Shown here: one piece after another, positions 1 through 64,000 of the stretch
Numbering within the stretch: position 1 is the first letter of the stretch
How the letters are laid out: each line of letters starts with the position of its first letter
Source: Oleiphilus messinensis
Lineage (GTDB): Bacteria > Pseudomonadota > Gammaproteobacteria > Pseudomonadales > Oleiphilaceae
Direction of reading: 5' to 3'
NCBI RefSeq assembly: GCF_002162375.1
Contig: NZ_CP021425.1
Coordinates: 5,101,001-5,165,000 of the forward strand
DNA: 64,000 nucleotides
The notes under the pieces: generated by a model
Told to the model about the DNA's origin: nothing
Databases searched by the model: none
What the model saw: the letters and a program-made list of their open reading frames with translations, nothing else
Translations under genes and position numbers: made by a program

Positions 1-170
1 TGGTGCACCGCATCGCGGGCCTGGGCATGAGCAAGCTGAAACGCCAGGAGGTGCTCGGTGGGAATACTGGTGCCGGCACGCCCCAAGCCAATTCGCGCAT
101 CAGTGTAATGCTGCAAAACGCGCCAGGGATTCGAAATCACAGGTGTTTTTGAGACCGCTTTTTTAGCCAT
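1..170 (-). CDS. eutC: ethanolamine ammonia-lyase small subunit, N-terminal part
   Basis: The first about 56 codons of EutC lie here and the rest is beyond the left edge. EutC is the small subunit of the adenosylcobalamin-dependent lyase that splits ethanolamine into acetaldehyde and ammonia. The visible stretch has the family's NPW..L..YT.ARI.LGR.G pattern followed by the conserved A.ARDAVH segment. The ATG at 170 overlaps the last 8 nt of eutB, so translation is probably coupled. Identity rests on this N-terminal pattern plus its position directly after eutB. Confidence 0.9.
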
Positions 171-1641
171 GAGTCAGCCCTCCTTTGTTCGCTCCGTTGT
201 TCGACTCAAAGGCCTCTGGTTGATCCTCTTTCGACAACGCAGAACGAAGAGGCGCTTTGAACGTCTCAGGTAATTCATCGTTCAATCTGCAGCTCGCCGC
301 GTTTTCAAATATCTGCATTTTTTCCAACCAGGCTTCAAACTCGGGTGCGGGTCGCCGGTTTAAGACCTTACGCAGGTAAAGCGCATCATGAAACGAAGTG
401 GTCTGATAATTCAGCATGATGTCATCCGATCCGGGAATCCCCATCACGAAGTTACAACCCGCCACACCCAACAGGGTCAGCAAGTTGTCCATGTCATTCT
501 GGTCTGCTTCTGCATGGTTGGTGTAGCACACATCACACCCCATCGGCACACCTAACAACTTTCCACAGAAGTGATCTTCGAGACCGGCTCGGGTAATTTC
601 TTTACCGTCGTACAAGTACTCTGGGCCGATAAACCCCACCACCGTGTTCACCAGAAGCGGGTTGAAATGCCGAGCTACACCATACGCCCTGGCCTCACAG
701 GTTTGCTGGTCGAGGCCATGATGGGCATTGGCCGAAAGTGAACTGCCCTGCCCGGTTTCAAAATACATTACGTTCTGACCGACATTGCCTCTGGCCAGCG
801 ACAACGCGGCATCCTGCGCTTCAGCGAGGGTATTAAGATTAAAGCCAAAACTGCTATTCGTTGCTTCCGTGCCGCCGATAGACTGGAAAACCAAATCCAC
901 TGGCGCGCCCTGCTCAATGCATTCCAGCGTGTTGGTTACATGGGTCAACACACAGGATTGAGTGGGAATGTCATACTGCCCAATGACATCAGCCATAAGA
1001 TGCAGCAAACGGGTAGCCTGCTGGACATTATCCGTTGCGGGATTGATACCGATGACCGCATCGCCATTGCCATAAAGCAAACCATCCAGAATACTGGCGG
1101 CAATTCCGGTGGCGTCATCCGTAGGGTGATTTGGTTGTAGACGGGTGGAAAAGCAACCTGGCAACCCGATTGTGTTCCGAAACCGAGTGACCACGCTGCA
1201 CTTGCTCGCAACCAGTATGAGATCCTGATTGCGCATCAGTTTGCTCACTGCTGCGGCCATTTCCGGGGTAATCCCCGAACTGATCTGGCTGAGTAATTCC
1301 GGTGTGGCAAAATCGCTTAAAAGCCAATTGCGGAAATCTCCCACAGTTAAATGCGCCACCGCGGCAAAAGCCTCTCGATTATGGCTATCGATGATCAAAC
1401 GGGTCACTTCATCCGCTTCATACGGGACCAGCAAATCATTGAGAAAAGTTTTAAGCGGTACCTCGGCGAGACACATTTGCGCGACGACACGTTGCTCTTC
1501 GGATTCTGCCGCCACACCCGCCAGGCGATCACCGGACCGGGCTGGCGTCGCTTTTGCCATCAAGTCAGCCAGATCCCGAAAAGTAAAAGTACGATGACCC
1601 AAGGTAAAAGAATAGGAAGATCCACAGGAAGCGATGCTCAT
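163..1641 (-). CDS. eutB: ethanolamine ammonia-lyase large subunit
   Basis: A 492-aa EutB, the catalytic TIM-barrel subunit of the B12-dependent ethanolamine ammonia-lyase. Family blocks visible include [11 protein letters not shown] near the N-terminus, [65 protein letters not shown] and [19 protein letters not shown]. It is about 30-40 aa longer than enteric EutB because of a polar C-terminal tail after the last conserved block. The ATG at 1641 has a GAGGA element about 10 nt upstream. It overlaps eutC. No microcompartment shell genes are visible, so this looks like the simple eutBC arrangement of pseudomonads. The regulator expected next door is decayed (1841-2263). Confidence 0.96.
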
Positions 1642-1840
1642 TTTTTAATTGTCCTCATTTTTTCTGTCTCTCTTCCTTCTTTTAGCCCACTGTCCGGGGT
1701 AGTCCAGTCTGATCACCTGAAATAGATGAAACGGAATAGCTTTTGCTTTTTTTCAAGTTATCAATTTTCAACGAGAAGCTGATATCGAATTTTGGCAAAA
1801 ATGATTTTTCCAACTACTTCAGCTAATTAAATATGCTTAA

Positions 1841-2263
1841 GGGAAGAAAGAAGCGATATCACCACGGGCGGCTTCAGGATCCGATTCAGACCTTACAAGC
1901 CATTCGATTCGTTCTAAACCAGATGCTGGGTTCAACGCCATCAGAAGCTTCCGCACAATTGCGCCAAGCTATAAACATCGTAAACAAGTTGTAGACCGGG
2001 TAAAACAATATCTTGAACATAAATATCTTGAGCAAACAGCGGAACATGCCATCACGATCACGGACTTATGCTCGCGAGCACTTTATCAATCCAGTGCCGA
2101 ACAGACTCAGGTGGCTGATGTGGCAGCAGACTGGGGCTTCTGGCATCTCAGTCAATTCTCGAAAGACTACCGCCAGCTGTTTGGCGAACGCCCTTCTGAC
2201 ACGCTGCAAAAAATACCCTGGAAAAACAAACCACCATCACAACCCGACCGAATGATCCTGTGA
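1841..2263 (+). pseudogene. decayed AraC-family (EutR-like) regulator
   Basis: Frame 2 is open from 1841 to the TGA at 2261-2263 but has no credible start. It encodes the C-terminal DNA-binding half of an AraC/XylS regulator. DRVKQYLEH and ITDLC match the entry to the first helix-turn-helix, and QVADVAADWGFWHLSQFSKD plus YRQLFGERPSDTL match the second. About 30 residues that should separate ITDLC from the second HTH are missing, as is the whole sensor domain. Position divergent to eutB and the WGFWHLSQF signature suggest a former EutR-type activator. Frame and similarity are direct; the EutR assignment is inference. Confidence 0.7.
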
Positions 2264-2369
2264 CACGATCAACGAAAATGATAAATTTAAAATCTCATGA
2301 GGGGATATGGGTGCAAAAAACGTATATAGCGTTATAGGCCAATTTACGTGTGGATGGAGGGACACTTGG

Positions 2370-3068
2370 ATGGGAATCAACAAAGAAGCATTGGATGCAC
2401 GAATTAAACGACTTGAAGGTTTTGTCCAAAACCTCAAGTTACAGAATGCGCTTAATATCAAAAACAAGAGTGCCAGCTACGTTCAGGAACTACTGCTGAA
2501 GATCAAAGATGTTCAACAGCTTATCCGTGTGATTGATCAAAAACGCAATTCTGCACAATCACTCTATCGGTTGGAAACGGCCCAGTTCCGCGGGGCCCAA
2601 AACCGCTTTGAACGGCAACGGGTGGCGCAATCCAGAAATGACAAAGTCGCGTATCTGAACAGCTTTACAGACCGCTTAAACCGCATTGGCCTGGTACTGG
2701 TTCAGATGATTCAAACCGCGATGGCTGCGAACGATCCGACTGACCACAGTGGCAAAAACCGCACACAACTCCTTCTTGAGGGCACTAACGAACTGGAAAG
2801 CTTCGCCAAGCTGATTGAAGATCTGGAAAAAGTACAACAGCAACTCGTTCAAACCGGATATAGCCCGGTACAAAGCGACCTGACTTACCTCCCCGGTCAG
2901 AACCAGTGCATAGCGAACGTACAAACTAACCATTCCACCCAGATGCTGGTGCCTGCGGAGATAAAAAGGCTGAAACAGGTCAATCAACCCACTGTCGCGG
3001 ACTCGCTGGTTGCGATTGTAGTTTGTATGCGCTTACTGGTGATGGTTTTTTCAAAATATATCAAATAA
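2370..3068 (+). CDS. hypothetical coiled-coil protein
   Basis: I do not recognise this 232-aa protein. It is rich in Lys, Gln, Asn and Leu, with long helical segments (an N-terminal stretch from ALDARIKRLEGFVQ and a middle stretch ending NRFERQRVAQSRNDK) that look like coiled coil. It ends in a hydrophobic stretch (SLVAIVVCMRLLVMVF) that could be a tail anchor. An upstream in-frame ATG at 2307 would add 21 residues, but the ATG at 2370 has the better GGAGGG element 8 nt before it. No enzymatic motif is visible. It is isolated, between the decayed regulator and a convergent lipoprotein gene. Confidence 0.6.
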   Translation: MGINKEALDARIKRLEGFVQNLKLQNALNIKNKSASYVQELLLKIKDVQQLIRVIDQKRNSAQSLYRLETAQFRGAQNRFERQRVAQSRNDKVAYLNSFTDRLNRIGLVLVQMIQTAMAANDPTDHSGKNRTQLLLEGTNELESFAKLIEDLEKVQQQLVQTGYSPVQSDLTYLPGQNQCIANVQTNHSTQMLVPAEIKRLKQVNQPTVADSLVAIVVCMRLLVMVFSKYIK

Positions 3069-3152
3069 CAGGCGAAAGGCTTCTGCCGTACGGTTCAGGA
3101 ACACTGGAATTGCTCAATACTTCAAGTTGATCGGAGCAGAGATTAAACTATT

Positions 3153-3178
3153 GTCGTGCGCAATAACACGCGCACGAC
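3153..3178. terminator. stem-loop between convergent genes
   Basis: A perfect 9-bp GC-rich stem (GTCGTGCGC / GCGCACGAC) with an 8-nt loop sits between the 3' ends of two converging genes (3068 and 3207). There is no strong T-run on either side, so termination is inferred from position and stem strength only. Confidence 0.4.
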
Positions 3179-3206
3179 ACCAACGATAACGTTCAACCGC
3201 GAGTGT

Positions 3207-3416
3207 TCAAGCTCCCGGAGGCCTGAGGTTACTCGGCAATAAGCCATCGGAAGGAGGCCTCAACAATGAATTGTTGGTAGACATCCGCTGTGCCTGCAGT
3301 GATTTGATTTCGGGCTCACTTGCATTTTCAGTCGTCACTGCATTTTGACCTGAGCCGGAATCATTACATCCGCAAAGGGATATAAGCGCGACCAGAAACC
3401 AATACTTCTTTCCCAT
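3207..3416 (-). CDS. small predicted lipoprotein
   Basis: A 69-aa protein starting MGKKYWFLVALISLCGC, a short signal peptide ending in a lipobox (LCGC). The mature part is Ser/Asn-rich and ends in two similar LLRPPSDG / NLRPPGA segments. An alternative start at 3449 would add 11 residues in front of the signal peptide and overlap the upstream gene, so the internal ATG is preferred. It lies 17 nt downstream of the YcnI-like gene and is probably co-transcribed with it. Family not recognised. Confidence 0.6.
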   Translation of the reverse strand: MGKKYWFLVALISLCGCNDSGSGQNAVTTENASEPEIKSLQAQRMSTNNSLLRPPSDGLLPSNLRPPGA

Positions 3417-3433
3417 ACCATTACCCACCTTGA

Positions 3434-4156
3434 TCAGTATTTCACCCAAAATTCCATTCCGGGATGTAATTGCTCCAGCACTACGCTATCCGCATCGCCC
3501 TGAATCATTTCCAGTGTCGTTGGGTTCGGACTGTATGCACTCGATCCCGACCAAACAATCTCAGCATCGGAAAATATACTCATATCATGGAGATGATCCG
3601 CCGCCGTGTACTTGTTCCAGCCCGGAAAACGTTTTGGAAAAATCATGAACGATGGTGCAGGCGCTTCATCACCGGATGCACCATGATCATCGTGGGAACC
3701 CATTCCCACCCATTCACTCTGCAATTCATTTCCGCTTTTATCCCGGCAATACTGGATGGTTGGCAGATATAGGGTCACAAACTCAGCTTCCGGCAATTTA
3801 GCGCGAATCGCGAATTCATAATAATGGGAATCTTCTACGAGTACATCCGCTGCAGACTTATTCCAAACAATTTTTTCAATCGCATCTCCAGCATCATTCA
3901 TAATCGGCTCAGCCTTACCAAAAAGACTGTCCATAGGACGAACTGAAGAGAGTGATGCAGGTATCTGTACTTCAACACGGTAAGTATCGCTATCTTCGCA
4001 ACCATGCGGGACGGTCAATTTAATTTCATATCGACTGGCACTGAACGCCGTATCCGATGAAACCGAGACATGAGCATGGGCGGCGCCACTAAATAACGCT
4101 ATAACCAGGCCGGTTGCGAAACAGGTGCTTAACGGATTTGAGAGTTGGTCTTTCAT
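3434..4156 (-). CDS. YcnI-like (DUF1775) periplasmic copper protein
   Basis: A 240-aa exported protein. The signal peptide ends AAHA, so the mature protein would begin with His29 (HVSVSSDTAFSAS). YcnI/DUF1775 proteins bind Cu(II) through that N-terminal His together with acidic and Trp residues. The fold's features visible are the beta-rich YEIKLTVPHGC segment, VEVQIPASL and the IVWNKSA Trp. The ATG has a strong AAGGAGG element. It is followed 17 nt later by a small lipoprotein gene. Its upstream region is cut by an ISAs1 insertion starting 58 bp before the start codon, so its original promoter may be lost. No CopC, CopD or PCu(A)C gene is visible nearby. Confidence 0.8.
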   Translation of the reverse strand: MKDQLSNPLSTCFATGLVIALFSGAAHAHVSVSSDTAFSASRYEIKLTVPHGCEDSDTYRVEVQIPASLSSVRPMDSLFGKAEPIMNDAGDAIEKIVWNKSAADVLVEDSHYYEFAIRAKLPEAEFVTLYLPTIQYCRDKSGNELQSEWVGMGSHDDHGASGDEAPAPSFMIFPKRFPGWNKYTAADHLHDMSIFSDAEIVWSGSSAYSPNPTTLEMIQGDADSVVLEQLHPGMEFWVKY

Positions 4157-4214
4157 ATTTTCCTCCTTGTTTTACGCCAATACTAGAAGGAAAAGCTAAA
4201 AAACGGGATGGGAC

Positions 4215-5422
4215 CAGGGCAACCTAGCAATAATTAACCAAATAACAATTTTTCACGAAAGGTATCGTCCACGGCAGAAGCCATAACTCGGTGCTTTTTC
4301 CGTTTTATCGTGCTGTCCTTAGTTAACAAGTTCATGCAATACCTCTTAATCATGGTTAAGTTTAGGGGCCCGTTTGCTGAATGAAGTGTACTATGGTCAT
4401 CACCGTAAACAACGTCCAACCACCAATGCAATGGATTCTCAACCTGCCAATGAGAACGTATAGCCTTCGCTGCTTTCCTGGCATTAACTTGAAGTGAAGA
4501 GATATACCATGACGATTGTTCTTGGATCGATACTCCAATTGTGCGCTTCCTTTCAACCAGAATAACTGACTTTAGCCCTCGCCATTCGGCTTTGTTATCT
4601 ACCCAATCGGTCAAAGCAAAGTGGGTATATTTTCGTTGTTCAAGACGCCCGTGACCCTTATCAATTTCCTCATACGTTTCAATGCTTACATTGTCGAAGC
4701 CTTCTCTGCATTGGAGATGATGGAACGCTTTTATCTCATTAAACAGACGTCTCTGGTTACCTTTTATCTGAAGAACATAGTCATTCTTACTCTCTATTAT
4801 TTTTGAGGCGATAGCTTTTTGGCACCCCATTGCATCCGTTGTTATTACAGCTTTGCGTGCATCAAGGAGATCAATAACCTCTGGAATCGTTTTTATTTCG
4901 TTCTTTTTGCCTTTTGATTCAAGTGCCGCTAGCGTGATTCCGTACTGTGACGACCAGGCACTTATAACGTGTAGCGCTTCTGTAGACGATGTCGCAGTGC
5001 CTTTCATTGTTTTGCCATCAATTGCAATACAATCTCCGTCACTGCAATATTTTTGCGTTTTGGCAAACTCATCAAATACATCTATCAGCGATTGCGGCTT
5101 TATTGAACACAGTAAATATCTCAGTGTTTCAGGGCACGGAGCCCTCTCCAGTTTTACAAATTTGTTGAACCAATCTAACTTGAGTCTTGCAAACTCACAC
5201 ATCTCATCAACGGAGTCATAGCCGCTGAGTACCGATGCGAATATGATCAATAGTAGGCTATCCAGAGAATACACTTGGTTTTTATCATTTCGAGGATCCG
5301 AAATGATGCTAAATGCAGCTAATTCCATTGTTCTACCTCCCTTTTTGTTGGGAGTGTAACAATTAACGAGTTAAATTCAGATATTTAAGCTTAAATTGAT
5401 CAATTATTGCTAGGTTGCCCTG
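4215..5422. mobile_element. complete ISAs1-family insertion sequence
   Basis: A 1208-bp element bounded by perfect inverted repeats of at least 21 bp. The left end begins CAGGGCAACCTAGCAATAAT at 4215 and the reverse complement of the right end is identical, finishing at 5422. It is flanked by a 9-bp direct repeat GGATGGGAC (4206-4214 and 5423-5431), the expected ISAs1 target duplication. It carries one intact transposase gene. Perfect ends and an unaltered duplication indicate a recent insertion, in the gap between the ycnI-like gene and phoX. Confidence 0.95.
4234..5328 (-). CDS. ISAs1-family transposase
   Basis: A 364-aa DDE transposase of the ISAs1 (H-repeat-associated) family. Visible blocks are the N-terminal DPR..K..YSL..LLLI..ASVLSGYDS, the first catalytic Asp in CIAIDGKTMKG, the second in AVITTDAMGCQ, VLQIKGNQ, KGHGRLEQRKY and the last catalytic region RSHWQVENPLHWWLDVV with its Glu. 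Its length is normal and no stop interrupts it. It fills nearly all of the element between the inverted repeats and is probably functional. Confidence 0.96.
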   Translation of the reverse strand: MELAAFSIISDPRNDKNQVYSLDSLLLIIFASVLSGYDSVDEMCEFARLKLDWFNKFVKLERAPCPETLRYLLCSIKPQSLIDVFDEFAKTQKYCSDGDCIAIDGKTMKGTATSSTEALHVISAWSSQYGITLAALESKGKKNEIKTIPEVIDLLDARKAVITTDAMGCQKAIASKIIESKNDYVLQIKGNQRRLFNEIKAFHHLQCREGFDNVSIETYEEIDKGHGRLEQRKYTHFALTDWVDNKAEWRGLKSVILVERKRTIGVSIQEQSSWYISSLQVNARKAAKAIRSHWQVENPLHWWLDVVYGDDHSTLHSANGPLNLTMIKRYCMNLLTKDSTIKRKKHRVMASAVDDTFREKLLFG

Positions 5423-5468
5423 GGATGGGACAAATTGTCGCAGGAAAGTTCCGCAAACCTAAAAGAGA

Positions 5469-5495
5469 CTCCCGCTAACGCGATGTTAGCGGGAG
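5469..5495 (-). terminator. intrinsic terminator downstream of phoX
   Basis: Perfect 11-bp stem CTCCCGCTAAC / GTTAGCGGGAG with a 5-nt loop, 29 bp beyond the phoX stop. Read on the minus strand it is followed by TCTCTTTT, giving the expected U-rich tail. Confidence 0.85.
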
Positions 5496-5524
5496 AGAAC
5501 GTGCATCAGGCAGACAAAATCCGC

Positions 5525-7555
5525 TTATACGCCGATTTCACCACCATCATTTTTGCGAATGACAACCGTTGCTGCCCGAGGTCGGACAGAAGCGCCTGCC
5601 GGTGTCGCCTCAGCAGCATCTGCTGAGAATGGCCAGTTACCCGGATGCTGGATATTCGCAAAGAATGTTTTGTTATCAGGAGAGAAAGCCAGACCGGTCA
5701 CTTCACAGCCATTTGGTCCGACGAAGAAACGACGCAGGTTATCCTGGTTGTCGCCACTGATCGCAACTTGCTTGTTCCCAGAGTCACGCAGTTTTGAAGG
5801 TACAACAGCCAACATCTGGTCATTCGTGTACTCAGTGACTTCGTCAGCACCGTTGTCGGTTTGTACCCACAAAATACCGCGGCTATCAAACACAAGGCCG
5901 TCCGGGCTGGCAAACTGGTTCATCTCATTCAGGCCGGACTTGTTCGTCTCTGCATCAGCAGAAACCGGTGCGCCAAAGACAAAAATGTCCCAGCTGAATT
6001 CAGTTGCAGATGCACCTTCATCCCAACGGATAATATGGCCAAATGAATTATCAATACGCGGGTTGGCCGAGTTCGCTTCCTGACGACGAGTGTTGTTGGT
6101 CAGGGTGAAGTAAGCACTGCCAGTCATCGGATCTACCGCACACCACTCCGGACGATCCATCGGGGTTGCACCGACGAGGTCAGCCGCGCCAGGTGTGTTC
6201 AGAATCAAATCCGCTTCAGTGGCAAACGTGTCTGCCAGAGTACCACCTGTCGTTGTCGCAGTAGAACGGTTCAGAGGAATCCAGGTACCCGTACCATCAT
6301 CGTTGAACTTGGCAACATACAACGTGCCTTCATCCATGTACTTAGCGCCTGTGGCCAAACGGTCAGTGCTGTTCGCGTCCGCCGGATCCCAGCCCGCTGC
6401 AGACTCGAACTTGTAGATGTATTCGAACCGACCATCATGACCGGAGTAGAACACGACAGGCTCACCGGCAGTCAACTTGCCAAATACACAACCTTCGTGG
6501 CGGAAACGGCCCAGTGCGGTACGCTTGACCGCTTTTGAATTCGGGTTGTAAGGATCAATCTCAACGATGTAACCATGCCCGTTTGCTTCGTTACGGTAAT
6601 CTGACAGCGCATCCGCGCCTTTCACCGTTATATCAAAGCGTGCAAACTCGTCATTCATTTCTGCAGCATCGCCCGCCAAATCATCCCAACCATAACGGGT
6701 GTCTTCATCGTCGATACCCAAACGGGATTGCGCGGCGTCCTGAGTGCCCGTATTGACGAAGTAACCGGGCCAGTTTTCTTCACAGGTCAGGTAGGTTCCC
6801 CAAGGCGTATAACCGTTACCACAGTTATTCAAAGTTCCACGTACGGCAGTACCATCCTGGGAGTACTTTGTCTTCAAGAGATCACGATTGTCCGTTACCG
6901 GTCCGGAGATCGCCATTTCGGTTGCGCCGGTAAAACGCTTGTTATGGACATCATTTTTAACCACTTCCCACTGACCATTAATCAGCTGGATACGCACAAC
7001 GGTTACACCGTGAGCATTGATTTCCTTGCGAATTTCTTCGATGTCATTACGCAGGCCAGTAGCCGAATCACGGGTAGCACCATTCGGATGCAATGCATTT
7101 TGATCGATGTATTCGTGGTTAATACACAGCAAACCATCCGTTTCAGAACCGTTCAATGGGAAGAAGTGCATGCCATCATGGTGCATACCAACTGAATTTG
7201 CCTGATCTTCAGCGGTATTCGTACCGTCCTGGCGCCAATCTGCAGCGGTGCTGTTCAGTGGCGTGCCCCAAGGTGCCAAAACCATGGCACTGTATCCTGC
7301 TGCTACGGTAATCGCATCCGTTCTTGAACCGGCGATGGATTCAAACCCGAGAGAGGCGGAACTTACATTGCTCGGATTATCATCATCGTCATCACTGCAA
7401 CCGGACAAACCGAAACCGGAAAACATGGTCAAGGCAGCCAGCCCCGTTCCGCCTTTGATGAAATTACGACGGTTGATCGCCCGTTGCAACACATTTGCAA
7501 ACGGCTCATTATCACTGCTGTTATAACGGGTAGGGTCGAATGTTTCTTTACTCAT
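5525..7555 (-). CDS. phoX: PhoX-family (DUF839) phosphatase, Tat-exported
   Basis: A 676-aa PhoX-type enzyme; characterised PhoX proteins are Ca/Fe-dependent phosphomonoesterases that release phosphate outside the cytoplasm. A twin-arginine signal (NRRNFIKGG, residues 28-36) precedes a hydrophobic stretch and a lipobox-like LSGC at Cys53, followed by an acidic run. Export by Tat, possibly as a lipoprotein, is likely. Family blocks visible are LLCINHEY, NNCGNGYTPWGTYLTCEENW, HGYIVEIDP, RFRHEGC, VVFYSGHDGRFEYIYKF and PDGLVFDSRGILWVQTDNG. It is transcribed alone, with a terminator after it. I could not find a convincing Pho box in the 237-bp gap upstream. Confidence 0.92.
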   Translation of the reverse strand: MSKETFDPTRYNSSDNEPFANVLQRAINRRNFIKGGTGLAALTMFSGFGLSGCSDDDDDNPSNVSSASLGFESIAGSRTDAITVAAGYSAMVLAPWGTPLNSTAADWRQDGTNTAEDQANSVGMHHDGMHFFPLNGSETDGLLCINHEYIDQNALHPNGATRDSATGLRNDIEEIRKEINAHGVTVVRIQLINGQWEVVKNDVHNKRFTGATEMAISGPVTDNRDLLKTKYSQDGTAVRGTLNNCGNGYTPWGTYLTCEENWPGYFVNTGTQDAAQSRLGIDDEDTRYGWDDLAGDAAEMNDEFARFDITVKGADALSDYRNEANGHGYIVEIDPYNPNSKAVKRTALGRFRHEGCVFGKLTAGEPVVFYSGHDGRFEYIYKFESAAGWDPADANSTDRLATGAKYMDEGTLYVAKFNDDGTGTWIPLNRSTATTTGGTLADTFATEADLILNTPGAADLVGATPMDRPEWCAVDPMTGSAYFTLTNNTRRQEANSANPRIDNSFGHIIRWDEGASATEFSWDIFVFGAPVSADAETNKSGLNEMNQFASPDGLVFDSRGILWVQTDNGADEVTEYTNDQMLAVVPSKLRDSGNKQVAISGDNQDNLRRFFVGPNGCEVTGLAFSPDNKTFFANIQHPGNWPFSADAAEATPAGASVRPRAATVVIRKNDGGEIGV

Positions 7556-7792
7556 GGTGCACTCCAGCGAAAAATATAACTTTTTTTACTTGAATATTTC
7601 AGTCCCGAGATGGTCAGGTCTCGATAAACCATTGCTTCGCTGCAGTCTAAACAGATAATATTTCACTTAATTTACAGAGATTTTGCTCGAATCGAAATAA
7701 AGCCGTGTTAATATAATTGCGGCCCGTCGCCATTGGCGTGAGCGCACTACCTATCAGTTATCAGAGCATTACTATAACAATAGAGTATTACA

Positions 7793-8179
7793 ATGACTCA
7801 GGAAACAGTCCTGCACAGCCCATCACCGGAAATTCTGGACATCCCTCTGGCGAGAAAGGTAATCGGCCTTGACGACGAGAGCTTACTGGAGATTTTTGTT
7901 GACTTTGTGAGCAATCACGCCGGGATGGGTGCAACACTGGAACAGGCCTATCAGGAGCAAAACTTCGCAAAATTAAGAGAACTCGCTCATTATCTTAAGG
8001 GTAGCAGCAGTTCCATTTGCGCTCCCCAGCTTGAAACCAGTTGCAGGGCTCTCGAACACCAGGCGAAAAGCTGGCAAGCGCTCGACGGCACAGACTTATC
8101 ACCAACCCCGCAACTGGTCGAAGAAGTCAACAACGCGCTCGCACAAGTGATTAAATTAATTACCAAGCTGCAAGTCTGA
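7793..8179 (+). CDS. Hpt-domain phosphotransfer protein
   Basis: A 128-aa single-domain histidine phosphotransfer protein. The phospho-acceptor is His66 in LAHYLKGSSSSI, the standard HxLKG signature, and the rest is helical as expected for the four-helix bundle. Stand-alone Hpt proteins shuttle phosphate between hybrid histidine kinases and response regulators. No hybrid kinase or receiver gene is adjacent, so its partners are encoded elsewhere. A TATAAT-like element lies at 7712-7717. Confidence 0.85.
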   Translation: MTQETVLHSPSPEILDIPLARKVIGLDDESLLEIFVDFVSNHAGMGATLEQAYQEQNFAKLRELAHYLKGSSSSICAPQLETSCRALEHQAKSWQALDGTDLSPTPQLVEEVNNALAQVIKLITKLQV

Positions 8180-8198
8180 CACGGCACTAGGGCCGTGT
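8179..8198. terminator. stem-loop between convergent hpt and tag genes
   Basis: A 7-bp stem ACACGGC / GCCGTGT with a 6-nt loop spans the point where the hpt-type gene (stop 8179) and tag (stop 8187) converge. Only a short AAAAC follows on one side, so the terminator role is inferred from position. Confidence 0.4.
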
Positions 8199-8792
8199 AA
8201 AACTTGACCGGGCATGATCGATAACACCATGCATCCAGCACTCTGGTATATGGTCATTTATCAATCCCATTGCTTGCATAAATGCATAAACTGTCGTCGG
8301 ACCCACAAACTTCCAGCCTCTTTTTTTAAGGTCTTTTGCCAGCGCTTTTGATTGACTGGAATAAGAACGGGATTGCGCTTCTAAACCAACCTCCGTGACA
8401 GATTCATAACTCCAGAAATAACGGGCCAGTGAACCTTCCTGAGCCACTAACTCTCTGGCTCGACACGCATTGTTAATTACAGCCTCAATCTTTCCCCGAT
8501 GCCGCACAATGCCTGAGTCAGCCAACAAGCGCTCAACATCATGACTTGTGTAGTCAGCCACAGTGTTAAAATCAAACCCGGCAAAAGCAGCTCGAAAGTT
8601 ATCGCGCTTGGCATAAATCGTACGCCAGCTCAATCCCGACTGAAAACTTTCCAGGCACAGCTTTTCGAATAACCGCTGATCATCGGCTACCGGATACCCC
8701 CACTCTTGATCATGGTAAGCAATAAACTCAGGTGCTGCAGAACACCATCCGCACCGCACCTTTCCATCGGATCCCTGAACAATACTGCCCAT
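8187..8792 (-). CDS. tag: DNA-3-methyladenine glycosylase I
   Basis: A 201-aa TagI, which removes 3-methyladenine from alkylated DNA. N-terminal CGWCSAAPEFIAYHDQEWGYP includes the Cys and His zinc ligands. LFEKLCLESFQSGLSWRTI contains the catalytic-pocket Glu, and the C-terminal VYAFMQAMGLINDHIPECW supplies the other His and Cys ligands. Length is normal. It lies 24 bp after the YciI-like gene, in line with the TetR gene, so its expression may depend on that regulator. Confidence 0.96.
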   Translation of the reverse strand: MGSIVQGSDGKVRCGWCSAAPEFIAYHDQEWGYPVADDQRLFEKLCLESFQSGLSWRTIYAKRDNFRAAFAGFDFNTVADYTSHDVERLLADSGIVRHRGKIEAVINNACRARELVAQEGSLARYFWSYESVTEVGLEAQSRSYSSQSKALAKDLKKRGWKFVGPTTVYAFMQAMGLINDHIPECWMHGVIDHARSSFTRP

Positions 8793-8816
8793 AAATGCAC
8801 GTCCTTCCCGTTGTAT

Positions 8817-9107
8817 TTATTTCTGAAGCATGAAGGCGAGTCGCTCATCCACCCTGTTTGGTGCTATTTCGATAATTTCAGCCGTGACAATATTATGGAT
8901 AACGAAAGGGTCTTGATCGATTCGTTCTTTCAGACGCTCAATCTCATTCTCCTGTGCCAAGATACCGCCGCCCAATTTTTCTTGCAGGCTACCCACCACC
9001 AAAAATACACCGTCAGAAAACCCCCATTGAATCCAGTCGTTATGGGCCGCCATGTACTGACTGGCTTCCCCCCGATTTTCAGCAAACCGCAATAACACAA
9101 CAAACAT
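8817..9107 (-). CDS. YciI-family protein
   Basis: A 96-aa ferredoxin-fold YCII-related protein. The family pattern is visible as a short N-terminal strand (MFVVLLRF), a MAAHNDWIQWGFSDG segment with the conserved His, a GSL..KLGGGIL turn, and a C-terminal DQDPFVIHNIVTAEI strand ending the fold. The ATG at 9107 has AAGGAG 6 nt upstream; a GTG two codons earlier is less likely. It is the second gene of a TetR-yciI-tag string, 11 nt after the regulator. Biochemical function is not known for most of the family. Confidence 0.82.
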   Translation of the reverse strand: MFVVLLRFAENRGEASQYMAAHNDWIQWGFSDGVFLVVGSLQEKLGGGILAQENEIERLKERIDQDPFVIHNIVTAEIIEIAPNRVDERLAFMLQK

Positions 9108-9118
9108 AAGCACTCCTT

Positions 9119-9709
9119 TTAGTCGCTTTCATTGATTGATAATCTGGCAATGGCTGTTGATAACCAGCTATTTAATGAATCCACTTCTTGCGCAATGTAC
9201 TGTTGATCGTTAAATGCACTGGCAAGTGTTGCAATTCCCTGGCTGCGAGCAAGCAATTGCATTGCAAAGTAATCCGCTCTGGATGCAAACCCCAACGCTT
9301 CAAATTGACGGCCCAACCATACCCGAAACAGCGTAAAAACCTTACTGGCCTCAGTCAGATTGACATGCTTCAGCTTACTCAGCTCCGTGGTAAGGGTTCC
9401 GACAGGGCAACCGAAACGTAATATTTTTTCCTGGTTCTGAATCAGTATTTGAATAAAGCAGCGAATACGCGTTTCGGGTGAATCCCCTTTCTGCTCCCAG
9501 TCCTCGAGCATTTTTCTGGTATTTTCAAGTCGACGCTCGATCACTGCGGCCAAAATGGCATCCTTGGTTTTAAAGTGATAATAAAAATTCCCGCGGGAAA
9601 TGCTCACTGTTTTGGCGATCTGTGAAAAAGATGTGTGTTCGTACCCATTTTCATAAAACAGCACATCTGCAGCATCGACTATTTGATCTCGGGTCGGGTT
9701 ATTGGGCAT
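9119..9709 (-). CDS. TetR/AcrR-family repressor
   Basis: A 196-aa TetR-type regulator. The N-terminal DNA-binding domain is clear: IVDAADVLFYENGYEHTSFSQIAK, then the recognition helix region VSISRGNFYYHFKTKDAILAAVI. The C-terminal half is an all-helical ligand domain of unknown specificity, resembling regulators with a TetR_C_11-type end. It heads a string with a YciI-like gene and tag. Two 20-bp palindromes upstream, one lying between the promoter elements, indicate that it represses its own transcription. Confidence 0.92.
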   Translation of the reverse strand: MPNNPTRDQIVDAADVLFYENGYEHTSFSQIAKTVSISRGNFYYHFKTKDAILAAVIERRLENTRKMLEDWEQKGDSPETRIRCFIQILIQNQEKILRFGCPVGTLTTELSKLKHVNLTEASKVFTLFRVWLGRQFEALGFASRADYFAMQLLARSQGIATLASAFNDQQYIAQEVDSLNSWLSTAIARLSINESD

Positions 9710-9751
9710 GCGTGCTCACTCTCGATTGACAAAACCTTAATGAAATGCCTC

Positions 9752-9771
9752 ATTAGGACAGTCATCCTAAT
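9752..9771. promoter_or_regulatory. TetR-type operator 1 (downstream palindrome)
   Basis: Palindrome ATTAGGACAGTCATCCTAAT, arms ATTAGGA / TCCTAAT. It shares the TAGGAC core with the second palindrome; their centres are 33 bp apart, about three helical turns. It lies between the promoter and the TetR start codon, in the expected leader region. Confidence 0.7.
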
Positions 9772-9782
9772 TGTTGGCAAAA

Positions 9783-9811
9783 AGAATAGGACATACGTCC
9801 TATTCCGTCAA
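9783..9811 (-). promoter_or_regulatory. TetR gene promoter with embedded operator 2
   Basis: On the minus strand, TTGACG (9811-9806) and TATTCT (9788-9783) are separated by exactly 17 bp. The spacer is filled by a perfect inverted repeat with arms GAATAGGAC / GTCCTATTC (9784-9805) and a 4-nt centre. Repressor bound here would directly block RNA polymerase. This is sequence-based; the assignment to the adjacent TetR protein is inference. Confidence 0.7.
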
Positions 9812-9817
9812 TACACC

Positions 9818-10459
9818 TTAGGCGAATTTATTTAATGCGCTTTCAAATCGATTATAAAAATCACGTTCCAGAAGGTTCTCCCGAGTCCAACCATCAAGTG
9901 CTACCGAAAACTCAAGCGCGGATCGGGCCTTGGTAAACCACTCGGTGCGACCTTCCTGAGACCATTGCGCTTCCATTGAAACGCCTTCCTCTGGCGTTCC
10001 GTCGAGGTCGATTCCAAACGTCATGACATGGCAGTGAAACTCCATCAACATTTTGTCCCCTTCGGACATTCCGGCAGTGGCCTCTTCCCAGGCCTGAGAT
10101 ACAAACTCCGGCGCATTCACCGGAGGAAACATGATGGCCTTGCCAATACCTATCTCGACAATTCCGTCGCTATTCAAATCGACCATGCCTGTCCGGTCGG
10201 GATGAGCGAGCAGATTTTGAGCACCTTCAGCACTTAATCGGGAAACATCGATACGGTCCGCCAGAGATGCCGCTTTCTGCACCAATGCCAATTCATCCCG
10301 AGACATATTATTTAAAACCTGTCGAGCATCGCCCGATGCGGCCATTGCATCATTTGCGTTGGCGAGAAGCGCTGAAAAGTCTGAGACCTGATCGTCAGAC
10401 AGACCTCGGGCTCTCAATAACTGGGTTGATTTTTCACTGAAATTAACGGGCGAGATCAT
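9818..10459 (-). CDS. hypothetical protein with an EF-hand-like loop
   Basis: A 213-aa protein I do not recognise. It has no signal peptide and no membrane segment. The N-terminal third is helical (LLRARGLSDDQVSDFSALL). Near residue 95 it contains DLNSDGIVEIG, matching the first half of a calcium-binding EF-hand loop (DxNxDG). The C-terminal half is acidic and aromatic (MEFHCHVMTFGIDLDGTPEEG). It lies upstream of the TetR promoter on the same strand, so it could be transcribed with or read into that cluster. Confidence 0.65.
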   Translation of the reverse strand: MISPVNFSEKSTQLLRARGLSDDQVSDFSALLANANDAMAASGDARQVLNNMSRDELALVQKAASLADRIDVSRLSAEGAQNLLAHPDRTGMVDLNSDGIVEIGIGKAIMFPPVNAPEFVSQAWEEATAGMSEGDKMLMEFHCHVMTFGIDLDGTPEEGVSMEAQWSQEGRTEWFTKARSALEFSVALDGWTRENLLERDFYNRFESALNKFA

Positions 10460-10685
10460 AAACTGCAGCCTCCCTGGATTACGGATAGAAACTCAACGCA
10501 GAAGCAATAATAATGCCCGCACCATTAAAGTGCATAGAATGCCACTACTTAGATGGCTGACTCGTTCGAGAAACCGATTCCAACACCGGTAGAAAACCCT
10601 ATCGAAAATAAAAAGCGGCAACGGTATGCCGTTCAAATCTGTGAGGTTGCCATGAATCGGTTGTTCACCTTCATAGACACAGGCA

Positions 10686-11525
10686 TCAATAATTTTCACG
10701 TACGAGATCGTCTCGCAGGGATTCCGGGGGGATAACACGCATACGATTGGGTTGACCAAGTAGTAGTGACGGTTTCATTCCCAAAATGGTTCTAAAGGTG
10801 TGGGTAAAATGTGACGAGTCAGAAAAGCCCGCATTGATGGCGGCTGCAGTTAGACTTTCACCTTCCCCCACTTTCACAGCGGTAACATAGAGGCGATGCC
10901 AGAGCCGGTAACGACGGATCGGTATTCCCGTCTGTTGTTTGAATAGTTGCACCAACCGGGGGACAGATAAATTTACTTCCGAGGCTAACGCCTCCACGGA
11001 AAGATTCTGGTGAATACTTTGTTTAATCAAGTCCACAACCCGGGCGATCCGTGGATCAGCGACAAAAGTGGATAATTTACCGCCGTGAGGATTGGTCAAC
11101 AATTCATCCACAATGCCATATGCCTCGCACGAGGGAGGCGCCAGATTCAATAAAGCTTGAAAGGTATCTACGAACCGCCCCGGACTCCGAAGCCCCAAGC
11201 CAACATCGCCGAACCGCTGCTGCATCTGGAGCAGTATCTGATCATAATCATAACCCAATACATCCAAGTGACAGTTGACCACAACAGCAGACCCGGTATC
11301 GACCGAAACCGAAGACCCGGCGGGAAACAAAATACTCTGGCTTTCAAGTGGTTGTGCGGTATCAGTATAGAGTTTAATCGGGTCGCCACTCAGGCTTATA
11401 ACCAACGTTGAGGCGGCATGATTCACCACAATGGGTTCAAACAACGGGCCAATATAGAGCGTCCGTTTATCCCATAGATAAAGTAAGGAAGGGGGGGAGG
11501 AAGTGGTTTCGCCGGAAGCAGTCAT
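10686..11525 (-). CDS. AraC-family transcriptional regulator
   Basis: A 279-aa AraC/XylS regulator. The C-terminal domain has both helix-turn-helix units: NLSVEALASEVNLSVPRLVQLFKQQ and GESLTAAAINAGFSDSSHFTHTFR, followed by the typical GMKPS ending. The N-terminal about 150 residues are a beta-rich cupin-type sensor with no recognisable ligand motif. It is divergent from the lipase gene across a 320-bp gap, so regulation of the lipase is a reasonable guess but not shown by the sequence. About 225 bp downstream of its stop (10460-10685) hold no convincing gene. Confidence 0.88.
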   Translation of the reverse strand: MTASGETTSSPPSLLYLWDKRTLYIGPLFEPIVVNHAASTLVISLSGDPIKLYTDTAQPLESQSILFPAGSSVSVDTGSAVVVNCHLDVLGYDYDQILLQMQQRFGDVGLGLRSPGRFVDTFQALLNLAPPSCEAYGIVDELLTNPHGGKLSTFVADPRIARVVDLIKQSIHQNLSVEALASEVNLSVPRLVQLFKQQTGIPIRRYRLWHRLYVTAVKVGEGESLTAAAINAGFSDSSHFTHTFRTILGMKPSLLLGQPNRMRVIPPESLRDDLVRENY

Positions 11526-11845
11526 ATTTGATCCGTTTATGCTTGATACGACCTTGTACTTGGTTCCAGATGCTCCTTGCGCTTAATCAGAATACGAGAC
11601 ACCAATAACACCTGTGTGCTGAGAATACTTACACACGTATGATTATTTTCGATCCATTTTATGACAATTAAATCCGATTTAAATCGTCTTGTGACAGTTT
11701 CGTGAACCGTATCACTCGAATCCGGCAATTCCCCAAACATCATCAAAACGTACAAGTGTTATCCATATTGGTGCACGTAGACTCCAAAATGTTGCACAAA
11801 CGACGAATCATAACCATAGAACAAACATAACAGGATACGAAAACA
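11526..11845. promoter_or_regulatory. divergent intergenic region, AraC regulator / lipase
   Basis: This 320-bp AT-rich gap must hold both promoters. It contains a short inverted repeat around TTAAATCCGATTTAA (near 11668-11682) and a partially repeated AAATC motif. I see no confident -35/-10 pair or sigma-54 box. The lipase ATG is preceded by an AACAGGATA element. Confidence 0.35.
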
Positions 11846-12814
11846 ATGAAAAAAGCAATCATCAGCGCTGCCGCCGCCGCAGCCTTATCCACAGCAGCAA
11901 TTTCTCTTCCTGCAAATGCCGGATTTTTTGACAATTTGTTCAAACCTGCCAAAACAGAACATCCCATCATGTTGATTCCTGGCATCTTTGCCTTCGACAC
12001 CATTGCTGGCGTGGATTACTGGTATCAAATCCCGTCTGCACTGGAGAACCGAGGTGCAACCGTCCATGTTGCTAAAATCAACGCCTTCGAAAGTTCCGCT
12101 ATGCGTGGCGAATCATTAATCGAACAACTTGAAGAAATAAAAGCCGCAGCAAACGGACAAATCGACAAGTTCAATCTCATGGGGCACAGCCAGGGCGGTA
12201 TGACTGCTCGTTATGTCATGAACGTACGTCCCGATCTGGTTGCATCCGTCACCACAATGTCAACGCCACACACTGGCTCACCGGTAGCCGATGTCGTTTC
12301 CGGCGCGGCTCCAGAAGGTACTCTGCAAGGAGTTGTATTCGAAGAGTTCACGAATGCAGTCGGAAATCTTGTTAATTTGCTGTCTGACAACAAACAAGAC
12401 AAATCCAACATTAATGCGATGCTGGCGGAGTTTAATGCAGAAGGATCCATCGCGTTCAATAGTCAGTTCCCTGCGGGCGTCCCCACCGAGCACTGCGGCG
12501 AGGGGCCGGATAATGTGACAATCAATGGTCACAAAATAAAATTGTATTCCTGGGGCGGCGGATCTCACTTTACCGGGCTTCTCGACATATCTGATCCACT
12601 TTTCGCGATAACGGGTATGGCTTTTGAAGATGAAGCCAATGACGGTATTACCGGCGTATGTTCCAACCATTTCGGCAAAGTATTGCGGGATGATTACAAC
12701 ATGAATCACATCGATATCAATAACCATGTTTTGGGTAACGTGTCGCTGTTTGAAACCAATCCAAAAACCGTATTCGTTAACCATGCCAAGCGTTTGAAGC
12801 AAGCGGGACTCTAA
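11846..12814 (+). CDS. secreted triacylglycerol lipase, family I.1
   Basis: A 322-aa lipase of the Pseudomonas/Burkholderia foldase-dependent type, hydrolysing long-chain acylglycerols outside the cell. Signal peptide with an alanine run, cleaved after ANA (about residue 25). Catalytic Ser115 in GHSQGG, Asp266 in EANDGITG and His288 in NMNHID. Cys217 and Cys272 match the conserved disulphide. The HPIMLIPGI oxyanion strand is intact, as is the C-terminal HANRLK-like ending (HAKRLKQAGL). Its foldase gene follows 113 nt downstream, so the two form the usual pair. Such lipases leave the periplasm by type II secretion, whose genes are not in this window. Confidence 0.95.
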   Translation: MKKAIISAAAAAALSTAAISLPANAGFFDNLFKPAKTEHPIMLIPGIFAFDTIAGVDYWYQIPSALENRGATVHVAKINAFESSAMRGESLIEQLEEIKAAANGQIDKFNLMGHSQGGMTARYVMNVRPDLVASVTTMSTPHTGSPVADVVSGAAPEGTLQGVVFEEFTNAVGNLVNLLSDNKQDKSNINAMLAEFNAEGSIAFNSQFPAGVPTEHCGEGPDNVTINGHKIKLYSWGGGSHFTGLLDISDPLFAITGMAFEDEANDGITGVCSNHFGKVLRDDYNMNHIDINNHVLGNVSLFETNPKTVFVNHAKRLKQAGL

Positions 12815-12927
12815 ACGGGTCGGGCCTGAGTAAAAGGTCTCTTCGACCGGGCACAGGGATGTGCCTTTCAAGTCCGGCAAATGAAAAGCACAGATAACCT
12901 CCTACATCTTCTCTTTAGAGCTTCGCC

Positions 12928-14025
12928 ATGAACAAGTTTACGCTTTTTGGCTTAACTGGAATCATTATGGTTTCAGGAGCCGTGTTTGCTTACTGGAATT
13001 TATCTTCAGACACTCGAAACACACCTATTCAATTGCTATCGGCAAGCCCGTTAGAATCAAAACGACTCGCAAAACAAACCGTCGTTTCCGCCTCAACAGA
13101 GACAGCCGCTCCACTCACGATCGATACCGCCAAGCGGGTTAATGCACGAATTCATGAGCATAGCAAGCAGACACAAGAGCATTTATCCACCAGGGGGCTC
13201 CCCGAATCCCTACAGGGAGTAAGACACGAGATCCGGCTTCAAACTGATCCTCAGGGAAACCTTATCATCAATCGCGATGTTAAAGACCTGATCGAATTTT
13301 ACCTTTCCGCTGTGGGTGAGGCCCCACTAGCGTCAATTTTGCTACAGATTCAACATGACTTTGCCCAACAACTGCAATTCCCGGCCAGAGATCAAGCCAA
13401 TCAGATTCTTCGCAATTTCGTTGATTACAAAATCGCGCTGGCAGAACAAGCGCCTTCTGCGATGAACCACGCAACAACACCGGAATACTCGAGCGGGATG
13501 CTACGGCAGCAAAAAAGCCAAGTACAGCAACTCCGGGAACAATTTTTTACGCCGGATCAATATGATTCATTTTTTGCCGAAGAAGACACGTATGACAACT
13601 ATATGCTGGATCAACTCGACATCAGTCGCAATGAGCACCTGAGTCAGGAGGAAAAACGAATTCAAAGCGCAGCGCTGGCAGCAACACTTCCCCCCGAGGT
13701 TAAACAGCTTCGGGAAAGCGTCAGCCGATTCGGCGAACTCCACCAGGAAACGGAACAGCTAAAATCACAAGGCGCCAGTGCCGGTCAGCTGTTCGAGGTG
13801 AGAGCGGAAAAGTTAGGCAGTGAAGCCGCAACCGCATTGGCGGAGCTGGACCAGCAACGGGCGAACTGGAAACAGCGACTCAACCAGTACGTAGAACAAC
13901 GGAACCTGATCCGGGCATCGGATATGAGTTCAGCGGATCAAGTCACTGCAATAAAATCGTTAATCGAGGACTCATTTAAGGGTACTGAGCGTATTCGAGT
14001 ACGAGCACTTGATGCGGATATTTAG
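12928..14025 (+). CDS. lipase-specific foldase (Lif)
   Basis: A 365-aa membrane-anchored steric chaperone for the preceding lipase. One N-terminal membrane segment (residues about 5-24), a variable linker, then the minidomain RGLPESLQGV and a long helical arm rich in Gln and Glu. The family motif RxxFDY(F/C)L(S/T)A appears as KDLIEFYLSA, with conservative changes at several positions. Length is normal for Lif. It folds the lipase in the periplasm before secretion. Confidence 0.9.
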   Translation: MNKFTLFGLTGIIMVSGAVFAYWNLSSDTRNTPIQLLSASPLESKRLAKQTVVSASTETAAPLTIDTAKRVNARIHEHSKQTQEHLSTRGLPESLQGVRHEIRLQTDPQGNLIINRDVKDLIEFYLSAVGEAPLASILLQIQHDFAQQLQFPARDQANQILRNFVDYKIALAEQAPSAMNHATTPEYSSGMLRQQKSQVQQLREQFFTPDQYDSFFAEEDTYDNYMLDQLDISRNEHLSQEEKRIQSAALAATLPPEVKQLRESVSRFGELHQETEQLKSQGASAGQLFEVRAEKLGSEAATALAELDQQRANWKQRLNQYVEQRNLIRASDMSSADQVTAIKSLIEDSFKGTERIRVRALDADI

Positions 14026-14052
14026 ACTCGAAAGCGCAATCGGAGTAGCAGA

Positions 14053-14703
14053 TCAGACCTTTGCAAGCACGTTATCGATCGCACACTTAACTTTGTCTTT
14101 AACGAGGTCCGCTGCATTGACGCTGACCCCCAGGTTATTCACCAGGCCGTTTTCAATTGCATAGATCCAGCCATGAACATAGAGCGGCTGCCCCCGCGCC
14201 CAGGCATCCTGAACAATGGTGGTCTGGGTGACGTGAGAAACCTGGGAAATCACATTTAATTCGCACAACAAATCGGTTTTCTGGCTAATCCCCTCAACTT
14301 GTTCCAACTGTGTTTGATATTTCTCCGCGATATCGCCTACATGCCGCAGCCAATTGTTGATCAATCCGATTTGTGATCCCTGAATCACAGCTCGCACACC
14401 ACCACAGCCATAGTGGCCACAAACGATGATGTGTTTAACTTTAAGGACTTCAACGGCATATTGCACAACGGACAGGCAGTTCAAATCGGTATGGACCACC
14501 AGATTGGCAACATTCCTGTGCACAAACAACTCGCCCGGTAGCAGACCCACGATCTCATTCGCAGGAACCCGACTGTCCGAACAACCAATCCACAGGAATT
14601 CAGGGCTCTGCTGTTTCGAGAGCTTCTCGAAAAATTCAGGGTCTTCGTCGGTTATCTGAGCAGCCCATTTACGGTTATTCTCAATTAGTTCAGAAACCGG
14701 CAT
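14053..14703 (-). CDS. can: beta-carbonic anhydrase
   Basis: A 216-aa beta-class carbonic anhydrase interconverting CO2 and bicarbonate in the cytoplasm. Zinc ligands Cys41 (IGCSDSRVP), His97 and Cys100 (CGHYGCGG) are present. So is the Asp43-Arg45 dyad. The block FVHRNVANLV and the C-terminal W-YAIENGLV region match the enteric Can subfamily, and length is the same. It is monocistronic, convergent with the foldase gene and 27 bp away. Confidence 0.96.
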   Translation of the reverse strand: MPVSELIENNRKWAAQITDEDPEFFEKLSKQQSPEFLWIGCSDSRVPANEIVGLLPGELFVHRNVANLVVHTDLNCLSVVQYAVEVLKVKHIIVCGHYGCGGVRAVIQGSQIGLINNWLRHVGDIAEKYQTQLEQVEGISQKTDLLCELNVISQVSHVTQTTIVQDAWARGQPLYVHGWIYAIENGLVNNLGVSVNAADLVKDKVKCAIDNVLAKV

Positions 14704-14947
14704 ACAAACTTTTCCTATACTATTGCTGAAAGCATCAAGCTGGAGAGCATCAAGTAAGAATCTCCAGTCGACTCAAGACAAGAATGCACCACCTTTGAGC
14801 ATTGATATCCCCTCAACCTATCCAGAATCGAGGCTCAAGGCAGTATTCAAATTATCCTTTTTATTGTCAACAAACAGTCACCCGCAACAGCATTTTCAAC
14901 CTGAATTTCACTCGAACCTACCACTTAATCAGTAGTCTTGAAGACAC
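14704..14947. other. non-coding stretch upstream of can
   Basis: No supported gene. It holds the can promoter region and a two-copy 15-bp imperfect repeat, AGCATCAAGCTGGAG then AGCATCAAGTAAGAA, around 14731-14760. Short open frames here have no family signature. Confidence 0.4.
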
Positions 14948-14976
14948 AAAAAAGGGCGATCATTAAATGTCGCCCT
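14948..14976 (-). terminator. intrinsic terminator downstream of aroG
   Basis: Minus strand: stem AGGGCGA / TCGCCCT with a 10-nt loop followed by a run of six T. It lies about 107 bp past the DAHP synthase stop, on the strand of that gene. Confidence 0.8.
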
Positions 14977-14987
14977 AATATAAGTCA

Positions 14988-15033
14988 ACGTTCGAAATCG
15001 CACTACGTAAGTGCATCAACTGATTTCGAACGT
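14988..15033. other. nested stem-loop between aroG stop and its terminator
   Basis: A 12-bp perfect outer stem, ACGTTCGAAATC / GATTTCGAACGT, encloses a second hairpin GCACT-ACGTA-AGTGC (15000-15014). There is no T-run, so it is not an obvious terminator. It could protect the 3' end of the mRNA or bind a protein. Confidence 0.6.
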
Positions 15034-15082
15034 ACCACCACTCAACAAAAGCGCTTCTGGAATGGTGGACGCTCAATTCAGA

Positions 15083-16180
15083 TCAGGGGCAAAGTGACTG
15101 GTGCGCGGATAAAATCAGCGAAGCGGTTTCTTCCCAATTGATACATGCGTCGGTGATAGATACACCATACTCCAGATCATCCTTGTCCAGGTTCTGTCTA
15201 CCCTCTTTCAGGAAGCTCTCAAGCATTACACCTTTAATCGCTGAAGTCTTCCGCACAGTCAATTGCGCCACAACATTCTCAAAAACAAGACCTTGTCTGG
15301 CGTGATCTTTACCTGAGTTTTCGTGACTGCAATCAATCACAATCGCCGCATGCAACCCCGCCTTGGATAATGCAGCTTCACAGCTGGCAACATTGTCAGC
15401 ATCGTAATTCGGTCCACCTTTTCCACCCCGCAACACCACGTGTGCATCGGGGTTACCGGAGGTTTCAATCATCGCAATCTGACCTTGTCCATCCATGCCC
15501 AGAAACGAATGGGGCGACATAGCAGACTTGATGCCATTGAGCGCAATTTCGAGACTACCATCCGTCCCGTTTTTGAATCCGGTAGGCACTCCTAACCCGC
15601 TTACCATTTCCCGGTGAATTTGTGACTCACTCGTTCGCGCTCCAATTGCCACCCAGCTCAACAAATCGGAAAGGTAGGGCATGGCTAACGGATTCAACGC
15701 TTCAGTCGCAACCGGAAGACCCAGACCAGTCAACTCGAGCAACAGCGCCCGTGCGGACTTGAGTCCGGTTTCCATATCATGACTACCGTCCAAAGACGGG
15801 TCATACAACATCCCCTTCCAGCCCACGGTGGTACGAGGCTTTTCAAAATAACAGCGCATGACCAACAGCATTTTGTCTTCAACCTGCGCCTGCAGCATCT
15901 TAAGCTTTCGGCCATACTCGAGCGCCGCTTCAGGATCATGGAGAGAACATGGCCCGGTAATCACCATCAAACGGTCATCCGTACCATTCAGAATGGCTTC
16001 AATTTCCCGTCGATGGCCGGCCACCTGTTGCAAAAGCGCATCCGTTGCCAAAAGTTCGGATTTCAGGGTTTGCGGTGAAGGTAGCGGTCGGGCGGATTGT
16101 GACTGTGCAATATCAACTTGAGATATATCCCGCTGCTCAGTTATTTCTGTCGTTTGCAAAATTGCCATATTCGCTGTCAT
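15083..16180 (-). CDS. aroG: class I DAHP synthase (3-deoxy-7-phosphoheptulonate synthase)
   Basis: Catalyses the first step of the shikimate pathway, joining phosphoenolpyruvate and erythrose 4-phosphate. About 365 aa, normal for the AroFGH type. Visible motifs: MVITGPCSLHDPEAALEYG, VMRCYFEKPRTTVGWKG, GARTSESQIHRE, PTGFKNGTDG, HVVLRGGKGGPNY, DCSHENSGKDH and GVMLESFL. ATG at 16180 is preferred over a TTG 21 nt upstream because of the GAGA element before it. Which isozyme (Phe-, Tyr- or Trp-inhibited) cannot be read from sequence by eye. It is preceded by a leader ORF with an aromatic codon cluster and an attenuator-like terminator, so supply of aromatic tRNAs probably controls it. Confidence 0.95.
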   Translation of the reverse strand: MTANMAILQTTEITEQRDISQVDIAQSQSARPLPSPQTLKSELLATDALLQQVAGHRREIEAILNGTDDRLMVITGPCSLHDPEAALEYGRKLKMLQAQVEDKMLLVMRCYFEKPRTTVGWKGMLYDPSLDGSHDMETGLKSARALLLELTGLGLPVATEALNPLAMPYLSDLLSWVAIGARTSESQIHREMVSGLGVPTGFKNGTDGSLEIALNGIKSAMSPHSFLGMDGQGQIAMIETSGNPDAHVVLRGGKGGPNYDADNVASCEAALSKAGLHAAIVIDCSHENSGKDHARQGLVFENVVAQLTVRKTSAIKGVMLESFLKEGRQNLDKDDLEYGVSITDACINWEETASLILSAHQSLCP

Positions 16181-16416
16181 GTTCAGATTCTCTTTTCTCA
16201 ATTGTTATCGTAAGCTGAATTTGCTGTATGTTCGTATTAAATGACACGGATCATGGCCACATTCTGAGCTCGGAAGTCAGTTTTTACAGTGTAATCAACA
16301 CCGTTGTCGACTTTCCAAAGCTGCGAATGCGGCCTGGATAAATCGCCAACTGCAATAAAAACAACTACATCTATCCCTCATGTTTGCCTCTCAAATAAAA
16401 CTCAATGGCATAAACG

Positions 16417-16483
16417 AAAAAACCCCGAAGGTTTTGCCTTCGGGGTTTTTAATCCGGGAGGCAGAACCAGCGGTCTGCCTTCC
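16417..16483 (-). promoter_or_regulatory. transcription attenuator of aroG
   Basis: Minus strand, in order after the leader ORF stop: a 10-bp hairpin (GGAAGGCAGA with TCTGCCTCCC, 16483-16456), then a strong intrinsic terminator (CCCCGAAGG / CCTTCGGGG followed by TTTTTT, 16450-16417). The 3' arm of the first hairpin (TGCCTCCCGG) can instead pair with the 5' arm of the terminator and its loop (CCCCGAAGGCA). That gives the mutually exclusive pause, antiterminator and terminator structures of a classical attenuator. Pairing was assessed by eye. Confidence 0.75.
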
Positions 16484-16502
16484 TATAATCTCGTCGATCG
16501 TT

Positions 16503-16706
16503 TTACAGGTAGCCTAACCGCGCAACACTAAAGCCGCTAAAGTAAAACTGCCACCAATAAAATCGTACGGTACGACTCGCGTTAACCAATTTACGCGCAA
16601 GCGAGTCTGCTGACTGTGTCGTACGTTCCTGGGCATCGTTGCCTTTGACCGTAGGCGCATCAGAGCGAATTGCTTGGGATAAAATTACACGGTTAACTGT
16701 TTTCAT
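16503..16706 (-). CDS. aromatic leader peptide of aroG
   Basis: A 67-aa ORF ending about 20 nt before the first attenuator hairpin. Residues 49-56 are FYWWQFYF: seven of eight codons specify Phe, Tyr or Trp, and two more Phe/Tyr follow close by. Ribosome stalling here when charged aromatic tRNA is scarce would favour the antiterminator. A TATGAT -10-like element sits just before the ATG, leaving almost no untranslated leader. The N-terminal half (SDAPTVKGNDAQERT) is longer than typical leader peptides, so the true start may be internal, or the protein may have a second role. Confidence 0.65.
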   Translation of the reverse strand: MKTVNRVILSQAIRSDAPTVKGNDAQERTTQSADSLARKLVNASRTVRFYWWQFYFSGFSVARLGYL

Positions 16707-16785
16707 AGCGTCAGATCATACCGAACTCTCGATCAAAAAAAAACCACTTGTTTCAATTTTTTCCAACTTGGGCAAGTCCGGGCCA

Positions 16786-17553
16786 TTAGCGACTTAGCTC
16801 CATCAAGATTTTCCGGGCGAGATTCAATCGCGCAGCCAGGTAATCAGTGCCCCCTCGATCGGGGTGACACTTTTGCATCAGACGTCTATGCGCTGTCGTG
16901 ATTTCCTTATCGGTTGCCCCAGGTCGAAGCCCAAGAATATCGTATGCCTCCCGGACACTCATCCCATCCTGACTTGGTGACTGACTCTGATTGTTTGAAG
17001 CTCCGGAGTAGTTTCCACGCTGATAATGTTGACGCCAAATGCCACCTACTTTTTGATCCAGAAACGACTCAACACAGGTCACAGAGTCTTCATCACTTGC
17101 ATGAGCTTGATCCAGCAATTCTAACAATTCCGTCACCGAGAGCGTGTCGATATCCTTTCCTTTGAATAGACCTGCAACCACTACACCCGATAATTTCTGA
17201 GTCAATACATCCCGGTTCATACACAACAAAGGGGTTACAAGCTGATGCTGTTGAGGGGCCGAGCCAAATTTCCCGGGCAAACCATTTGCCCAATTGCGCA
17301 ACCCGGGAATATGACGGAATGCTAAAGAAACAAAAGGGAGAATCCGGCGCGCGAAAGGCAGCAATCCGGTAAAAATAGCCGCCAGAATATGTAATCTACC
17401 GGTAACCGTAAGCAGCACGAGCAATGAAATCAGTGCCCCGACGCCCCACTTGAACATCAGCTGTTTACGTTCTTCCGGTGATGCGGAACGCCACGCATGC
17501 CGCATCATAAACACCGCCAGCAATACCGCAGTGACAACAATCAATTTAAACAT
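16786..17553 (-). CDS. membrane-anchored J-domain protein
   Basis: A 255-aa protein with two to three N-terminal hydrophobic segments (about residues 3-17, 38-52 and 55-75) and a C-terminal J domain (REAYDILGLRPGATDKEITTAHRRLMQKCHPDRGGTDYLAARL with the essential HPD). A middle segment (TQKLSGVVVAGLFKGKDIDTLSVTELLELLDQ) is a helical region seen in small DnaJ-domain membrane proteins. The HPD tripeptide should stimulate DnaK ATPase at the inner membrane. It is not DjlA, which is encoded at 34439. It ends 80 bp before the aroG leader ORF on the same strand. Confidence 0.85.
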   Translation of the reverse strand: MFKLIVVTAVLLAVFMMRHAWRSASPEERKQLMFKWGVGALISLLVLLTVTGRLHILAAIFTGLLPFARRILPFVSLAFRHIPGLRNWANGLPGKFGSAPQQHQLVTPLLCMNRDVLTQKLSGVVVAGLFKGKDIDTLSVTELLELLDQAHASDEDSVTCVESFLDQKVGGIWRQHYQRGNYSGASNNQSQSPSQDGMSVREAYDILGLRPGATDKEITTAHRRLMQKCHPDRGGTDYLAARLNLARKILMELSR

Positions 17554-17687
17554 ACAACCACTTTTGCCTCATCCAGGACTGCTTATCGACCATAATGACT
17601 CATCGCCACGCTCTCGCAAAGTCTATTGGTACCACACCGTTTTCATAAACCTGCTTAAACCTACTCAAGGTTTAAACGAGCCTATCC

Positions 17688-19343
17688 CTACAGCGCAGGG
17701 TGCGCGGAAAGCAAGGTAGTGCTTTCCTGAATCAAGTCGGGACTCATGCCCGGTCTACCATCAAGGCGAGCCTCAACGGAGTAACTAACCCGATTCACAC
17801 GACGAAAGTGACGCCAGCCACTCAGAAAATCTAATGATTTTTCGAGTGGTTGGTACCAACGCTGAAGTTTGTGGTAATACTGATAACCCCCGAGCGCCAT
17901 CCTTACAGGCGGATGCTCGGTCTTAACGGTACCCTTCGCGTTAATACCAATGAGTTGTTTTGGCGGCTTTTCTTTAAAGCCATAATGCCGACGACCAATC
18001 ACTAGCGCGGCCCCATGGTGATCTGAAAAACCGTGTCGATCGCGATATTTCATCCGCCCCAGTAATGAGGTATAAGCAGGGTTGACGTGATAAAGGCGTA
18101 TGCCGCGTTTTATGCTTTGCGTTTCAATCAAGTCCTTGATCTTACCGTAAGCAAAGGCATTCAACATGCGGGCATACTGAGGGTGATCCTGCTTTTGGTA
18201 TTGCCGTTTCTTTTGCTGAAAATCCAGCTTTTCGATCACCACCGCTTTACCTTGCTGCGCGGCAAAATCCATCAGGTCTCGTACGGCATCCCCAATAATG
18301 GCTGACCGTTGAACATCATTCTTATAGTGTAGCGGTAAGTCAAACGTTCGGTGTTGCAGTGGGTTACCGTTTCGATCCAGCTCGACGACCGCTAAGTGGT
18401 CCGGGTTGACATCTACACCGATGACACCTTGGTCATCATCGATCCACTCTGCTTGCTCTGCTGGTCCTGCCACTTCCACGCTAACGAGTAACCGCCAACC
18501 TTTTTTGTCTCGTTTAAATCGAAAACTCAGGGGTTGCCCTTTGATTGATTTATCGTGTTTTTTAACCTGATTCTGCCAAACGGCTTGGGCAATAGCCGCC
18601 TTACCATGCTTGAATTGCAGGTGATCAATGTTAATGGTCGTGCCAAACGTGGCGCGTAATTGATGGGGCACAAAGAGTTTTAGCTGGTAAGCACCTTCTT
18701 GCTCACTGGGCGATAGCTGGGCATTTTGACAGCCCCAGGATTCGTCATGAGACCCCACCAAGAGAAATTCGCGGTGTCGTGCTTCGTGCCAGCGTTGTTT
18801 CCAGCCTTCAATGGCCGAACCCGTTTCTAACGCTTGACGCTCTTTCAGCAGCTTTCGACCACCAAAACAAATCGGTGTTTTGTTTTCCTGTTTTTCGGCC
18901 ACCAAGGCGGACTGCTTTTGCTGCCAACGACGCAGTTTAACTTCCTTCTGTCGTAACCTGTTGCGAAGTTGTTTCGCCTGTTGCGGGCAGCCTTTCTCTG
19001 CAACATGATCACAGCGCTTATTTAGCTTGTTGAGCGTCTTCTCCAGCTGTTTGATTTTAACGTCCAGCGTCACCAGTCGGTTGTTTCGATTGGTTTGGTA
19101 AGACTGGATTAAGCCTTTAATGCTTTGCTGGACGCCTTGAAACACCCGATAGCTGAACGGCATCCCCATTTCATGCATAAACTGGGTACGATTCAATTGC
19201 TGGGCTTTAGGCTTTTGTAAGTTAGCAAACCAATGAAACTTCACTTGATTCCACAGCTCGGCATATTGGCATAATGCCGCATTCTGCTCATGAATCAAAT
19301 CAAGCCGGGTTTCAAAGGTGAGAGTTTTCGTTGGCGTATCCAC
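17688..19343 (-). CDS. tnpB: TnpB-related RNA-guided nuclease-like protein
   Basis: A 551-aa protein of the large TnpB-related group found in IS607/IS605-type elements. The RuvC core is visible: first Asp in VIGVDVNPDHLAVVELD, Glu in AVVIEKLDF, and a third acidic position in HGFSDHHGAALVIGRR. The usual TnpB CxxC zinc-finger pair between the second and third motifs is absent. The N-terminal half is longer than standard TnpB (about 400 aa) and contains a lysine-rich coiled-coil stretch at about residues 85-150. GTG start overlaps the tnpA stop (TAGTG). TnpB enzymes cut DNA with a guide RNA from the element's end; activity of this variant is inference. Confidence 0.82.
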   Translation of the reverse strand: MDTPTKTLTFETRLDLIHEQNAALCQYAELWNQVKFHWFANLQKPKAQQLNRTQFMHEMGMPFSYRVFQGVQQSIKGLIQSYQTNRNNRLVTLDVKIKQLEKTLNKLNKRCDHVAEKGCPQQAKQLRNRLRQKEVKLRRWQQKQSALVAEKQENKTPICFGGRKLLKERQALETGSAIEGWKQRWHEARHREFLLVGSHDESWGCQNAQLSPSEQEGAYQLKLFVPHQLRATFGTTINIDHLQFKHGKAAIAQAVWQNQVKKHDKSIKGQPLSFRFKRDKKGWRLLVSVEVAGPAEQAEWIDDDQGVIGVDVNPDHLAVVELDRNGNPLQHRTFDLPLHYKNDVQRSAIIGDAVRDLMDFAAQQGKAVVIEKLDFQQKKRQYQKQDHPQYARMLNAFAYGKIKDLIETQSIKRGIRLYHVNPAYTSLLGRMKYRDRHGFSDHHGAALVIGRRHYGFKEKPPKQLIGINAKGTVKTEHPPVRMALGGYQYYHKLQRWYQPLEKSLDFLSGWRHFRRVNRVSYSVEARLDGRPGMSPDLIQESTTLLSAHPAL

Positions 19344-19639
19344 TAGGCGATGGCTCGTTGATTTTTACGACTACGTGAACCATGCAATCGCGCAATTTGA
19401 GTTTGCAAATCTTTTTTCTGATCATGAGAAGAGACGCGTGCATAACAGATCGTTCTGCGTTGCTCATTAGCAGTCGACTGACCACAAAAGGCTACAAGTT
19501 TATCAAGCGCGTAACGACGATGGCCACCCGGCGTACGGAAATCTGAGAAAAATCGTGAATCTTTTTCCCAACGACGAAGGGTGGAAACGGCCACACCCAG
19601 CAGAAAAGCGGCAGCGCCTATCGATAGAAATTCAGCCAT
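19343..19639 (-). pseudogene. tnpA: internally deleted IS607 serine recombinase (TnpA)
   Basis: The 98-aa product starts with an intact MerR-like helix-turn-helix (FLSIGAAAFLLGVAVSTLRRWEKD, then TPGGHRRY) and enters the resolvase domain at TICYARVSSHDQKKDL, which contains the catalytic Ser. After LQTQI it jumps to ARLHGSRSRKNQR, which matches the extreme C-terminal segment of full-length IS607 TnpA (about 200 aa). Roughly 90 residues of the catalytic domain are missing without breaking the frame. The ATG at 19639 has GGAGG 8 nt upstream. It should bind DNA but not recombine. Confidence 0.8.
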
Positions 19640-19855
19640 AATCATGACCTCCATCCATGAGAAAACAATACTGTACAAGCTACTGTATATGAGTAGGTTT
19701 AGTCAAGTATTTAGTTAACTGTTAAAGCCCCGAGTGACAATTCAAAATCTGTAATGTGCACAAAAATAACTTGCCATCCCTAGCGTAAGCATCAAGTCCG
19801 ATTTAGTATGGTGTCTTCAACGTGAATTGATACGACTTTGACTTGAGACCACATT

Positions 19856-20701
19856 ATGATTGCTTACCAAGGCCACCAGGGCGCTTATTCCCATCTCTCT
19901 TGCCAGCATGTATTTCCAGACAGGGAAGCACGGGCCTGCAGTACGTTTATCGATGCCATGCAAATGGTGGAAAAAGGGCAAGCGGAGTTGGCCATGATTC
20001 CTGTGGAAAATTCGACAGCCGGTCGTGTTGAAGAAATCTACCGCTTGATTCCCAAGATGAGCTTACATATTGTGGGTGAACACTTTGAGCCCGTAAACCA
20101 TTGTTTACTGGGGCTGCCTGGTGCACAACTTGACGCGCTCACTCAGGTTGCTTCTCACCCCCAAGCCCTGGCACAGTGCGCACAGAATATAAGACGTCTC
20201 AATTTGTATCCAAATGCCACGCTGGATACCGCCGGTGCAGCAAAAGAACTCAAGGAATCCGGGGATTATCACAGCGCCGCGATTGCATCAAGTCTTGCGG
20301 CAGAACTATATGGCCTGGAAATACTGGAGGAGAACTTTCAGGATATCAGCGGGAATACCACTCGGTTCATCATTCTGTCTCACACCCAGGCACTTCCGGC
20401 ATACCAGGAAGGTGTTTCCTATATGACATCAATCATTTTTAAAGTCCGCAATATTCCTGCTGCGCTTTACAAAGCACTCGGCGGTTTCGCGACCAATGGT
20501 ATCAATCTCGTCAAGCTGGAGAGTTACATGCCCGGTGGAACATTGAATTCAAGCCAGTTTCACGTCGATATCGAAGGCCACATCGAAGAGCGACCACTGC
20601 GACTTGCCATGGAAGAGCTCAACTTCTTCGCAGAAGATGTCAGGTTATTAGGTACCTACCGTGCGCACCATTTCAGAGCCAGCGTGAGCTATCATGATTA
20701 A
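19856..20701 (+). CDS. pheA: prephenate dehydratase with ACT domain
   Basis: A 281-aa monofunctional prephenate dehydratase converting prephenate to phenylpyruvate for phenylalanine synthesis. Catalytic domain: AYQGHQGAYSHLSC, AMIPVENSTAGRVEEIY, H...CLLGLPG, SHPQALAQC, and the diagnostic ISGNTTRFIIL. A C-terminal ACT domain (SIIFKVRNIPAALYKALGGFATNGINLVKLESYM) should sense Phe. There is no N-terminal chorismate mutase domain, unlike enteric and Pseudomonas PheA. It starts just after the IS607-type element, and an aminotransferase follows 84 nt later. Confidence 0.94.
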   Translation: MIAYQGHQGAYSHLSCQHVFPDREARACSTFIDAMQMVEKGQAELAMIPVENSTAGRVEEIYRLIPKMSLHIVGEHFEPVNHCLLGLPGAQLDALTQVASHPQALAQCAQNIRRLNLYPNATLDTAGAAKELKESGDYHSAAIASSLAAELYGLEILEENFQDISGNTTRFIILSHTQALPAYQEGVSYMTSIIFKVRNIPAALYKALGGFATNGINLVKLESYMPGGTLNSSQFHVDIEGHIEERPLRLAMEELNFFAEDVRLLGTYRAHHFRASVSYHD

Positions 20702-20785
20702 CGTGCGATAGCAGGACAGATGGTATCCGCTTTGCTTTACTGTTAATAACGTATGTACCCGAACCTGACCCACGAAGGCCGTAAA

Positions 20786-22078
20786 ATGAACAATAACAGT
20801 GATCGCTCGTCCATCAATTTAAATGTTAGAGGCATTTTGCCCTCAGCAACACTCCGAATTAACGAACTGTCGAACAAGCTGAAAAGTGAAGGCAAGGAAA
20901 TCTTCAAGCTCGGGCTGGGCCAGTCCCCTTTCCCGGTTCCTGAAGTGGTGGTTGAATCTTTACGCCAGCATGCCCACGAAAAAGACTACCTGCCGGTTAT
21001 GGGATTAATGGCACTACGTCAGTCAATCGCTGAGTACATGAGCCGGGTGCAGCACATATCGCGCCGTGCAGAAGACATCATTATTGGTCCGGGCTCCAAG
21101 GAATTACTGTTTATCATGCAAATGGCCTACTACGGTGACTTGCTCATTCCCAGACCAAGCTGGGTTTCCTATGCTCCACAGGCTCGCCTGCTGGGCAGAA
21201 GCGTATACTGGCTGCCCACCGGACCGGAAAACAACTGGCAATTGACCGCGGATGAGCTGGATCTGGTCTGCCGGGATGACCCCACCCGACCACGCATTTT
21301 GATCCTCAACTATCCATCCAACCCCACCGGTTGTACTTACACGGATGACCAACTGCTTGAACTGGCTTATGTTGCGCGCAAGTACAATATTGTATTGCTG
21401 TCAGATGAAATCTACGGCGAAACCCGCTACGACGGCGAACACAAATCCATTGCTCGCTACTACCCGGAAGGCACTATTATCAGTACCGGATTAAGCAAAT
21501 GGTGCGGTGCCGGGGGTTGGCGTCTGGGTGCCTTTATATTTCCTCAAGAACTGAAGCCACTGCAGGAGGCCATGGCCATTATCGCAAGCGAAACATTCAC
21601 AGCGACATCGGCCCCCATTCAATATGCTGCCATTCGCGCCTTTCAAGGTGGCGAAGAAATCGATAATTACCTCGCAACATCGCGCAGGGTGCTTGCCGCG
21701 CTCGGTGAGTTCATTTACACAAAACTGTCTCAGATGCAGGTTAAGCTGAATCGACCGGAAGGCGGTTTTTATGTATTCCCTGATTTTGATCACTACCGAC
21801 AGGATCTGGCAAAGCACAATATACTCACCAGTGCCTCACTCTGTAATCGTCTGCTTGAAGACACCGGCATCGCTATGTTACCGGCAAGCGACTTTGGCTT
21901 CACGCCGGACACATTGATATCCCGGATCGCCTTTGTTGACTTTGACGGCCAGGCGGCCATTCAGGCAGCGGATAGCATTGGCAATGATACCCCCTTGGAT
22001 GAGTCATTTATCATCGAGAACTGCCCAAAAATTGCGACTGCTTTGACCAAAATGGAAGCCTGGTTCAAAGGGCTCTAA
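20786..22078 (+). CDS. PLP-dependent class I/II aminotransferase
   Basis: A 430-aa fold-type I aminotransferase. The PLP Schiff-base Lys lies in STGLSKWCGAGGWRLGAF, NYPSNPTGCTY carries the pyridine-contact Asn, and LLSDEIYGE the Asp that binds the ring nitrogen. ATG at 20786 has AAGG upstream; an ATG 33 nt earlier has no ribosome site. Location right after pheA suggests transamination of phenylpyruvate or another aromatic keto acid, but substrate cannot be read from the sequence. Its 3' end is the first unit of an 18-bp tandem repeat. Confidence 0.88.
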   Translation: MNNNSDRSSINLNVRGILPSATLRINELSNKLKSEGKEIFKLGLGQSPFPVPEVVVESLRQHAHEKDYLPVMGLMALRQSIAEYMSRVQHISRRAEDIIIGPGSKELLFIMQMAYYGDLLIPRPSWVSYAPQARLLGRSVYWLPTGPENNWQLTADELDLVCRDDPTRPRILILNYPSNPTGCTYTDDQLLELAYVARKYNIVLLSDEIYGETRYDGEHKSIARYYPEGTIISTGLSKWCGAGGWRLGAFIFPQELKPLQEAMAIIASETFTATSAPIQYAAIRAFQGGEEIDNYLATSRRVLAALGEFIYTKLSQMQVKLNRPEGGFYVFPDFDHYRQDLAKHNILTSASLCNRLLEDTGIAMLPASDFGFTPDTLISRIAFVDFDGQAAIQAADSIGNDTPLDESFIIENCPKIATALTKMEAWFKGL

Positions 22079-22153
22079 TAATTCAAAGGACTCTAATGTT
22101 TCAAAGAACTCTAAAGCTTCAAATCACTCGAATCTTTCAAAGCACTACAAAAT
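22064..22153 (+). repeat. five degenerate 18-bp tandem repeats at a gene end
   Basis: Units start TTCAAAG-/TTCAAAT and follow TTCAAAGGGCTCTAATAA, TTCAAAGGACTCTAATGT, TTCAAAGAACTCTAAAGC, TTCAAATCACTCGAATCT and TTCAAAGCACTACAAAAT. The first unit encodes the aminotransferase's last residues FKGL and its stop; divergence grows with distance. Confidence 0.8.
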
Positions 22154-22215
22154 GAAGCGACGTTTCAGCTCAGGATTGGTTTAATAACAGGACAAAGAAG
22201 AGAACAGGATAGACT

Positions 22216-23040
22216 ATGGGACACGATAACCTGCACGAGATTTCGATCTTTGCCGTTGACCTCGCTATGCGTGCGGGAGAGCTCATCAAACAAGGTCGAC
22301 AACGGGGCAACCTGGAACAGCACTACAAATCAGGCCAGGAACTCGTTACAGAAATGGATCTGAAAGTGGATGAGATGATCAACAAACACATCCGCAAAAT
22401 TTACCCGGATCACCGTATTTTATCCGAAGAGACTAATCCTGACCTGACCTTGGCGGAAGACCTTGAAGACCCAATCTGGATCATCGATCCAATCGATGGC
22501 ACCGTAAATTACGCGTATAACCACCACCAGGTCGCCATATCGATTGCTTTCGCAACCGGTGGAAAGGTTCAGGTCGGGGTTGTACACTGCCCTTTCCAAA
22601 ACGAAACCTTTCAGGCTATTGCAGGTGGACAGGCCATGTTGAATCACCGGCCAATCAAACCCAGCGCATCCATGTCACTTGAAACCTCATTGATTGGTAC
22701 CGGTTTTCCCTATCAGAAGAACGAAATAGCAGGCTTGATTCTGCGATTGAAGTCGGTGCTCTCGAGCTGCCGCGATATTCGCCGAATCGGCTCTGCGGCA
22801 ATCGATATCTGCTGGGTTGCAATGGGACGACTGGATGGCTACTACGAATCTCTGAGCCCGTGGGACTTCGCTGCGGCGCAACTTATTGCCAGGACAGCAG
22901 GGGCACAATGTGGCCACATCTATCCGCCCCCCGAAGGCATTAACCCGGAATTATTCGACCGGGATCTTCTGATCACCAACCCTCATATCCATGAACCATT
23001 GCGTGACCTTCTCATCGCCGCAGACGAAGCGGCTCAATAA
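22216..23040 (+). CDS. inositol monophosphatase-family phosphatase
   Basis: A 274-aa Mg2+-dependent phosphatase of the IMPase/FBPase/CysQ superfamily. Metal-binding motifs: SEET (Glu of motif 1), WIIDPIDGTVNY (DPIDGT) and the C-terminal LSPWDFAAAQLIA (WDxAA). TEMDLKVDEMI upstream also matches. Candidate substrates are myo-inositol phosphate or 3'-phosphoadenosine phosphates; the residues seen do not settle it. Good AGGA ribosome site before the ATG. It converges with the binding-protein gene at 23056. Confidence 0.88.
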   Translation: MGHDNLHEISIFAVDLAMRAGELIKQGRQRGNLEQHYKSGQELVTEMDLKVDEMINKHIRKIYPDHRILSEETNPDLTLAEDLEDPIWIIDPIDGTVNYAYNHHQVAISIAFATGGKVQVGVVHCPFQNETFQAIAGGQAMLNHRPIKPSASMSLETSLIGTGFPYQKNEIAGLILRLKSVLSSCRDIRRIGSAAIDICWVAMGRLDGYYESLSPWDFAAAQLIARTAGAQCGHIYPPPEGINPELFDRDLLITNPHIHEPLRDLLIAADEAAQ

Positions 23041-23055
23041 GAACACCTTGTTCAA

Positions 23056-23967
23056 CTACTCATAATCTCCGCGGCGCAGTGCTTCGAGTTGCGCCGTCAG
23101 TTCGCCAGAATCCTTAAGCTGCTGCAAGCCCTCATTAAACCACTGCAGCCAGCGCTCACTGTTAGGGTTGTTGCGGGGGAAGATTAAATGCAAAGGGTTT
23201 GAATGGAGCGGCTTGGGGTGATGGGTCAGCAGTGCCGCATCCTCGGGTGGAAACAGTTTGCGAATCATGGAATACCCGACCTGAAGGTCCTGGGGAAAAA
23301 CATGAGTTCGCCCTTTTATCAGCACAAAAAAGTTACTTTCATCCCGGGCAACACGATGGACTTTAAAAAAACCGTCCGCTTCATATTGTTCAAACATCTC
23401 GCCGTAATAATACCCCAGGGTTGCACCGATATTTAACCCCTCAAGATCCCGCAGCTGCTTCCAGTCAAAATCGAAATCCTTTCGATGAAAAAAGACCTGT
23501 TTGCCATCCATAATCGGATCACTGCAAAAGTACAGTTTTTCTCGTTCTGGTGAACAATAATAGGGCATCGTGGCATGAAACTCACCATCCAGCACCATTT
23601 GATAACCCCGGGGCCATGGCAGGTAACGATACTGGACACGAATCCCGTGCGTGGAAAAAATACGGGTAATTATTTGCGCAATTGCACCATGTCCCAAGTA
23701 AGACTCTGAAACATAGGGTACCCACTCCCCGGTTGCAATCTTGAGCACGTTCGCATCAGAGCTGGAGGCAGTGCGCTGCAACGTGGCCGACCTGAGATCG
23801 GCATCCTCAGCAACTGCAGTTTGCCAACAAAACAGTATGCAGACTAGCAACGGGCCGACAAGACGGCTGAACAGCCACTTGCGGTTCACACGCACAAACA
23901 ACCGGGTCAGATCGCCACCTTTGGGTTTAGCGTTTTCAAATACGCTTCCATCACAATGCACAAACAC
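23056..23967 (-). CDS. periplasmic substrate-binding protein (SBP_bac_3 type)
   Basis: A 303-aa exported protein like the amino-acid-type periplasmic binding proteins: a lobe starting LKIATGEWVPYVSESYLGHGAIAQIITRIF, a hinge, and LEGLNIGATLGYYYGEMFEQYEADGFF. The membrane-like signal (about residues 30-53) is preceded by about 25 polar residues, so the real start may be a downstream GTG or TTG. No permease or ATPase gene is adjacent, so it may serve as a stand-alone sensor or scavenging protein, like many such genes in marine gammaproteobacteria. Ligand unknown. Confidence 0.82.
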   Translation of the reverse strand: MFVHCDGSVFENAKPKGGDLTRLFVRVNRKWLFSRLVGPLLVCILFCWQTAVAEDADLRSATLQRTASSSDANVLKIATGEWVPYVSESYLGHGAIAQIITRIFSTHGIRVQYRYLPWPRGYQMVLDGEFHATMPYYCSPEREKLYFCSDPIMDGKQVFFHRKDFDFDWKQLRDLEGLNIGATLGYYYGEMFEQYEADGFFKVHRVARDESNFFVLIKGRTHVFPQDLQVGYSMIRKLFPPEDAALLTHHPKPLHSNPLHLIFPRNNPNSERWLQWFNEGLQQLKDSGELTAQLEALRRGDYE

Positions 23968-24062
23968 TTAACCCTGCCCTCATTACCCACAACGTCCAAA
24001 GTATACTGTGTTTAAAAACGAATGCCCGGAAGGTTTTGGCAATTTAGTAAAAATCGATGCGC

Positions 24063-24872
24063 CTAAAAAAACGTACCATCAATTGGCGAGGAGGCACTTG
24101 CATACAACTTTCTGGCCATTCGTCCTGCTCTGTACGCATCACGACCACTTTCCACAGCGCGTTTCATGGCCCGGGCCATAAGCAAGGGATTCTGCGCTGC
24201 AGCAATTGCAGTATTCATCAGTACACCGTCGCAGCCCAGCTCCATCGCGATAGTTGCATCTGAAGCGGTTCCCACGCCGGCATCAACCAGGACAGGCACC
24301 TTGGCATTCTCAAGGATCATCTTGATGTTATAAGGATTACGAATACCCAACCCCGATCCAATTGGTGCCCCCAATGGCATAACCGCGACACACCCCATCG
24401 CTTCAAGCCGGGCAGCAATAAGTGGGTCATCGTTGGTATAAACCATAACCTTAAAGCCATCATTGACCAAGGCTTCTGCGGCCACCAATGTCTCGGTCAC
24501 ATCAGGGTACAACGTTTTTTCATCACCTAACACTTCCAACTTCACCAGGTCATGACCATCCAGCAATTCACGGGCCAATTTGCAGGTACGGATCGCATCT
24601 TTTGCGGTGTAACAACCTGCTGTATTCGGCAGAATAGTGTATCGATCAGGCGGGATCACATCGAGCAGGTTCGGCTCATCCGGATTTTGGCCAATATTGG
24701 TTCGCCGAACCGCAACAGTGACGATTTCTGCCCCGCTCGCCTCAATACACAAGCGAGTCTCTTCCAGGTCTCTGTATTTTCCCGTGCCAACCAGCAATCG
24801 GGAGCTGTAAGTTTTACCCGCAACAGTCAACAAATCCTGCGCCTCAGCTTGGGCAATCATCTCATTACTCAA
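24063..24872 (-). CDS. thiG: thiazole synthase
   Basis: A 269-aa ThiG, which builds the thiamin thiazole phosphate from deoxyxylulose phosphate, dehydroglycine and ThiS thiocarboxylate. Visible: [24 protein letters not shown], the Schiff-base Lys in [39 protein letters not shown] and [14 protein letters not shown]. Normal length. It lies 79 nt after thiS and closes the string that begins at lptD. Confidence 0.97.
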
Positions 24873-24951
24873 TGTTCTCTCCTGCAGTAAGCAAATAATT
24901 CAGGTTATATTTTTTAAAGCCGATCCGGCACTGGTGGACACCAGAAACGAA

Positions 24952-25182
24952 TTAACCGCCTCCGATGGCTTGCACAACTTCCACTATATCGCCATCTTGT
25001 ATCAGGTGCTGCTCGTGAAGGCTTCGGGTCACGATATCCATATTCACTTCAACGGCCACACGGGCATTCTCAAGCGCCATTTGTTTCAGCAATGCAGCAA
25101 TGCTCAAGGGTGCGTCAAAAGACATGGAGTCACCATTGACGGTAACCTCGATTTTTTGAATATGGGAAACTTCAGGGTTCAT
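24952..25182 (-). CDS. thiS: sulfur carrier protein ThiS
   Basis: A 76-aa ubiquitin-like sulfur carrier with the C-terminal Gly-Gly that is adenylated and thiocarboxylated (VEVVQAIGGG). The N-terminus carries about 10 residues more than most ThiS, so a slightly later start is possible. Its ATG overlaps the DUF423 stop by 4 bp, and thiG follows. Direct partner of ThiG. Confidence 0.93.
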   Translation of the reverse strand: MNPEVSHIQKIEVTVNGDSMSFDAPLSIAALLKQMALENARVAVEVNMDIVTRSLHEQHLIQDGDIVEVVQAIGGG

Positions 25183-25625
25183 AACTCACTCCTTCCGGCA
25201 ACCCGGGTCTGTTGAATAAAGCGCCAGATCACAGCCAGAAATAAAATTAACCAGCCAAACATAAGCAACATGCCACCCATCGGGGTGACGGGTGACACCA
25301 TTTCAGCAAATCCGGTTCCCGGAAATGCAACTCGGATGTAGAGCGTGACACTAAAACCGAAGATTCCAGCACAAAAACAAACGAAAACACCCCACAACAT
25401 AAAGCTCGACTGTCTCAGGTAAGGCCAGAGACTGCCAACGAGGAGTAAAGCCAGACTATGATAGAAATGGTATTGATTCGCAGTCTGCCAACGCCCGGCA
25501 TCGACCGAGTCAGACGCAACCAAATGGGCACCAACGGCACCGGCCACGACGGCAACCAATGCGAACAAACTTCCTGCAGCAAAACAAAATCCCTGCAGTG
25601 AACTCAAGCGAGCTTCAACATTCAC
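25179..25625 (-). CDS. DUF423 (YgdD-like) membrane protein
   Basis: A 148-aa integral membrane protein with four predicted helices (about residues 12-34, 55-68, 75-95 and 116-136). Family features: the N-terminal GAVGAHL, the WQTANQYHFYHSLALL segment and a glycine-rich third helix followed by TPMGGM. Function is unknown for the family. It overlaps apaH by 11 bp and thiS by 4 bp, so translation is coupled through this part of the operon. Confidence 0.88.
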   Translation of the reverse strand: MNVEARLSSLQGFCFAAGSLFALVAVVAGAVGAHLVASDSVDAGRWQTANQYHFYHSLALLLVGSLWPYLRQSSFMLWGVFVCFCAGIFGFSVTLYIRVAFPGTGFAEMVSPVTPMGGMLLMFGWLILFLAVIWRFIQQTRVAGRSEL

Positions 25626-26415
25626 AAGCTACTTTTTCCCCTGTATCTATGTTCACCAGAGTCAAGCAGCCCCCCCAGACACAACCGGTATCCAGTGCCA
25701 TAAAGCGCTCAGACCCGGTGCTTCCCTGCAACGCCGCCCAGTGACCAAAAACAATACGACCGTTGTCTGATCTGGGCAGACTATACCAGGGTACATAACC
25801 TTCAGGGGCATTTTCGGGTTCGTTCTTTGCGTTGAGCTCAAGCGCCCCCTCACGGGAGATAAAACGCATGCGGGTCAGATAGTTGGTAATGACACGCAAT
25901 CGATCCATTCCGGTCAATGAGTCATGCCAGATTTCCGGTTGATCGCCATACATGGCTTGAAAGTAGGCTCCAGCTTCTGGACCTCTGAGAACCTCACTTA
26001 CTTCGTCCGCATATTGGCAAGCCGCGTCGAAAGACCAGATATGGGGGATACCGGCATGGGCAACAAGAATGTTCCGGCCAGGATCAAAGTAGACTAACGG
26101 TTGCCGCTTTAACCAGGTCAACAATTCCTCAGCGTCTGGAGCGGAAAAAATATCCTCCAACGTGTCCTTGCGTTTCAGTTTGTGCCCACCGTAGGCAATG
26201 GCTAACAGGTGCAAGTCATGGTTGCCCAGAACGGTGATTGCAGCATCGCCCAAGGATTTGATCAAACGCAGACTTTCGAGGGATTTCGGGCCTCTATTGA
26301 CGATATCGCCAACGCACCAGAGCGTATCACACTCAGGATCAAAACCGACTTGATCCAACACATTCCGGAGTGCGTCATAACACCCCTGAATATCACCTAC
26401 TGCATAGGTTGCCAC
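25615..26415 (-). CDS. apaH: diadenosine tetraphosphatase
   Basis: A 266-aa symmetric Ap4A hydrolase splitting diadenosine tetraphosphate into two ADP. Metallophosphatase motifs are intact: GDIQGC, GDIVNRGPKSLES, GNHDLH, and LVAHAGIP with the late His. It starts 17 bp after rsmA; the apaG gene that often sits between these two genes in related bacteria is absent here. Confidence 0.97.
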   Translation of the reverse strand: MATYAVGDIQGCYDALRNVLDQVGFDPECDTLWCVGDIVNRGPKSLESLRLIKSLGDAAITVLGNHDLHLLAIAYGGHKLKRKDTLEDIFSAPDAEELLTWLKRQPLVYFDPGRNILVAHAGIPHIWSFDAACQYADEVSEVLRGPEAGAYFQAMYGDQPEIWHDSLTGMDRLRVITNYLTRMRFISREGALELNAKNEPENAPEGYVPWYSLPRSDNGRIVFGHWAALQGSTGSERFMALDTGCVWGGCLTLVNIDTGEKVACEC

Positions 26416-26432
26416 ACAAACACTCCTGCAAA

Positions 26433-27227
26433 TTAGATTAATGCATCACTGATCACTGCAAATTCCGCCAGGCTGAGCTTCTCGGCACGTAGACCAGGAT
26501 CAATGCCCAGGTCTTCCAGCTGATTCGCTGAAATCATCCCGCCCAGAGAATTGCGGATTGTTTTACGGCGCATGTTGAATGCTGACGAAACAACTTGATT
26601 CAGTTTTACGGGGTCTTTGACTTCAATGGGTTTTTCGGTATGGGGGATCAAACGGACAATGGCCGAATCCACTTTAGGTCGCGGTTTGAATGCACCCGGC
26701 GGCACAATAAAGAGGGGTTGTACCCGGCAATAGTACTGCAACATGATACCGAGTTTGCCATATGCTTTTTCACCCGGAGCCGCCGCCATGCGCTCTACAA
26801 CTTCTTTTTGCAGCATGAAATGCATATCCTGAATCGAACGCTCGTGTTCCAGGATTTTGAAAATTAACGGGGTCGAAATATTGTAAGGCAGATTGCCAAC
26901 CATTCTCAGTTTGTAATCCCCTTTGACAAGGGTCTCGTAGTCAAACTTAAGGGCATCACCTTCATGAATCTCAAAGTTGCTGTGATTAAAAAATTTGGTG
27001 CGCAGAATGGGGATTAAATCGCGATCCAGCTCCACGACATCAAGATGCCCCTCCGTTGCATCCAGCAAGTGTTCCGTGATTGCCCCCAGACCGGGACCGA
27101 TCTCGACAATATGATCCCCGGGTTTGGGGTTAATCGAGCGGATGATGTTATCAATGATATTGGCATCATGGAGAAAATTCTGACCAAACCGTTTTCTTGC
27201 CTGATGCCCGGGGGGCGCTGCACTCAT
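26433..27227 (-). CDS. rsmA: 16S rRNA dimethyladenosine methyltransferase
   Basis: A 264-aa KsgA/RsmA that dimethylates two adjacent adenines near the 3' end of 16S rRNA, using S-adenosylmethionine. RKRFGQNFLHD, the SAM motif VEIGPGLGAITEHLL, and NLPYNISTPLIF are all present, with the helical C-terminal domain (FNMRRKTIRNSL). Normal length. It lies between pdxA and apaH. Confidence 0.97.
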   Translation of the reverse strand: MSAAPPGHQARKRFGQNFLHDANIIDNIIRSINPKPGDHIVEIGPGLGAITEHLLDATEGHLDVVELDRDLIPILRTKFFNHSNFEIHEGDALKFDYETLVKGDYKLRMVGNLPYNISTPLIFKILEHERSIQDMHFMLQKEVVERMAAAPGEKAYGKLGIMLQYYCRVQPLFIVPPGAFKPRPKVDSAIVRLIPHTEKPIEVKDPVKLNQVVSSAFNMRRKTIRNSLGGMISANQLEDLGIDPGLRAEKLSLAEFAVISDALI

Positions 27228-27256
27228 GAACTTACCTAATTAATACAATTGCTGAC

Positions 27257-27290
27257 GTTTAAATCTGAACAAAGTTTAAATCTAAACAAC
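27257..27290. repeat. two-copy 17-bp tandem repeat between pdxA and rsmA
   Basis: GTTTAAATCTGAACAAA followed immediately by GTTTAAATCTAAACAAC: 14 of 17 positions are identical. It lies in the 131-bp gap upstream of rsmA. Confidence 0.7.
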
Positions 27291-27358
27291 TCTTTGTTTT
27301 ATCCCTGCACAACTCGTTATTTTTTCCTGAAATGCACCGAACCATGCAGAATACACAG

Positions 27359-28372
27359 TTAACTCAATGAATACGGCAAATTTGCTGACATTTCCAGTGC
27401 AACCGTGATCGCGGTCTGCAAGCTCCCGGTGTCTGCATCGCCGCTGCCTGCCAAATCAAACGCCGTGCCGTGATCCACAGAGGTTCGGATAAAAGGTAAC
27501 CCCAGGGTGATGTTTACGGCATTGCCAAAACCTTTATATTTTAGCACGGGCAAGCCCTGATCATGGTACATCGCCAAAACCGCATCCGCCTGCGCTAGCC
27601 ATTTTGGGGTAAATAACGTATCCGCAGGCAACGGCCCGATCAGTTCCGCGCCCTGATTTCGAAAGTGATCAAGCACGGGCTCGATTACATCAATTTCTTC
27701 CCGCCCCATATGCCCGCCTTCACCGGCATGAGGGTTCAGACCTGCTACAAGAATGCGGGGCGTCTGTATTCCAAACCAGGTTTTCATGTCCGAAATCAGA
27801 ATCGACAGCACTTGAGAGAGGCGTTCCTGGGTGAGGGCCGTTGAGACCAACTTCAAGGGAATATGAGTCGTCGCCAGGGCCACTCGGAGCCCTTCTGTCG
27901 CCAGCATCATGACGACTCGCTCACGACCGGCCAGGTGTTGCAGAAACTCAGTATGTCCTGTAAAGCTGATTCCTGCTTCATTGATCACCCCTTTATGTAA
28001 GGGGCCCGTAACCAAAGCTGAAAATTCTCGGCGCTGGCAACCGTTAACAGCCTGACGCAAGGTATCCAGAAGATATTGTGCGTTCGCCGTTTGGGGCACT
28101 CCGGGCTCAACCTGAACTGCCATTGCTACCGGATAGACCGTTAGCACACCTTGCCCGAAACAAGGCCGCTCGCCTCGTTGATAATGTCTGATTTCACAGG
28201 GCATTCCCAATTCCTCGGCCCGTCGAGTCAGCATTTCAGGATCCGCGATCAAAATAATATCATCTCGCAGGTGCGCGCTCTGGGCGAGCTGAATACAAAG
28301 GTCTGGCCCGATTCCAGCCGGTTCGCCCGGTGTAATCGCCAACAGCGCCCTTTTTTCACGACTTGATGTCAA
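27359..28372 (-). CDS. pdxA: 4-hydroxythreonine-4-phosphate dehydrogenase
   Basis: A 337-aa PdxA of the vitamin B6 pathway. TTG at 28372 is chosen because GAGG precedes it by 6 nt and it gives the usual N-terminus ([16 protein letters not shown]). Longer open frames upstream lie inside surA and have no family similarity. The metal-binding segments [10 protein letters not shown] and [14 protein letters not shown] and the [15 protein letters not shown] block are intact. It overlaps the last 17 nt of surA. Confidence 0.95.
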
Positions 28373-29678
28373 TGTATGCCTCACCCTTGATTTCAAGCAA
28401 CCATTTCTGCAATTCAATCTCGTACTTACGCTGTTGCAAAACCTCGCGTGCCTGGCTGGCCTGGATTTCTTCACCAAGATCTTTTTCCCGTTGATCCTGA
28501 ACCTCAAGAATATGCCAACCAAATTCGCTACGGAAAGGCGCGCTGAGTTCACCGGCTTTGGTTTGCAGCATGACCTGTTCGAACTCTGGAACCATTTCCC
28601 CTGGGCTAACCCACCCCAGGTCTCCCCCACTTACGCCGGAAATAGGGTCTTCGGATTCTGATTTTGCCAATTCGGCAAATGCCCCACCGTTCTGGATTTT
28701 CCGGTAGATATCCTCAATTTTGGCTTTCGCTTCCTGCTCGGTGCGAATCTCGCTGGGTTTAATCAGAATATGTCTTACTTTCCGTTGCTCGACTAACTGG
28801 GATTGCCCGCCACGTTTTTCAAGCACACTGACCAGATGAAAACCACTTGCCGTTTTCAACGGCCGACTGACCTGTCCGACGGCGAGTTGGGGTACAACAT
28901 CCGAAGCTAACGATGGCAATTCATTTTCTTTTCGCCAGCCGATCACACCGCCGTCCAAAGCATTGCGTCCTTCCGAGCGTGCCACAGCCATTTTCTGGAA
29001 ATCTGCTGCAGATTTGATTTGATCTGCAATCGCCTGGACTTCTGCCAACTTCATTTCAATGACCGAATCAGGGGCACCTTCCGGAACAGTGATCAAGATG
29101 TGACCTAACAGATATTCAGTTGCGGTTCGATTTTTGCCCACAGAGGATTGCAAATAGTTTTCTACTTCAGAATCCGTAACCCGAACCCGTCCGCCAACCC
29201 GACGCTGTTGCACACGACTGATCAGTAACTCTCGTCGAATTTGCTCCCGGGCCTCAAGAAAGGAGACGCCTTCGCTTTTCAATGCTTCTTCAAACTCGGC
29301 CAGACTATAACCACTCCGCCCGGCGATATTGGCCATTGTCTCAGCCAGCTGGGCATCAGAGATCCGTAAACCTTCCCGGTCAGCCATCTGTAATTGAATC
29401 TGCTCCAGTATCAATTGTTCAAGCACCCGTTGACGCATTACATCTGCGGGCGGCAAAGGTGTATTCTGGGCATTAAGACGCGCGGTAATGGTCGTCATCC
29501 TGCTTTTCAATTCTGACTGTGAAACGATACCGTCTTCAACAATCGCCAATACACTATCAATGGCTTCATAGGCACTGAATGCCTGAGCACTGTAGAAAAG
29601 AACGGAAACCCCTAGTGGTAACCACTTCATTCTCCCCACCAAACCTGCCAGTTTTTTAGTTGACGAATTTTGCTTCAT
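28356..29678 (-). CDS. surA: periplasmic chaperone / peptidyl-prolyl isomerase SurA
   Basis: A 440-aa SurA that escorts outer-membrane proteins. Signal peptide ending AQAFSA; the N-terminal core helix block [21 protein letters not shown], then two parvulin domains ([15 protein letters not shown]... and [15 protein letters not shown]..., each ending F.VE-type strand [10 protein letters not shown]). The ATG at 29678 has AGGGGA just upstream; an ATG 30 nt earlier has none. It lies between lptD, one of its main clients, and pdxA. Confidence 0.96.
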
Positions 29679-29714
29679 TTTTTCCCCTGCACATCGCTCA
29701 CTGATCATGCGCGT

Positions 29715-32228
29715 TTAGTTCATTCGTTCTTCGCGTTCGGAGAACCCGTTTATAGCGGCATCAATTCCGGCCCAGGAGCCGCTGGTCAACCCGGAAAGCC
29801 GACTTAATTCAAAGCGCAGCAGCAATCGGTTATCCACCTCCTGATCTGAAGTCAGATAACTGTGATTCAAGACCTGCACCCGCCAGCAACAACTACTGTA
29901 TTCCAGCCCGGCAACCGTTCCAATCGTACGGCTGTCAGCCAATTCATAGAACCAGCGCCCGAACAAGGCCACCTGATCTCCAATCGGCACAATAGCCGAA
30001 ATATCAGATTGTTCCAGCTCACCTTCCAGATACCGGTGACCAATATTCAGGACATACTCATAATCCGGTGAATGCACCTGCAACCGGGTAGAGCCCTCGG
30101 TCGTATTATCATTGCGAGCGTCCCACAAACCACCAATCCGCAGGGCCATCCAGTCGTTAGGTTCAATCACAGCCTCCCCGGCAATCAGGGAGTCTGTGCG
30201 CACATCCGTGCCCCGACCTTTCAAGTCGACCCGGCGATCCTCAAAATAATAAATCTGCCCCAGACTAATACTCGCGCGCTGAATACCGTTTGCCAACTCT
30301 GAAAAACGAGAGGTTACGGCGACAGTCAAGCGGTTATTATCACCAACCCGATCCTGTCCCGAGAAACGGTCTTCCTGGAACAATTGGTTGAAGCGGAATG
30401 ATTTCAGATCCGTATCAAAATCGGGATAATCCGATTGATCTTTATGGGGGGAGTATACATAGAACAAACGGGGTTCCAGAGACTGGCTGAATGATTCACC
30501 ACCGATGCGCAAGGTACGATCAAAAAACAGTCCGGAGTCCATTGAGACAAAGGGTACCGTTCGACTCAAATGATCATCGACATCAGCTTCCTGATCATCC
30601 AGCAAGTAATCAGTCTGATCCAGCCTTACAGCCGTTTTCCAGAACCCCCATTCTTCCCGCATTGGTAACGACACGGAGGGGCTCAGCCACAAGCGCTGGC
30701 CATTGACCCGGTCAGCCCCTTGCAACTCGTCATTGTCCCGGTAGAAGAAAGCGTACATGGAGTCCAGGCGATAATCCAACTCGGCCTCGGAATCGACGAA
30801 TTCAAAGCTGATCTCGGGCAAACGGGCGTAAGGCTTGTCCACCTCTGCAATGGTGTCATCAATCGTTTGATACCCTTGCAACGTACCATACAGATGCCAG
30901 CGATCCCCCTGACTTTCAACCTGCCACTGCCGATTCAAATGAGTCTGCTCTTCGATATTCAAGGTGCGATTCAAATCAGACAGATAGTCATCATCGCTGA
31001 TGGCTTTCACTTCGATTGATGAACTGAAACCATAAGGTAATCCCGCCTGCTGGTTAAATCCGAAGGCCCACCGCTCCCCTTTTTTACTCGGGAAACTTCG
31101 CGCAAATTCATCATCTTCATAGATGTAGCCCAAGGACATTTCTGTATAACTGAACCGGTTGAGGTAACGCCCCTCTATTTCAGTCAACAGCCCACGACCA
31201 TGCATATATTGTGGCGCGATTGTCGCATCGTAATTGGGCGCAAGATTCAAATAATAAGGCGTACTGAGGTACATACCGGTTCCGGCATTCGAGGTACCGA
31301 TGGACGGGTATAAAAACCCGGTTTTCCGGCGGTCATCAATCGGAAATGAGAAATAAGGGAAATAGGCAACCGGGATATCCTTGATGCGAAACACGGCATG
31401 TTTCGCGACACCAAAACCTTCTTTGCGGTCGAGATCGATACTTGCCGCTTCCAACGCCCAGTCGTTATTGTCTGGAGGGCAAGTCGTAAAATAACCATTT
31501 TGAATTGCCAAATGCTCGGTACCGGTGCTTTCGACGACCTCCGCCGACCCTCGCATTTTATTTGCGTGATACAAATAATCTGCACCGGTAATACTGAAGT
31601 AATCCTGATTCATATCGTAACGAACCTGCTCACCTGTTAGTGTGAACACGGGCGCTCTGAGTAAAATGTTGCCCTTCAACTCAGCCTGTTCGTTTTTTCG
31701 ATCCAGGGTTGCCCAATCCCCCCGTAAAAAGAAATTGCCCTGCCACACCTCGACATCACCGTGCAGGGTCGCGCCTTTCTCGAGAAAACTCTCACTGGTT
31801 TTTGCTGAAACATGCACCGCAGCTGGATTATCCAGGGTGATTGACGGCGCGGACAACAGGTAGTTGGGCACACGGTAATCACCGCCACAATAAGCAGGCA
31901 CCGCTGCGCGTTCCGCTTCCGTCAATGCATAGTATGGCACCCAGTCCAGCTCTGCCGCAGAACGCTTGTCTGTTGCCACGTCCTGACTCGAGGCAGAAGC
32001 TTCCTGCGCTACGAGGGATGATGCGCACAGTAATGTGGAGAACAATGTCGAGGAGAACACGGTTAAAGAAAACAATGGGGCAGCCCTGGACCGCGCAGAT
32101 CGGCAAACAGAGGCAGATCCTCCAGCCTCTTCGGACCGCAACAGGTTCCAACCTGTTCGAAACAAAACAAATGAAGTGCTACCCGCGACGGATCGTGCGC
32201 GACTTAGCCATAGTCTGATCAATATCAT
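29715..32228 (-). CDS. lptD: LPS-assembly outer-membrane protein LptD
   Basis: An 837-aa LptD that inserts lipopolysaccharide into the outer leaflet. After a long N-terminus with a signal-like stretch (about residues 50-75), an N-terminal OstA-like jellyroll (ITLDNPAAVHVSAKTSESFLEKG...) precedes the 26-strand barrel. Cysteines that form the essential disulphides are visible: one in YCGGDY, one in TTCPPDN, and the pair in YSSCCWRVQVL. The start codon is uncertain; a later one would give a more normal signal peptide. It heads the operon lptD-surA-pdxA-rsmA-apaH. Confidence 0.95.
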   Translation of the reverse strand: MILIRLWLSRARSVAGSTSFVLFRTGWNLLRSEEAGGSASVCRSARSRAAPLFSLTVFSSTLFSTLLCASSLVAQEASASSQDVATDKRSAAELDWVPYYALTEAERAAVPAYCGGDYRVPNYLLSAPSITLDNPAAVHVSAKTSESFLEKGATLHGDVEVWQGNFFLRGDWATLDRKNEQAELKGNILLRAPVFTLTGEQVRYDMNQDYFSITGADYLYHANKMRGSAEVVESTGTEHLAIQNGYFTTCPPDNNDWALEAASIDLDRKEGFGVAKHAVFRIKDIPVAYFPYFSFPIDDRRKTGFLYPSIGTSNAGTGMYLSTPYYLNLAPNYDATIAPQYMHGRGLLTEIEGRYLNRFSYTEMSLGYIYEDDEFARSFPSKKGERWAFGFNQQAGLPYGFSSSIEVKAISDDDYLSDLNRTLNIEEQTHLNRQWQVESQGDRWHLYGTLQGYQTIDDTIAEVDKPYARLPEISFEFVDSEAELDYRLDSMYAFFYRDNDELQGADRVNGQRLWLSPSVSLPMREEWGFWKTAVRLDQTDYLLDDQEADVDDHLSRTVPFVSMDSGLFFDRTLRIGGESFSQSLEPRLFYVYSPHKDQSDYPDFDTDLKSFRFNQLFQEDRFSGQDRVGDNNRLTVAVTSRFSELANGIQRASISLGQIYYFEDRRVDLKGRGTDVRTDSLIAGEAVIEPNDWMALRIGGLWDARNDNTTEGSTRLQVHSPDYEYVLNIGHRYLEGELEQSDISAIVPIGDQVALFGRWFYELADSRTIGTVAGLEYSSCCWRVQVLNHSYLTSDQEVDNRLLLRFELSRLSGLTSGSWAGIDAAINGFSEREERMN

Positions 32229-32571
32229 GTTGCCTGCTGGTGAGTTATAATTCCGCAGTGTATTTATGAGCTTTTTTTCGATTAGTCCTGGTACTCATCA
32301 CGATTAATACCACCCATGATCAACGCCTTTTGGCTTACAGCCTGATATTCAACACCACTGCCGGGGAATAATCAGATACGGGGATAAAAACACGATTCAC
32401 TCAACCCGTATACGAGTGCGAATTAAACCGGACTCGTTAATACAAACACGCTGTAAGCTTTAATGACACGGGTGAGCATAATAAAGCCCGGTAAACACCG
32501 CAGAAGAAAGCTATGATTAAACGCGAATGATAAACTGATCTGCGACGAGTCACAAACCCATCTGCATAATA
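32229..32571. promoter_or_regulatory. divergent lptD / amgK intergenic region
   Basis: A 343-bp gap holding both promoters. I see an inverted pair ACGAGT / ACTCGT around 32412-32437 and a TTATAAC -10-like element close to the lptD start on the minus strand. No sigma-E consensus could be matched with confidence and no small gene is supported. Confidence 0.4.
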
Positions 32572-33645
32572 ATGAGGCAATTGAATTTGGAAAATTCTCG
32601 ACAAGCGGCAAGGGAGAACTGGTCTCAAGCCCAAATCCAAAGACTTTTCCCGGAAGATTACGAAAAATACAGGGCACAACTGAGCTTCACACCCGTTTCG
32701 GGTGACGCCAGCTTCCGTCAGTATTTTCGAGTGACCCTGACACCGGAAAAGCACTGGATCATCATGGATGCGCCGCCGGAAAAGGAAAACTGCGAGCCCT
32801 TCATTGCCATTGCTCAACACTGGCACCGCTACGATATCGCCGTTCCGGAGATTCTTGCTCAAGATCTGGAACAAGGCTTTCTACTCCTGACCGACTTTGG
32901 CGACCAGCTCTACCTGGATCACCTACAAAATGGACGTGCCGATGAGCTCTATGGAAAGGCCATTTCCACACTTCTGCACATCCAGCAGGCACCCGAGAAT
33001 GATGAATACACCCTGCCTGCCTATGACGTCGCCCTGCTACAACGGGAGATGGCATTATTTCCAGACTGGCTACTGACTCAGGAGCTGGACTACACGCTGT
33101 CGGATGCCGAGCAAACTCTGCTCAAAGAGACTTTTCATATTCTGGTCGTCAATGCTCAGGAGCAACCCCAACTCGCCGTGCACCGGGATTATCACTCCCG
33201 AAACCTGATGATTCCCCGGAATCCGGAAACCATCCCCGGAGTGCTTGATTTTCAGGATGCTGTCAAAGGGCCCATCACCTATGATTTAGTATCCTTGTTA
33301 CGGGATTGTTATATTCGCTGGCCACAAGCCAAAGTAGAGCAATGGCTGCAAGACTATTGGCAACAAAGTCAGGCGGCAGGATTACACCAGGTCGGGCTAC
33401 CACGGTTCCGCCGCTGGTTTGATCTGATGGGTGTGCAGCGTCACCTTAAAGCAGCTGGAATTTTTGCACGCCTGCATTTGAGAGACGGAAAAAAAGGTTA
33501 TTTGAAGGACATTCCGCTCACGGTAAGCTATATCACGCAAGTGTGCCAACACTATCCAGAGCTCAAAGGCTTTGGTGACTGGCTCGGACAACAGATTGTC
33601 CCTCGCTTGCAATCTCTGGCCTGCCAGGAAGAGGTTGTCTCATGA
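32572..33645 (+). CDS. amgK: N-acetylmuramate/N-acetylglucosamine kinase
   Basis: A 357-aa aminoglycoside-phosphotransferase-fold kinase that phosphorylates recycled N-acetylmuramate at C1 in the MurU-type peptidoglycan salvage pathway. Visible: PVSGDASFRQYFRV near the N-terminus, the catalytic loop VHRDYHSRNLMI and GVLDFQDAVKGPITYDLVSLLRD (metal-binding Asp). The 3' end overlaps murU by 4 bp, the standard arrangement. Confidence 0.94.
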   Translation: MRQLNLENSRQAARENWSQAQIQRLFPEDYEKYRAQLSFTPVSGDASFRQYFRVTLTPEKHWIIMDAPPEKENCEPFIAIAQHWHRYDIAVPEILAQDLEQGFLLLTDFGDQLYLDHLQNGRADELYGKAISTLLHIQQAPENDEYTLPAYDVALLQREMALFPDWLLTQELDYTLSDAEQTLLKETFHILVVNAQEQPQLAVHRDYHSRNLMIPRNPETIPGVLDFQDAVKGPITYDLVSLLRDCYIRWPQAKVEQWLQDYWQQSQAAGLHQVGLPRFRRWFDLMGVQRHLKAAGIFARLHLRDGKKGYLKDIPLTVSYITQVCQHYPELKGFGDWLGQQIVPRLQSLACQEEVVS

Positions 33646-34382
33646 AAGCCATGATCCTGGCTGCCGGAAAGGGTGAGCGGATGCGTCCGCTTACGCTGAC
33701 GACTCCCAAACCGCTCCTTATGGTCAGATCCAGACCGCTCATTGAACATCATATACTGGCATTAAAATCCGCCGGCATCGGCCACATTGTCATCAATGTA
33801 TCCTGGCTGGGGGAGAAAATTGAACATCACCTCGGCACAGGTGAGCGCTTTGGTGTCTGCCTTGAATATTCCCACGAAGCCACCCCGCTGGAAACGGCAG
33901 GGGGGATTCAAAAAACACTCCCGAAGCTGACTACAGAAACACCTTGGTTTATTGTGGTAAACGGTGACGTATGGACAGACTACGACTACAGGGAGCTCGT
34001 GCAGCTCGGGCACCAGCTTGAAACGTCCACAACGGGAACCCAAGCAAGTGAAACCGAAAGTCGACCCCACGAAATCAAAGGTCACTTGGTGCTCGTAGAC
34101 AACCCGACGCACCATCCTGAAGGTGATTTCGCCCTAAGTGCAGGGCAAGGGCCCATCAAAGCAATACAAAATTCAGGACAACAGCAATATACGTTCTCTG
34201 GTATCAGCCTGCTTAACGCATCATTGTTCGGGGAGTTAAAGCCCGGTGTAGCCCCGCTTGCACCATTGCTGCGAAATGCCATTGCCAAAGGTCAGATCAG
34301 CGGGGAGTATTTCAACGGAGAATGGTCGGATATCGGCACGCCTGAACGCTTGGCGCAAGTCAACAGTACACATCAAGTATGA
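33642..34382 (+). CDS. murU: N-acetylmuramate 1-phosphate uridylyltransferase
   Basis: A 246-aa nucleotidyltransferase making UDP-MurNAc from MurNAc-1-phosphate, the step after AmgK; together they bypass de novo synthesis and fosfomycin-sensitive MurA. The signature MILAAGKGERMRPLTLTTPKPLL and the metal-binding VNGDVW are clear, as is WSDIGTPERL near the end. A short polar insertion (residues about 125-145) is unusual but in frame. Confidence 0.93.
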   Translation: MKAMILAAGKGERMRPLTLTTPKPLLMVRSRPLIEHHILALKSAGIGHIVINVSWLGEKIEHHLGTGERFGVCLEYSHEATPLETAGGIQKTLPKLTTETPWFIVVNGDVWTDYDYRELVQLGHQLETSTTGTQASETESRPHEIKGHLVLVDNPTHHPEGDFALSAGQGPIKAIQNSGQQQYTFSGISLLNASLFGELKPGVAPLAPLLRNAIAKGQISGEYFNGEWSDIGTPERLAQVNSTHQV

Positions 34383-34438
34383 GCGCACATCAGGTTTAAC
34401 GGATTATCATCAACATCAAATCGCGGAGAACAATAACC

Positions 34439-35236
34439 ATGTGGTTCGGAAAGTTTTACGGCAGCGTCATGGGGTTCATGACGGGAGGCCCTCTCGGGGC
34501 CATGTTTGGTATGGCAGTCGGCAACCAGTTTGACGAACAAATCAGTCGATTCTTTCAACAGCAATGGGATTATCGGCTTGACCATGGCAACCCCGCCGCG
34601 AAAAAAGCCATGATCCATTCCGTATTTCTCTCTCTGGGCTATATCGCAAAGCAAAGCGGACGGGTAACCGAAGCCGACATCGGTTTCGCCGATACTGTTA
34701 TCCACCAGTTAAAACTCAACGAACAGGAACGCAAAATCGCCAGATCTTGTTTTACGCAAGGGAAATCAGACCACACGGCGGTAAGTGATGCACTAAAATC
34801 ATTGAAAGGTAAATCCCTGCTGAATCCGCAGTTTCTAGCATTAACTCTAAGTGTCCTGTTCCAGTTTTCAGCACTCGATCAGCAACGGTATCAAGCCAGA
34901 CTGAAAACACTGGAACAACTGTGCCTGCAACTCGGCATATCCCGCAGACACTTTGCGCAACTGCATGCACAGTTCATACAACAAACACGCAATAACTTAC
35001 CCACAGCGTCACAGCTGAGTACTCGCGAAGCTTATCAGTTATTGGGACTGAGAGAGAGTGCGGATATGGATCAAATCAAGCGGGCGTATCGAAAACTGAT
35101 GAGCCAATACCACCCGGACAAACATGCCGCTAACGGCACCAGTGAATCGCAACTGCAAAAAATAAAAGAAACCGCACAGAAAATCCAGGCGGCCTACGAT
35201 CTGATCAAACGAGAGCATCAGGCAGCACTGGCTTAA
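34439..35236 (+). CDS. djlA: DjlA-type membrane co-chaperone
   Basis: A 265-aa DjlA: an N-terminal glycine-rich membrane segment (WFGKFYGSVMGFMTGGPLGA), a TerB-like helical domain (residues about 55-175), and a C-terminal J domain with HPD in SQYHPDKHA. It recruits DnaK at the inner membrane. It sits 56 nt after murU, and this window has a second membrane J protein at 16786. Confidence 0.92.
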   Translation: MWFGKFYGSVMGFMTGGPLGAMFGMAVGNQFDEQISRFFQQQWDYRLDHGNPAAKKAMIHSVFLSLGYIAKQSGRVTEADIGFADTVIHQLKLNEQERKIARSCFTQGKSDHTAVSDALKSLKGKSLLNPQFLALTLSVLFQFSALDQQRYQARLKTLEQLCLQLGISRRHFAQLHAQFIQQTRNNLPTASQLSTREAYQLLGLRESADMDQIKRAYRKLMSQYHPDKHAANGTSESQLQKIKETAQKIQAAYDLIKREHQAALA

Positions 35237-35256
35237 ACCGCTTTTAACGTTGTCCA

Positions 35257-36732
35257 TTAACGCCGGGTTCGGGCCCGAATCCCCGGCGCATTTCGCTTCA
35301 GCCAGCCAGCAATACGATTCACCAACATTCCTTTGTCCCTTACCCGCATGGCGTTCGTCAGCGTAATGCTCACTTGTTGATAACCCGAAAACCCGCTACG
35401 CAGAGCAACACCTTTTCGGTATCTGCCCGCCTCCAGGGTACTTGCATTCTGTTTATCCAGCAGATCCAGCAGTGGTGCGCGCCAATTTTCACCCAACGCC
35501 TCAAGCATCAGTGCGCCGCCATCATCCGGTAAATCAGCCTCGAGCCAGATCATTGCCCCCGCATTCCGGCTACCACTGCCCGCTGCAACAGATTTAACAT
35601 AGGTGAGAATCGCTTCCACACCATCCCCCACACCGAGTAACACAAGATTCTGATACCCTTGGGAGCGGGCATACTCAATCGCAGCGCCAATACGGGAAAT
35701 GGCAACTGCCAGAACCTCCTCATGGGAGAAAAACAATGCTTTATCTGCAGCGGTCATTTCGGTCTCTGGAGGGGGCTCAAGCTCGGCACTTTCAGTCTTC
35801 TCATCACTTTCAACCTTAGCATCAGTTTCAGCGCCACCGCCGGTTAAATCAATACTCACATTTTCACTTTGGCCGGCGCCATTCTCATCACTTTTCGGAT
35901 TAGCGGTTTGCTCCTCGACCGGTTCCGGATTCGTTTGCCCAGCCCCCTCTTCCTGAGCGGACTCGCCCCCCTCACTGGCCGCTTTGTCATTCCCCTCAGG
36001 CACTTCAGCCTCTGCATTGCCGTTTTCATCCGCTTCACTTTCATCCGGTTTAGGGCCCGGATAGCGATCATACTTTTTAACGGGTAGTTCACGCTCTGGT
36101 GGACGCAGATGATCCTGAGAAGGCATGGAAATCGCGATGGTATACCACCCCTGATCAGGCAATTCTTCCCGGAGCGGATCAATAAGCTGCGGCCAGGCCG
36201 AGTGCTCACTCAATCCTGGCACTAATATCACAGCCCCTTGGGGTTGCCCGGAACGCTCCTTTTCAAGCAAGGCCAAAAAGCGGCCATCTTCTGCACCAGT
36301 CTGCAACCAAACCTGTTTATGGGCTTTTTGTTGTTCCGCCAGAAATGACTCCGACATCGCCTGGGGATTGAGATGGACTCGTGGCAAACTGGCGGCCTTC
36401 TGCCGTGCCGCTGCCTCACGCTTCAAATCCTGCATAGGGTCCACTTCAGCATCCCCAGCATCTTCAGCCCCCCCAGCCTCTTCAGTCTCTTTATTCTCTC
36501 CCCCGTCGCCATTTCCTTCGGTACTGTTATCCTCGGAGCTGTTCTCTGCACTGCTGCTCTCTGCACCATCACTGACCACGCCCCCCTGAGCATCCTCCGG
36601 TGGCGTTTCAACCGCCAAAACATGTGAAGCGGGAAGGAGGTACAAAACGACCAGGCATAAACCAAATAACGTCAACCGACCAAGTACTTTGGAAGCAGGT
36701 TGTTTGTGTTTGACAGGGACAAATAAATTCAA
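35257..36732 (-). CDS. DUF3530 alpha/beta-hydrolase-like protein with acidic inserts
   Basis: A 491-aa exported DUF3530 protein. After a signal peptide (cleaved about VLA) come two long Glu/Ser/Gly/Asn-rich acidic stretches (residues about 42-95 and 225-315) that interrupt the hydrolase-like fold. Fold pieces visible: GAVILVPGLSEHSAWPQLIDPLREELP, WYTIAISMPSQ, and NLVLLGVGDGVEAI where a nucleophile-elbow GxGxG lacks Ser. The missing Ser argues against classical esterase activity. It is monocistronic and convergent with djlA. Confidence 0.8.
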   Translation of the reverse strand: MNLFVPVKHKQPASKVLGRLTLFGLCLVVLYLLPASHVLAVETPPEDAQGGVVSDGAESSSAENSSEDNSTEGNGDGGENKETEEAGGAEDAGDAEVDPMQDLKREAAARQKAASLPRVHLNPQAMSESFLAEQQKAHKQVWLQTGAEDGRFLALLEKERSGQPQGAVILVPGLSEHSAWPQLIDPLREELPDQGWYTIAISMPSQDHLRPPERELPVKKYDRYPGPKPDESEADENGNAEAEVPEGNDKAASEGGESAQEEGAGQTNPEPVEEQTANPKSDENGAGQSENVSIDLTGGGAETDAKVESDEKTESAELEPPPETEMTAADKALFFSHEEVLAVAISRIGAAIEYARSQGYQNLVLLGVGDGVEAILTYVKSVAAGSGSRNAGAMIWLEADLPDDGGALMLEALGENWRAPLLDLLDKQNASTLEAGRYRKGVALRSGFSGYQQVSITLTNAMRVRDKGMLVNRIAGWLKRNAPGIRARTRR

Positions 36733-37060
36733 AACATAATACTCTCAAATTTCAGGCACCGGTTACTCGTTGCGGATCGATCAATTGCATTGCCCGTATT
36801 TCCGTAACCTTGATAACTACGGCCTTGATAACCACAACCTTTATAACTATAGCCTTTTTGCGCAAACAAAAAGGGAATTGAACTCAAACGTCCGTTTTCA
36901 CCCCGGTTCACACCCAACAATGGCTCACGCTGGCCCGCTTGGCACTGGAAACAAGGTAAATGTCGGCGCAAATGTTCTATCTGATACGAATTATTCGTAC
37001 AATAGGCCCACTCGTCCCCGTCCGACAAAACACGAACCGCATTTAATCATAGGGTGAACC
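36733..37060. promoter_or_regulatory. intergenic region before rpe, with 15-bp tandem repeats
   Basis: A 328-bp gap divergent between the DUF3530 gene and rpe. It contains three 15-bp tandem units (36806-36850): AACCTTGATAACTAC, GGCCTTGATAACCAC, AACCTTTATAACTAT. No gene is supported; it must hold the rpe-gph-trp promoter. Confidence 0.6.
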
Positions 37061-37744
37061 ATGCAAAAATTTCAGATCGCGCCATCCATTCTGTCCGCCG
37101 ACTTTGCCCGTCTGGGTGAAGAGGTCGATCAGGTGTTGGCCGCAGGTGCCGATATTGTCCACTTTGATGTAATGGATAATCACTACGTCCCGAATCTCAC
37201 AATTGGCCCCATGGTTTGTAAAGCGTTGCGTGATTACGGAATCAGTGCCCCCATCGATGTCCATTTGATGGTTCAACCTGTTGATGAACTGATCAAAATG
37301 TTTATCGACGCCGGGGCGACCTATATCACATTCCATCCGGAAGCATCACAACACCTTGATCGCTCACTGCAATTGATCAAGGACGGCGGCTGTCAGGCCG
37401 GTCTGGTCTTTAATCCGGGAACCCCGCTCCATGCTATGGACTACGTAATGGATAAACTGGACATGGTACTGCTGATGTCCGTAAACCCGGGCTTCGGCGG
37501 GCAAAAATTCATTCCTGGCACACTCGATAAATTACGAGAAGCAAGACAGAAGATCGATGCGAGTGGTCGACAGATTCGCCTGGAGATCGACGGTGGCGTC
37601 AATATCGATAACATTCGCAGCATTGCTGAAGCCGGAGCAGACACCTTTGTCGCAGGCTCCGCCATTTTCAACACCGAGGATTATCAGGTGACCATTGAAA
37701 AGATGAAAGCGCAACTCGCACTGGTAAACAGCACGCTTGTTTAA
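37061..37744 (+). CDS. rpe: ribulose-phosphate 3-epimerase
   Basis: A 227-aa TIM-barrel epimerase interconverting ribulose 5-phosphate and xylulose 5-phosphate. [60 protein letters not shown] and EIDGGVN contain all catalytic Asp/His residues. First gene of rpe-gph-trpE. Confidence 0.97.
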
Positions 37745-37785
37745 CTCATTATTGTAAGTATGGCATCGGACGCGGAGAGAAACCC

Positions 37786-38487
37786 TTGACCCAAGCAGAG
37801 CAGAACACTGGCACTCATAACAGTACAATCGAGCTGCAATCCTACGATCTGATCATGTTCGATCTGGATGGTACCCTGGTTGACAGTGTGCCAGATTTAT
37901 CCAATGCCATGGATGCCACCCTGAACCAGCATGGACTGCCAAGCGCAGGTGTGGAGCGAGTGCGTGACTGGGTTGGTAACGGTGCAGCAAAGCTCGTCAG
38001 CCGGGGACTCGCCTGGGCCAAACAATGCACGGAAGACGAGCTCGCTCGCGCACTGTTTGATGAAGTCTATCTCAGCTTTCTGGAGCACTACGGGCGTACC
38101 AATGGCCAGTACGCCAGACTCTATGAGGGCGTTTTGCCTTTACTCACCCAGCTCAAAGGCAATATCCCCCTTGCAGTTGTCACCAACAAACCCATGGCTT
38201 TTACCACCCCGTTACTCAATGCACTGGGCATCGATCACTATTTCGCCCATGTTGCGGGCGGCGATTCGTTTCCTGAAAAAAAACCGCACCCGCAACCGCT
38301 GCAAGAAATCATCAATGCCGCAAATGCACAGAACCCGGTAATGATCGGTGACTCGATCAGTGACGTAAAAGCCGCCCGTGCAGCAAATATTCCAGTCGTT
38401 TGTGTGAGTTACGGCTATAATCATGGTCAGGACATTCGCTTGAGCAATCCGGATTTGGTTATTGATTCGCTGGCGAGCCTGCTGTAA
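37786..38487 (+). CDS. gph: phosphoglycolate phosphatase
   Basis: A 233-aa HAD-superfamily phosphatase that clears 2-phosphoglycolate. Motif I FDLDGTLVDSVPDL with both Asp, motif II VVTNKP, and motif III/IV GDSISDVKAARAA are intact. TTG start preceded by GGAGAG. It lies 41 nt after rpe and upstream of the trp leader, as in Pseudomonas. Confidence 0.94.
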   Translation: MTQAEQNTGTHNSTIELQSYDLIMFDLDGTLVDSVPDLSNAMDATLNQHGLPSAGVERVRDWVGNGAAKLVSRGLAWAKQCTEDELARALFDEVYLSFLEHYGRTNGQYARLYEGVLPLLTQLKGNIPLAVVTNKPMAFTTPLLNALGIDHYFAHVAGGDSFPEKKPHPQPLQEIINAANAQNPVMIGDSISDVKAARAANIPVVCVSYGYNHGQDIRLSNPDLVIDSLASLL

Positions 38488-38532
38488 GCTTAAGGGCCGT
38501 TAAGTTATGCCCCAACAAGGCCATTCATTTCG

Positions 38533-38595
38533 ATGAAAGATATTGAAAGCAAGCTAATCAAAGCAATGACCCAACGTTGGCGCCCCTGGCGCTAA
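38533..38595 (+). CDS. trpL: candidate trp leader peptide
   Basis: A 20-codon ORF, MKDIESKLIKAM followed by TQRWRPWR, with two Trp codons just before the stop, 90 bp upstream of trpE. Position and Trp codons match leader peptides that sense charged tRNA-Trp. It is followed by a 7-bp hairpin CGTTACG-GCCA-CGTAACG (38616-38633) and overlaps a CCAACGTTGG palindrome. No U-run follows, so the control may not be ordinary intrinsic-terminator attenuation. The ribosome site is weak (AAGG 11 nt before). Confidence 0.55.
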   Translation: MKDIESKLIKAMTQRWRPWR

Positions 38596-38685
38596 TCAAC
38601 GATCTACTCCGTCCTCGTTACGGCCACGTAACGAACTGCTTAATTAACGCTTGTTTTCTACCCTGACCAGTGCAAGGAATATCTT

Positions 38686-40167
38686 ATGTCGCCTGAGGAA
38701 TTTAAACGTCTTGCCAGCCTCGGCTATAATCGGGTTCCCGTAACTCGAGAAGTACTCGCAGATTTAGACACACCCCTGAGCTGCTATTTAAAGCTGGCCG
38801 ATGGCCCCTACAGCTATTTACTGGAATCCGTTCAAGGTGGCGAAAAATGGGGGCGTTACTCCATCATCGGTCTGCCGTCCGAGACCGTCCTGAAAGTTCG
38901 GGGCCACACCGTGACCATCGAAACCCGGGGGGAAATCACCGAGTCCCATGAAATAGAAGATCCTCTTGCATTCATTGATGAATTCCAGGGGCGCTTCATG
39001 GCCCCGGATTTACCGGATTTACCCCGCTTTAATGGTGGACTGGTCGGCTATTTCAGCTATGACACCATTCGCTACATTGAACCCAAGCTGGCAGCCAGTA
39101 CACCTAAAGATGAGTTGGGTACACCGGATATTCTGTTAATGGTATCCAATGAGGTCGTGGTGGTTGACAACCTGAGCAATAAACTGATTTTTGTTTGCCA
39201 TGTCGACCCGGAATTACCCGGCGCATACCAGAAAGCCCAGGAACGTCTGGATGAACTTGTGGGTCATCTGCGGGATCACCAGCGTATACCCGTAGCGGAA
39301 GCTTACCAACCCAAAGATGTCTACGAGCGGGACTTCATTTCCGGTTTCAAACAGCCTCAATTTGAAGCTGCCGTAGATAAAATCAAGGAATACGTACTGG
39401 CCGGGGATGTCATGCAAACCGTCATCTCGCAGCGCATGTCGATTCCTTACACGGCACCACCATTGAATCTTTATCGGGCTCTGCGAAGCCTGAACCCGTC
39501 ACCTTATATGTATTTCCTGAACCTTGATGACTTCCACATCGTCGGCTCCTCGCCGGAAATACTGGCCCATGTTGAACACAACAAGGTCACGGTCCGCCCC
39601 ATCGCTGGCACCCGACGACGGGGGAAAACCGAGGAAGAAGATCTCGCGCTGGAAGCCGAACTGCTCGACGATCCGAAAGAAATTGCAGAACACCTGATGT
39701 TGATTGACCTGGGCCGTAACGATGCTGGCCGCGTTTCCAAAACCGGTTCGGTCAAAGTCACAGATCAAATGGTCATCGAACGCTATTCCCACGTCATGCA
39801 TATTGTCTCCAATGTCCAAGGCGAGCTTAAACCGGATACCTCCGCAATGGATGTGCTTCGCGCAACATTCCCCGCGGGTACCCTGAGCGGCGCACCGAAA
39901 ATTCGGGCGATGGAAATTATTGACGAACTTGAGCCGGTCAAACGCGGTATCTATGGTGGTGCAGTCGGTTACCTCTCCTGGAACGGTAATATGGATACCG
40001 CCATAGCCATTCGTACCGCCGTTATCAAAGATCAAACCCTGCACATCCAGGCCGGTGCAGGGGTCGTCGCAGATTCGGTTCCGGCATTGGAGTGGAAAGA
40101 AACCATGAACAAAGCACGCGCCGTGTTCCGAGCGGTGGAAATGGCTTGCAAAGGTCTGGATCACTAG
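38686..40167 (+). CDS. trpE: anthranilate synthase component I
   Basis: A 493-aa TrpE making anthranilate from chorismate with TrpG-supplied ammonia. The N-terminal Trp-feedback element [17 protein letters not shown] is present. The catalytic domain includes [87 protein letters not shown] and the final [20 protein letters not shown]. It precedes trpG by 13 nt. Confidence 0.97.
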
Positions 40168-40180
40168 GAAGGAGATAACT

Positions 40181-40759
40181 ATGCTGTTAATGATTGATAA
40201 TTACGACTCCTTCACCTACAACGTGGTTCAGTACCTGGGTGAACTGGGAGCAGATGTGCGGGTTTACCGCAATGACGAAATCGGTATCGCCGAGATTGAA
40301 GCACTCAAGCCGGAAAAGATTGTGATTTCCCCTGGCCCCTGTACGCCCAATGAAGCGGGGATATCCCTCGACGTCATCAATACGTTCAAAGGCAAAGTGC
40401 CTATCCTGGGTATCTGCCTGGGTCACCAGAGTATTGGCCAGGCCTTTGGCGCCAAAATCGTGCGCGCCAGCCAGGTCATGCATGGCAAAACATCCCCCAT
40501 CCAACACAACGATGCCGGGGTATTCAAAGGGCTAAGCAACCCCTTTACCGCAACTCGATACCATTCTTTGGTGATCTGTAAAAATCATGTCCCGGATTGC
40601 CTGGAAGTAACGGCCTGGACCGAAAACCAGGATGGCAGCATGGAAGAAATCATGGGGGTCAGGCATAAGACACTGCCAATCGAAGGTGTGCAATTTCACC
40701 CCGAGTCAATATTGACTCAACATGGTCATGACTTGCTGAAGAATTTTCTGGATCGGTAG
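40181..40759 (+). CDS. trpG: anthranilate synthase component II (glutamine amidotransferase)
   Basis: A 192-aa class I glutamine amidotransferase giving ammonia to TrpE. Catalytic Cys in [10 protein letters not shown], His and Glu in [10 protein letters not shown], plus [10 protein letters not shown] at the start. The stop codon is the first base triplet of a 19-bp tandem repeat. Confidence 0.97.
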
Positions 40760-40825
40760 CATTGACCCAGGTACGTAGCATTGACCCGGGTACGTACCAT
40801 TGATCCATGCACGTACTATTGACGA
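40757..40825 (+). repeat. 19-bp tandem repeats seeded at the trpG stop
   Basis: TAGCATTGACCCAGGTACG, TAGCATTGACCCGGGTACG, TACCATTGATCCATGCACG, then a partial TACTATTGACG. The first TAG is the trpG stop. The units fill much of the gap to trpD. Confidence 0.8.
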
Positions 40826-40872
40826 CTAAATAGCCACAGCAACAGAGAACAACAGGATAACTGGAGAACGCA

Positions 40873-41907
40873 ATGGACATGAAAACCGCATTGAACCGGG
40901 TTGTTGAAGGCCACAACCTCGATACGACCGAAATGCAACAGGTCATGCAGTTAATTATGACCGGGCAAGCCACCGATTCACAGATCGGCGGCTTTTTGGT
41001 TGCCTTGCGCATGAAGGGCGAAACCATTGATGAAATCACCGGTGCAGCACAGGTGATGCGAGACCTGGCCGCACCGGTTCAAATCGACCACCCGAATCTG
41101 GTGGATACCTGTGGTACCGGCGGGGATGGCGCAAACCTGTTTAATATTTCCACCGCCAGTGCTTTCGTGGTGGCGGCTGCCGGTGGCAAAGTGGCCAAAC
41201 ACGGCAACCGGAGCGTATCAAGCTCGACAGGCAGTGCCGATGTATTGGAGGCTGCAGGCGTGCATTTGGGACTGAGCCCGGAACAGGTGGGACGCTGTAT
41301 TGCAGAAATCGGGGTCGGATTCTTGTTTGCGCCCGCACATCATGGCGCCATGAAGCACGCGATTGGCCCACGCCGGGAAATGGGCTTGCGCACGATTTTT
41401 AACATGCTCGGGCCGATAACCAATCCAGCCGGAGTCAAAAACCAGGTGATTGGTGTGTTCAATCAAGGTCTTTGTCGCCCACTGGCGGAAGCACTGAGCC
41501 GATTGGGTAGCAACCATGTTCTGGTAGTTCACGCCAGTGATGGACTGGATGAATTTACGCTGGCAGGCCCCACCCACGTAGCGGAACTGAAAAATGGCGC
41601 TGTCACAGAATATGATATTACACCCGACGAGCTCGGCATTGCCTCGGAAGATTTAAGCGGCCTGGTGGTCGACAGTGCGCAGAAGAGTCTCGAAATCATC
41701 CGTGCAGCGCTGAACAATGATGATTCCGATACCGCTCGCAAAGCCCGGAATATCATCACACTCAATGCCGGTGCGGCAATCTACGCAGCTGAACTGGCCG
41801 ACGATCTGAAATCCGGTATCGAAATGGCCGCCGACGCAATCGGTAGCGGACTCGCATTGGCCAAGATTGAAGAGCTTGCCAGCTTCACCACTTGTCTTAA
41901 GGAATAA
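40873..41907 (+). CDS. trpD: anthranilate phosphoribosyltransferase
   Basis: A 344-aa TrpD coupling anthranilate to [57 protein letters not shown] and [15 protein letters not shown] are diagnostic. A strong GGAGAA ribosome site precedes the ATG. Five nt separate it from trpC. Confidence 0.97.
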
Positions 41908-41912
41908 CACTC

Positions 41913-42725
41913 ATGGCGAATATACACCCTCCCGAGACCCCGACCGTATTGCGAAAAATCGTGGCCCGGAAGTGGGAAGAAATCGAAGAGCGCAAACGCA
42001 CTTTGGCATTGCAGGAGTGCAAAGCACGTGCACTGGATACCGGTGAGTGTCGAGGCTTTATCAGCGCGATTCAGGCCAAGCTCGATCAAGGGCTGCCAGC
42101 GGTTATTTCCGAAATCAAGAAAGCATCGCCCAGCAAAGGTGTGATTCGGGAAAACTTCGAACCTGCGGAGATCGCGGAAAGCTACGAGCGAGCCGGTGCG
42201 GCTTGTTTGTCGGTGCTTACGGATCGTGATTTTTTTCAAGGTCACGAAGACTATTTGATCGCCGCTAAAAACGCCTGTGCCCTGCCTGCCCTGCGTAAGG
42301 ATTTTATGGTAGCCCCCTACCAGATTTACGAAAGCAAACTGGTCAATGCCGATTGTATTTTGCTGATTGCCGCTTGCCTGACGAAAGACCAGATGCAGGA
42401 ACTGGAAGGCATCGCCCATGAACTGGGAATGGATGTGTTAGTCGAAGTGCACAACGGCGACGAGCTGGACATGGCACTGACCTTGAAAACCCCTTTACTG
42501 GGTGTGAATAACCGGGATTTGCACACCTTTGACGTTTCCCTGAACACCACGTTCAGTCTTTTACCGCGCATCGATGACAATCGCATCGTGGTCACCGAAA
42601 GCGGTATTCATACCCGGGAAGACGTGGAAATCATGCGCTCCATGGCGGTACAGACCTTCCTGGTCGGTGAGTCATTCATGCGTGCGGATAATCCCGGCGA
42701 GAAATTACAAGAGCTGTTTTTTTAG
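41913..42725 (+). CDS. trpC: indole-3-glycerol phosphate synthase
   Basis: A 270-aa monofunctional TrpC (no TrpF fusion) closing the indole ring. [62 protein letters not shown] and VTESGI are present with the catalytic Lys and Glu residues. It ends the rpe-gph-trpEGDC string; trpF, trpB and trpA are not in the window. Confidence 0.97.
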
Positions 42726-42743
42726 CGGACAACGCCCCCGTAT

Positions 42744-42780
42744 CAGTTCAGGTAAGACATTGACTGGCTTTCCTGAACTG
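42744..42780 (+). terminator. stem-loop downstream of trpC
   Basis: CAGTTCAGG / CCTGAACTG, 9-bp perfect stem, 19-nt loop, 18 bp after the trpC stop. There is no U-run, so a 3'-end stabiliser or Rho-dependent end is equally possible. Confidence 0.45.
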
Positions 42781-42812
42781 AACGTCCCTCCATCCACTCG
42801 ATCTTTCCTCGT

Positions 42813-42882
42813 TCTGCACGCTTTTCATTTATCGACACTACTTTTCATTTATCTGCACGCTTTTCATCTATCTGCACTATAC
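42813..42882 (+). repeat. 19-20-bp tandem repeats upstream of the lipoprotein gene
   Basis: Units TCTGCACGCTTTTCATTTA, TCGACACTACTTTTCATTTA, TCTGCACGCTTTTCATCTA, then a partial TCTGCACTATAC. They end about 56 bp before the lipoprotein start and may overlap its promoter. Confidence 0.75.
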
Positions 42883-42938
42883 TGGTGCCGTACGATAAAA
42901 AATTCGTCCACACACCTCATGCCACAAGGAAGAATAAT

Positions 42939-44009
42939 ATGAAGTGGATACCCCTCGCCCTTTTACTAACACCATTTATCACCGGCTGTAACGACGATTC
43001 TGATCCAATCGGCTCTGAAACACTCAAACAGACCACGGATACCCGCGTCACCATGAATCTGGATCCGGCAGTCACCCCACCCGCAGAACGATTCGATCCT
43101 GAAAAAGCCGACAGCTTTAATCAATCCACCACCCAAACCGTGTATGACAGCTTATTCCTCCCCCACGACCTGCAGCTGTACTTTGCCAAAGCAGATCATC
43201 CTGGAAGCCCAGCCAACACGTGGTGGATGTATGTGAGAATTGATGGCCAAAAAGTAGGAGACCCGGTAAATGATGCTCCGACTGAAGAAGCATTCATTCT
43301 GGCTTTCAATAACGACGGTGATTTTTCGAGAACACTCTCTGACACACCAGTCATTACGAACTGGTTACCGATTGACGAGAATGGCGAGCCAAATGGCGCA
43401 TTAGGCCCCATTTATGCGGCTGACGGGGGCTCAAATCTACCTATCGTGTTACCACCAACAAGCTCAAATTTCACCATTACTGTGGAAGATCTCACCCAGC
43501 GAGCTAGCGCGACAACAAGAACGGTCAAAGTCACACCACACATTGAACTGGATCATTCGGTAGGCGAACTGGAAAAAGCGTTCAATCAAACTGACAGCAC
43601 AACCTACCACGCCCGCATAACCCACTCAATTTACGATAGCCTGGGTATTAAACATTTACTGGAGTTGTATTTCATAAAAGCCAGCAACAGTACGCCACCA
43701 CAATGGCAGATGATTGCAAAAGTAAACGGCAAGGATATCGGTGATCCAGCCCCGGGAAACAGCACAACATCCGATGCCGCGACCGTCGCCCGTTACAACC
43801 TGCAATTCGACCAGCATGGTCAGGTCGACATAGCTCAATCCGACCCCGGTCTCGTGTCCAACTGGCACCCGCTACTGGAATCCGGCGAACCTACCGGTGC
43901 GGATCTACCGGTCAATAAAATTGATGGCGCAACACTGCCAATACCCGAACCGCCCGACAGTTCTAATTTTGAAATTGATTATTCGAGCTTGAAACTAAAT
44001 TTCAAATAG
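42939..44009 (+). CDS. lipoprotein with two FlgE-D2-like domains
   Basis: A 356-aa predicted lipoprotein: signal MKWIPLALLLTPFITGC with lipobox FITGC, then two homologous domains. Copy 1 reads FNQSTTQTVYDSL...HDLQLYFAKAD...WWMYVRIDG; copy 2 reads Y.A..THSIYDSLG..HLLELYFIKAS...WQMIAKVNG. Both end NWxPxxExGEPxGA. The pattern S.TVYDSLGN.H.L.LYFVK....W.VY matches the D2 domain of flagellar hook protein FlgE. The flagellar D0/D1 helices needed for hook assembly are absent. Domain similarity is seen by eye; function unknown. An earlier in-frame ATG at 42885 lies upstream of the signal and is rejected. Confidence 0.8.
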   Translation: MKWIPLALLLTPFITGCNDDSDPIGSETLKQTTDTRVTMNLDPAVTPPAERFDPEKADSFNQSTTQTVYDSLFLPHDLQLYFAKADHPGSPANTWWMYVRIDGQKVGDPVNDAPTEEAFILAFNNDGDFSRTLSDTPVITNWLPIDENGEPNGALGPIYAADGGSNLPIVLPPTSSNFTITVEDLTQRASATTRTVKVTPHIELDHSVGELEKAFNQTDSTTYHARITHSIYDSLGIKHLLELYFIKASNSTPPQWQMIAKVNGKDIGDPAPGNSTTSDAATVARYNLQFDQHGQVDIAQSDPGLVSNWHPLLESGEPTGADLPVNKIDGATLPIPEPPDSSNFEIDYSSLKLNFK

Positions 44010-44011
44010 CG

Positions 44012-44107
44012 TTAATTTTGTCTGGCGAACCAATACGGTAGCCACTCACGTTTTGCTTCACGGCCATTCGATTCATTCAGCGTGAAGCAGAACGTTGCCC
44101 TGTTACC
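44012..44107 (-). pseudogene. C-terminal scrap of a giant histidine kinase
   Basis: Minus strand, 31 codons to a TAA: GNRATFCFTLNES followed by an unrelated-looking tail. This matches the very end of the second giant kinase (GKGATFYFTLNGD). At DNA level, a 27-bp stretch (44074-44100 versus 50703-50729) differs at only 3 positions. A further GAAGAAGG match lies just upstream, out of frame. It marks a third kinase copy, now lost. Confidence 0.7.
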
Positions 44108-44122
44108 TTATTATTACCTTCT

Positions 44123-44671
44123 TCATCCCTTGCCCGAAAGCCACAATTCAAACTGGGCTTCTGTTATGCCAAGACCGACAATTGCACCGGCATGTAAAGT
44201 ACTAAGATCAGCGAGAGTCATGGCAGTAAATTTATCAAGATCGATGATTTCTTGTTGCTGGCAGTAGTTTTCGATTATCTTTTCTACGGCTGGGCCATGT
44301 AAACCCTGCCTTACGATCTGGCCCATGATGGCCTTACGCTGCTGGCGATACTGAATACGGAAGGGATCAATTTCTCCCAGAGAGCTTTTAACCACACCAT
44401 ACTGTTTACCGTTTTTGTCCTTTACATGTCCTTTAAATGTCTCTTTAGGGACTTCGATCGGGTAATAGCGAGTCGCTTTTCGTTCACCTTTTCGGCCTAC
44501 TCGGCCTTCATCGACCAGCGCGAGCAATCGCCTTTGTAGGGTCTTATCATTTAATGTAAAGCTCAAACATTCCGCTATTTTCCCACGAGAGATCCCCTCG
44601 GGATACTTATCCAGAAGCGTGATAATTTCTTTATTTTGCTGTTCGATTTCTTGCGCCATACTCATTCTCAA
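44123..44671 (-). CDS. predicted winged-helix DNA-binding protein
   Basis: A 182-aa protein whose N-terminal about 70 residues look like a winged helix (NKEIITLLDKYPEGISRGKIAECL, then TLQRRLLALVDEGRVGRKGERKATRYYPI). The C-terminal half is helical (YRQQRKAIMGQIVRQGLHGPAVEKIIENY) and of unknown family. An ATG at 44659 is an alternative start. It sits between the kinase scrap and kinase 1, all on the minus strand. Two copies of an 11-bp motif lie 27 and 57 bp upstream, so autoregulation is plausible. Confidence 0.65.
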   Translation of the reverse strand: MRMSMAQEIEQQNKEIITLLDKYPEGISRGKIAECLSFTLNDKTLQRRLLALVDEGRVGRKGERKATRYYPIEVPKETFKGHVKDKNGKQYGVVKSSLGEIDPFRIQYRQQRKAIMGQIVRQGLHGPAVEKIIENYCQQQEIIDLDKFTAMTLADLSTLHAGAIVGLGITEAQFELWLSGKG

Positions 44672-44697
44672 GATGTCCCCTAAATTAAACTAGCGCA

Positions 44698-44738
44698 TTT
44701 AAAGGACACAATCATATGATTTATCTCTTTAAAGGACA
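44698..44738. promoter_or_regulatory. paired 11-bp direct repeats upstream of the winged-helix gene
   Basis: TTTAAAGGACA occurs at 44698-44708 and 44728-44738, spaced exactly 30 bp (about three helical turns). A degraded inverted copy (TGTCCCCTAAA) lies at about 44674. A third exact copy is on the minus strand inside the gene (44437-44427). Confidence 0.5.
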
Positions 44739-44871
44739 TTCACTTGCAGCATGACGATTTTGGGAATTTCAGTCTATTATTTGAATCCAGTAACTATTGG
44801 CTCCCCCCCTCAGATCAGGGTAATTGCCAGCAACTTATGCATCGCTAAAGGGGGGCAAACCGGACAGCGGC

Positions 44872-47800
44872 TCAGGCTTCACAATGTTGGTCTGCATTGC
44901 ATACGAAATAGAACGTAGTCCCCTCATTTACCGCGGAATTGGCCCAGATATATCCACCATGCTTTTCCAATATACGCTTAACAGTAGACAAGCCCACGCC
45001 CGTTCCAGGGAACTGACTATCTGGATGTAATCGTTGAAAGGTACTAAATAATTTACCCGCTCGAGTCATATCGAAACCGGATCCGTTATCTCGGATGTAA
45101 AAAACTTTTTGTCCGGCTGAAAACGTCTCTGGCTTATCACCAACCCCCTCAGGAAAGCTTGCACCTTCAACCATCGTCAGATAACCAAATTCAACCTTTG
45201 CAGCTTCGGTTTTACTTGAGTATTTCCATGCGTTGCTGATCAGGTTTTCCATCACTGAATACATCATCCTCTGATCGGCATCAACAATGCAGCCCGGGAT
45301 ACAGTTTGTAGTAACCATTTGATCAGGAAAGCGCTCTCGCATTTCGGTGAACAGACTTTCCACCAAAGCACTCAAATCGACTTTCGATACCCTAACTTCC
45401 TGTTTTTGTAACTTCGAAAGTTCCAATAACCCCTCAATTAAGTCAGTCATCTTATCAGTGTTGCGGATTACTCGATTCAAATATACCTTTACTTCGCCGT
45501 CTAATGTACTTTCAAAATCTTCGAGAATGACATCGGTGAATCCTTTTATACCTCTTAGTGGAGCTCTAAGATCATGAGATACCGTATGTGTGAATGCATT
45601 TAAGTCCTTGTTGGCAGCCTGCAAATCTTGCACCGCAGCATTAAGGCTAATATTTGCTGTGGCCAACTCTGACGTACGCTTTTCAACTTTACGCTCTAAA
45701 TTTTCATTCAGCTGAGTAACCTCATCAAATAACTGGGCATTCTCGTAAGAAATCGCAGCCTGAGCCAAGAGTAAATGAATTACATCTAAACGATCATCAG
45801 TAAATGCTTCAGCACTAAACAAATTCTCTAAATACAATGCTCCTATTAATTTATCACGATAATTCACTGGGACACACAGTAAAGACTTTGGTTGCCGGCT
45901 TATAAGATATTGATCATCGTAGAATGTTTGTTCTGAAACCAAATCTCCAACATTAACCATTTCATGGCTATTTAACACATAGCGAACGACATTTATTGGA
46001 AGGTCATCGCAACTATCTAGCGAGATTGGTATCTCAGGAACTAAAATACTATCCTCATTCGATAGTGCAACTACGTTATATGAACTTTCCTGCGCGATAA
46101 CCAAAGCTCCGGACGAAGCTCCAGCACACTCAACAATCACACCTAAAACTTTCGCAGAAAGTTTAGTCATATATAATTCGCTGGAGATTAATTGCGCCGA
46201 TTTCATCACGGATGCCATATCTAACGCTTGCGTTTCTTGTGAATCTTTTGCTTCAGAATAGGTAGACTTTTTCCCAGTATTCACTTCGCTTATCGGAAGC
46301 ATATTGTCATATTCAGCTTTTAAGGCTTGGACTTTAACTGAGCAGCCCCAACTTCGATAAAGGTAAAGCGCTTCTTTCACGAAAGGGGTAGCGATTGATT
46401 CAAACCCTTGTTCTAACCAATAACTTGCAAAACGCTCATTGGCCAAAGCCTGGATCTGAATAAACCCATTACATTGCGCTAGCCCTATAGCATCTCGATA
46501 ATCCTCACACACTGATTTCAGCGATTCCCCTCGTGCTCTTCGCGTTTCTGCGCGTAAAAGCAGATACTTGTGTTTAAAATTAGGTTCATATACGCGCTGA
46601 TATACCTCCAAACCAACCACACAACGATCTAAATCACTCCTATCATCCTGCCCCGGATTTGAGCAATTTTGTGCTAACAGAAAACCATAGTAGAAGTAGT
46701 GTTCTGCTAAGAAGAGGATATTCGGAAGCAAAGATTCAATTTTGGTTACTTGCCTCATCAGTTCGAGGGAGCGATCAAATTCGCCAAACCAAAATGATAA
46801 GACACCACGATAATGTAATAGATAAGAGAAGTGAAAACTGCACTTTATCTTATTTAGAACCTCAGCACTAAAAGATGCATCATCCAAGTTTCGATAACTG
46901 CCATTTCCAACTCCAGTTAGGGCCTCACTGAGCTTTCTTAAAATACTTCCAGCGGGGTGAAAAGCGCCCTGCTTGAGCACAAATGCCTCAACGGATATGG
47001 CTTCCTCTTGAACTCGCCTTAGCAACTCTCCACGAGTAAATCGCATAATCAGAGAGTTACCATAATTTATCGCAGCCCGTGCCAAGTCTCCATTTTCAAG
47101 CCCTGATACTTTTCCCTTATCGGTTAACGCTATACAATTCTCAAAGCTCAACTTCAACGGGCCTATAGCCATGCCAAAGATATTGTAACAGTTTGATATT
47201 TCTCGACATTGGGAGTAACTACGAACTAGCTTTTGTGCCTCATCTTCTTGTTCAATCGCCAGTAACAACTTCCCTTGTCGCACCAAATGAAACGAATAAT
47301 GAGCTAAGATTATGGCAGATAGGTCACACTTTCCAAACTGCAGCATAAGATTACAACTTTTAATTAGACAAAATTGCGCGAATTTCAGCTGTTTTAAAAC
47401 AATTGCACATGAACTTAAATTGACGAGGACCCGGACGGCAATCAATAATTTTATATCTGTCATATCCGGTAGAGCGGATACGTTTTTAATCAAACCATCC
47501 AGAGAGTTTTCCATCAGCACAGCATTTTCATACTGAAGTGCGGCGTCTAATTCAGCGGGCTCGGGGGCTTTCATCCCTAAATAATCTAAACCCTGTTTAG
47601 CATGGGCCATACCTTCAGTCCAAACTCCGTGTCCTACACACTGCACTAATCGAGTGGCACAGAATTCTGCCCTGTCCAAATCACTTTCCACGTGATGAAT
47701 CAATTCATGGTAAAACTGACCTGACATCTCAGGATGCCCTGTCAGGTATTCACTCTCAGCTTTGATTCGATAAAGTTCTTTTGTTAAATCAGCCTCCAGC

Positions 47801-50256
47801 TCCCAGGCATTTTCGGGTAACAGGTCGATCCCTATTTGGCTGTATTCTGCGGCAGCTTCCCAGACACTGGCCGCCCAAGCTTGCTTGGCAGCGCGCAAAT
47901 TCATCCTGGAAATACTTATTCGCTCTTGAGACGTTTCTAAAAGATCCAATGCTTTATTAAACTGTTCTACGATTGAAAAACACTCTTCATTCGTCATCAC
48001 CCCCTGGGAGTGCTTAAGCAATATACGCCCGACCCTTAGATGGGTTCTCCGCCGGTTTTCAGCGGACATAGATTGATAGGCTGCCTGAAGCATCCGATCA
48101 TGTAGAAATCTACATTGTGGTGATATTGGCGAAGACTGAGACAATACATGGTCTTCTTCACTTTTTATTGGGACCAAATCCGCATCCTGCTGGATCATAC
48201 CTAAATGCCAATCACCGCCATCCTGGAGTAATAAACCATCTCTCAAAGCAGGCCAGAGTCTTCTAGCAACAACCATGAGGTCTAACTCAGCTATTCTGGC
48301 CAGCATGTCTAAGTGAAACGTACTACCAACACATGCAGCTAATTGAATTAATGACTGTGAGCACTCCGGCAATTGACGCATTTTGCTTAACATCAGCTCA
48401 ACAACATTATCAGTAATTCCCTCCAATTCAATCTGATCTATATCCCAGCACCATCTCTGTTGATTGAGATTAAAGTCCAGCAATTTATTCGTATAGAGTG
48501 CTTTGAGAAATTCTCCGATAAAAAATGGGTTGCCTGCCGTTTTTGCGTATACCAGTTTAGCTAAACACAATATTTCACTAGAGGGACGATGAAGCGCATC
48601 TTGCAGCAAGTCTGAGAGTTGATCAAGATTGAGGGGGCCCAACGTGATTTCGCTAAGTTGCTTTGCTAAATCAGGGCTTTTCCTTATTTTTTTTAAAGTC
48701 TCCATCGAGGGGTGATGAGAATCAACTTCATTATCACGGTACGCAACAATAATTAATAGACGACTTATATCTCCCAACAGCAATGGTAAAAGGTTCAGAG
48801 TTCCCCGGTCAGCCCACTGAATATCATCAATAAACAAGACGATTGGACGATCATGCGTAATCAGTTGCATGAAATGCTGAAAAACCAGATGAAAACGGTT
48901 TTGAGTTTCGTCAGCACCCAACGCTGTCACTGCAGGTAGCTCCCCTAAAACGAAAGCAAACTCCTGCATGAAATCAATTAGAACCCGAGCATTCGCACCT
49001 AAAGCACTATTTAATCGATGGCGCTCGGAGTGTAAACGCTGCTTAGAATATGACAACGTATGCTGAATCCAGCCCTTTAAAGCAGATTGCAGCGCAGAGT
49101 ATGGTACATTCTTTTGAAATTGATCAAATTTCCCCGAACAAAAAAGCCCATTGTATGCGGCGATAGGTTTGTGAATTTCATGGACAAGAGCAGACTTTCC
49201 AATCCCGGAATAACCACAAATCGAAAGCATTCTAGGCTTCCCACCTGCAGCTTGAAAAAAACTCTTCATAAGCTGGCTTACTTGCTGGTCTCTTCCATAC
49301 AATTTTTGCGGTATTTGAAATCTGTCAGAAATGTCCTCCATTCCGAGGGGAAAATCAGGAATAGGTTTATTCGCCGCAAACGCATATCTCACTTTTTCTA
49401 AATCTTTCTTTAGCCCTAATGCACTTTGGTAACGCTCTTCTGCTGTTTTTTTGAGTAATTTATCTACAATTTGTGATAATACGTCAGGAATTTCTGGACG
49501 AATCGTACAAAGAGGGCATTGAGGCTTAGCGATGTGTGCATGAACGATCCCCAACGCATCTTCAGCAGAAAATGGTACATGCCCGGCTAAAAGGTAATAA
49601 AAAGTAGCCCCCAGGGTGTAGAAATCGCTACGGTAATCAACCGCTCGATTCATCCGACCGGTTTGCTCTGGAGAAATATACTCCAGAACACCCTCGATAT
49701 GTTCTGGAATTTCCAACATCGGCTGCTCACGGGACAACAGCGAAGCAAGGCCAAAATCAGCAATTTGTGTGTGGCCTGTTTCCGGGGAGACAATGATATT
49801 ACCTGGGTGCAAATCTTTATGGATTACCTGATGATAATGGATCACACTCAAAGCTTCTGCCAATTGAATTGCGATGTTTAAAAACACCTCAACAGGCAAT
49901 ACACCTTCATCAAAAGATTTGATATGAGTAAATAAATCAACGCCCTGAATGTCCTCAAGAACCATCGTCGGGTATGTATTTCCTCTACTTTGATCACCAA
50001 ATTGTTCACGTTGCCCGACACGAATCCAGTCTAATGCTTTAATTATATTTGGGTGATCAAACTGACTTAAAACCTCATAACCGAATGAGAAGCGAGAGAG
50101 TCGCCCTGCATCGGGAAAATCTGCAATTAACTGCTTTAAAATAACTGTTTTTCCGTCAGAGTTTCGTGTTGCACGATGGACAACAGTTTGAGCATTGTTA
50201 AACAAGGTATCGGAGATTTCGTATCCCGGTACTTCTAAAAACAATTTGACCTCCAT
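44872..50256 (-). CDS. Ser/Thr kinase-AAA ATPase-GAF-histidine kinase (giant hybrid kinase 1)
   Basis: A 1794-aa trifunctional signalling protein. Order: Ser/Thr kinase (residues about 10-290; HKDLHPGN with Asp148, DFG Asp167), AAA_16 ATPase (Walker A GYSGIGKSAL with Lys354; Walker B VLFIDDIQWAD near 480), a long helical TPR-like region (about 750-1300), GAF (about 1340-1490), coiled coil, HisKA (HDLRAPL, His1561), and HATPase_c (N box NLISNAWKY, DNGSGF, GTGVGLSTV). The kinase glycine-rich loop is poor, as in relatives. No signal peptide or membrane segment, so cytoplasmic. Similar proteins are known from cyanobacteria and some proteobacteria. Its ligand and targets are unknown. AT-rich compared with kinase 2. 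Confidence 0.9.
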   Translation of the reverse strand: MEVKLFLEVPGYEISDTLFNNAQTVVHRATRNSDGKTVILKQLIADFPDAGRLSRFSFGYEVLSQFDHPNIIKALDWIRVGQREQFGDQSRGNTYPTMVLEDIQGVDLFTHIKSFDEGVLPVEVFLNIAIQLAEALSVIHYHQVIHKDLHPGNIIVSPETGHTQIADFGLASLLSREQPMLEIPEHIEGVLEYISPEQTGRMNRAVDYRSDFYTLGATFYYLLAGHVPFSAEDALGIVHAHIAKPQCPLCTIRPEIPDVLSQIVDKLLKKTAEERYQSALGLKKDLEKVRYAFAANKPIPDFPLGMEDISDRFQIPQKLYGRDQQVSQLMKSFFQAAGGKPRMLSICGYSGIGKSALVHEIHKPIAAYNGLFCSGKFDQFQKNVPYSALQSALKGWIQHTLSYSKQRLHSERHRLNSALGANARVLIDFMQEFAFVLGELPAVTALGADETQNRFHLVFQHFMQLITHDRPIVLFIDDIQWADRGTLNLLPLLLGDISRLLIIVAYRDNEVDSHHPSMETLKKIRKSPDLAKQLSEITLGPLNLDQLSDLLQDALHRPSSEILCLAKLVYAKTAGNPFFIGEFLKALYTNKLLDFNLNQQRWCWDIDQIELEGITDNVVELMLSKMRQLPECSQSLIQLAACVGSTFHLDMLARIAELDLMVVARRLWPALRDGLLLQDGGDWHLGMIQQDADLVPIKSEEDHVLSQSSPISPQCRFLHDRMLQAAYQSMSAENRRRTHLRVGRILLKHSQGVMTNEECFSIVEQFNKALDLLETSQERISISRMNLRAAKQAWAASVWEAAAEYSQIGIDLLPENAWELEADLTKELYRIKAESEYLTGHPEMSGQFYHELIHHVESDLDRAEFCATRLVQCVGHGVWTEGMAHAKQGLDYLGMKAPEPAELDAALQYENAVLMENSLDGLIKNVSALPDMTDIKLLIAVRVLVNLSSCAIVLKQLKFAQFCLIKSCNLMLQFGKCDLSAIILAHYSFHLVRQGKLLLAIEQEDEAQKLVRSYSQCREISNCYNIFGMAIGPLKLSFENCIALTDKGKVSGLENGDLARAAINYGNSLIMRFTRGELLRRVQEEAISVEAFVLKQGAFHPAGSILRKLSEALTGVGNGSYRNLDDASFSAEVLNKIKCSFHFSYLLHYRGVLSFWFGEFDRSLELMRQVTKIESLLPNILFLAEHYFYYGFLLAQNCSNPGQDDRSDLDRCVVGLEVYQRVYEPNFKHKYLLLRAETRRARGESLKSVCEDYRDAIGLAQCNGFIQIQALANERFASYWLEQGFESIATPFVKEALYLYRSWGCSVKVQALKAEYDNMLPISEVNTGKKSTYSEAKDSQETQALDMASVMKSAQLISSELYMTKLSAKVLGVIVECAGASSGALVIAQESSYNVVALSNEDSILVPEIPISLDSCDDLPINVVRYVLNSHEMVNVGDLVSEQTFYDDQYLISRQPKSLLCVPVNYRDKLIGALYLENLFSAEAFTDDRLDVIHLLLAQAAISYENAQLFDEVTQLNENLERKVEKRTSELATANISLNAAVQDLQAANKDLNAFTHTVSHDLRAPLRGIKGFTDVILEDFESTLDGEVKVYLNRVIRNTDKMTDLIEGLLELSKLQKQEVRVSKVDLSALVESLFTEMRERFPDQMVTTNCIPGCIVDADQRMMYSVMENLISNAWKYSSKTEAAKVEFGYLTMVEGASFPEGVGDKPETFSAGQKVFYIRDNGSGFDMTRAGKLFSTFQRLHPDSQFPGTGVGLSTVKRILEKHGGYIWANSAVNEGTTFYFVCNADQHCEA

Positions 50257-50431
50257 CGATCATCGGAAAAACACAGAAGAAATCAGAATAATTATAGTTG
50301 AGATAATTTACGCGGTTTAAAGTTAAACGATTGCTCAACAGAACAACTTATGATTAGTTCGCGCTTTCGCAGGGCTGCAATGCTTGATAGTTAAGACTGA
50401 GCTATCGCGATCTCACTGATAAGACAATCAT

Positions 50432-50671
50432 ATGAGCACACTCGTTGAATCGCAGAAAAAAGAAGGACGTTTATACCAGGATGAGTCTAACCGTGTTGTG
50501 CGTTTTGCTTATATCAAGGGTGCCGTTCTGGCCATGATGCAAGGTAACAATGAAGCCGCAGTCCCATTTAATTATTTATTCAATCCCAGTCACCCCGATG
50601 CCAAAACGGTTTCATTCTCGACAATCACGCAATTTGGCTTCGATCCCTGGCTACTGATCAGCAGAAGGTAG
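50432..50671 (+). CDS. small hypothetical ORF between the two kinases
   Basis: A 79-aa open frame opposite in direction to both kinases, in a 424-bp gap. The product (middle part FAYIKGAVLAMMQGNNEAAV) has no family I recognise, and no clear ribosome site precedes it. It converges with kinase 2. It could be a real small regulator or chance. Confidence 0.3.
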   Translation: MSTLVESQKKEGRLYQDESNRVVRFAYIKGAVLAMMQGNNEAAVPFNYLFNPSHPDAKTVSFSTITQFGFDPWLLISRR

Positions 50672-50680
50672 TAATTAGCG

Positions 50681-53600
50681 TTATCCCTTACTGCCCGCGT
50701 CCCCATTCAGCGTAAAGTAAAACGTTGCCCCTTTGCCTTCTTCAGACTCGGCCCAGATTTGCCCCTCATGGCGCTGGATAATCCGCTGTACCGTGGCTAA
50801 ACCGATTCCGGTGCCTTCAAATTCGGAGGGGGTATGAAGACGCTGAAAACTGTCAAACAGTTTTTGCTTGTACTTCATATTGAATCCGGCGCCATTATCT
50901 TTGACGAAGTAAATGGTTTGACCCGATTCCTGCAGAGAACCAAATTCAATGCTGGAACTCGTTTTCTTCGAAGAATACTTCCATGCATTGTTTAACAGGT
51001 TTTCCAGCACCGATGTCAGCATCCGACGATCTCCGCGTACGGTCAAACCATTGGCAATGGTCAGTTCCACCGCTTGCCCGGGAAACTGCTGGCGAAGTCC
51101 CTGGCATATCATTTCAGCCAGTTCGGAAAGGTTAACTTCCGTGCGCACCAGTTGACTGCGGGTAAGCCGGGAGAGCTCCAGCAATCCATGAATTAAATCA
51201 TTCATTCTTTCCGCATTCGTGCCAATTCGGTTCAGCATATCCAGACCGAATGAATCCAGAATCGAACTGTAGTCTTCTGCCAACGCCTGCGCGAATCCCT
51301 TGATGCTTCTCAACGGCGCACGTAAATCATGGGATACAGAATAACTGAACGCTTCCAGCTCTTTGTTAACCGCTACTAATTCTGCGGTTCGCTCTTTAAC
51401 TTTATCTTCAAGGTTCTGATTGAGTGTTTTGACTTCCTCGAATAACTTGGCGTTTTCAAGGGATATGGCCACTTGGGTGAGCAACATCTCCAATACATGC
51501 AAGCGCCCGGAAGTAAATGCGTTAGTCGCCAGAGTATTTTCCAGATAGAGTACGCCCGATATTTTGTCCTGATAATGTATTGGAATACACAATGCTGATT
51601 TGGGTTGTGCGTGCTGGAAGTAAGGATCAGCAACCCATTGCGCGTCGTTGGCGATATCCTGTGACAAGCTGAAGCTTTCGCTGCGCAGTACAAGGCGCAC
51701 CATATCCAATGGCAAGGCCGTCGAGTCTTCCAACGGAATCGGTGGCAGGTGGAATTCGGTTTTCAATCCCCCCTCGGTGAGATCACATTGGGTTTGCAAC
51801 ACACTGACCAAACGCTCCTGCCGCATCAATAACAAAGTGCCAGACTGGGCTCCGGCGCTTTCAAGAATGATCGCCATAATCTGCGTGAGCAACCGCTCTG
51901 ACTCAATTTCGCTGGAAATCGTTTGTGAGGATTTAACAATGGTATCCACATCCAGATTGCGAGCACTGGCCGACCGGCTCTCTGCCCATGCACTTGATGG
52001 CGTATTCTGCACGACATCCTGCTCGGCGAATAATTCAGGATATCGTTGTGCCAGAGCGGTTTGACGAACTACCGCCCCCCACTGTCCATATAGATAGTAG
52101 GCCTGCCGTAATGTACTCCAAGCCGTGTCGGGCAGCTCATGGGCTTCAGCACACTCCCCGTATAACTCACAGGCCAAGGCGGCATCCTGCAAAAAACCAT
52201 TTGCTTCCGCCAGGGAAATCGCTTCTCGATACCGGGCTAACATGGACAGATCCGGGTGGAATGTTCGGGCTTTTTCTGCCGCTAACAAACGAAGCTTATG
52301 TTGAAAATTTTCAGGACAGCCTTCTACCCAATCACTGAACTGTTCAAGTATCCACTCCAGCTGCTGATCCACTTCGGCGCGATCACCCAGTTCGCCCGTT
52401 CGCCACAACGCGCAGATCAGAAGGCCTTTGTAGAACAGGTGATCAACATTCGGAATAAATCCCGGTATCAGCTCCAGAAAAGCTTCTGCCTGGGGGATTT
52501 TTTGATACGCCTCAGTATACTGCCCACTCCAGAATAACCACTGAATTTCCAGATGTGCAACAAACGCCCGAACCGAAGTATTTTGAATTAACTCCCATTC
52601 ATGATCTGAGAATGTATCGGCATCAAATAAATTCACGGTGTTCAGACCAAGCAACAAATCGAGCATACGGTCATAGTGAATACCTGCACACATTGGCAAC
52701 CCGTACTGCCGCTTAAGATCCCTCAAGATATCCAGTCGTTTACGTACTCGCTCCAGAGGCTCTCCTCGACTGTAAGCATAGATAACCGAGTTTGAGTGAC
52801 ACCCCAAAGCCAGAACTACCGAGCCATTCGCCAAGCCTTCACGAAAACCTTTATCCAGTATCGCGATCGACTCTGAAAAAGGGTGCGAGTAGAACCAGAC
52901 CATGGAACCAATCGTAATGCTTGCATTTGCCATTTCCGGATGGCCCGGACTGACATCGAGGAGCTGCAGCGCCTTGGCCGCTATTGTCGAGGTAATTGCT
53001 AACGACTTATTGCCGCAAATACGGGCCAATGCATACCGGGCCAGGATCGTCGGAGCCTGTTTACCGCCACCGTATTCCAGTAACAAGCCCATGGAATACT
53101 CCATCACAAACCTAGCCAAGATGGGACGCCCCCCAATATAGCAGCAACCACCCATGGCTGAGACCAAAGCGAGTCTAAGCTCTTGATCAGCATCGATTAT
53201 GGCATCAAAGCGAAGTTGCGATACCTCATCCTGATTGGCTAACTGCTGATCAAGTTGGTGTTCATGATGAGTGATGGTGCGCAGGAGATCTACCTCTTGC
53301 TCTGGTACTTTAAGATCGCAATAGCGCATCCCTTCCAGACCATTCTCGATTGCAACATCAATGTTTAAATCTTTGCCGCCATGCAATAAATCCAGCGCAC
53401 AAAGTCTGGCTTTATCGTAATCGTCAGTTAACTTTTCTAATACGTAGCGGCTAAATGCCAGACCAACAGTCCCGTTACCGTTAAGATAAGCACACTCAAC
53501 AAATAACATACTTATCGATTTGAAATCACTATAATGGGATTTCCAGGCCCCTACGGGTAAAAGTGACAGCGCCACCTGGGCATATTGCAACGCAGTCCGC

Positions 53601-56038
53601 CAGACACCCGAATTCCTGGCCACAATAGCCGCGCGATAATTAAGCTGTGCCACCTGTAATTTTTCAGCTTGCTCTGAAATTAAAACCCGGCCTGCATTGA
53701 ACTGCTCAACCAGCGCAAATAACGCGGTACCGATTGGTTCAGGATTTTTTTCCAGACTAATGCGTCCGATAAGCAAATGCGTCGCGAGTCGCACCTGCCG
53801 GTCAGTTGATGAATAGGCCGCTTGCAGCATGCGATCATGAAGAAAACGACATCGAGGCAGGGCGGATGAACAATAGGACTCGCCAGTTTCTCCCCCAGCC
53901 GGAACACTGACTAAACCGGGCAACCAGTCTCCCCCTTCTTGAACCAACAACCCAATCTGCAACGCAGGCCAGAGCGTAAGCATCAACTGGTGCAGCTCCA
54001 TGCCGGATATCGTCGCCAACATCTGAACATCGAAGCGGCTACCGATACAGGCCGCATTTTGCAACACCGTTTGCGTCTCGATTGGCAAGCTTGCCATTTT
54101 ATCGAGCATGAGCTCCACAACATTATCCGTGATTCCCCTCGCCTCGATCTCTTCCAGGATCCAGCTCCAGCCTCGAGCACCACGATCAAACTGCAACAGG
54201 TCTTCACTCAACAAGGATTTCAGGAATTCAATAACAAAAAACGGGTTTCCTGCCGTTTTCTGCTGCACTAACGTTGCCAATTCTGAAACGCCGTTTTCGG
54301 TATGCAAGGTTTCGCTCAGCAACGCATTCAGGCTGTCATAACGAAGAGATTGCAAGTGGAGCGTGTAAACCGCATTGGGGACATCACGGGTTAGCGAATC
54401 CAGCACCTCGGTAAGGGGATGGGACAAACCCACTTCTTTATCGCGATAGGCGATCAGGATGAGAATATTGCCTTGAGCACTGAGCACCAGACGATGCAAT
54501 AACTGCAGCGTTCCAAAATCGGCCCATTGCAAATCATCCATAAAAATAACGACAGGCTTGGACTCGGAAACCACCTGCAACAAGCTCACTACCGTTTGAT
54601 GGAACCGGTTGCGGGCTTCCTCTGAACCGAGCACCGGCACGGCCGGTAAGCCCCCCAGAATCAACGCCATATCCGGGAGAAAGTCGATTAACAATCTGGC
54701 ATTCACACCGAGGGTATTCAGCAGTCGGTGTTTCAAACGGGTAAAAGCGTCTTCTTTTAATGTCAGCGTTTGCTGCACCCATTCAAGCAATGCACTCGAC
54801 AATGCAGAATAAGGGGTGTTCTGCTGGAGTTGATCAAATTTGCCGCTGATAAACAGTGCACTGTTTTCTGCAATGGGTTTATGCACCTCACGAACCAGCG
54901 CTGACTTACCCACCCCTGGCGATCCGGCCAAACTGAACAGAACGGGATGTCCTTGGCACGCCTGATCGAACGCGGCCCAAAGAGCCTCAATCTCTTGTTC
55001 ACGACCGTACAGCTTTTGCGGAATTGAAAAGCGGTCGGAAACATCATGCTCTCCCAATTCAAATTCACAATCTTCCAGGGCACTTTGCCATTCCTGCTGG
55101 CACCGCGTTAAATCGTGAATGAGCCCCTCGGTGCTTTGATAGCGATCCTCCGCATTTTTCGCCATCAACTTGTCAACAATACGCGAGACCATCAACGGCA
55201 CCGTCGGATTCACTTCAGATACCGGCTTGGCACGCCGGGCAATATGAGCATGTACCATCCCGATCGCATCATCCGCCTCAAACGGCAGTCGCCCGGTCAG
55301 AACCAGATAAAACACCACACCCAGCGAATAGTAATCCGTCCGGTAATCCACCGCACGGTTCATGCGCCCGGTTTGTTCTGGCGATATATACGGCAACAAC
55401 CCTTCAATCTGCTCCGGTGGCTTAAGCGGTGGCTGCTCTCTTGGCAATTGCGTGGAAAGGCCAAAGTCCGTCACCTTGATCTCATGATAAAGCGGGTGAA
55501 TCAACACATTACCGGCATGAAGATCTTTATGAATAATGTTGCGCTGGTGTATCACCCCCAGTGCTTCACTTAACTGCAAGGCCACTGAGAAAAAGAGTTT
55601 TAAAGTCAAGCAATGGTGGGGCAGCGAATCCAGAAAGGTTTGCAGAGAAACCATGCCGTCATCCGGCATGAGTATTACGGGAGAATTACCCTGTTTGATC
55701 ACCCCGTGCACCGGCACAATTAACTTGTGATCAAATTTCTTTTGGATATCAAACGCAAAATGAAGCCGCCGAACCTGATCAGGCCGGGGATAAGGGGAAT
55801 TAATCGCCTTTAAAATAAACGCCCGATCCCCCTGCCACGCCCGACTGACTGAAGTGTTTACGCTGGAGTAAATCAGTTCACTGTTTGTGAAGTCCGGCGT
55901 GGGTACTTGCAAGTTAACGATCTCCTGGAAACATTCCGTATTTAGGAGAGTATAGTATGTTTGGCTGGAGCGAATAGGCAAAGGGTGAGAAATGTGCCTG
56001 AGAATTGAAGGCACAGGCTCTACTGCATAGAGACTCAA
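50681..56038 (-). CDS. Ser/Thr kinase-AAA ATPase-GAF-histidine kinase (giant hybrid kinase 2)
   Basis: A 1785-aa paralogue of the protein at 44872-50256 with the same architecture: Ser/Thr kinase (HKDLHAGN with Asp172, DFG Asp191), AAA_16 (AGSPGVGKSALVREVHKPI; VVIFMDDLQWAD), helical middle, GAF, HisKA (VSHDLRAPLRSIKGFAQ, His1570) and HATPase_c (NLLNNAWKYSSKK, DNGAGF, GTGIGLATV). All catalytic signatures are present. Its ATG overlaps the MFS gene stop by 4 bp (ATGA), so it is translated in the NRPS-PKS/MFS unit. It is visibly GC-richer than kinase 1 and the NRPS-PKS, unexpected for a gene inside that operon. It may sense the product or gate its production (inference). Confidence 0.9.
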   Translation of the reverse strand: MSLYAVEPVPSILRHISHPLPIRSSQTYYTLLNTECFQEIVNLQVPTPDFTNSELIYSSVNTSVSRAWQGDRAFILKAINSPYPRPDQVRRLHFAFDIQKKFDHKLIVPVHGVIKQGNSPVILMPDDGMVSLQTFLDSLPHHCLTLKLFFSVALQLSEALGVIHQRNIIHKDLHAGNVLIHPLYHEIKVTDFGLSTQLPREQPPLKPPEQIEGLLPYISPEQTGRMNRAVDYRTDYYSLGVVFYLVLTGRLPFEADDAIGMVHAHIARRAKPVSEVNPTVPLMVSRIVDKLMAKNAEDRYQSTEGLIHDLTRCQQEWQSALEDCEFELGEHDVSDRFSIPQKLYGREQEIEALWAAFDQACQGHPVLFSLAGSPGVGKSALVREVHKPIAENSALFISGKFDQLQQNTPYSALSSALLEWVQQTLTLKEDAFTRLKHRLLNTLGVNARLLIDFLPDMALILGGLPAVPVLGSEEARNRFHQTVVSLLQVVSESKPVVIFMDDLQWADFGTLQLLHRLVLSAQGNILILIAYRDKEVGLSHPLTEVLDSLTRDVPNAVYTLHLQSLRYDSLNALLSETLHTENGVSELATLVQQKTAGNPFFVIEFLKSLLSEDLLQFDRGARGWSWILEEIEARGITDNVVELMLDKMASLPIETQTVLQNAACIGSRFDVQMLATISGMELHQLMLTLWPALQIGLLVQEGGDWLPGLVSVPAGGETGESYCSSALPRCRFLHDRMLQAAYSSTDRQVRLATHLLIGRISLEKNPEPIGTALFALVEQFNAGRVLISEQAEKLQVAQLNYRAAIVARNSGVWRTALQYAQVALSLLPVGAWKSHYSDFKSISMLFVECAYLNGNGTVGLAFSRYVLEKLTDDYDKARLCALDLLHGGKDLNIDVAIENGLEGMRYCDLKVPEQEVDLLRTITHHEHQLDQQLANQDEVSQLRFDAIIDADQELRLALVSAMGGCCYIGGRPILARFVMEYSMGLLLEYGGGKQAPTILARYALARICGNKSLAITSTIAAKALQLLDVSPGHPEMANASITIGSMVWFYSHPFSESIAILDKGFREGLANGSVVLALGCHSNSVIYAYSRGEPLERVRKRLDILRDLKRQYGLPMCAGIHYDRMLDLLLGLNTVNLFDADTFSDHEWELIQNTSVRAFVAHLEIQWLFWSGQYTEAYQKIPQAEAFLELIPGFIPNVDHLFYKGLLICALWRTGELGDRAEVDQQLEWILEQFSDWVEGCPENFQHKLRLLAAEKARTFHPDLSMLARYREAISLAEANGFLQDAALACELYGECAEAHELPDTAWSTLRQAYYLYGQWGAVVRQTALAQRYPELFAEQDVVQNTPSSAWAESRSASARNLDVDTIVKSSQTISSEIESERLLTQIMAIILESAGAQSGTLLLMRQERLVSVLQTQCDLTEGGLKTEFHLPPIPLEDSTALPLDMVRLVLRSESFSLSQDIANDAQWVADPYFQHAQPKSALCIPIHYQDKISGVLYLENTLATNAFTSGRLHVLEMLLTQVAISLENAKLFEEVKTLNQNLEDKVKERTAELVAVNKELEAFSYSVSHDLRAPLRSIKGFAQALAEDYSSILDSFGLDMLNRIGTNAERMNDLIHGLLELSRLTRSQLVRTEVNLSELAEMICQGLRQQFPGQAVELTIANGLTVRGDRRMLTSVLENLLNNAWKYSSKKTSSSIEFGSLQESGQTIYFVKDNGAGFNMKYKQKLFDSFQRLHTPSEFEGTGIGLATVQRIIQRHEGQIWAESEEGKGATFYFTLNGDAGSKG

Positions 56039-57210
56039 GAAATAGAATCGCGTCTAGTGGAAAATATGAGCCATAAATAAATCGCTGCCAGAGGGAAGAG
56101 CAAAACTGGACCAGCTATGAAGCTGGCCGCAATTCCCTTCCACTGAATGAGAGGCTGACTTATTATGGGGGAAAAGAATTGCCCCAAAAAAAAGAAAGTG
56201 GTAAATCCTCCGACAACTTTACCGCGAATTTCTGGAGCAAGCCCGCTGACTAGCCAGACATTGATTGTGGGAACCCATAATCCAAACCCCAAACCAACCA
56301 ATACAATACCCACTAAAACCAGACTACTACTACCCGAAAGTGAAATAATAAGAAGTCCCACTCCCATCAGAGTGTAGGATGAACAAAAACACACATGAGA
56401 ATTGAGAATTCTCGAATAGCGCGAGAATAAATATGATGTAGTAGCCGATGCCAATGTCAACGCAGCCATGATCACACCAATTTTAGCACCACTGATCGGC
56501 TCCATCTGATTCAAATAGAACGCAATATGTACCGGTATAAAATAAACCAACGCCATGATGACAAATGCCAGTAAATAAATTAACGACATCTTTTTTATAG
56601 GCAAGCCAGCTACTTTATGTGCACCAGCAGAACTTTGCTTGAATGCAGGCTCCGATACAAAAACAAGCAAGAGTGGGAATAAAAACAGTGCCGACAGGTA
56701 TAGAGAAAATGGATATCGCCACCCGAAATCAGCCAACCAGCCCCCTCCGACTAAAAAAAGTATCCCCCCGAAAGACATAAAGGTTCCATGATAACCCATA
56801 AATCGTGCGAGTTTTTGTCCTTGAAAATAGTCGCCAATGAGAGTGGTGAAACCACTCATTATTCCAGCAACGGCTATTCCTAGTAACGCACGACCCACTA
56901 AAATCCCTTCTAGCGAATTCAGGTACAAACCTGAACTGCCGGCTATCGCGTATATCAATAAAGCCAAAATTAAAACAGGCTTTCGGCCCCATACATCCAA
57001 TAGATACCCCATAAGCGGAGCGAAAAGCCCAATAAATAAAGCTGGAAGGGTGAGCGTCAACTTAACCAGCAAGTCAGAGCTCTGCTCATTGGAAAATGCA
57101 CTGTAAATTTGCGGCAGCACAGGAGAAATGGCCGCTCCAGCCATAACAGTCAAGGAGCTTCCTAATAACAGTGTCAAATTCCTGATTTGAGTGAATGTCT
57201 GACTATTCAA
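56035..57210 (-). CDS. MFS drug/metabolite exporter
   Basis: A 391-aa major facilitator transporter with about 12 hydrophobic helices. The N-terminal half carries FIGLFAPLMGYLLDVWGRKPVLILAL, the family's GxLxDxxGRKxxL loop between helices 2 and 3, and VGRALLGIAVAGIMSGFTTLIGDYFQG, like drug-proton antiporters. Starts 29 nt after the NRPS-PKS stop and overlaps kinase 2. The likely role is export of, and self-protection from, the NRPS-PKS product; substrate not shown. Confidence 0.9.
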   Translation of the reverse strand: MNSQTFTQIRNLTLLLGSSLTVMAGAAISPVLPQIYSAFSNEQSSDLLVKLTLTLPALFIGLFAPLMGYLLDVWGRKPVLILALLIYAIAGSSGLYLNSLEGILVGRALLGIAVAGIMSGFTTLIGDYFQGQKLARFMGYHGTFMSFGGILFLVGGGWLADFGWRYPFSLYLSALFLFPLLLVFVSEPAFKQSSAGAHKVAGLPIKKMSLIYLLAFVIMALVYFIPVHIAFYLNQMEPISGAKIGVIMAALTLASATTSYLFSRYSRILNSHVCFCSSYTLMGVGLLIISLSGSSSLVLVGIVLVGLGFGLWVPTINVWLVSGLAPEIRGKVVGGFTTFFFLGQFFSPIISQPLIQWKGIAASFIAGPVLLFPLAAIYLWLIFSTRRDSIS

Positions 57211-57239
57211 AGAAAGTTGGCCTGCAAAAAACTCGAAAT

Positions 57240-60200
57240 TTAGGCACCATTTTTCTCAATCCTTGCGAGATACATATCTACAAGTTTTTCTTTTAAGCAT
57301 TTCGCCAATGTTTTTACATGAGGGTGAAAGTTCATAGTGATATGGTTGCCTTCCATCTTGAAATCCCAAAACCTATCTCCGGTCCATTTTTGCCAAGATT
57401 CATGGGGGCGAGGGGGTAAGTTAGCCAATGGTTCTGTATGCCTGAAATACATTACCGGCCCATCATAAGGTTGGGGTTGGTACGCAAAAGTTGCTTGCTG
57501 ATGAGCTATCCACGTATTCAGTAAGGGGACACTAAGATAGGGAGGTAAAACCTCACTTTTATCAGCGGATTGCGCAAGCTCAATCACATAGTCAATTTGT
57601 TCTTGAACACTTTCTATTTGTCTAAGTCGATGGATATCTAATGGCAGCGCTCCCTGTAGCATGTATTCCAGTACAGATGCACTATCCCTTATTGTATCAG
57701 GCAGGTCTTCGGGGGCCGGAGTATCAATCATGACAACCAACTGTACTTCAATATTCCTTCGGTGTAGTTGTTGTGCCATCTCGTATGCAACCATACCACC
57801 AAAAGAACTCCCCCCTAAAATGTAGGGGGGCTCCGCTTCCGTACTCAACAACTCCGCAACATAATCGGTTGCCATGTTAACCACAGATGTGTAGGGAGCA
57901 CTTTTCCCAACCAGACTATGAGCTTGAAACGCATAAACGGCCTGGTCGACGCCTAAGTATCGAGCTAAATCTCGATAAAAATAGACCTCTCCACCAATCG
58001 GATGAACCAAGAAGATAGGCCGCTTAACTTCATCCCTCATTCCGTCACCTTTCTGAATCATGACCAATGGACTCGTCGCCGATAGCGCCCCAGCTTCACG
58101 GACCCGTTCAGGGTGTTGCGTAATGCTTTTGATATGCAGAGTAAGCTTCGCAACACTTGAATTGTTTATCAGAACATGAGACTCAATCGGAACGTCAAAT
58201 CGTTCCATTAATTTATTGACCACATTTACTGCGATCAAAGAGTCACCACCTATATCAAAGAAACTATCATGCCGATTGATTTTTTTATGTCCAAGGCACT
58301 GTTGCCAAATTTGCAGTACGGCCAATTCGGTTGGATCAAGAATGGCATTTTCTTCATCTCTCAGAGGGCTCACACCTTCAACCGGCCCACTATCCGCTTC
58401 TAGAACAGTACTGCGGATTATTCCTTTTTGCGTATGAGCGGGTATCCAATAGGGCTTTTTATCGAATGGATAAGTCGGTAACGGTACCCGGCCCCTGAAA
58501 CGATTTGCATAAAACTGATTCCAATCGACTCTAATATCCAACATCCAGAGACGAGCCACTAACTTTAGCAGCAGCTCCGTATCATCTACTTTGCTACCCT
58601 GGGGATGCCTTGTTGTGGAGAACACTTCATCCTGGGTTGCCAGCGAAGGATGTTGTCTGGCTAAGGTACTCAACACTTTTCCTGGTCCAACTTCAATCAA
58701 TAACATCCCGGTAGTGTCGTCTTCTCTTTGATCCAGCAATGTGCTCAAACCATCGTGAAAGCGAACCTCATTACGCAACTGCTGAGCCCAGTATTCTGGA
58801 TCCGTAGCCTGTTCATCCGTAATCAACTTCCCGGTAACAGAGGAAATGAATGGTCGACTTGGATCAGGAGGATTCAAACGCCTTTTTGCGACCGAAGCTT
58901 TGAATCGTTCCACGACAGGCTCCATCATATAGGAGTGGAAAGCATGAGAAGTTTTCAATATTCGGCTTGCAATTTTTTGCCGATCCAATTCTTTTTTAAA
59001 TAAGGAAATAGCATTAACATCGCCAGAAACAACACAACGACTCTCTCCGTTTATCGCGGCTATCGACAGTCTGTCCTCTTGGGAACTTGCTTGGATCAAC
59101 GACTTTAGCGAATCTTCCGAGGTTTGTACTGACAGCATACAACCTTTCTTTTCTTTCAATTCATCTACTATAAGTTGACCTCGAATCGCCACCAGCTCCA
59201 GTGCATCTTCTAATGAAAATACTCCAGCCAGATGCGCTGCAACATACTCACCGATACTATGACCAATCATCAAGTCAGGCTCAATGCCCCAGGACATAAG
59301 CATTTTAGCGAGTGCGAATTCAAAAATGAACAATGCAGGTTGAGTGATATTTGTTTCATGTATTTTATCTGACTGGGCCCTGAGATCTTTGTCTTCAAGA
59401 CGGTCAAAGGTGTAAACAAAACGATCCATCAATAACAATCGACACTTCTCGATCGTCTCCCGAAACTGGATTTCAACCTCAAACAATTGCTTTCCCATGC
59501 CAACGTACTGCGAGCCCTGGCCAGAAAACATAAATGCGATTTTTCTTCGGATAGGTTTGTATTTTTCCGTAATGACAAAAGCAGGGTCTAATTGCGCCAA
59601 TTTTTGCTGCGCATCTTTAAAACCAGAACACAAAAGATAACGTCGGTAAGGAAAACGAGTACGCCCAACCTGAAGCGAATAACATATATCTGCAAAATTC
59701 AAGGATCTCTCATTTTCCTTCAGATAGGCCTTAAACTCATTTGTCATTTGCTCCAATGCACTCGGCGATTTAGCACTTAGCGTCAAAATTTGCTGACGAC
59801 GTGCGGCCTCTCCATGGTGTATTTGTGGAGGCTGACGCACAACTACGTGAGCGTTAGTCCCACCAATACCAAAAGAACTCACTGCTGCAAAACGATCCCC
59901 TTGCTGTTCAGGCCAATCCTTTAACTCTGTATTGACATAGAATGGCGTAAGTCTGAAATTGATGGCCAAGTTTGAATTTTTGTAATTTAATAAGGGCGGA
60001 ATTTTCCCCGTTTGCACGGCTTTCACAGCAGAAATTAAACCGGCTATACCTGATGCAGCGTCTAAGTGACCTACATTCGCTTTTACAGATCCAAGCGCAC
60101 AAAACTGGCCTTTTTCACCTTTTAAACCAAAGGCTTTGGACAGTGCCCTCACTTCTATCGGATCCCCTACTTTTGTTCCCGTCCCATGAGCTTCGACATA

Positions 60201-63200
60201 GCCAATCCGTGTAGGATCTACGTTTGCACTTGCCAATGCCAATGCTATTGCTTTTGCCTGGCCCTCAACCGAGGGGGTGGTATACCCAACTTTCATTGAG
60301 CCATCATTATTTACGGCAGACCCTTCAATAATGCCATATATATAATCATGACTATCTAAAGCATCTTGGAGACGTTTGAGTACAACAACGCCTGCCCCTT
60401 GGCCTGATACAGTACCCGCAGCCTCTTCATCGAATGGTCGGCAGTGCCCATCGGGAGACATGATCATGCCCTCTTGATACAAATAACCCGAACTTTCCAG
60501 CTTGCCTAGAGACACACCACCTGCGAGGGCGACATCACATTCATGTTGGTTCAATGCTTGACAGGCATTATGAACAGCAACCAGAGAAGTAGAACAGGCT
60601 GTCTGCAATACCATTGCAGGGCCATTAAGATTCAGTTTGTAGGAAACTCGGGTACAAAGAAAATCTTTATCATTGCCAATTGCAATGGGATAATCCCCCA
60701 CGGCTTCCAGTATCCCTGTATCATCTCCGATATGGTTTCTGAGATACTCATTCATTCCGCTCCCACCATAGATCCCGATTGCCGCATCGGTATCACCAGG
60801 CACACAGTTTGAATTTTCGAGAGCCTCCCATGCCACCTCTAGAAAGAGCCGATGCTGGGGATCTGTGATTTGAGCTTCCCGTGGAGACATGTTAAAGAAT
60901 TTCGCATCAAAGCTCTTGATATCATTGAGGGCGCCCTTAGCTCTCACATAATTTGGCTTCTTCAATAAAGACTCAGGTACTCCAGCCTTTTCTAGCTCTT
61001 TGTTGCTATAAAATCGTATGCTTTCCCGCTTATTACATATGTTATCCCAGAACTGTTCCACATCATCTGCACCAGGAAATCGCCCAGCCATCCCCACAAT
61101 TGCGATCTTCGCTCCCACCAGGTGTTCTAACAATCTACGCTTTAACCGGAACCGTTCAATGTGAGCATCGTCTTCGATAAACGCCGACTCTTGGTCATCA
61201 TGGTCGATAAAATAGGCTAGAGATTCGATCGTGGGATATTGAAACAATTCATGTAAAGCGACGCTCTCTTTTATCCCATCTGGTAGCAGATTATACAATT
61301 TAGCCATTAACAATGAGTGGCCACCAAGCTCAAAGAAATTATCAGACTTACTTAACGAGTCGACCTGTAAAACATCTTTCCAAGCTTTCTCGAGTATTGA
61401 TTCTGTCGGGCTCCGGTATGAATCGTTTAAATGACTCACAATGAGTTTATCATCTTCAAACTTTGGTGGCGGCAAAGCGTTTCTATCAATCTTTTCATTC
61501 GCTGTTAAGGGAAAAGCATCCAAAACTACAAACGCGGATGGCACCATATAATCAGGCAAGCGCTTAGTTAAATGCGCTCTAATATCATTTTCATCGAGCT
61601 TAGTTCCGGCTTTTCGGACTATGTAGGCTATAAGATCTTGTGAATTTGCACTTTCGTGCTTTCGGGTCCGTACGAGAACCAAAACATCGTGGACATTTGG
61701 ATATGTACTACAAACCGCCTCAATTTCTCCTAATTCAACTCGAAACCCACGAATCTTGACTTGATGATCTAGTCTACCTAGATAATCAATGGATCCAGTC
61801 ACCGAATATCGAGCTAAATCTCCTGTCCTGTATAGTATTCCACCGTAACGACCATTAGGGTTGGAAATAAATTTTTCTTTCGTCAAATCAGGTCTATTCA
61901 AATAGCCCCGACTCACACCAAGCCCGCCGATAAATATCTCACCAGGCACTCCGACAGGCACTGGATTCATTTCAGCATCAAGAATGTATACCTGGGTATT
62001 TGGAATTGGCACACCAATGGATGGAATACAAGAACCATCCACTTCTGCAAAAGTAGCCCAAACCGTTGATTCTGTCGGTCCATAAGCGTTAATGAAACGA
62101 CGTCCTTTTGACCATTTCCTGGCAAGCTCCGCCGAGCAAACATCCCCAGCCACGATCAATGTATGTAAGCTTTTTATACGGTCGAAATCGGGTTCAATTA
62201 CTGCTAATGTGGCTGGAGGTAAAATTGCACACGTAATTCGATTCGAATACAAAAAAGACAGTAACTTTTCACCAAGTACATCTTTCTTTTCCGCCATCAC
62301 AAGTGTTGCGCCAACACTTAAAGAGAGTACTATTTCGGAAATACTCGCATCAAAGTTTAATGTTGCAAATTGCAGCACCCGATCTTTTTTGGACAATTGA
62401 TAAACTTCTCGCTTGGCATAAATTAGATTATTTAAGCCGCGATGTTCAATCAATACCCCCTTAGGTAAACCAGTAGAACCTGATGTATAGATCACGTAAG
62501 CAAGCTGGTTAGGCATTGCAGGCACAAGCTCAGTTTTTATCTCACTTGTATAAAAGTCTGGAGCGTCTATTGCGACAGCAGTTTGAGTTTCACTCAATTC
62601 AGGATTACTACATAATTTTGATAATGTCAGAATAAACTTAGGTTTAGCATCATCAATGATAAATCGAAGCCTTTCCCTCGGATATTCAACATCTAATGGT
62701 AAATAAGCCGCATTTGCCTTAAGAATTCCCAAAAAGCAGCTAACAACCTCGACTCTTCGCTCAAGATAGACACCGACTACATCACCCCGCTGAAGTCCTT
62801 TCGACAGCAGAAAATTCGCTATTTTAGAAGACTGAAATTCCAACTCCGCATAAGTAACACCTTGCTTACCACAAAGTACAGCCATGTTGTTGGGGTACTT
62901 TTTTGCAAGATCACGAACATATTCAGTTAAAAATCGTTCTCTTTTAGGGACTACCGATGCTTGGTTCCACAAATTAAAAATTCGATTTCTTTCACCGCAG
63001 GATAACATCGACAATTGTTTTACGGGCAAATCAGGACACCGGGTTACTGACTCCATCAATTCTTGATAGTGCCCTGCTATCGCCTGAATAGTTGCTAGTG
63101 AATACAGGTCAGTGTTGTACTCTATACCACCAATAAAATCGTCTTGATACTTATAAATCTTAAATGTGAGATCGAAATCATCCAGTTGTTGCAATCGAAT

Positions 63201-64000
63201 ATGTCTATTCCAACACCCCATATCCCCCATATCCCATATTGCCTGTAGCGAGTCAGAATCTTGAAAAACCAAGGGGTTTTGACGGTTTTCAAAACGATTA
63301 ATATTTTCCCAGACAAATGATATTTGAACCAATGGTGAACGTGATGAATCTCTTTGCTCAATTTGCTCTCGGGCCAAATAGGGAAATGGGTACTCTTGCA
63401 TATCGATGGACTGTTGCGCCCACGAGTTCTGCTGTTCCATCAGCTCATCAAATGTGGAATCGGGATTAATTACTGCTCGAAATATCACAGCGTTTGTAAA
63501 GTAACCATAGACGCCTTGGTAGGTAGAATCTCGCCCTGCAGTCGGGCACCCTATTCCCAAATCTGTTTGTCCAGTGTATCGGTAACACAATAACTGAAAT
63601 AAAGTTAAATATTGTGAAAAAAGTGAGTGTCCCTTTGATGCAGCCAGAGCATTAAAAGCTGTGATAACGGGCTCATGAAATCTAAACCTAAAATATTCTT
63701 TATTGCACGAATGAATGGGCGGTCTTGGTTTAACTGGTGGGATTTCCAAGACTTGAGGCATATTTTTGAGATGCTCATGCCAGAACTTCCGCAAATCAAC
63801 TGTTTTACTCGTACTTAAAGTTTGATTTTGATTCTCAACAAAGTCATAGAAACACGGCTTTGATATCTCTGTATTTGGCTCATTGCCAACTAAAATTGAT
63901 GAATACGCCTTTTTTAAATCATTGAATAGTACCATGCAGGCCCAGAGATCCATATTGATATGGTGCACGTAATGGGCCAACACATTTTGGCGGTTATTTC
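57240..64000 (-). CDS. hybrid NRPS-PKS, terminal module (partial at right edge)
   Basis: At least 2250 aa; the start is beyond the window. Domains in order (residues from 63983): condensation (HHxxxD as HHINMD, then FPYLAREQI; to about 330), adenylation (about 350-850; YTSGSTGLPKG, FDASISEI, NAYGPTES, YRTGDLARY, LGRLDHQVKIRGFRVELGEIE), PCP (FFELGGHSLL near 890), ketosynthase (about 960-1385; TACSTSL, VEAHGTGTKVGDP, NVGHLDAASG), acyltransferase (about 1480-1780; GHSIGEYVAAH and HAFH, malonyl-type), ACP (FFDIGGDSL near 1910), thioesterase (about 1990-2240; GGSSFGG, Asp in MIDTPAP, His near 2217). No KR, DH or ER, so the beta-keto group stays. The A-domain residues read DASIIAAVWK, close to aromatic codes. 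An amino acid is joined to an upstream chain, extended by malonate, and released. AT-rich. Confidence 0.95.
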   Translation of the reverse strand, partial: NNRQNVLAHYVHHINMDLWACMVLFNDLKKAYSSILVGNEPNTEISKPCFYDFVENQNQTLSTSKTVDLRKFWHEHLKNMPQVLEIPPVKPRPPIHSCNKEYFRFRFHEPVITAFNALAASKGHSLFSQYLTLFQLLCYRYTGQTDLGIGCPTAGRDSTYQGVYGYFTNAVIFRAVINPDSTFDELMEQQNSWAQQSIDMQEYPFPYLAREQIEQRDSSRSPLVQISFVWENINRFENRQNPLVFQDSDSLQAIWDMGDMGCWNRHIRLQQLDDFDLTFKIYKYQDDFIGGIEYNTDLYSLATIQAIAGHYQELMESVTRCPDLPVKQLSMLSCGERNRIFNLWNQASVVPKRERFLTEYVRDLAKKYPNNMAVLCGKQGVTYAELEFQSSKIANFLLSKGLQRGDVVGVYLERRVEVVSCFLGILKANAAYLPLDVEYPRERLRFIIDDAKPKFILTLSKLCSNPELSETQTAVAIDAPDFYTSEIKTELVPAMPNQLAYVIYTSGSTGLPKGVLIEHRGLNNLIYAKREVYQLSKKDRVLQFATLNFDASISEIVLSLSVGATLVMAEKKDVLGEKLLSFLYSNRITCAILPPATLAVIEPDFDRIKSLHTLIVAGDVCSAELARKWSKGRRFINAYGPTESTVWATFAEVDGSCIPSIGVPIPNTQVYILDAEMNPVPVGVPGEIFIGGLGVSRGYLNRPDLTKEKFISNPNGRYGGILYRTGDLARYSVTGSIDYLGRLDHQVKIRGFRVELGEIEAVCSTYPNVHDVLVLVRTRKHESANSQDLIAYIVRKAGTKLDENDIRAHLTKRLPDYMVPSAFVVLDAFPLTANEKIDRNALPPPKFEDDKLIVSHLNDSYRSPTESILEKAWKDVLQVDSLSKSDNFFELGGHSLLMAKLYNLLPDGIKESVALHELFQYPTIESLAYFIDHDDQESAFIEDDAHIERFRLKRRLLEHLVGAKIAIVGMAGRFPGADDVEQFWDNICNKRESIRFYSNKELEKAGVPESLLKKPNYVRAKGALNDIKSFDAKFFNMSPREAQITDPQHRLFLEVAWEALENSNCVPGDTDAAIGIYGGSGMNEYLRNHIGDDTGILEAVGDYPIAIGNDKDFLCTRVSYKLNLNGPAMVLQTACSTSLVAVHNACQALNQHECDVALAGGVSLGKLESSGYLYQEGMIMSPDGHCRPFDEEAAGTVSGQGAGVVVLKRLQDALDSHDYIYGIIEGSAVNNDGSMKVGYTTPSVEGQAKAIALALASANVDPTRIGYVEAHGTGTKVGDPIEVRALSKAFGLKGEKGQFCALGSVKANVGHLDAASGIAGLISAVKAVQTGKIPPLLNYKNSNLAINFRLTPFYVNTELKDWPEQQGDRFAAVSSFGIGGTNAHVVVRQPPQIHHGEAARRQQILTLSAKSPSALEQMTNEFKAYLKENERSLNFADICYSLQVGRTRFPYRRYLLCSGFKDAQQKLAQLDPAFVITEKYKPIRRKIAFMFSGQGSQYVGMGKQLFEVEIQFRETIEKCRLLLMDRFVYTFDRLEDKDLRAQSDKIHETNITQPALFIFEFALAKMLMSWGIEPDLMIGHSIGEYVAAHLAGVFSLEDALELVAIRGQLIVDELKEKKGCMLSVQTSEDSLKSLIQASSQEDRLSIAAINGESRCVVSGDVNAISLFKKELDRQKIASRILKTSHAFHSYMMEPVVERFKASVAKRRLNPPDPSRPFISSVTGKLITDEQATDPEYWAQQLRNEVRFHDGLSTLLDQREDDTTGMLLIEVGPGKVLSTLARQHPSLATQDEVFSTTRHPQGSKVDDTELLLKLVARLWMLDIRVDWNQFYANRFRGRVPLPTYPFDKKPYWIPAHTQKGIIRSTVLEADSGPVEGVSPLRDEENAILDPTELAVLQIWQQCLGHKKINRHDSFFDIGGDSLIAVNVVNKLMERFDVPIESHVLINNSSVAKLTLHIKSITQHPERVREAGALSATSPLVMIQKGDGMRDEVKRPIFLVHPIGGEVYFYRDLARYLGVDQAVYAFQAHSLVGKSAPYTSVVNMATDYVAELLSTEAEPPYILGGSSFGGMVAYEMAQQLHRRNIEVQLVVMIDTPAPEDLPDTIRDSASVLEYMLQGALPLDIHRLRQIESVQEQIDYVIELAQSADKSEVLPPYLSVPLLNTWIAHQQATFAYQPQPYDGPVMYFRHTEPLANLPPRPHESWQKWTGDRFWDFKMEGNHITMNFHPHVKTLAKCLKEKLVDMYLARIEKNGA

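Follow-up and report, generated by a model that had tools for sequence, protein, structure and literature searches.

A predicted his-type aromatic attenuator and a second conserved leader ORF precede a DAHP synthase gene in Oleiphilus messinensis and its relatives

Attenuation at the his operon operates through a relay in which the leader RNA adopts either three hairpins (A:B, C:D and E:F) or two (B:C and D:E). For DAHP synthase, an attenuator with a Phe-Tyr-Phe leader has been predicted in front of aroF of Corynebacterium glutamicum (PMC4046766), and this prediction represents the only precedent found at such a gene; no tandem leader is described in the accessible part of that report. An attenuator with a leaderless leader ORF is exemplified by the Sinorhizobium trpL/rnTrpL attenuator RNA, which begins at the leader-ORF ATG (PMC7298713), while two short leader ORFs within one leader mRNA are known from Salmonella mgtCBR, considered in 2012 to be a singular example of tandem attenuators (PMC3641672). 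A further element of relevance is RF00627 (Pseudomonas sRNA P15), which is assigned the type Gene (sRNA) in Rfam and has been treated as an sRNA or, based on synteny, as a possible riboswitch (PMC2527527, PMC10215021). Nothing that links P15 to aromatic attenuation was found in the open-access literature searched, and older comparative papers might mention related attenuators.

In the current work, a stretch of 64,000 nucleotides of the Oleiphilus messinensis genome (contig NZ_CP021425.1, forward-strand positions 5,101,001 to 5,165,000; named “the window”) was analysed with respect to the region upstream of a gene located at 15083..16180 on the minus strand, the product of which was assigned by domain match to the class-I DAHP synthases (PRK12755 / aroFGH; DAHPS hereafter). 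All leader elements described below are located on this same minus strand. On the basis of sequence, conservation, covariation and folding, we propose, with a probability of roughly 0.87, that this gene is controlled by a his-type ribosome-mediated attenuator responding to charged Phe-, Tyr- and Trp-tRNA, and that a second leader peptide ORF (leader 2) likely acts as a second checkpoint. The first attenuator follows an ordinary mechanism: it shares with the his operon attenuator of E. coli/Salmonella (RF00514) the three-versus-two hairpin relay (locus L008 produced a 40-bit match to the RF00514 model, below its threshold of 49), yet it would sense three aromatic amino acids and precedes DAHPS, and no sequence homology is claimed. 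With respect to the C. glutamicum aroF leader, the likeness consists of a predicted attenuator with an aromatic leader ahead of a DAHP synthase, in a bacterium of another phylum.

Leader peptide 1 (MKTVNRV...RFYWWQFYFSGFSVARLGYL*; 16503..16706), identified from the ORF list and from relatives, is specified by 67 codons and contains the codon run FYWWQFYF (16539..16562), representing the putative stall site and having homologous runs in relatives. An earlier sequence-only reading of this DNA had already proposed an ORF with this run 5' of the DAHP synthase gene, and this is borne out by the current analysis, in which all six frames of the window were scanned (92,790 stop-free 8-mers) and FYWWQFYF alone had seven or more aromatic residues. 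The leader had additionally been called unusually long; with its 67 codons it is at the long end of the family, 48 codons preceding the aromatic run in the window compared to roughly 25-46 in other members. Elsewhere in the window, aromatic residues are densely clustered only in SEFFWYWW, part of a short ORF near 59860 on the minus strand. The leader peptides did not produce a match at or above the curated cut-off in Pfam or NCBIfam, and a search of a plasmid collection was likewise without a match.

Codons for the end-product amino acids are not confined to the window, but are kept in relatives. In each genome a short ORF is located ahead of one DAHPS paralog and has WQYWFYYF, WFGYGFYFSQ, WHFWFYFF, FYFGYWFSHWRA* or a similar sequence at its end, usually with a terminator after it. 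An aromatic leader ORF plus terminator was found 5' of one DAHPS paralog in the family of the window, in the sister families f20 (Pseudomonas-like), f44 (Halomonas-like) and f37, and also in f207; the arrangement is shared by relatives from at least three families (all such names, including the labels Marinobacter-like and Hahella-like used for other members, were inferred).

The sister families differ in how translation of leader 1 is expected to start. In the window, a -10 box (TATGAT; 16715..16720) is positioned 8 nt before the leader-1 ATG, which carries no Shine-Dalgarno sequence, and this points to a probable leaderless start with transcription beginning at or beside the ATG. Such a -10 box occurs 6-8 nt before the leader-1 ORF in 61 of 63 members of the window's family (exactly 7 nt in 53), and a Shine-Dalgarno sequence is absent from 60 of those 61 ORFs. 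Conversely, a Shine-Dalgarno sequence is present on leader 1 in 60/63 cases in f20 and in 9/13 in f44, where no leader is preceded by a -10 box of this kind. Leader 1 in the window's family is therefore probably a leaderless leader peptide. The spacing agrees with the previous statement that the -10 element leaves nearly no 5' untranslated region, and the predicted start does not fall 3' of the leader ORF, the sole -10 with a good promoter-like sequence being the one upstream. A TTGC-type -35 was seen in many of the listed sequences of the family, the window itself having a poor -35 match, and a promoter scan of the window did not return a promoter at this position. With respect to Sinorhizobium trpL/rnTrpL, that system is alphaproteobacterial, responds to Trp only and has a known start, whereas the start of the window element is predicted.

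The surroundings of the leader were also inspected. Immediately upstream and on the same strand, 16786-17553 specifies a membrane-anchored J-domain protein with weak DjlA similarity, and 17688-19678 (minus strand) contains an IS607-like element comprising a TnpB-family nuclease gene, which narrowly misses the NCBIfam cut-off, and a short upstream MerR/serine-recombinase-like ORF that is seemingly truncated. On the opposite strand, at a distance of some 3.7 kb from DAHPS, a monofunctional prephenate dehydratase-like ORF and then an aminotransferase-like ORF were read from the sequence (19856-22078, plus strand); inspection by eye of the 200 nt upstream of the former did not reveal an FYW leader or a terminator.

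From the aromatic run to the terminator, the RNA can be divided into segments whose pairings are mutually exclusive. Folding of the leader region, which had been suggested as a check, placed the 181-nt region 3.8 standard deviations below shuffled sequences. Segment 1 (16548..16562) pairs, according to folding, with 16512-16501 in untranslated RNA to generate a pause/protector hairpin (1:1'). Segment 2 (16504..16521), encompassing the final leader codons and the start of the stop codon, would have segment 3 (16470..16487) as its partner when the ribosome stalls upstream, and segment 3 would pair instead with segment 4 in the terminator state; this 3:4 hairpin (AGGCAGACCGCTGGTTCTGCCT; 16459..16480) is backed by folding, a duplex test and covariation. 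Segment 4 (GGTTCTGCCTCCCGG; 16454..16468), being the 3' arm of that hairpin, can form the antiterminator 4:5 with the 5' arm and loop of the strong intrinsic terminator (segments 5:6; 16418..16450), which is located before the structural gene, consists of 14 pairs plus a T tract and was obtained by both folding and covariation.

In the proposed mechanism, a ribosome stalled in FYWWQFYF would leave segment 2 free to form 2:3, as a result of which segment 4 would become available to engage the loop and the 5' arm of the terminator, allowing RNA polymerase to read through. Once translation had proceeded to the stop codon, the ribosome would cover segment 2, leading to 3:4 and then to the terminator, while lack of translation would permit 1:1' and, again, termination. 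When the window RNA was folded with a ribosome masking F49 or F56, 2:3 plus 4:5 was obtained, masking at the stop codon resulted in 3:4, and the unmasked RNA adopted 1:1' plus 3:4. Unlike the F49 and F56 positions, masking at W51/52 produced a minimum-energy fold that retains 3:4. The window's own 2:3 duplex does not rise above non-cognate duplexes (-10.5 versus -13.1, with automatic segment limits), whereas folding of the whole region does find 2:3. The terminator was present in every full-length fold, and the switch must therefore be kinetic.

This architecture revises the sequence-only reading in part. The hairpin at 16480 had been taken for the pause hairpin, and it is in fact the 3:4 helix of the relay, the pause hairpin being formed by 16562-16548 with 16512-16501; conversely, the proposed pairing of the terminator 5' arm with the hairpin 3' arm was recovered (arm plus loop, with 16468-16454). 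The claim that the full logic of ribosome-stalling attenuation is present was justified as to the conserved FYW codons and the alternative pairings, yet was incomplete, since the element comprises six segments in a his-type relay and not just one antiterminator, and the pairing that completes the switch, 16521-16504 with 16487-16470 (2:3), had not been described.

Both the FYW cluster and the alternative pairing, whose loss in relatives would have spoken against attenuation, are kept across divergent relatives. In alignment A3, 88% of cells were paired for the pre-terminator hairpin plus terminator, including 60 double-change cells, a result reached by 0/500 shuffles. For the antiterminator, to which A3 was not fitted, 78% of cells were paired with 26 double-change cells (again 0/500 shuffles), and slid controls were lower. 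In an alignment-free comparison of 27 diverged loci, the cognate 2:3, 3:4 and 4:5 duplexes exceeded non-cognate ones (permutation p < 0.0002 each). A mutually exclusive antiterminator is thus supported by covariation for 4:5 and by the cross-locus duplex test for 2:3. Moreover, a covariance model built from 36 leader sequences (including that of the window) matched f207, a family outside the window's order, with up to 92 bits, in front of DAHPS-like ORFs and together with aromatic leader ORFs. In two f207 loci (L272 and L274), the attenuator precedes DAHPS-like ORFs and the CGATTTA motif of leader 2 is not present.

The element corresponds to a family that is already catalogued. RF00627 scored above threshold on this very element in five Pseudomonas-like loci and in one Halomonas-like (f44) locus, and did so in 110/148 f20 genomes. 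In 48 of the 50 f20 P15 loci read, a DAHPS-like start follows the terminator at a distance of 139 to 270 nt (the automatic call was none for L202 and L224). An Rfam scan of the window at the gathering threshold did not produce any match, whether to RF00627 or to a riboswitch; judged by position, gene and architecture, the window element is homologous to P15, being too diverged for the Rfam threshold. In Pseudomonas-like genomes P15 is the same element at the corresponding site in front of DAHPS, although its f20 leader has a Shine-Dalgarno sequence and that of the window's family is probably leaderless.

This identity brings in the two interpretations under which P15 has been considered. According to the first, the terminated RNA would be a trans-acting sRNA with an incidental leader ORF, in line with the Rfam filing and with the Sinorhizobium trp attenuator RNA, which acts in trans (PMC7298713); considering that the FYW codons are kept in frame, that the mutually exclusive pairings are kept and that a DAHPS gene is located downstream in the loci read, this appears highly improbable, though an additional trans role may exist alongside cis attenuation. 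The second, a metabolite-binding riboswitch, derives from a published remark alone on synteny with a TPP riboswitch (PMC2527527), and its probability is close to negligible given that conservation resides in leader codons, hairpin arms and the terminator rather than in an aptamer-like core, and given the above-mentioned lack of any Rfam riboswitch match in the window. We retain ribosome-mediated attenuation as the reading of the first leader.

Readthrough transcripts would then encounter leader 2 (MRDRCSCFYCSWRFIQAAFAALESRQRC*; 16295..16381), which is located between the terminator and DAHPS, is preceded by the Shine-Dalgarno sequence GAGAGG (16387..16392) and was missing from the sequence-only reading. 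It contains the motif TGGCGATTTA (16339..16348; W-R-F codons TGG CGA TTT), the only copy in the window, and has homologues in f20, f44, f37, f39 and several genera of the window's family. A Marinobacter-like genus is without leader 2 and there the terminator is close to the DAHPS start. The f20 consensus reads Y-R-x-Y-Y-R-x-x-x-W-R-F-S ... R-T-x-x-stop, and 49 of 50 f20 loci harbour a Shine-Dalgarno-led ORF with W/G-R-F/Y, the fiftieth (L213) having W-S-L-S; other variants are WRY in L230, a CGC codon in L231 and WRFY in L235. Among these 49 loci, and with relatedness ignored, Arg is specified by CGA in 48 and Phe by TTT in 48, the corresponding shares in the DAHPS genes at these loci being 3.4% (of Arg codons) and 9.8%, respectively, and the stop codon is TAG in 46. 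It is well supported by such sequence evidence that leader 2 is coding. As a genome-wide regulon motif, TGGCGATTTA was not consistently above a reversed-pattern control in counts from six genomes. An origin of leader 2 by duplication of leader 1 was considered and rejected, F-S (TTT AGC) being common to both in many relatives without any wider similarity.

A second conserved leader ORF in the same leader, with sequence evidence for its translation, is thus present, as in the single leader mRNA of mgtCBR. The mgtCBR ORFs read different signals (ATP and Pro), whereas both ORFs of the window would read aromatic codons, the second being located past the terminator. Leader 2 is most likely a second aromatic checkpoint, and its probable structural output is hairpin 2 (16255..16334; z -5.9), the 5' arm of which is formed by the last part of leader 2 and the loop of which contains the stop codon. 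A hairpin that likewise takes in the end of leader 2, the stop codon being located within or close to its loop, was found in L015 (z -4.1), genus g15 and others, while in f20 a stable hairpin with covarying arms is located directly 3' of the leader-2 stop. A T-rich tail comes after hairpin 2 in one g15 genome (L037_G022), roughly 240 nt ahead of the DAHPS match, so that the structure resembles a second intrinsic terminator.

A ribosome terminating on leader 2 would block hairpin 2, and one stalled at WRF would permit it. If leader 2 acted in this manner on Rho-dependent termination before DAHPS, hairpin 2 arising only upon stalling at WRF, the position of the stop in or very near the loop (in several lineages as well as in the window, with its above-mentioned stability) and the placement of the f20 hairpin directly after the stop would be accommodated; we consider this tentative and somewhat unlikely, in view of the variable location of the hairpin with respect to the stop and of several non-f20 loci that fold no better than shuffles. 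Translational attenuation, in which the ribosome-binding site (RBS) of DAHPS would be sequestered by pairing with the WRF codons and opened by a stalled ribosome, draws on complementarity such as that of GACTGGCG with CGCCAGTC, the latter beside the ATG of DAHPS, in several lineages of f20 and on a permutation p of 0.01-0.03 in f20. Other families provide no support for this pairing, it is poor in the window (-6.0 kcal/mol), and an RBS accessibility model separated the stalled and terminated states poorly, with predicted accessibilities that are nearly alike; this option is accordingly judged unlikely.

Leader 2 might instead be a small trans-acting protein or an arrest peptide that senses a metabolite directly, as the W-R-F/Y residues are kept when codons change (WRY in L230, CGC in L231, CGG in L008) and the f20 C-terminus retains R-T-x-x-stop. 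The strong conservation is, however, at the level of codons (CGA and TTT) and not merely of residues, and the WRF-to-stop distance covers a range of about 3 to 34 codons, which makes this alternative distinctly unlikely. Returning to leader 2 as an aromatic checkpoint, we regard as evenly balanced the broader proposition that the same three amino acids gate DAHPS of Pseudomonadales at two successive steps, first through the P15 attenuator and then through leader 2, whose W-CGA-TTT codons are nearly invariant and which would act by a different, non-terminator mechanism, with the first leader being leaderless in one family.

The tandem second leader constitutes the surprising part of this locus and provides a tandem-leader system testable in laboratory strains that are harmless, and the sister families offer a natural comparison between leaderless and Shine-Dalgarno-led leader peptides. 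For the Pseudomonas-like bacteria, in which P15 was found in about three quarters of the genomes searched, the analysis suggests a function for “sRNA P15” at the point where the shikimate pathway begins.
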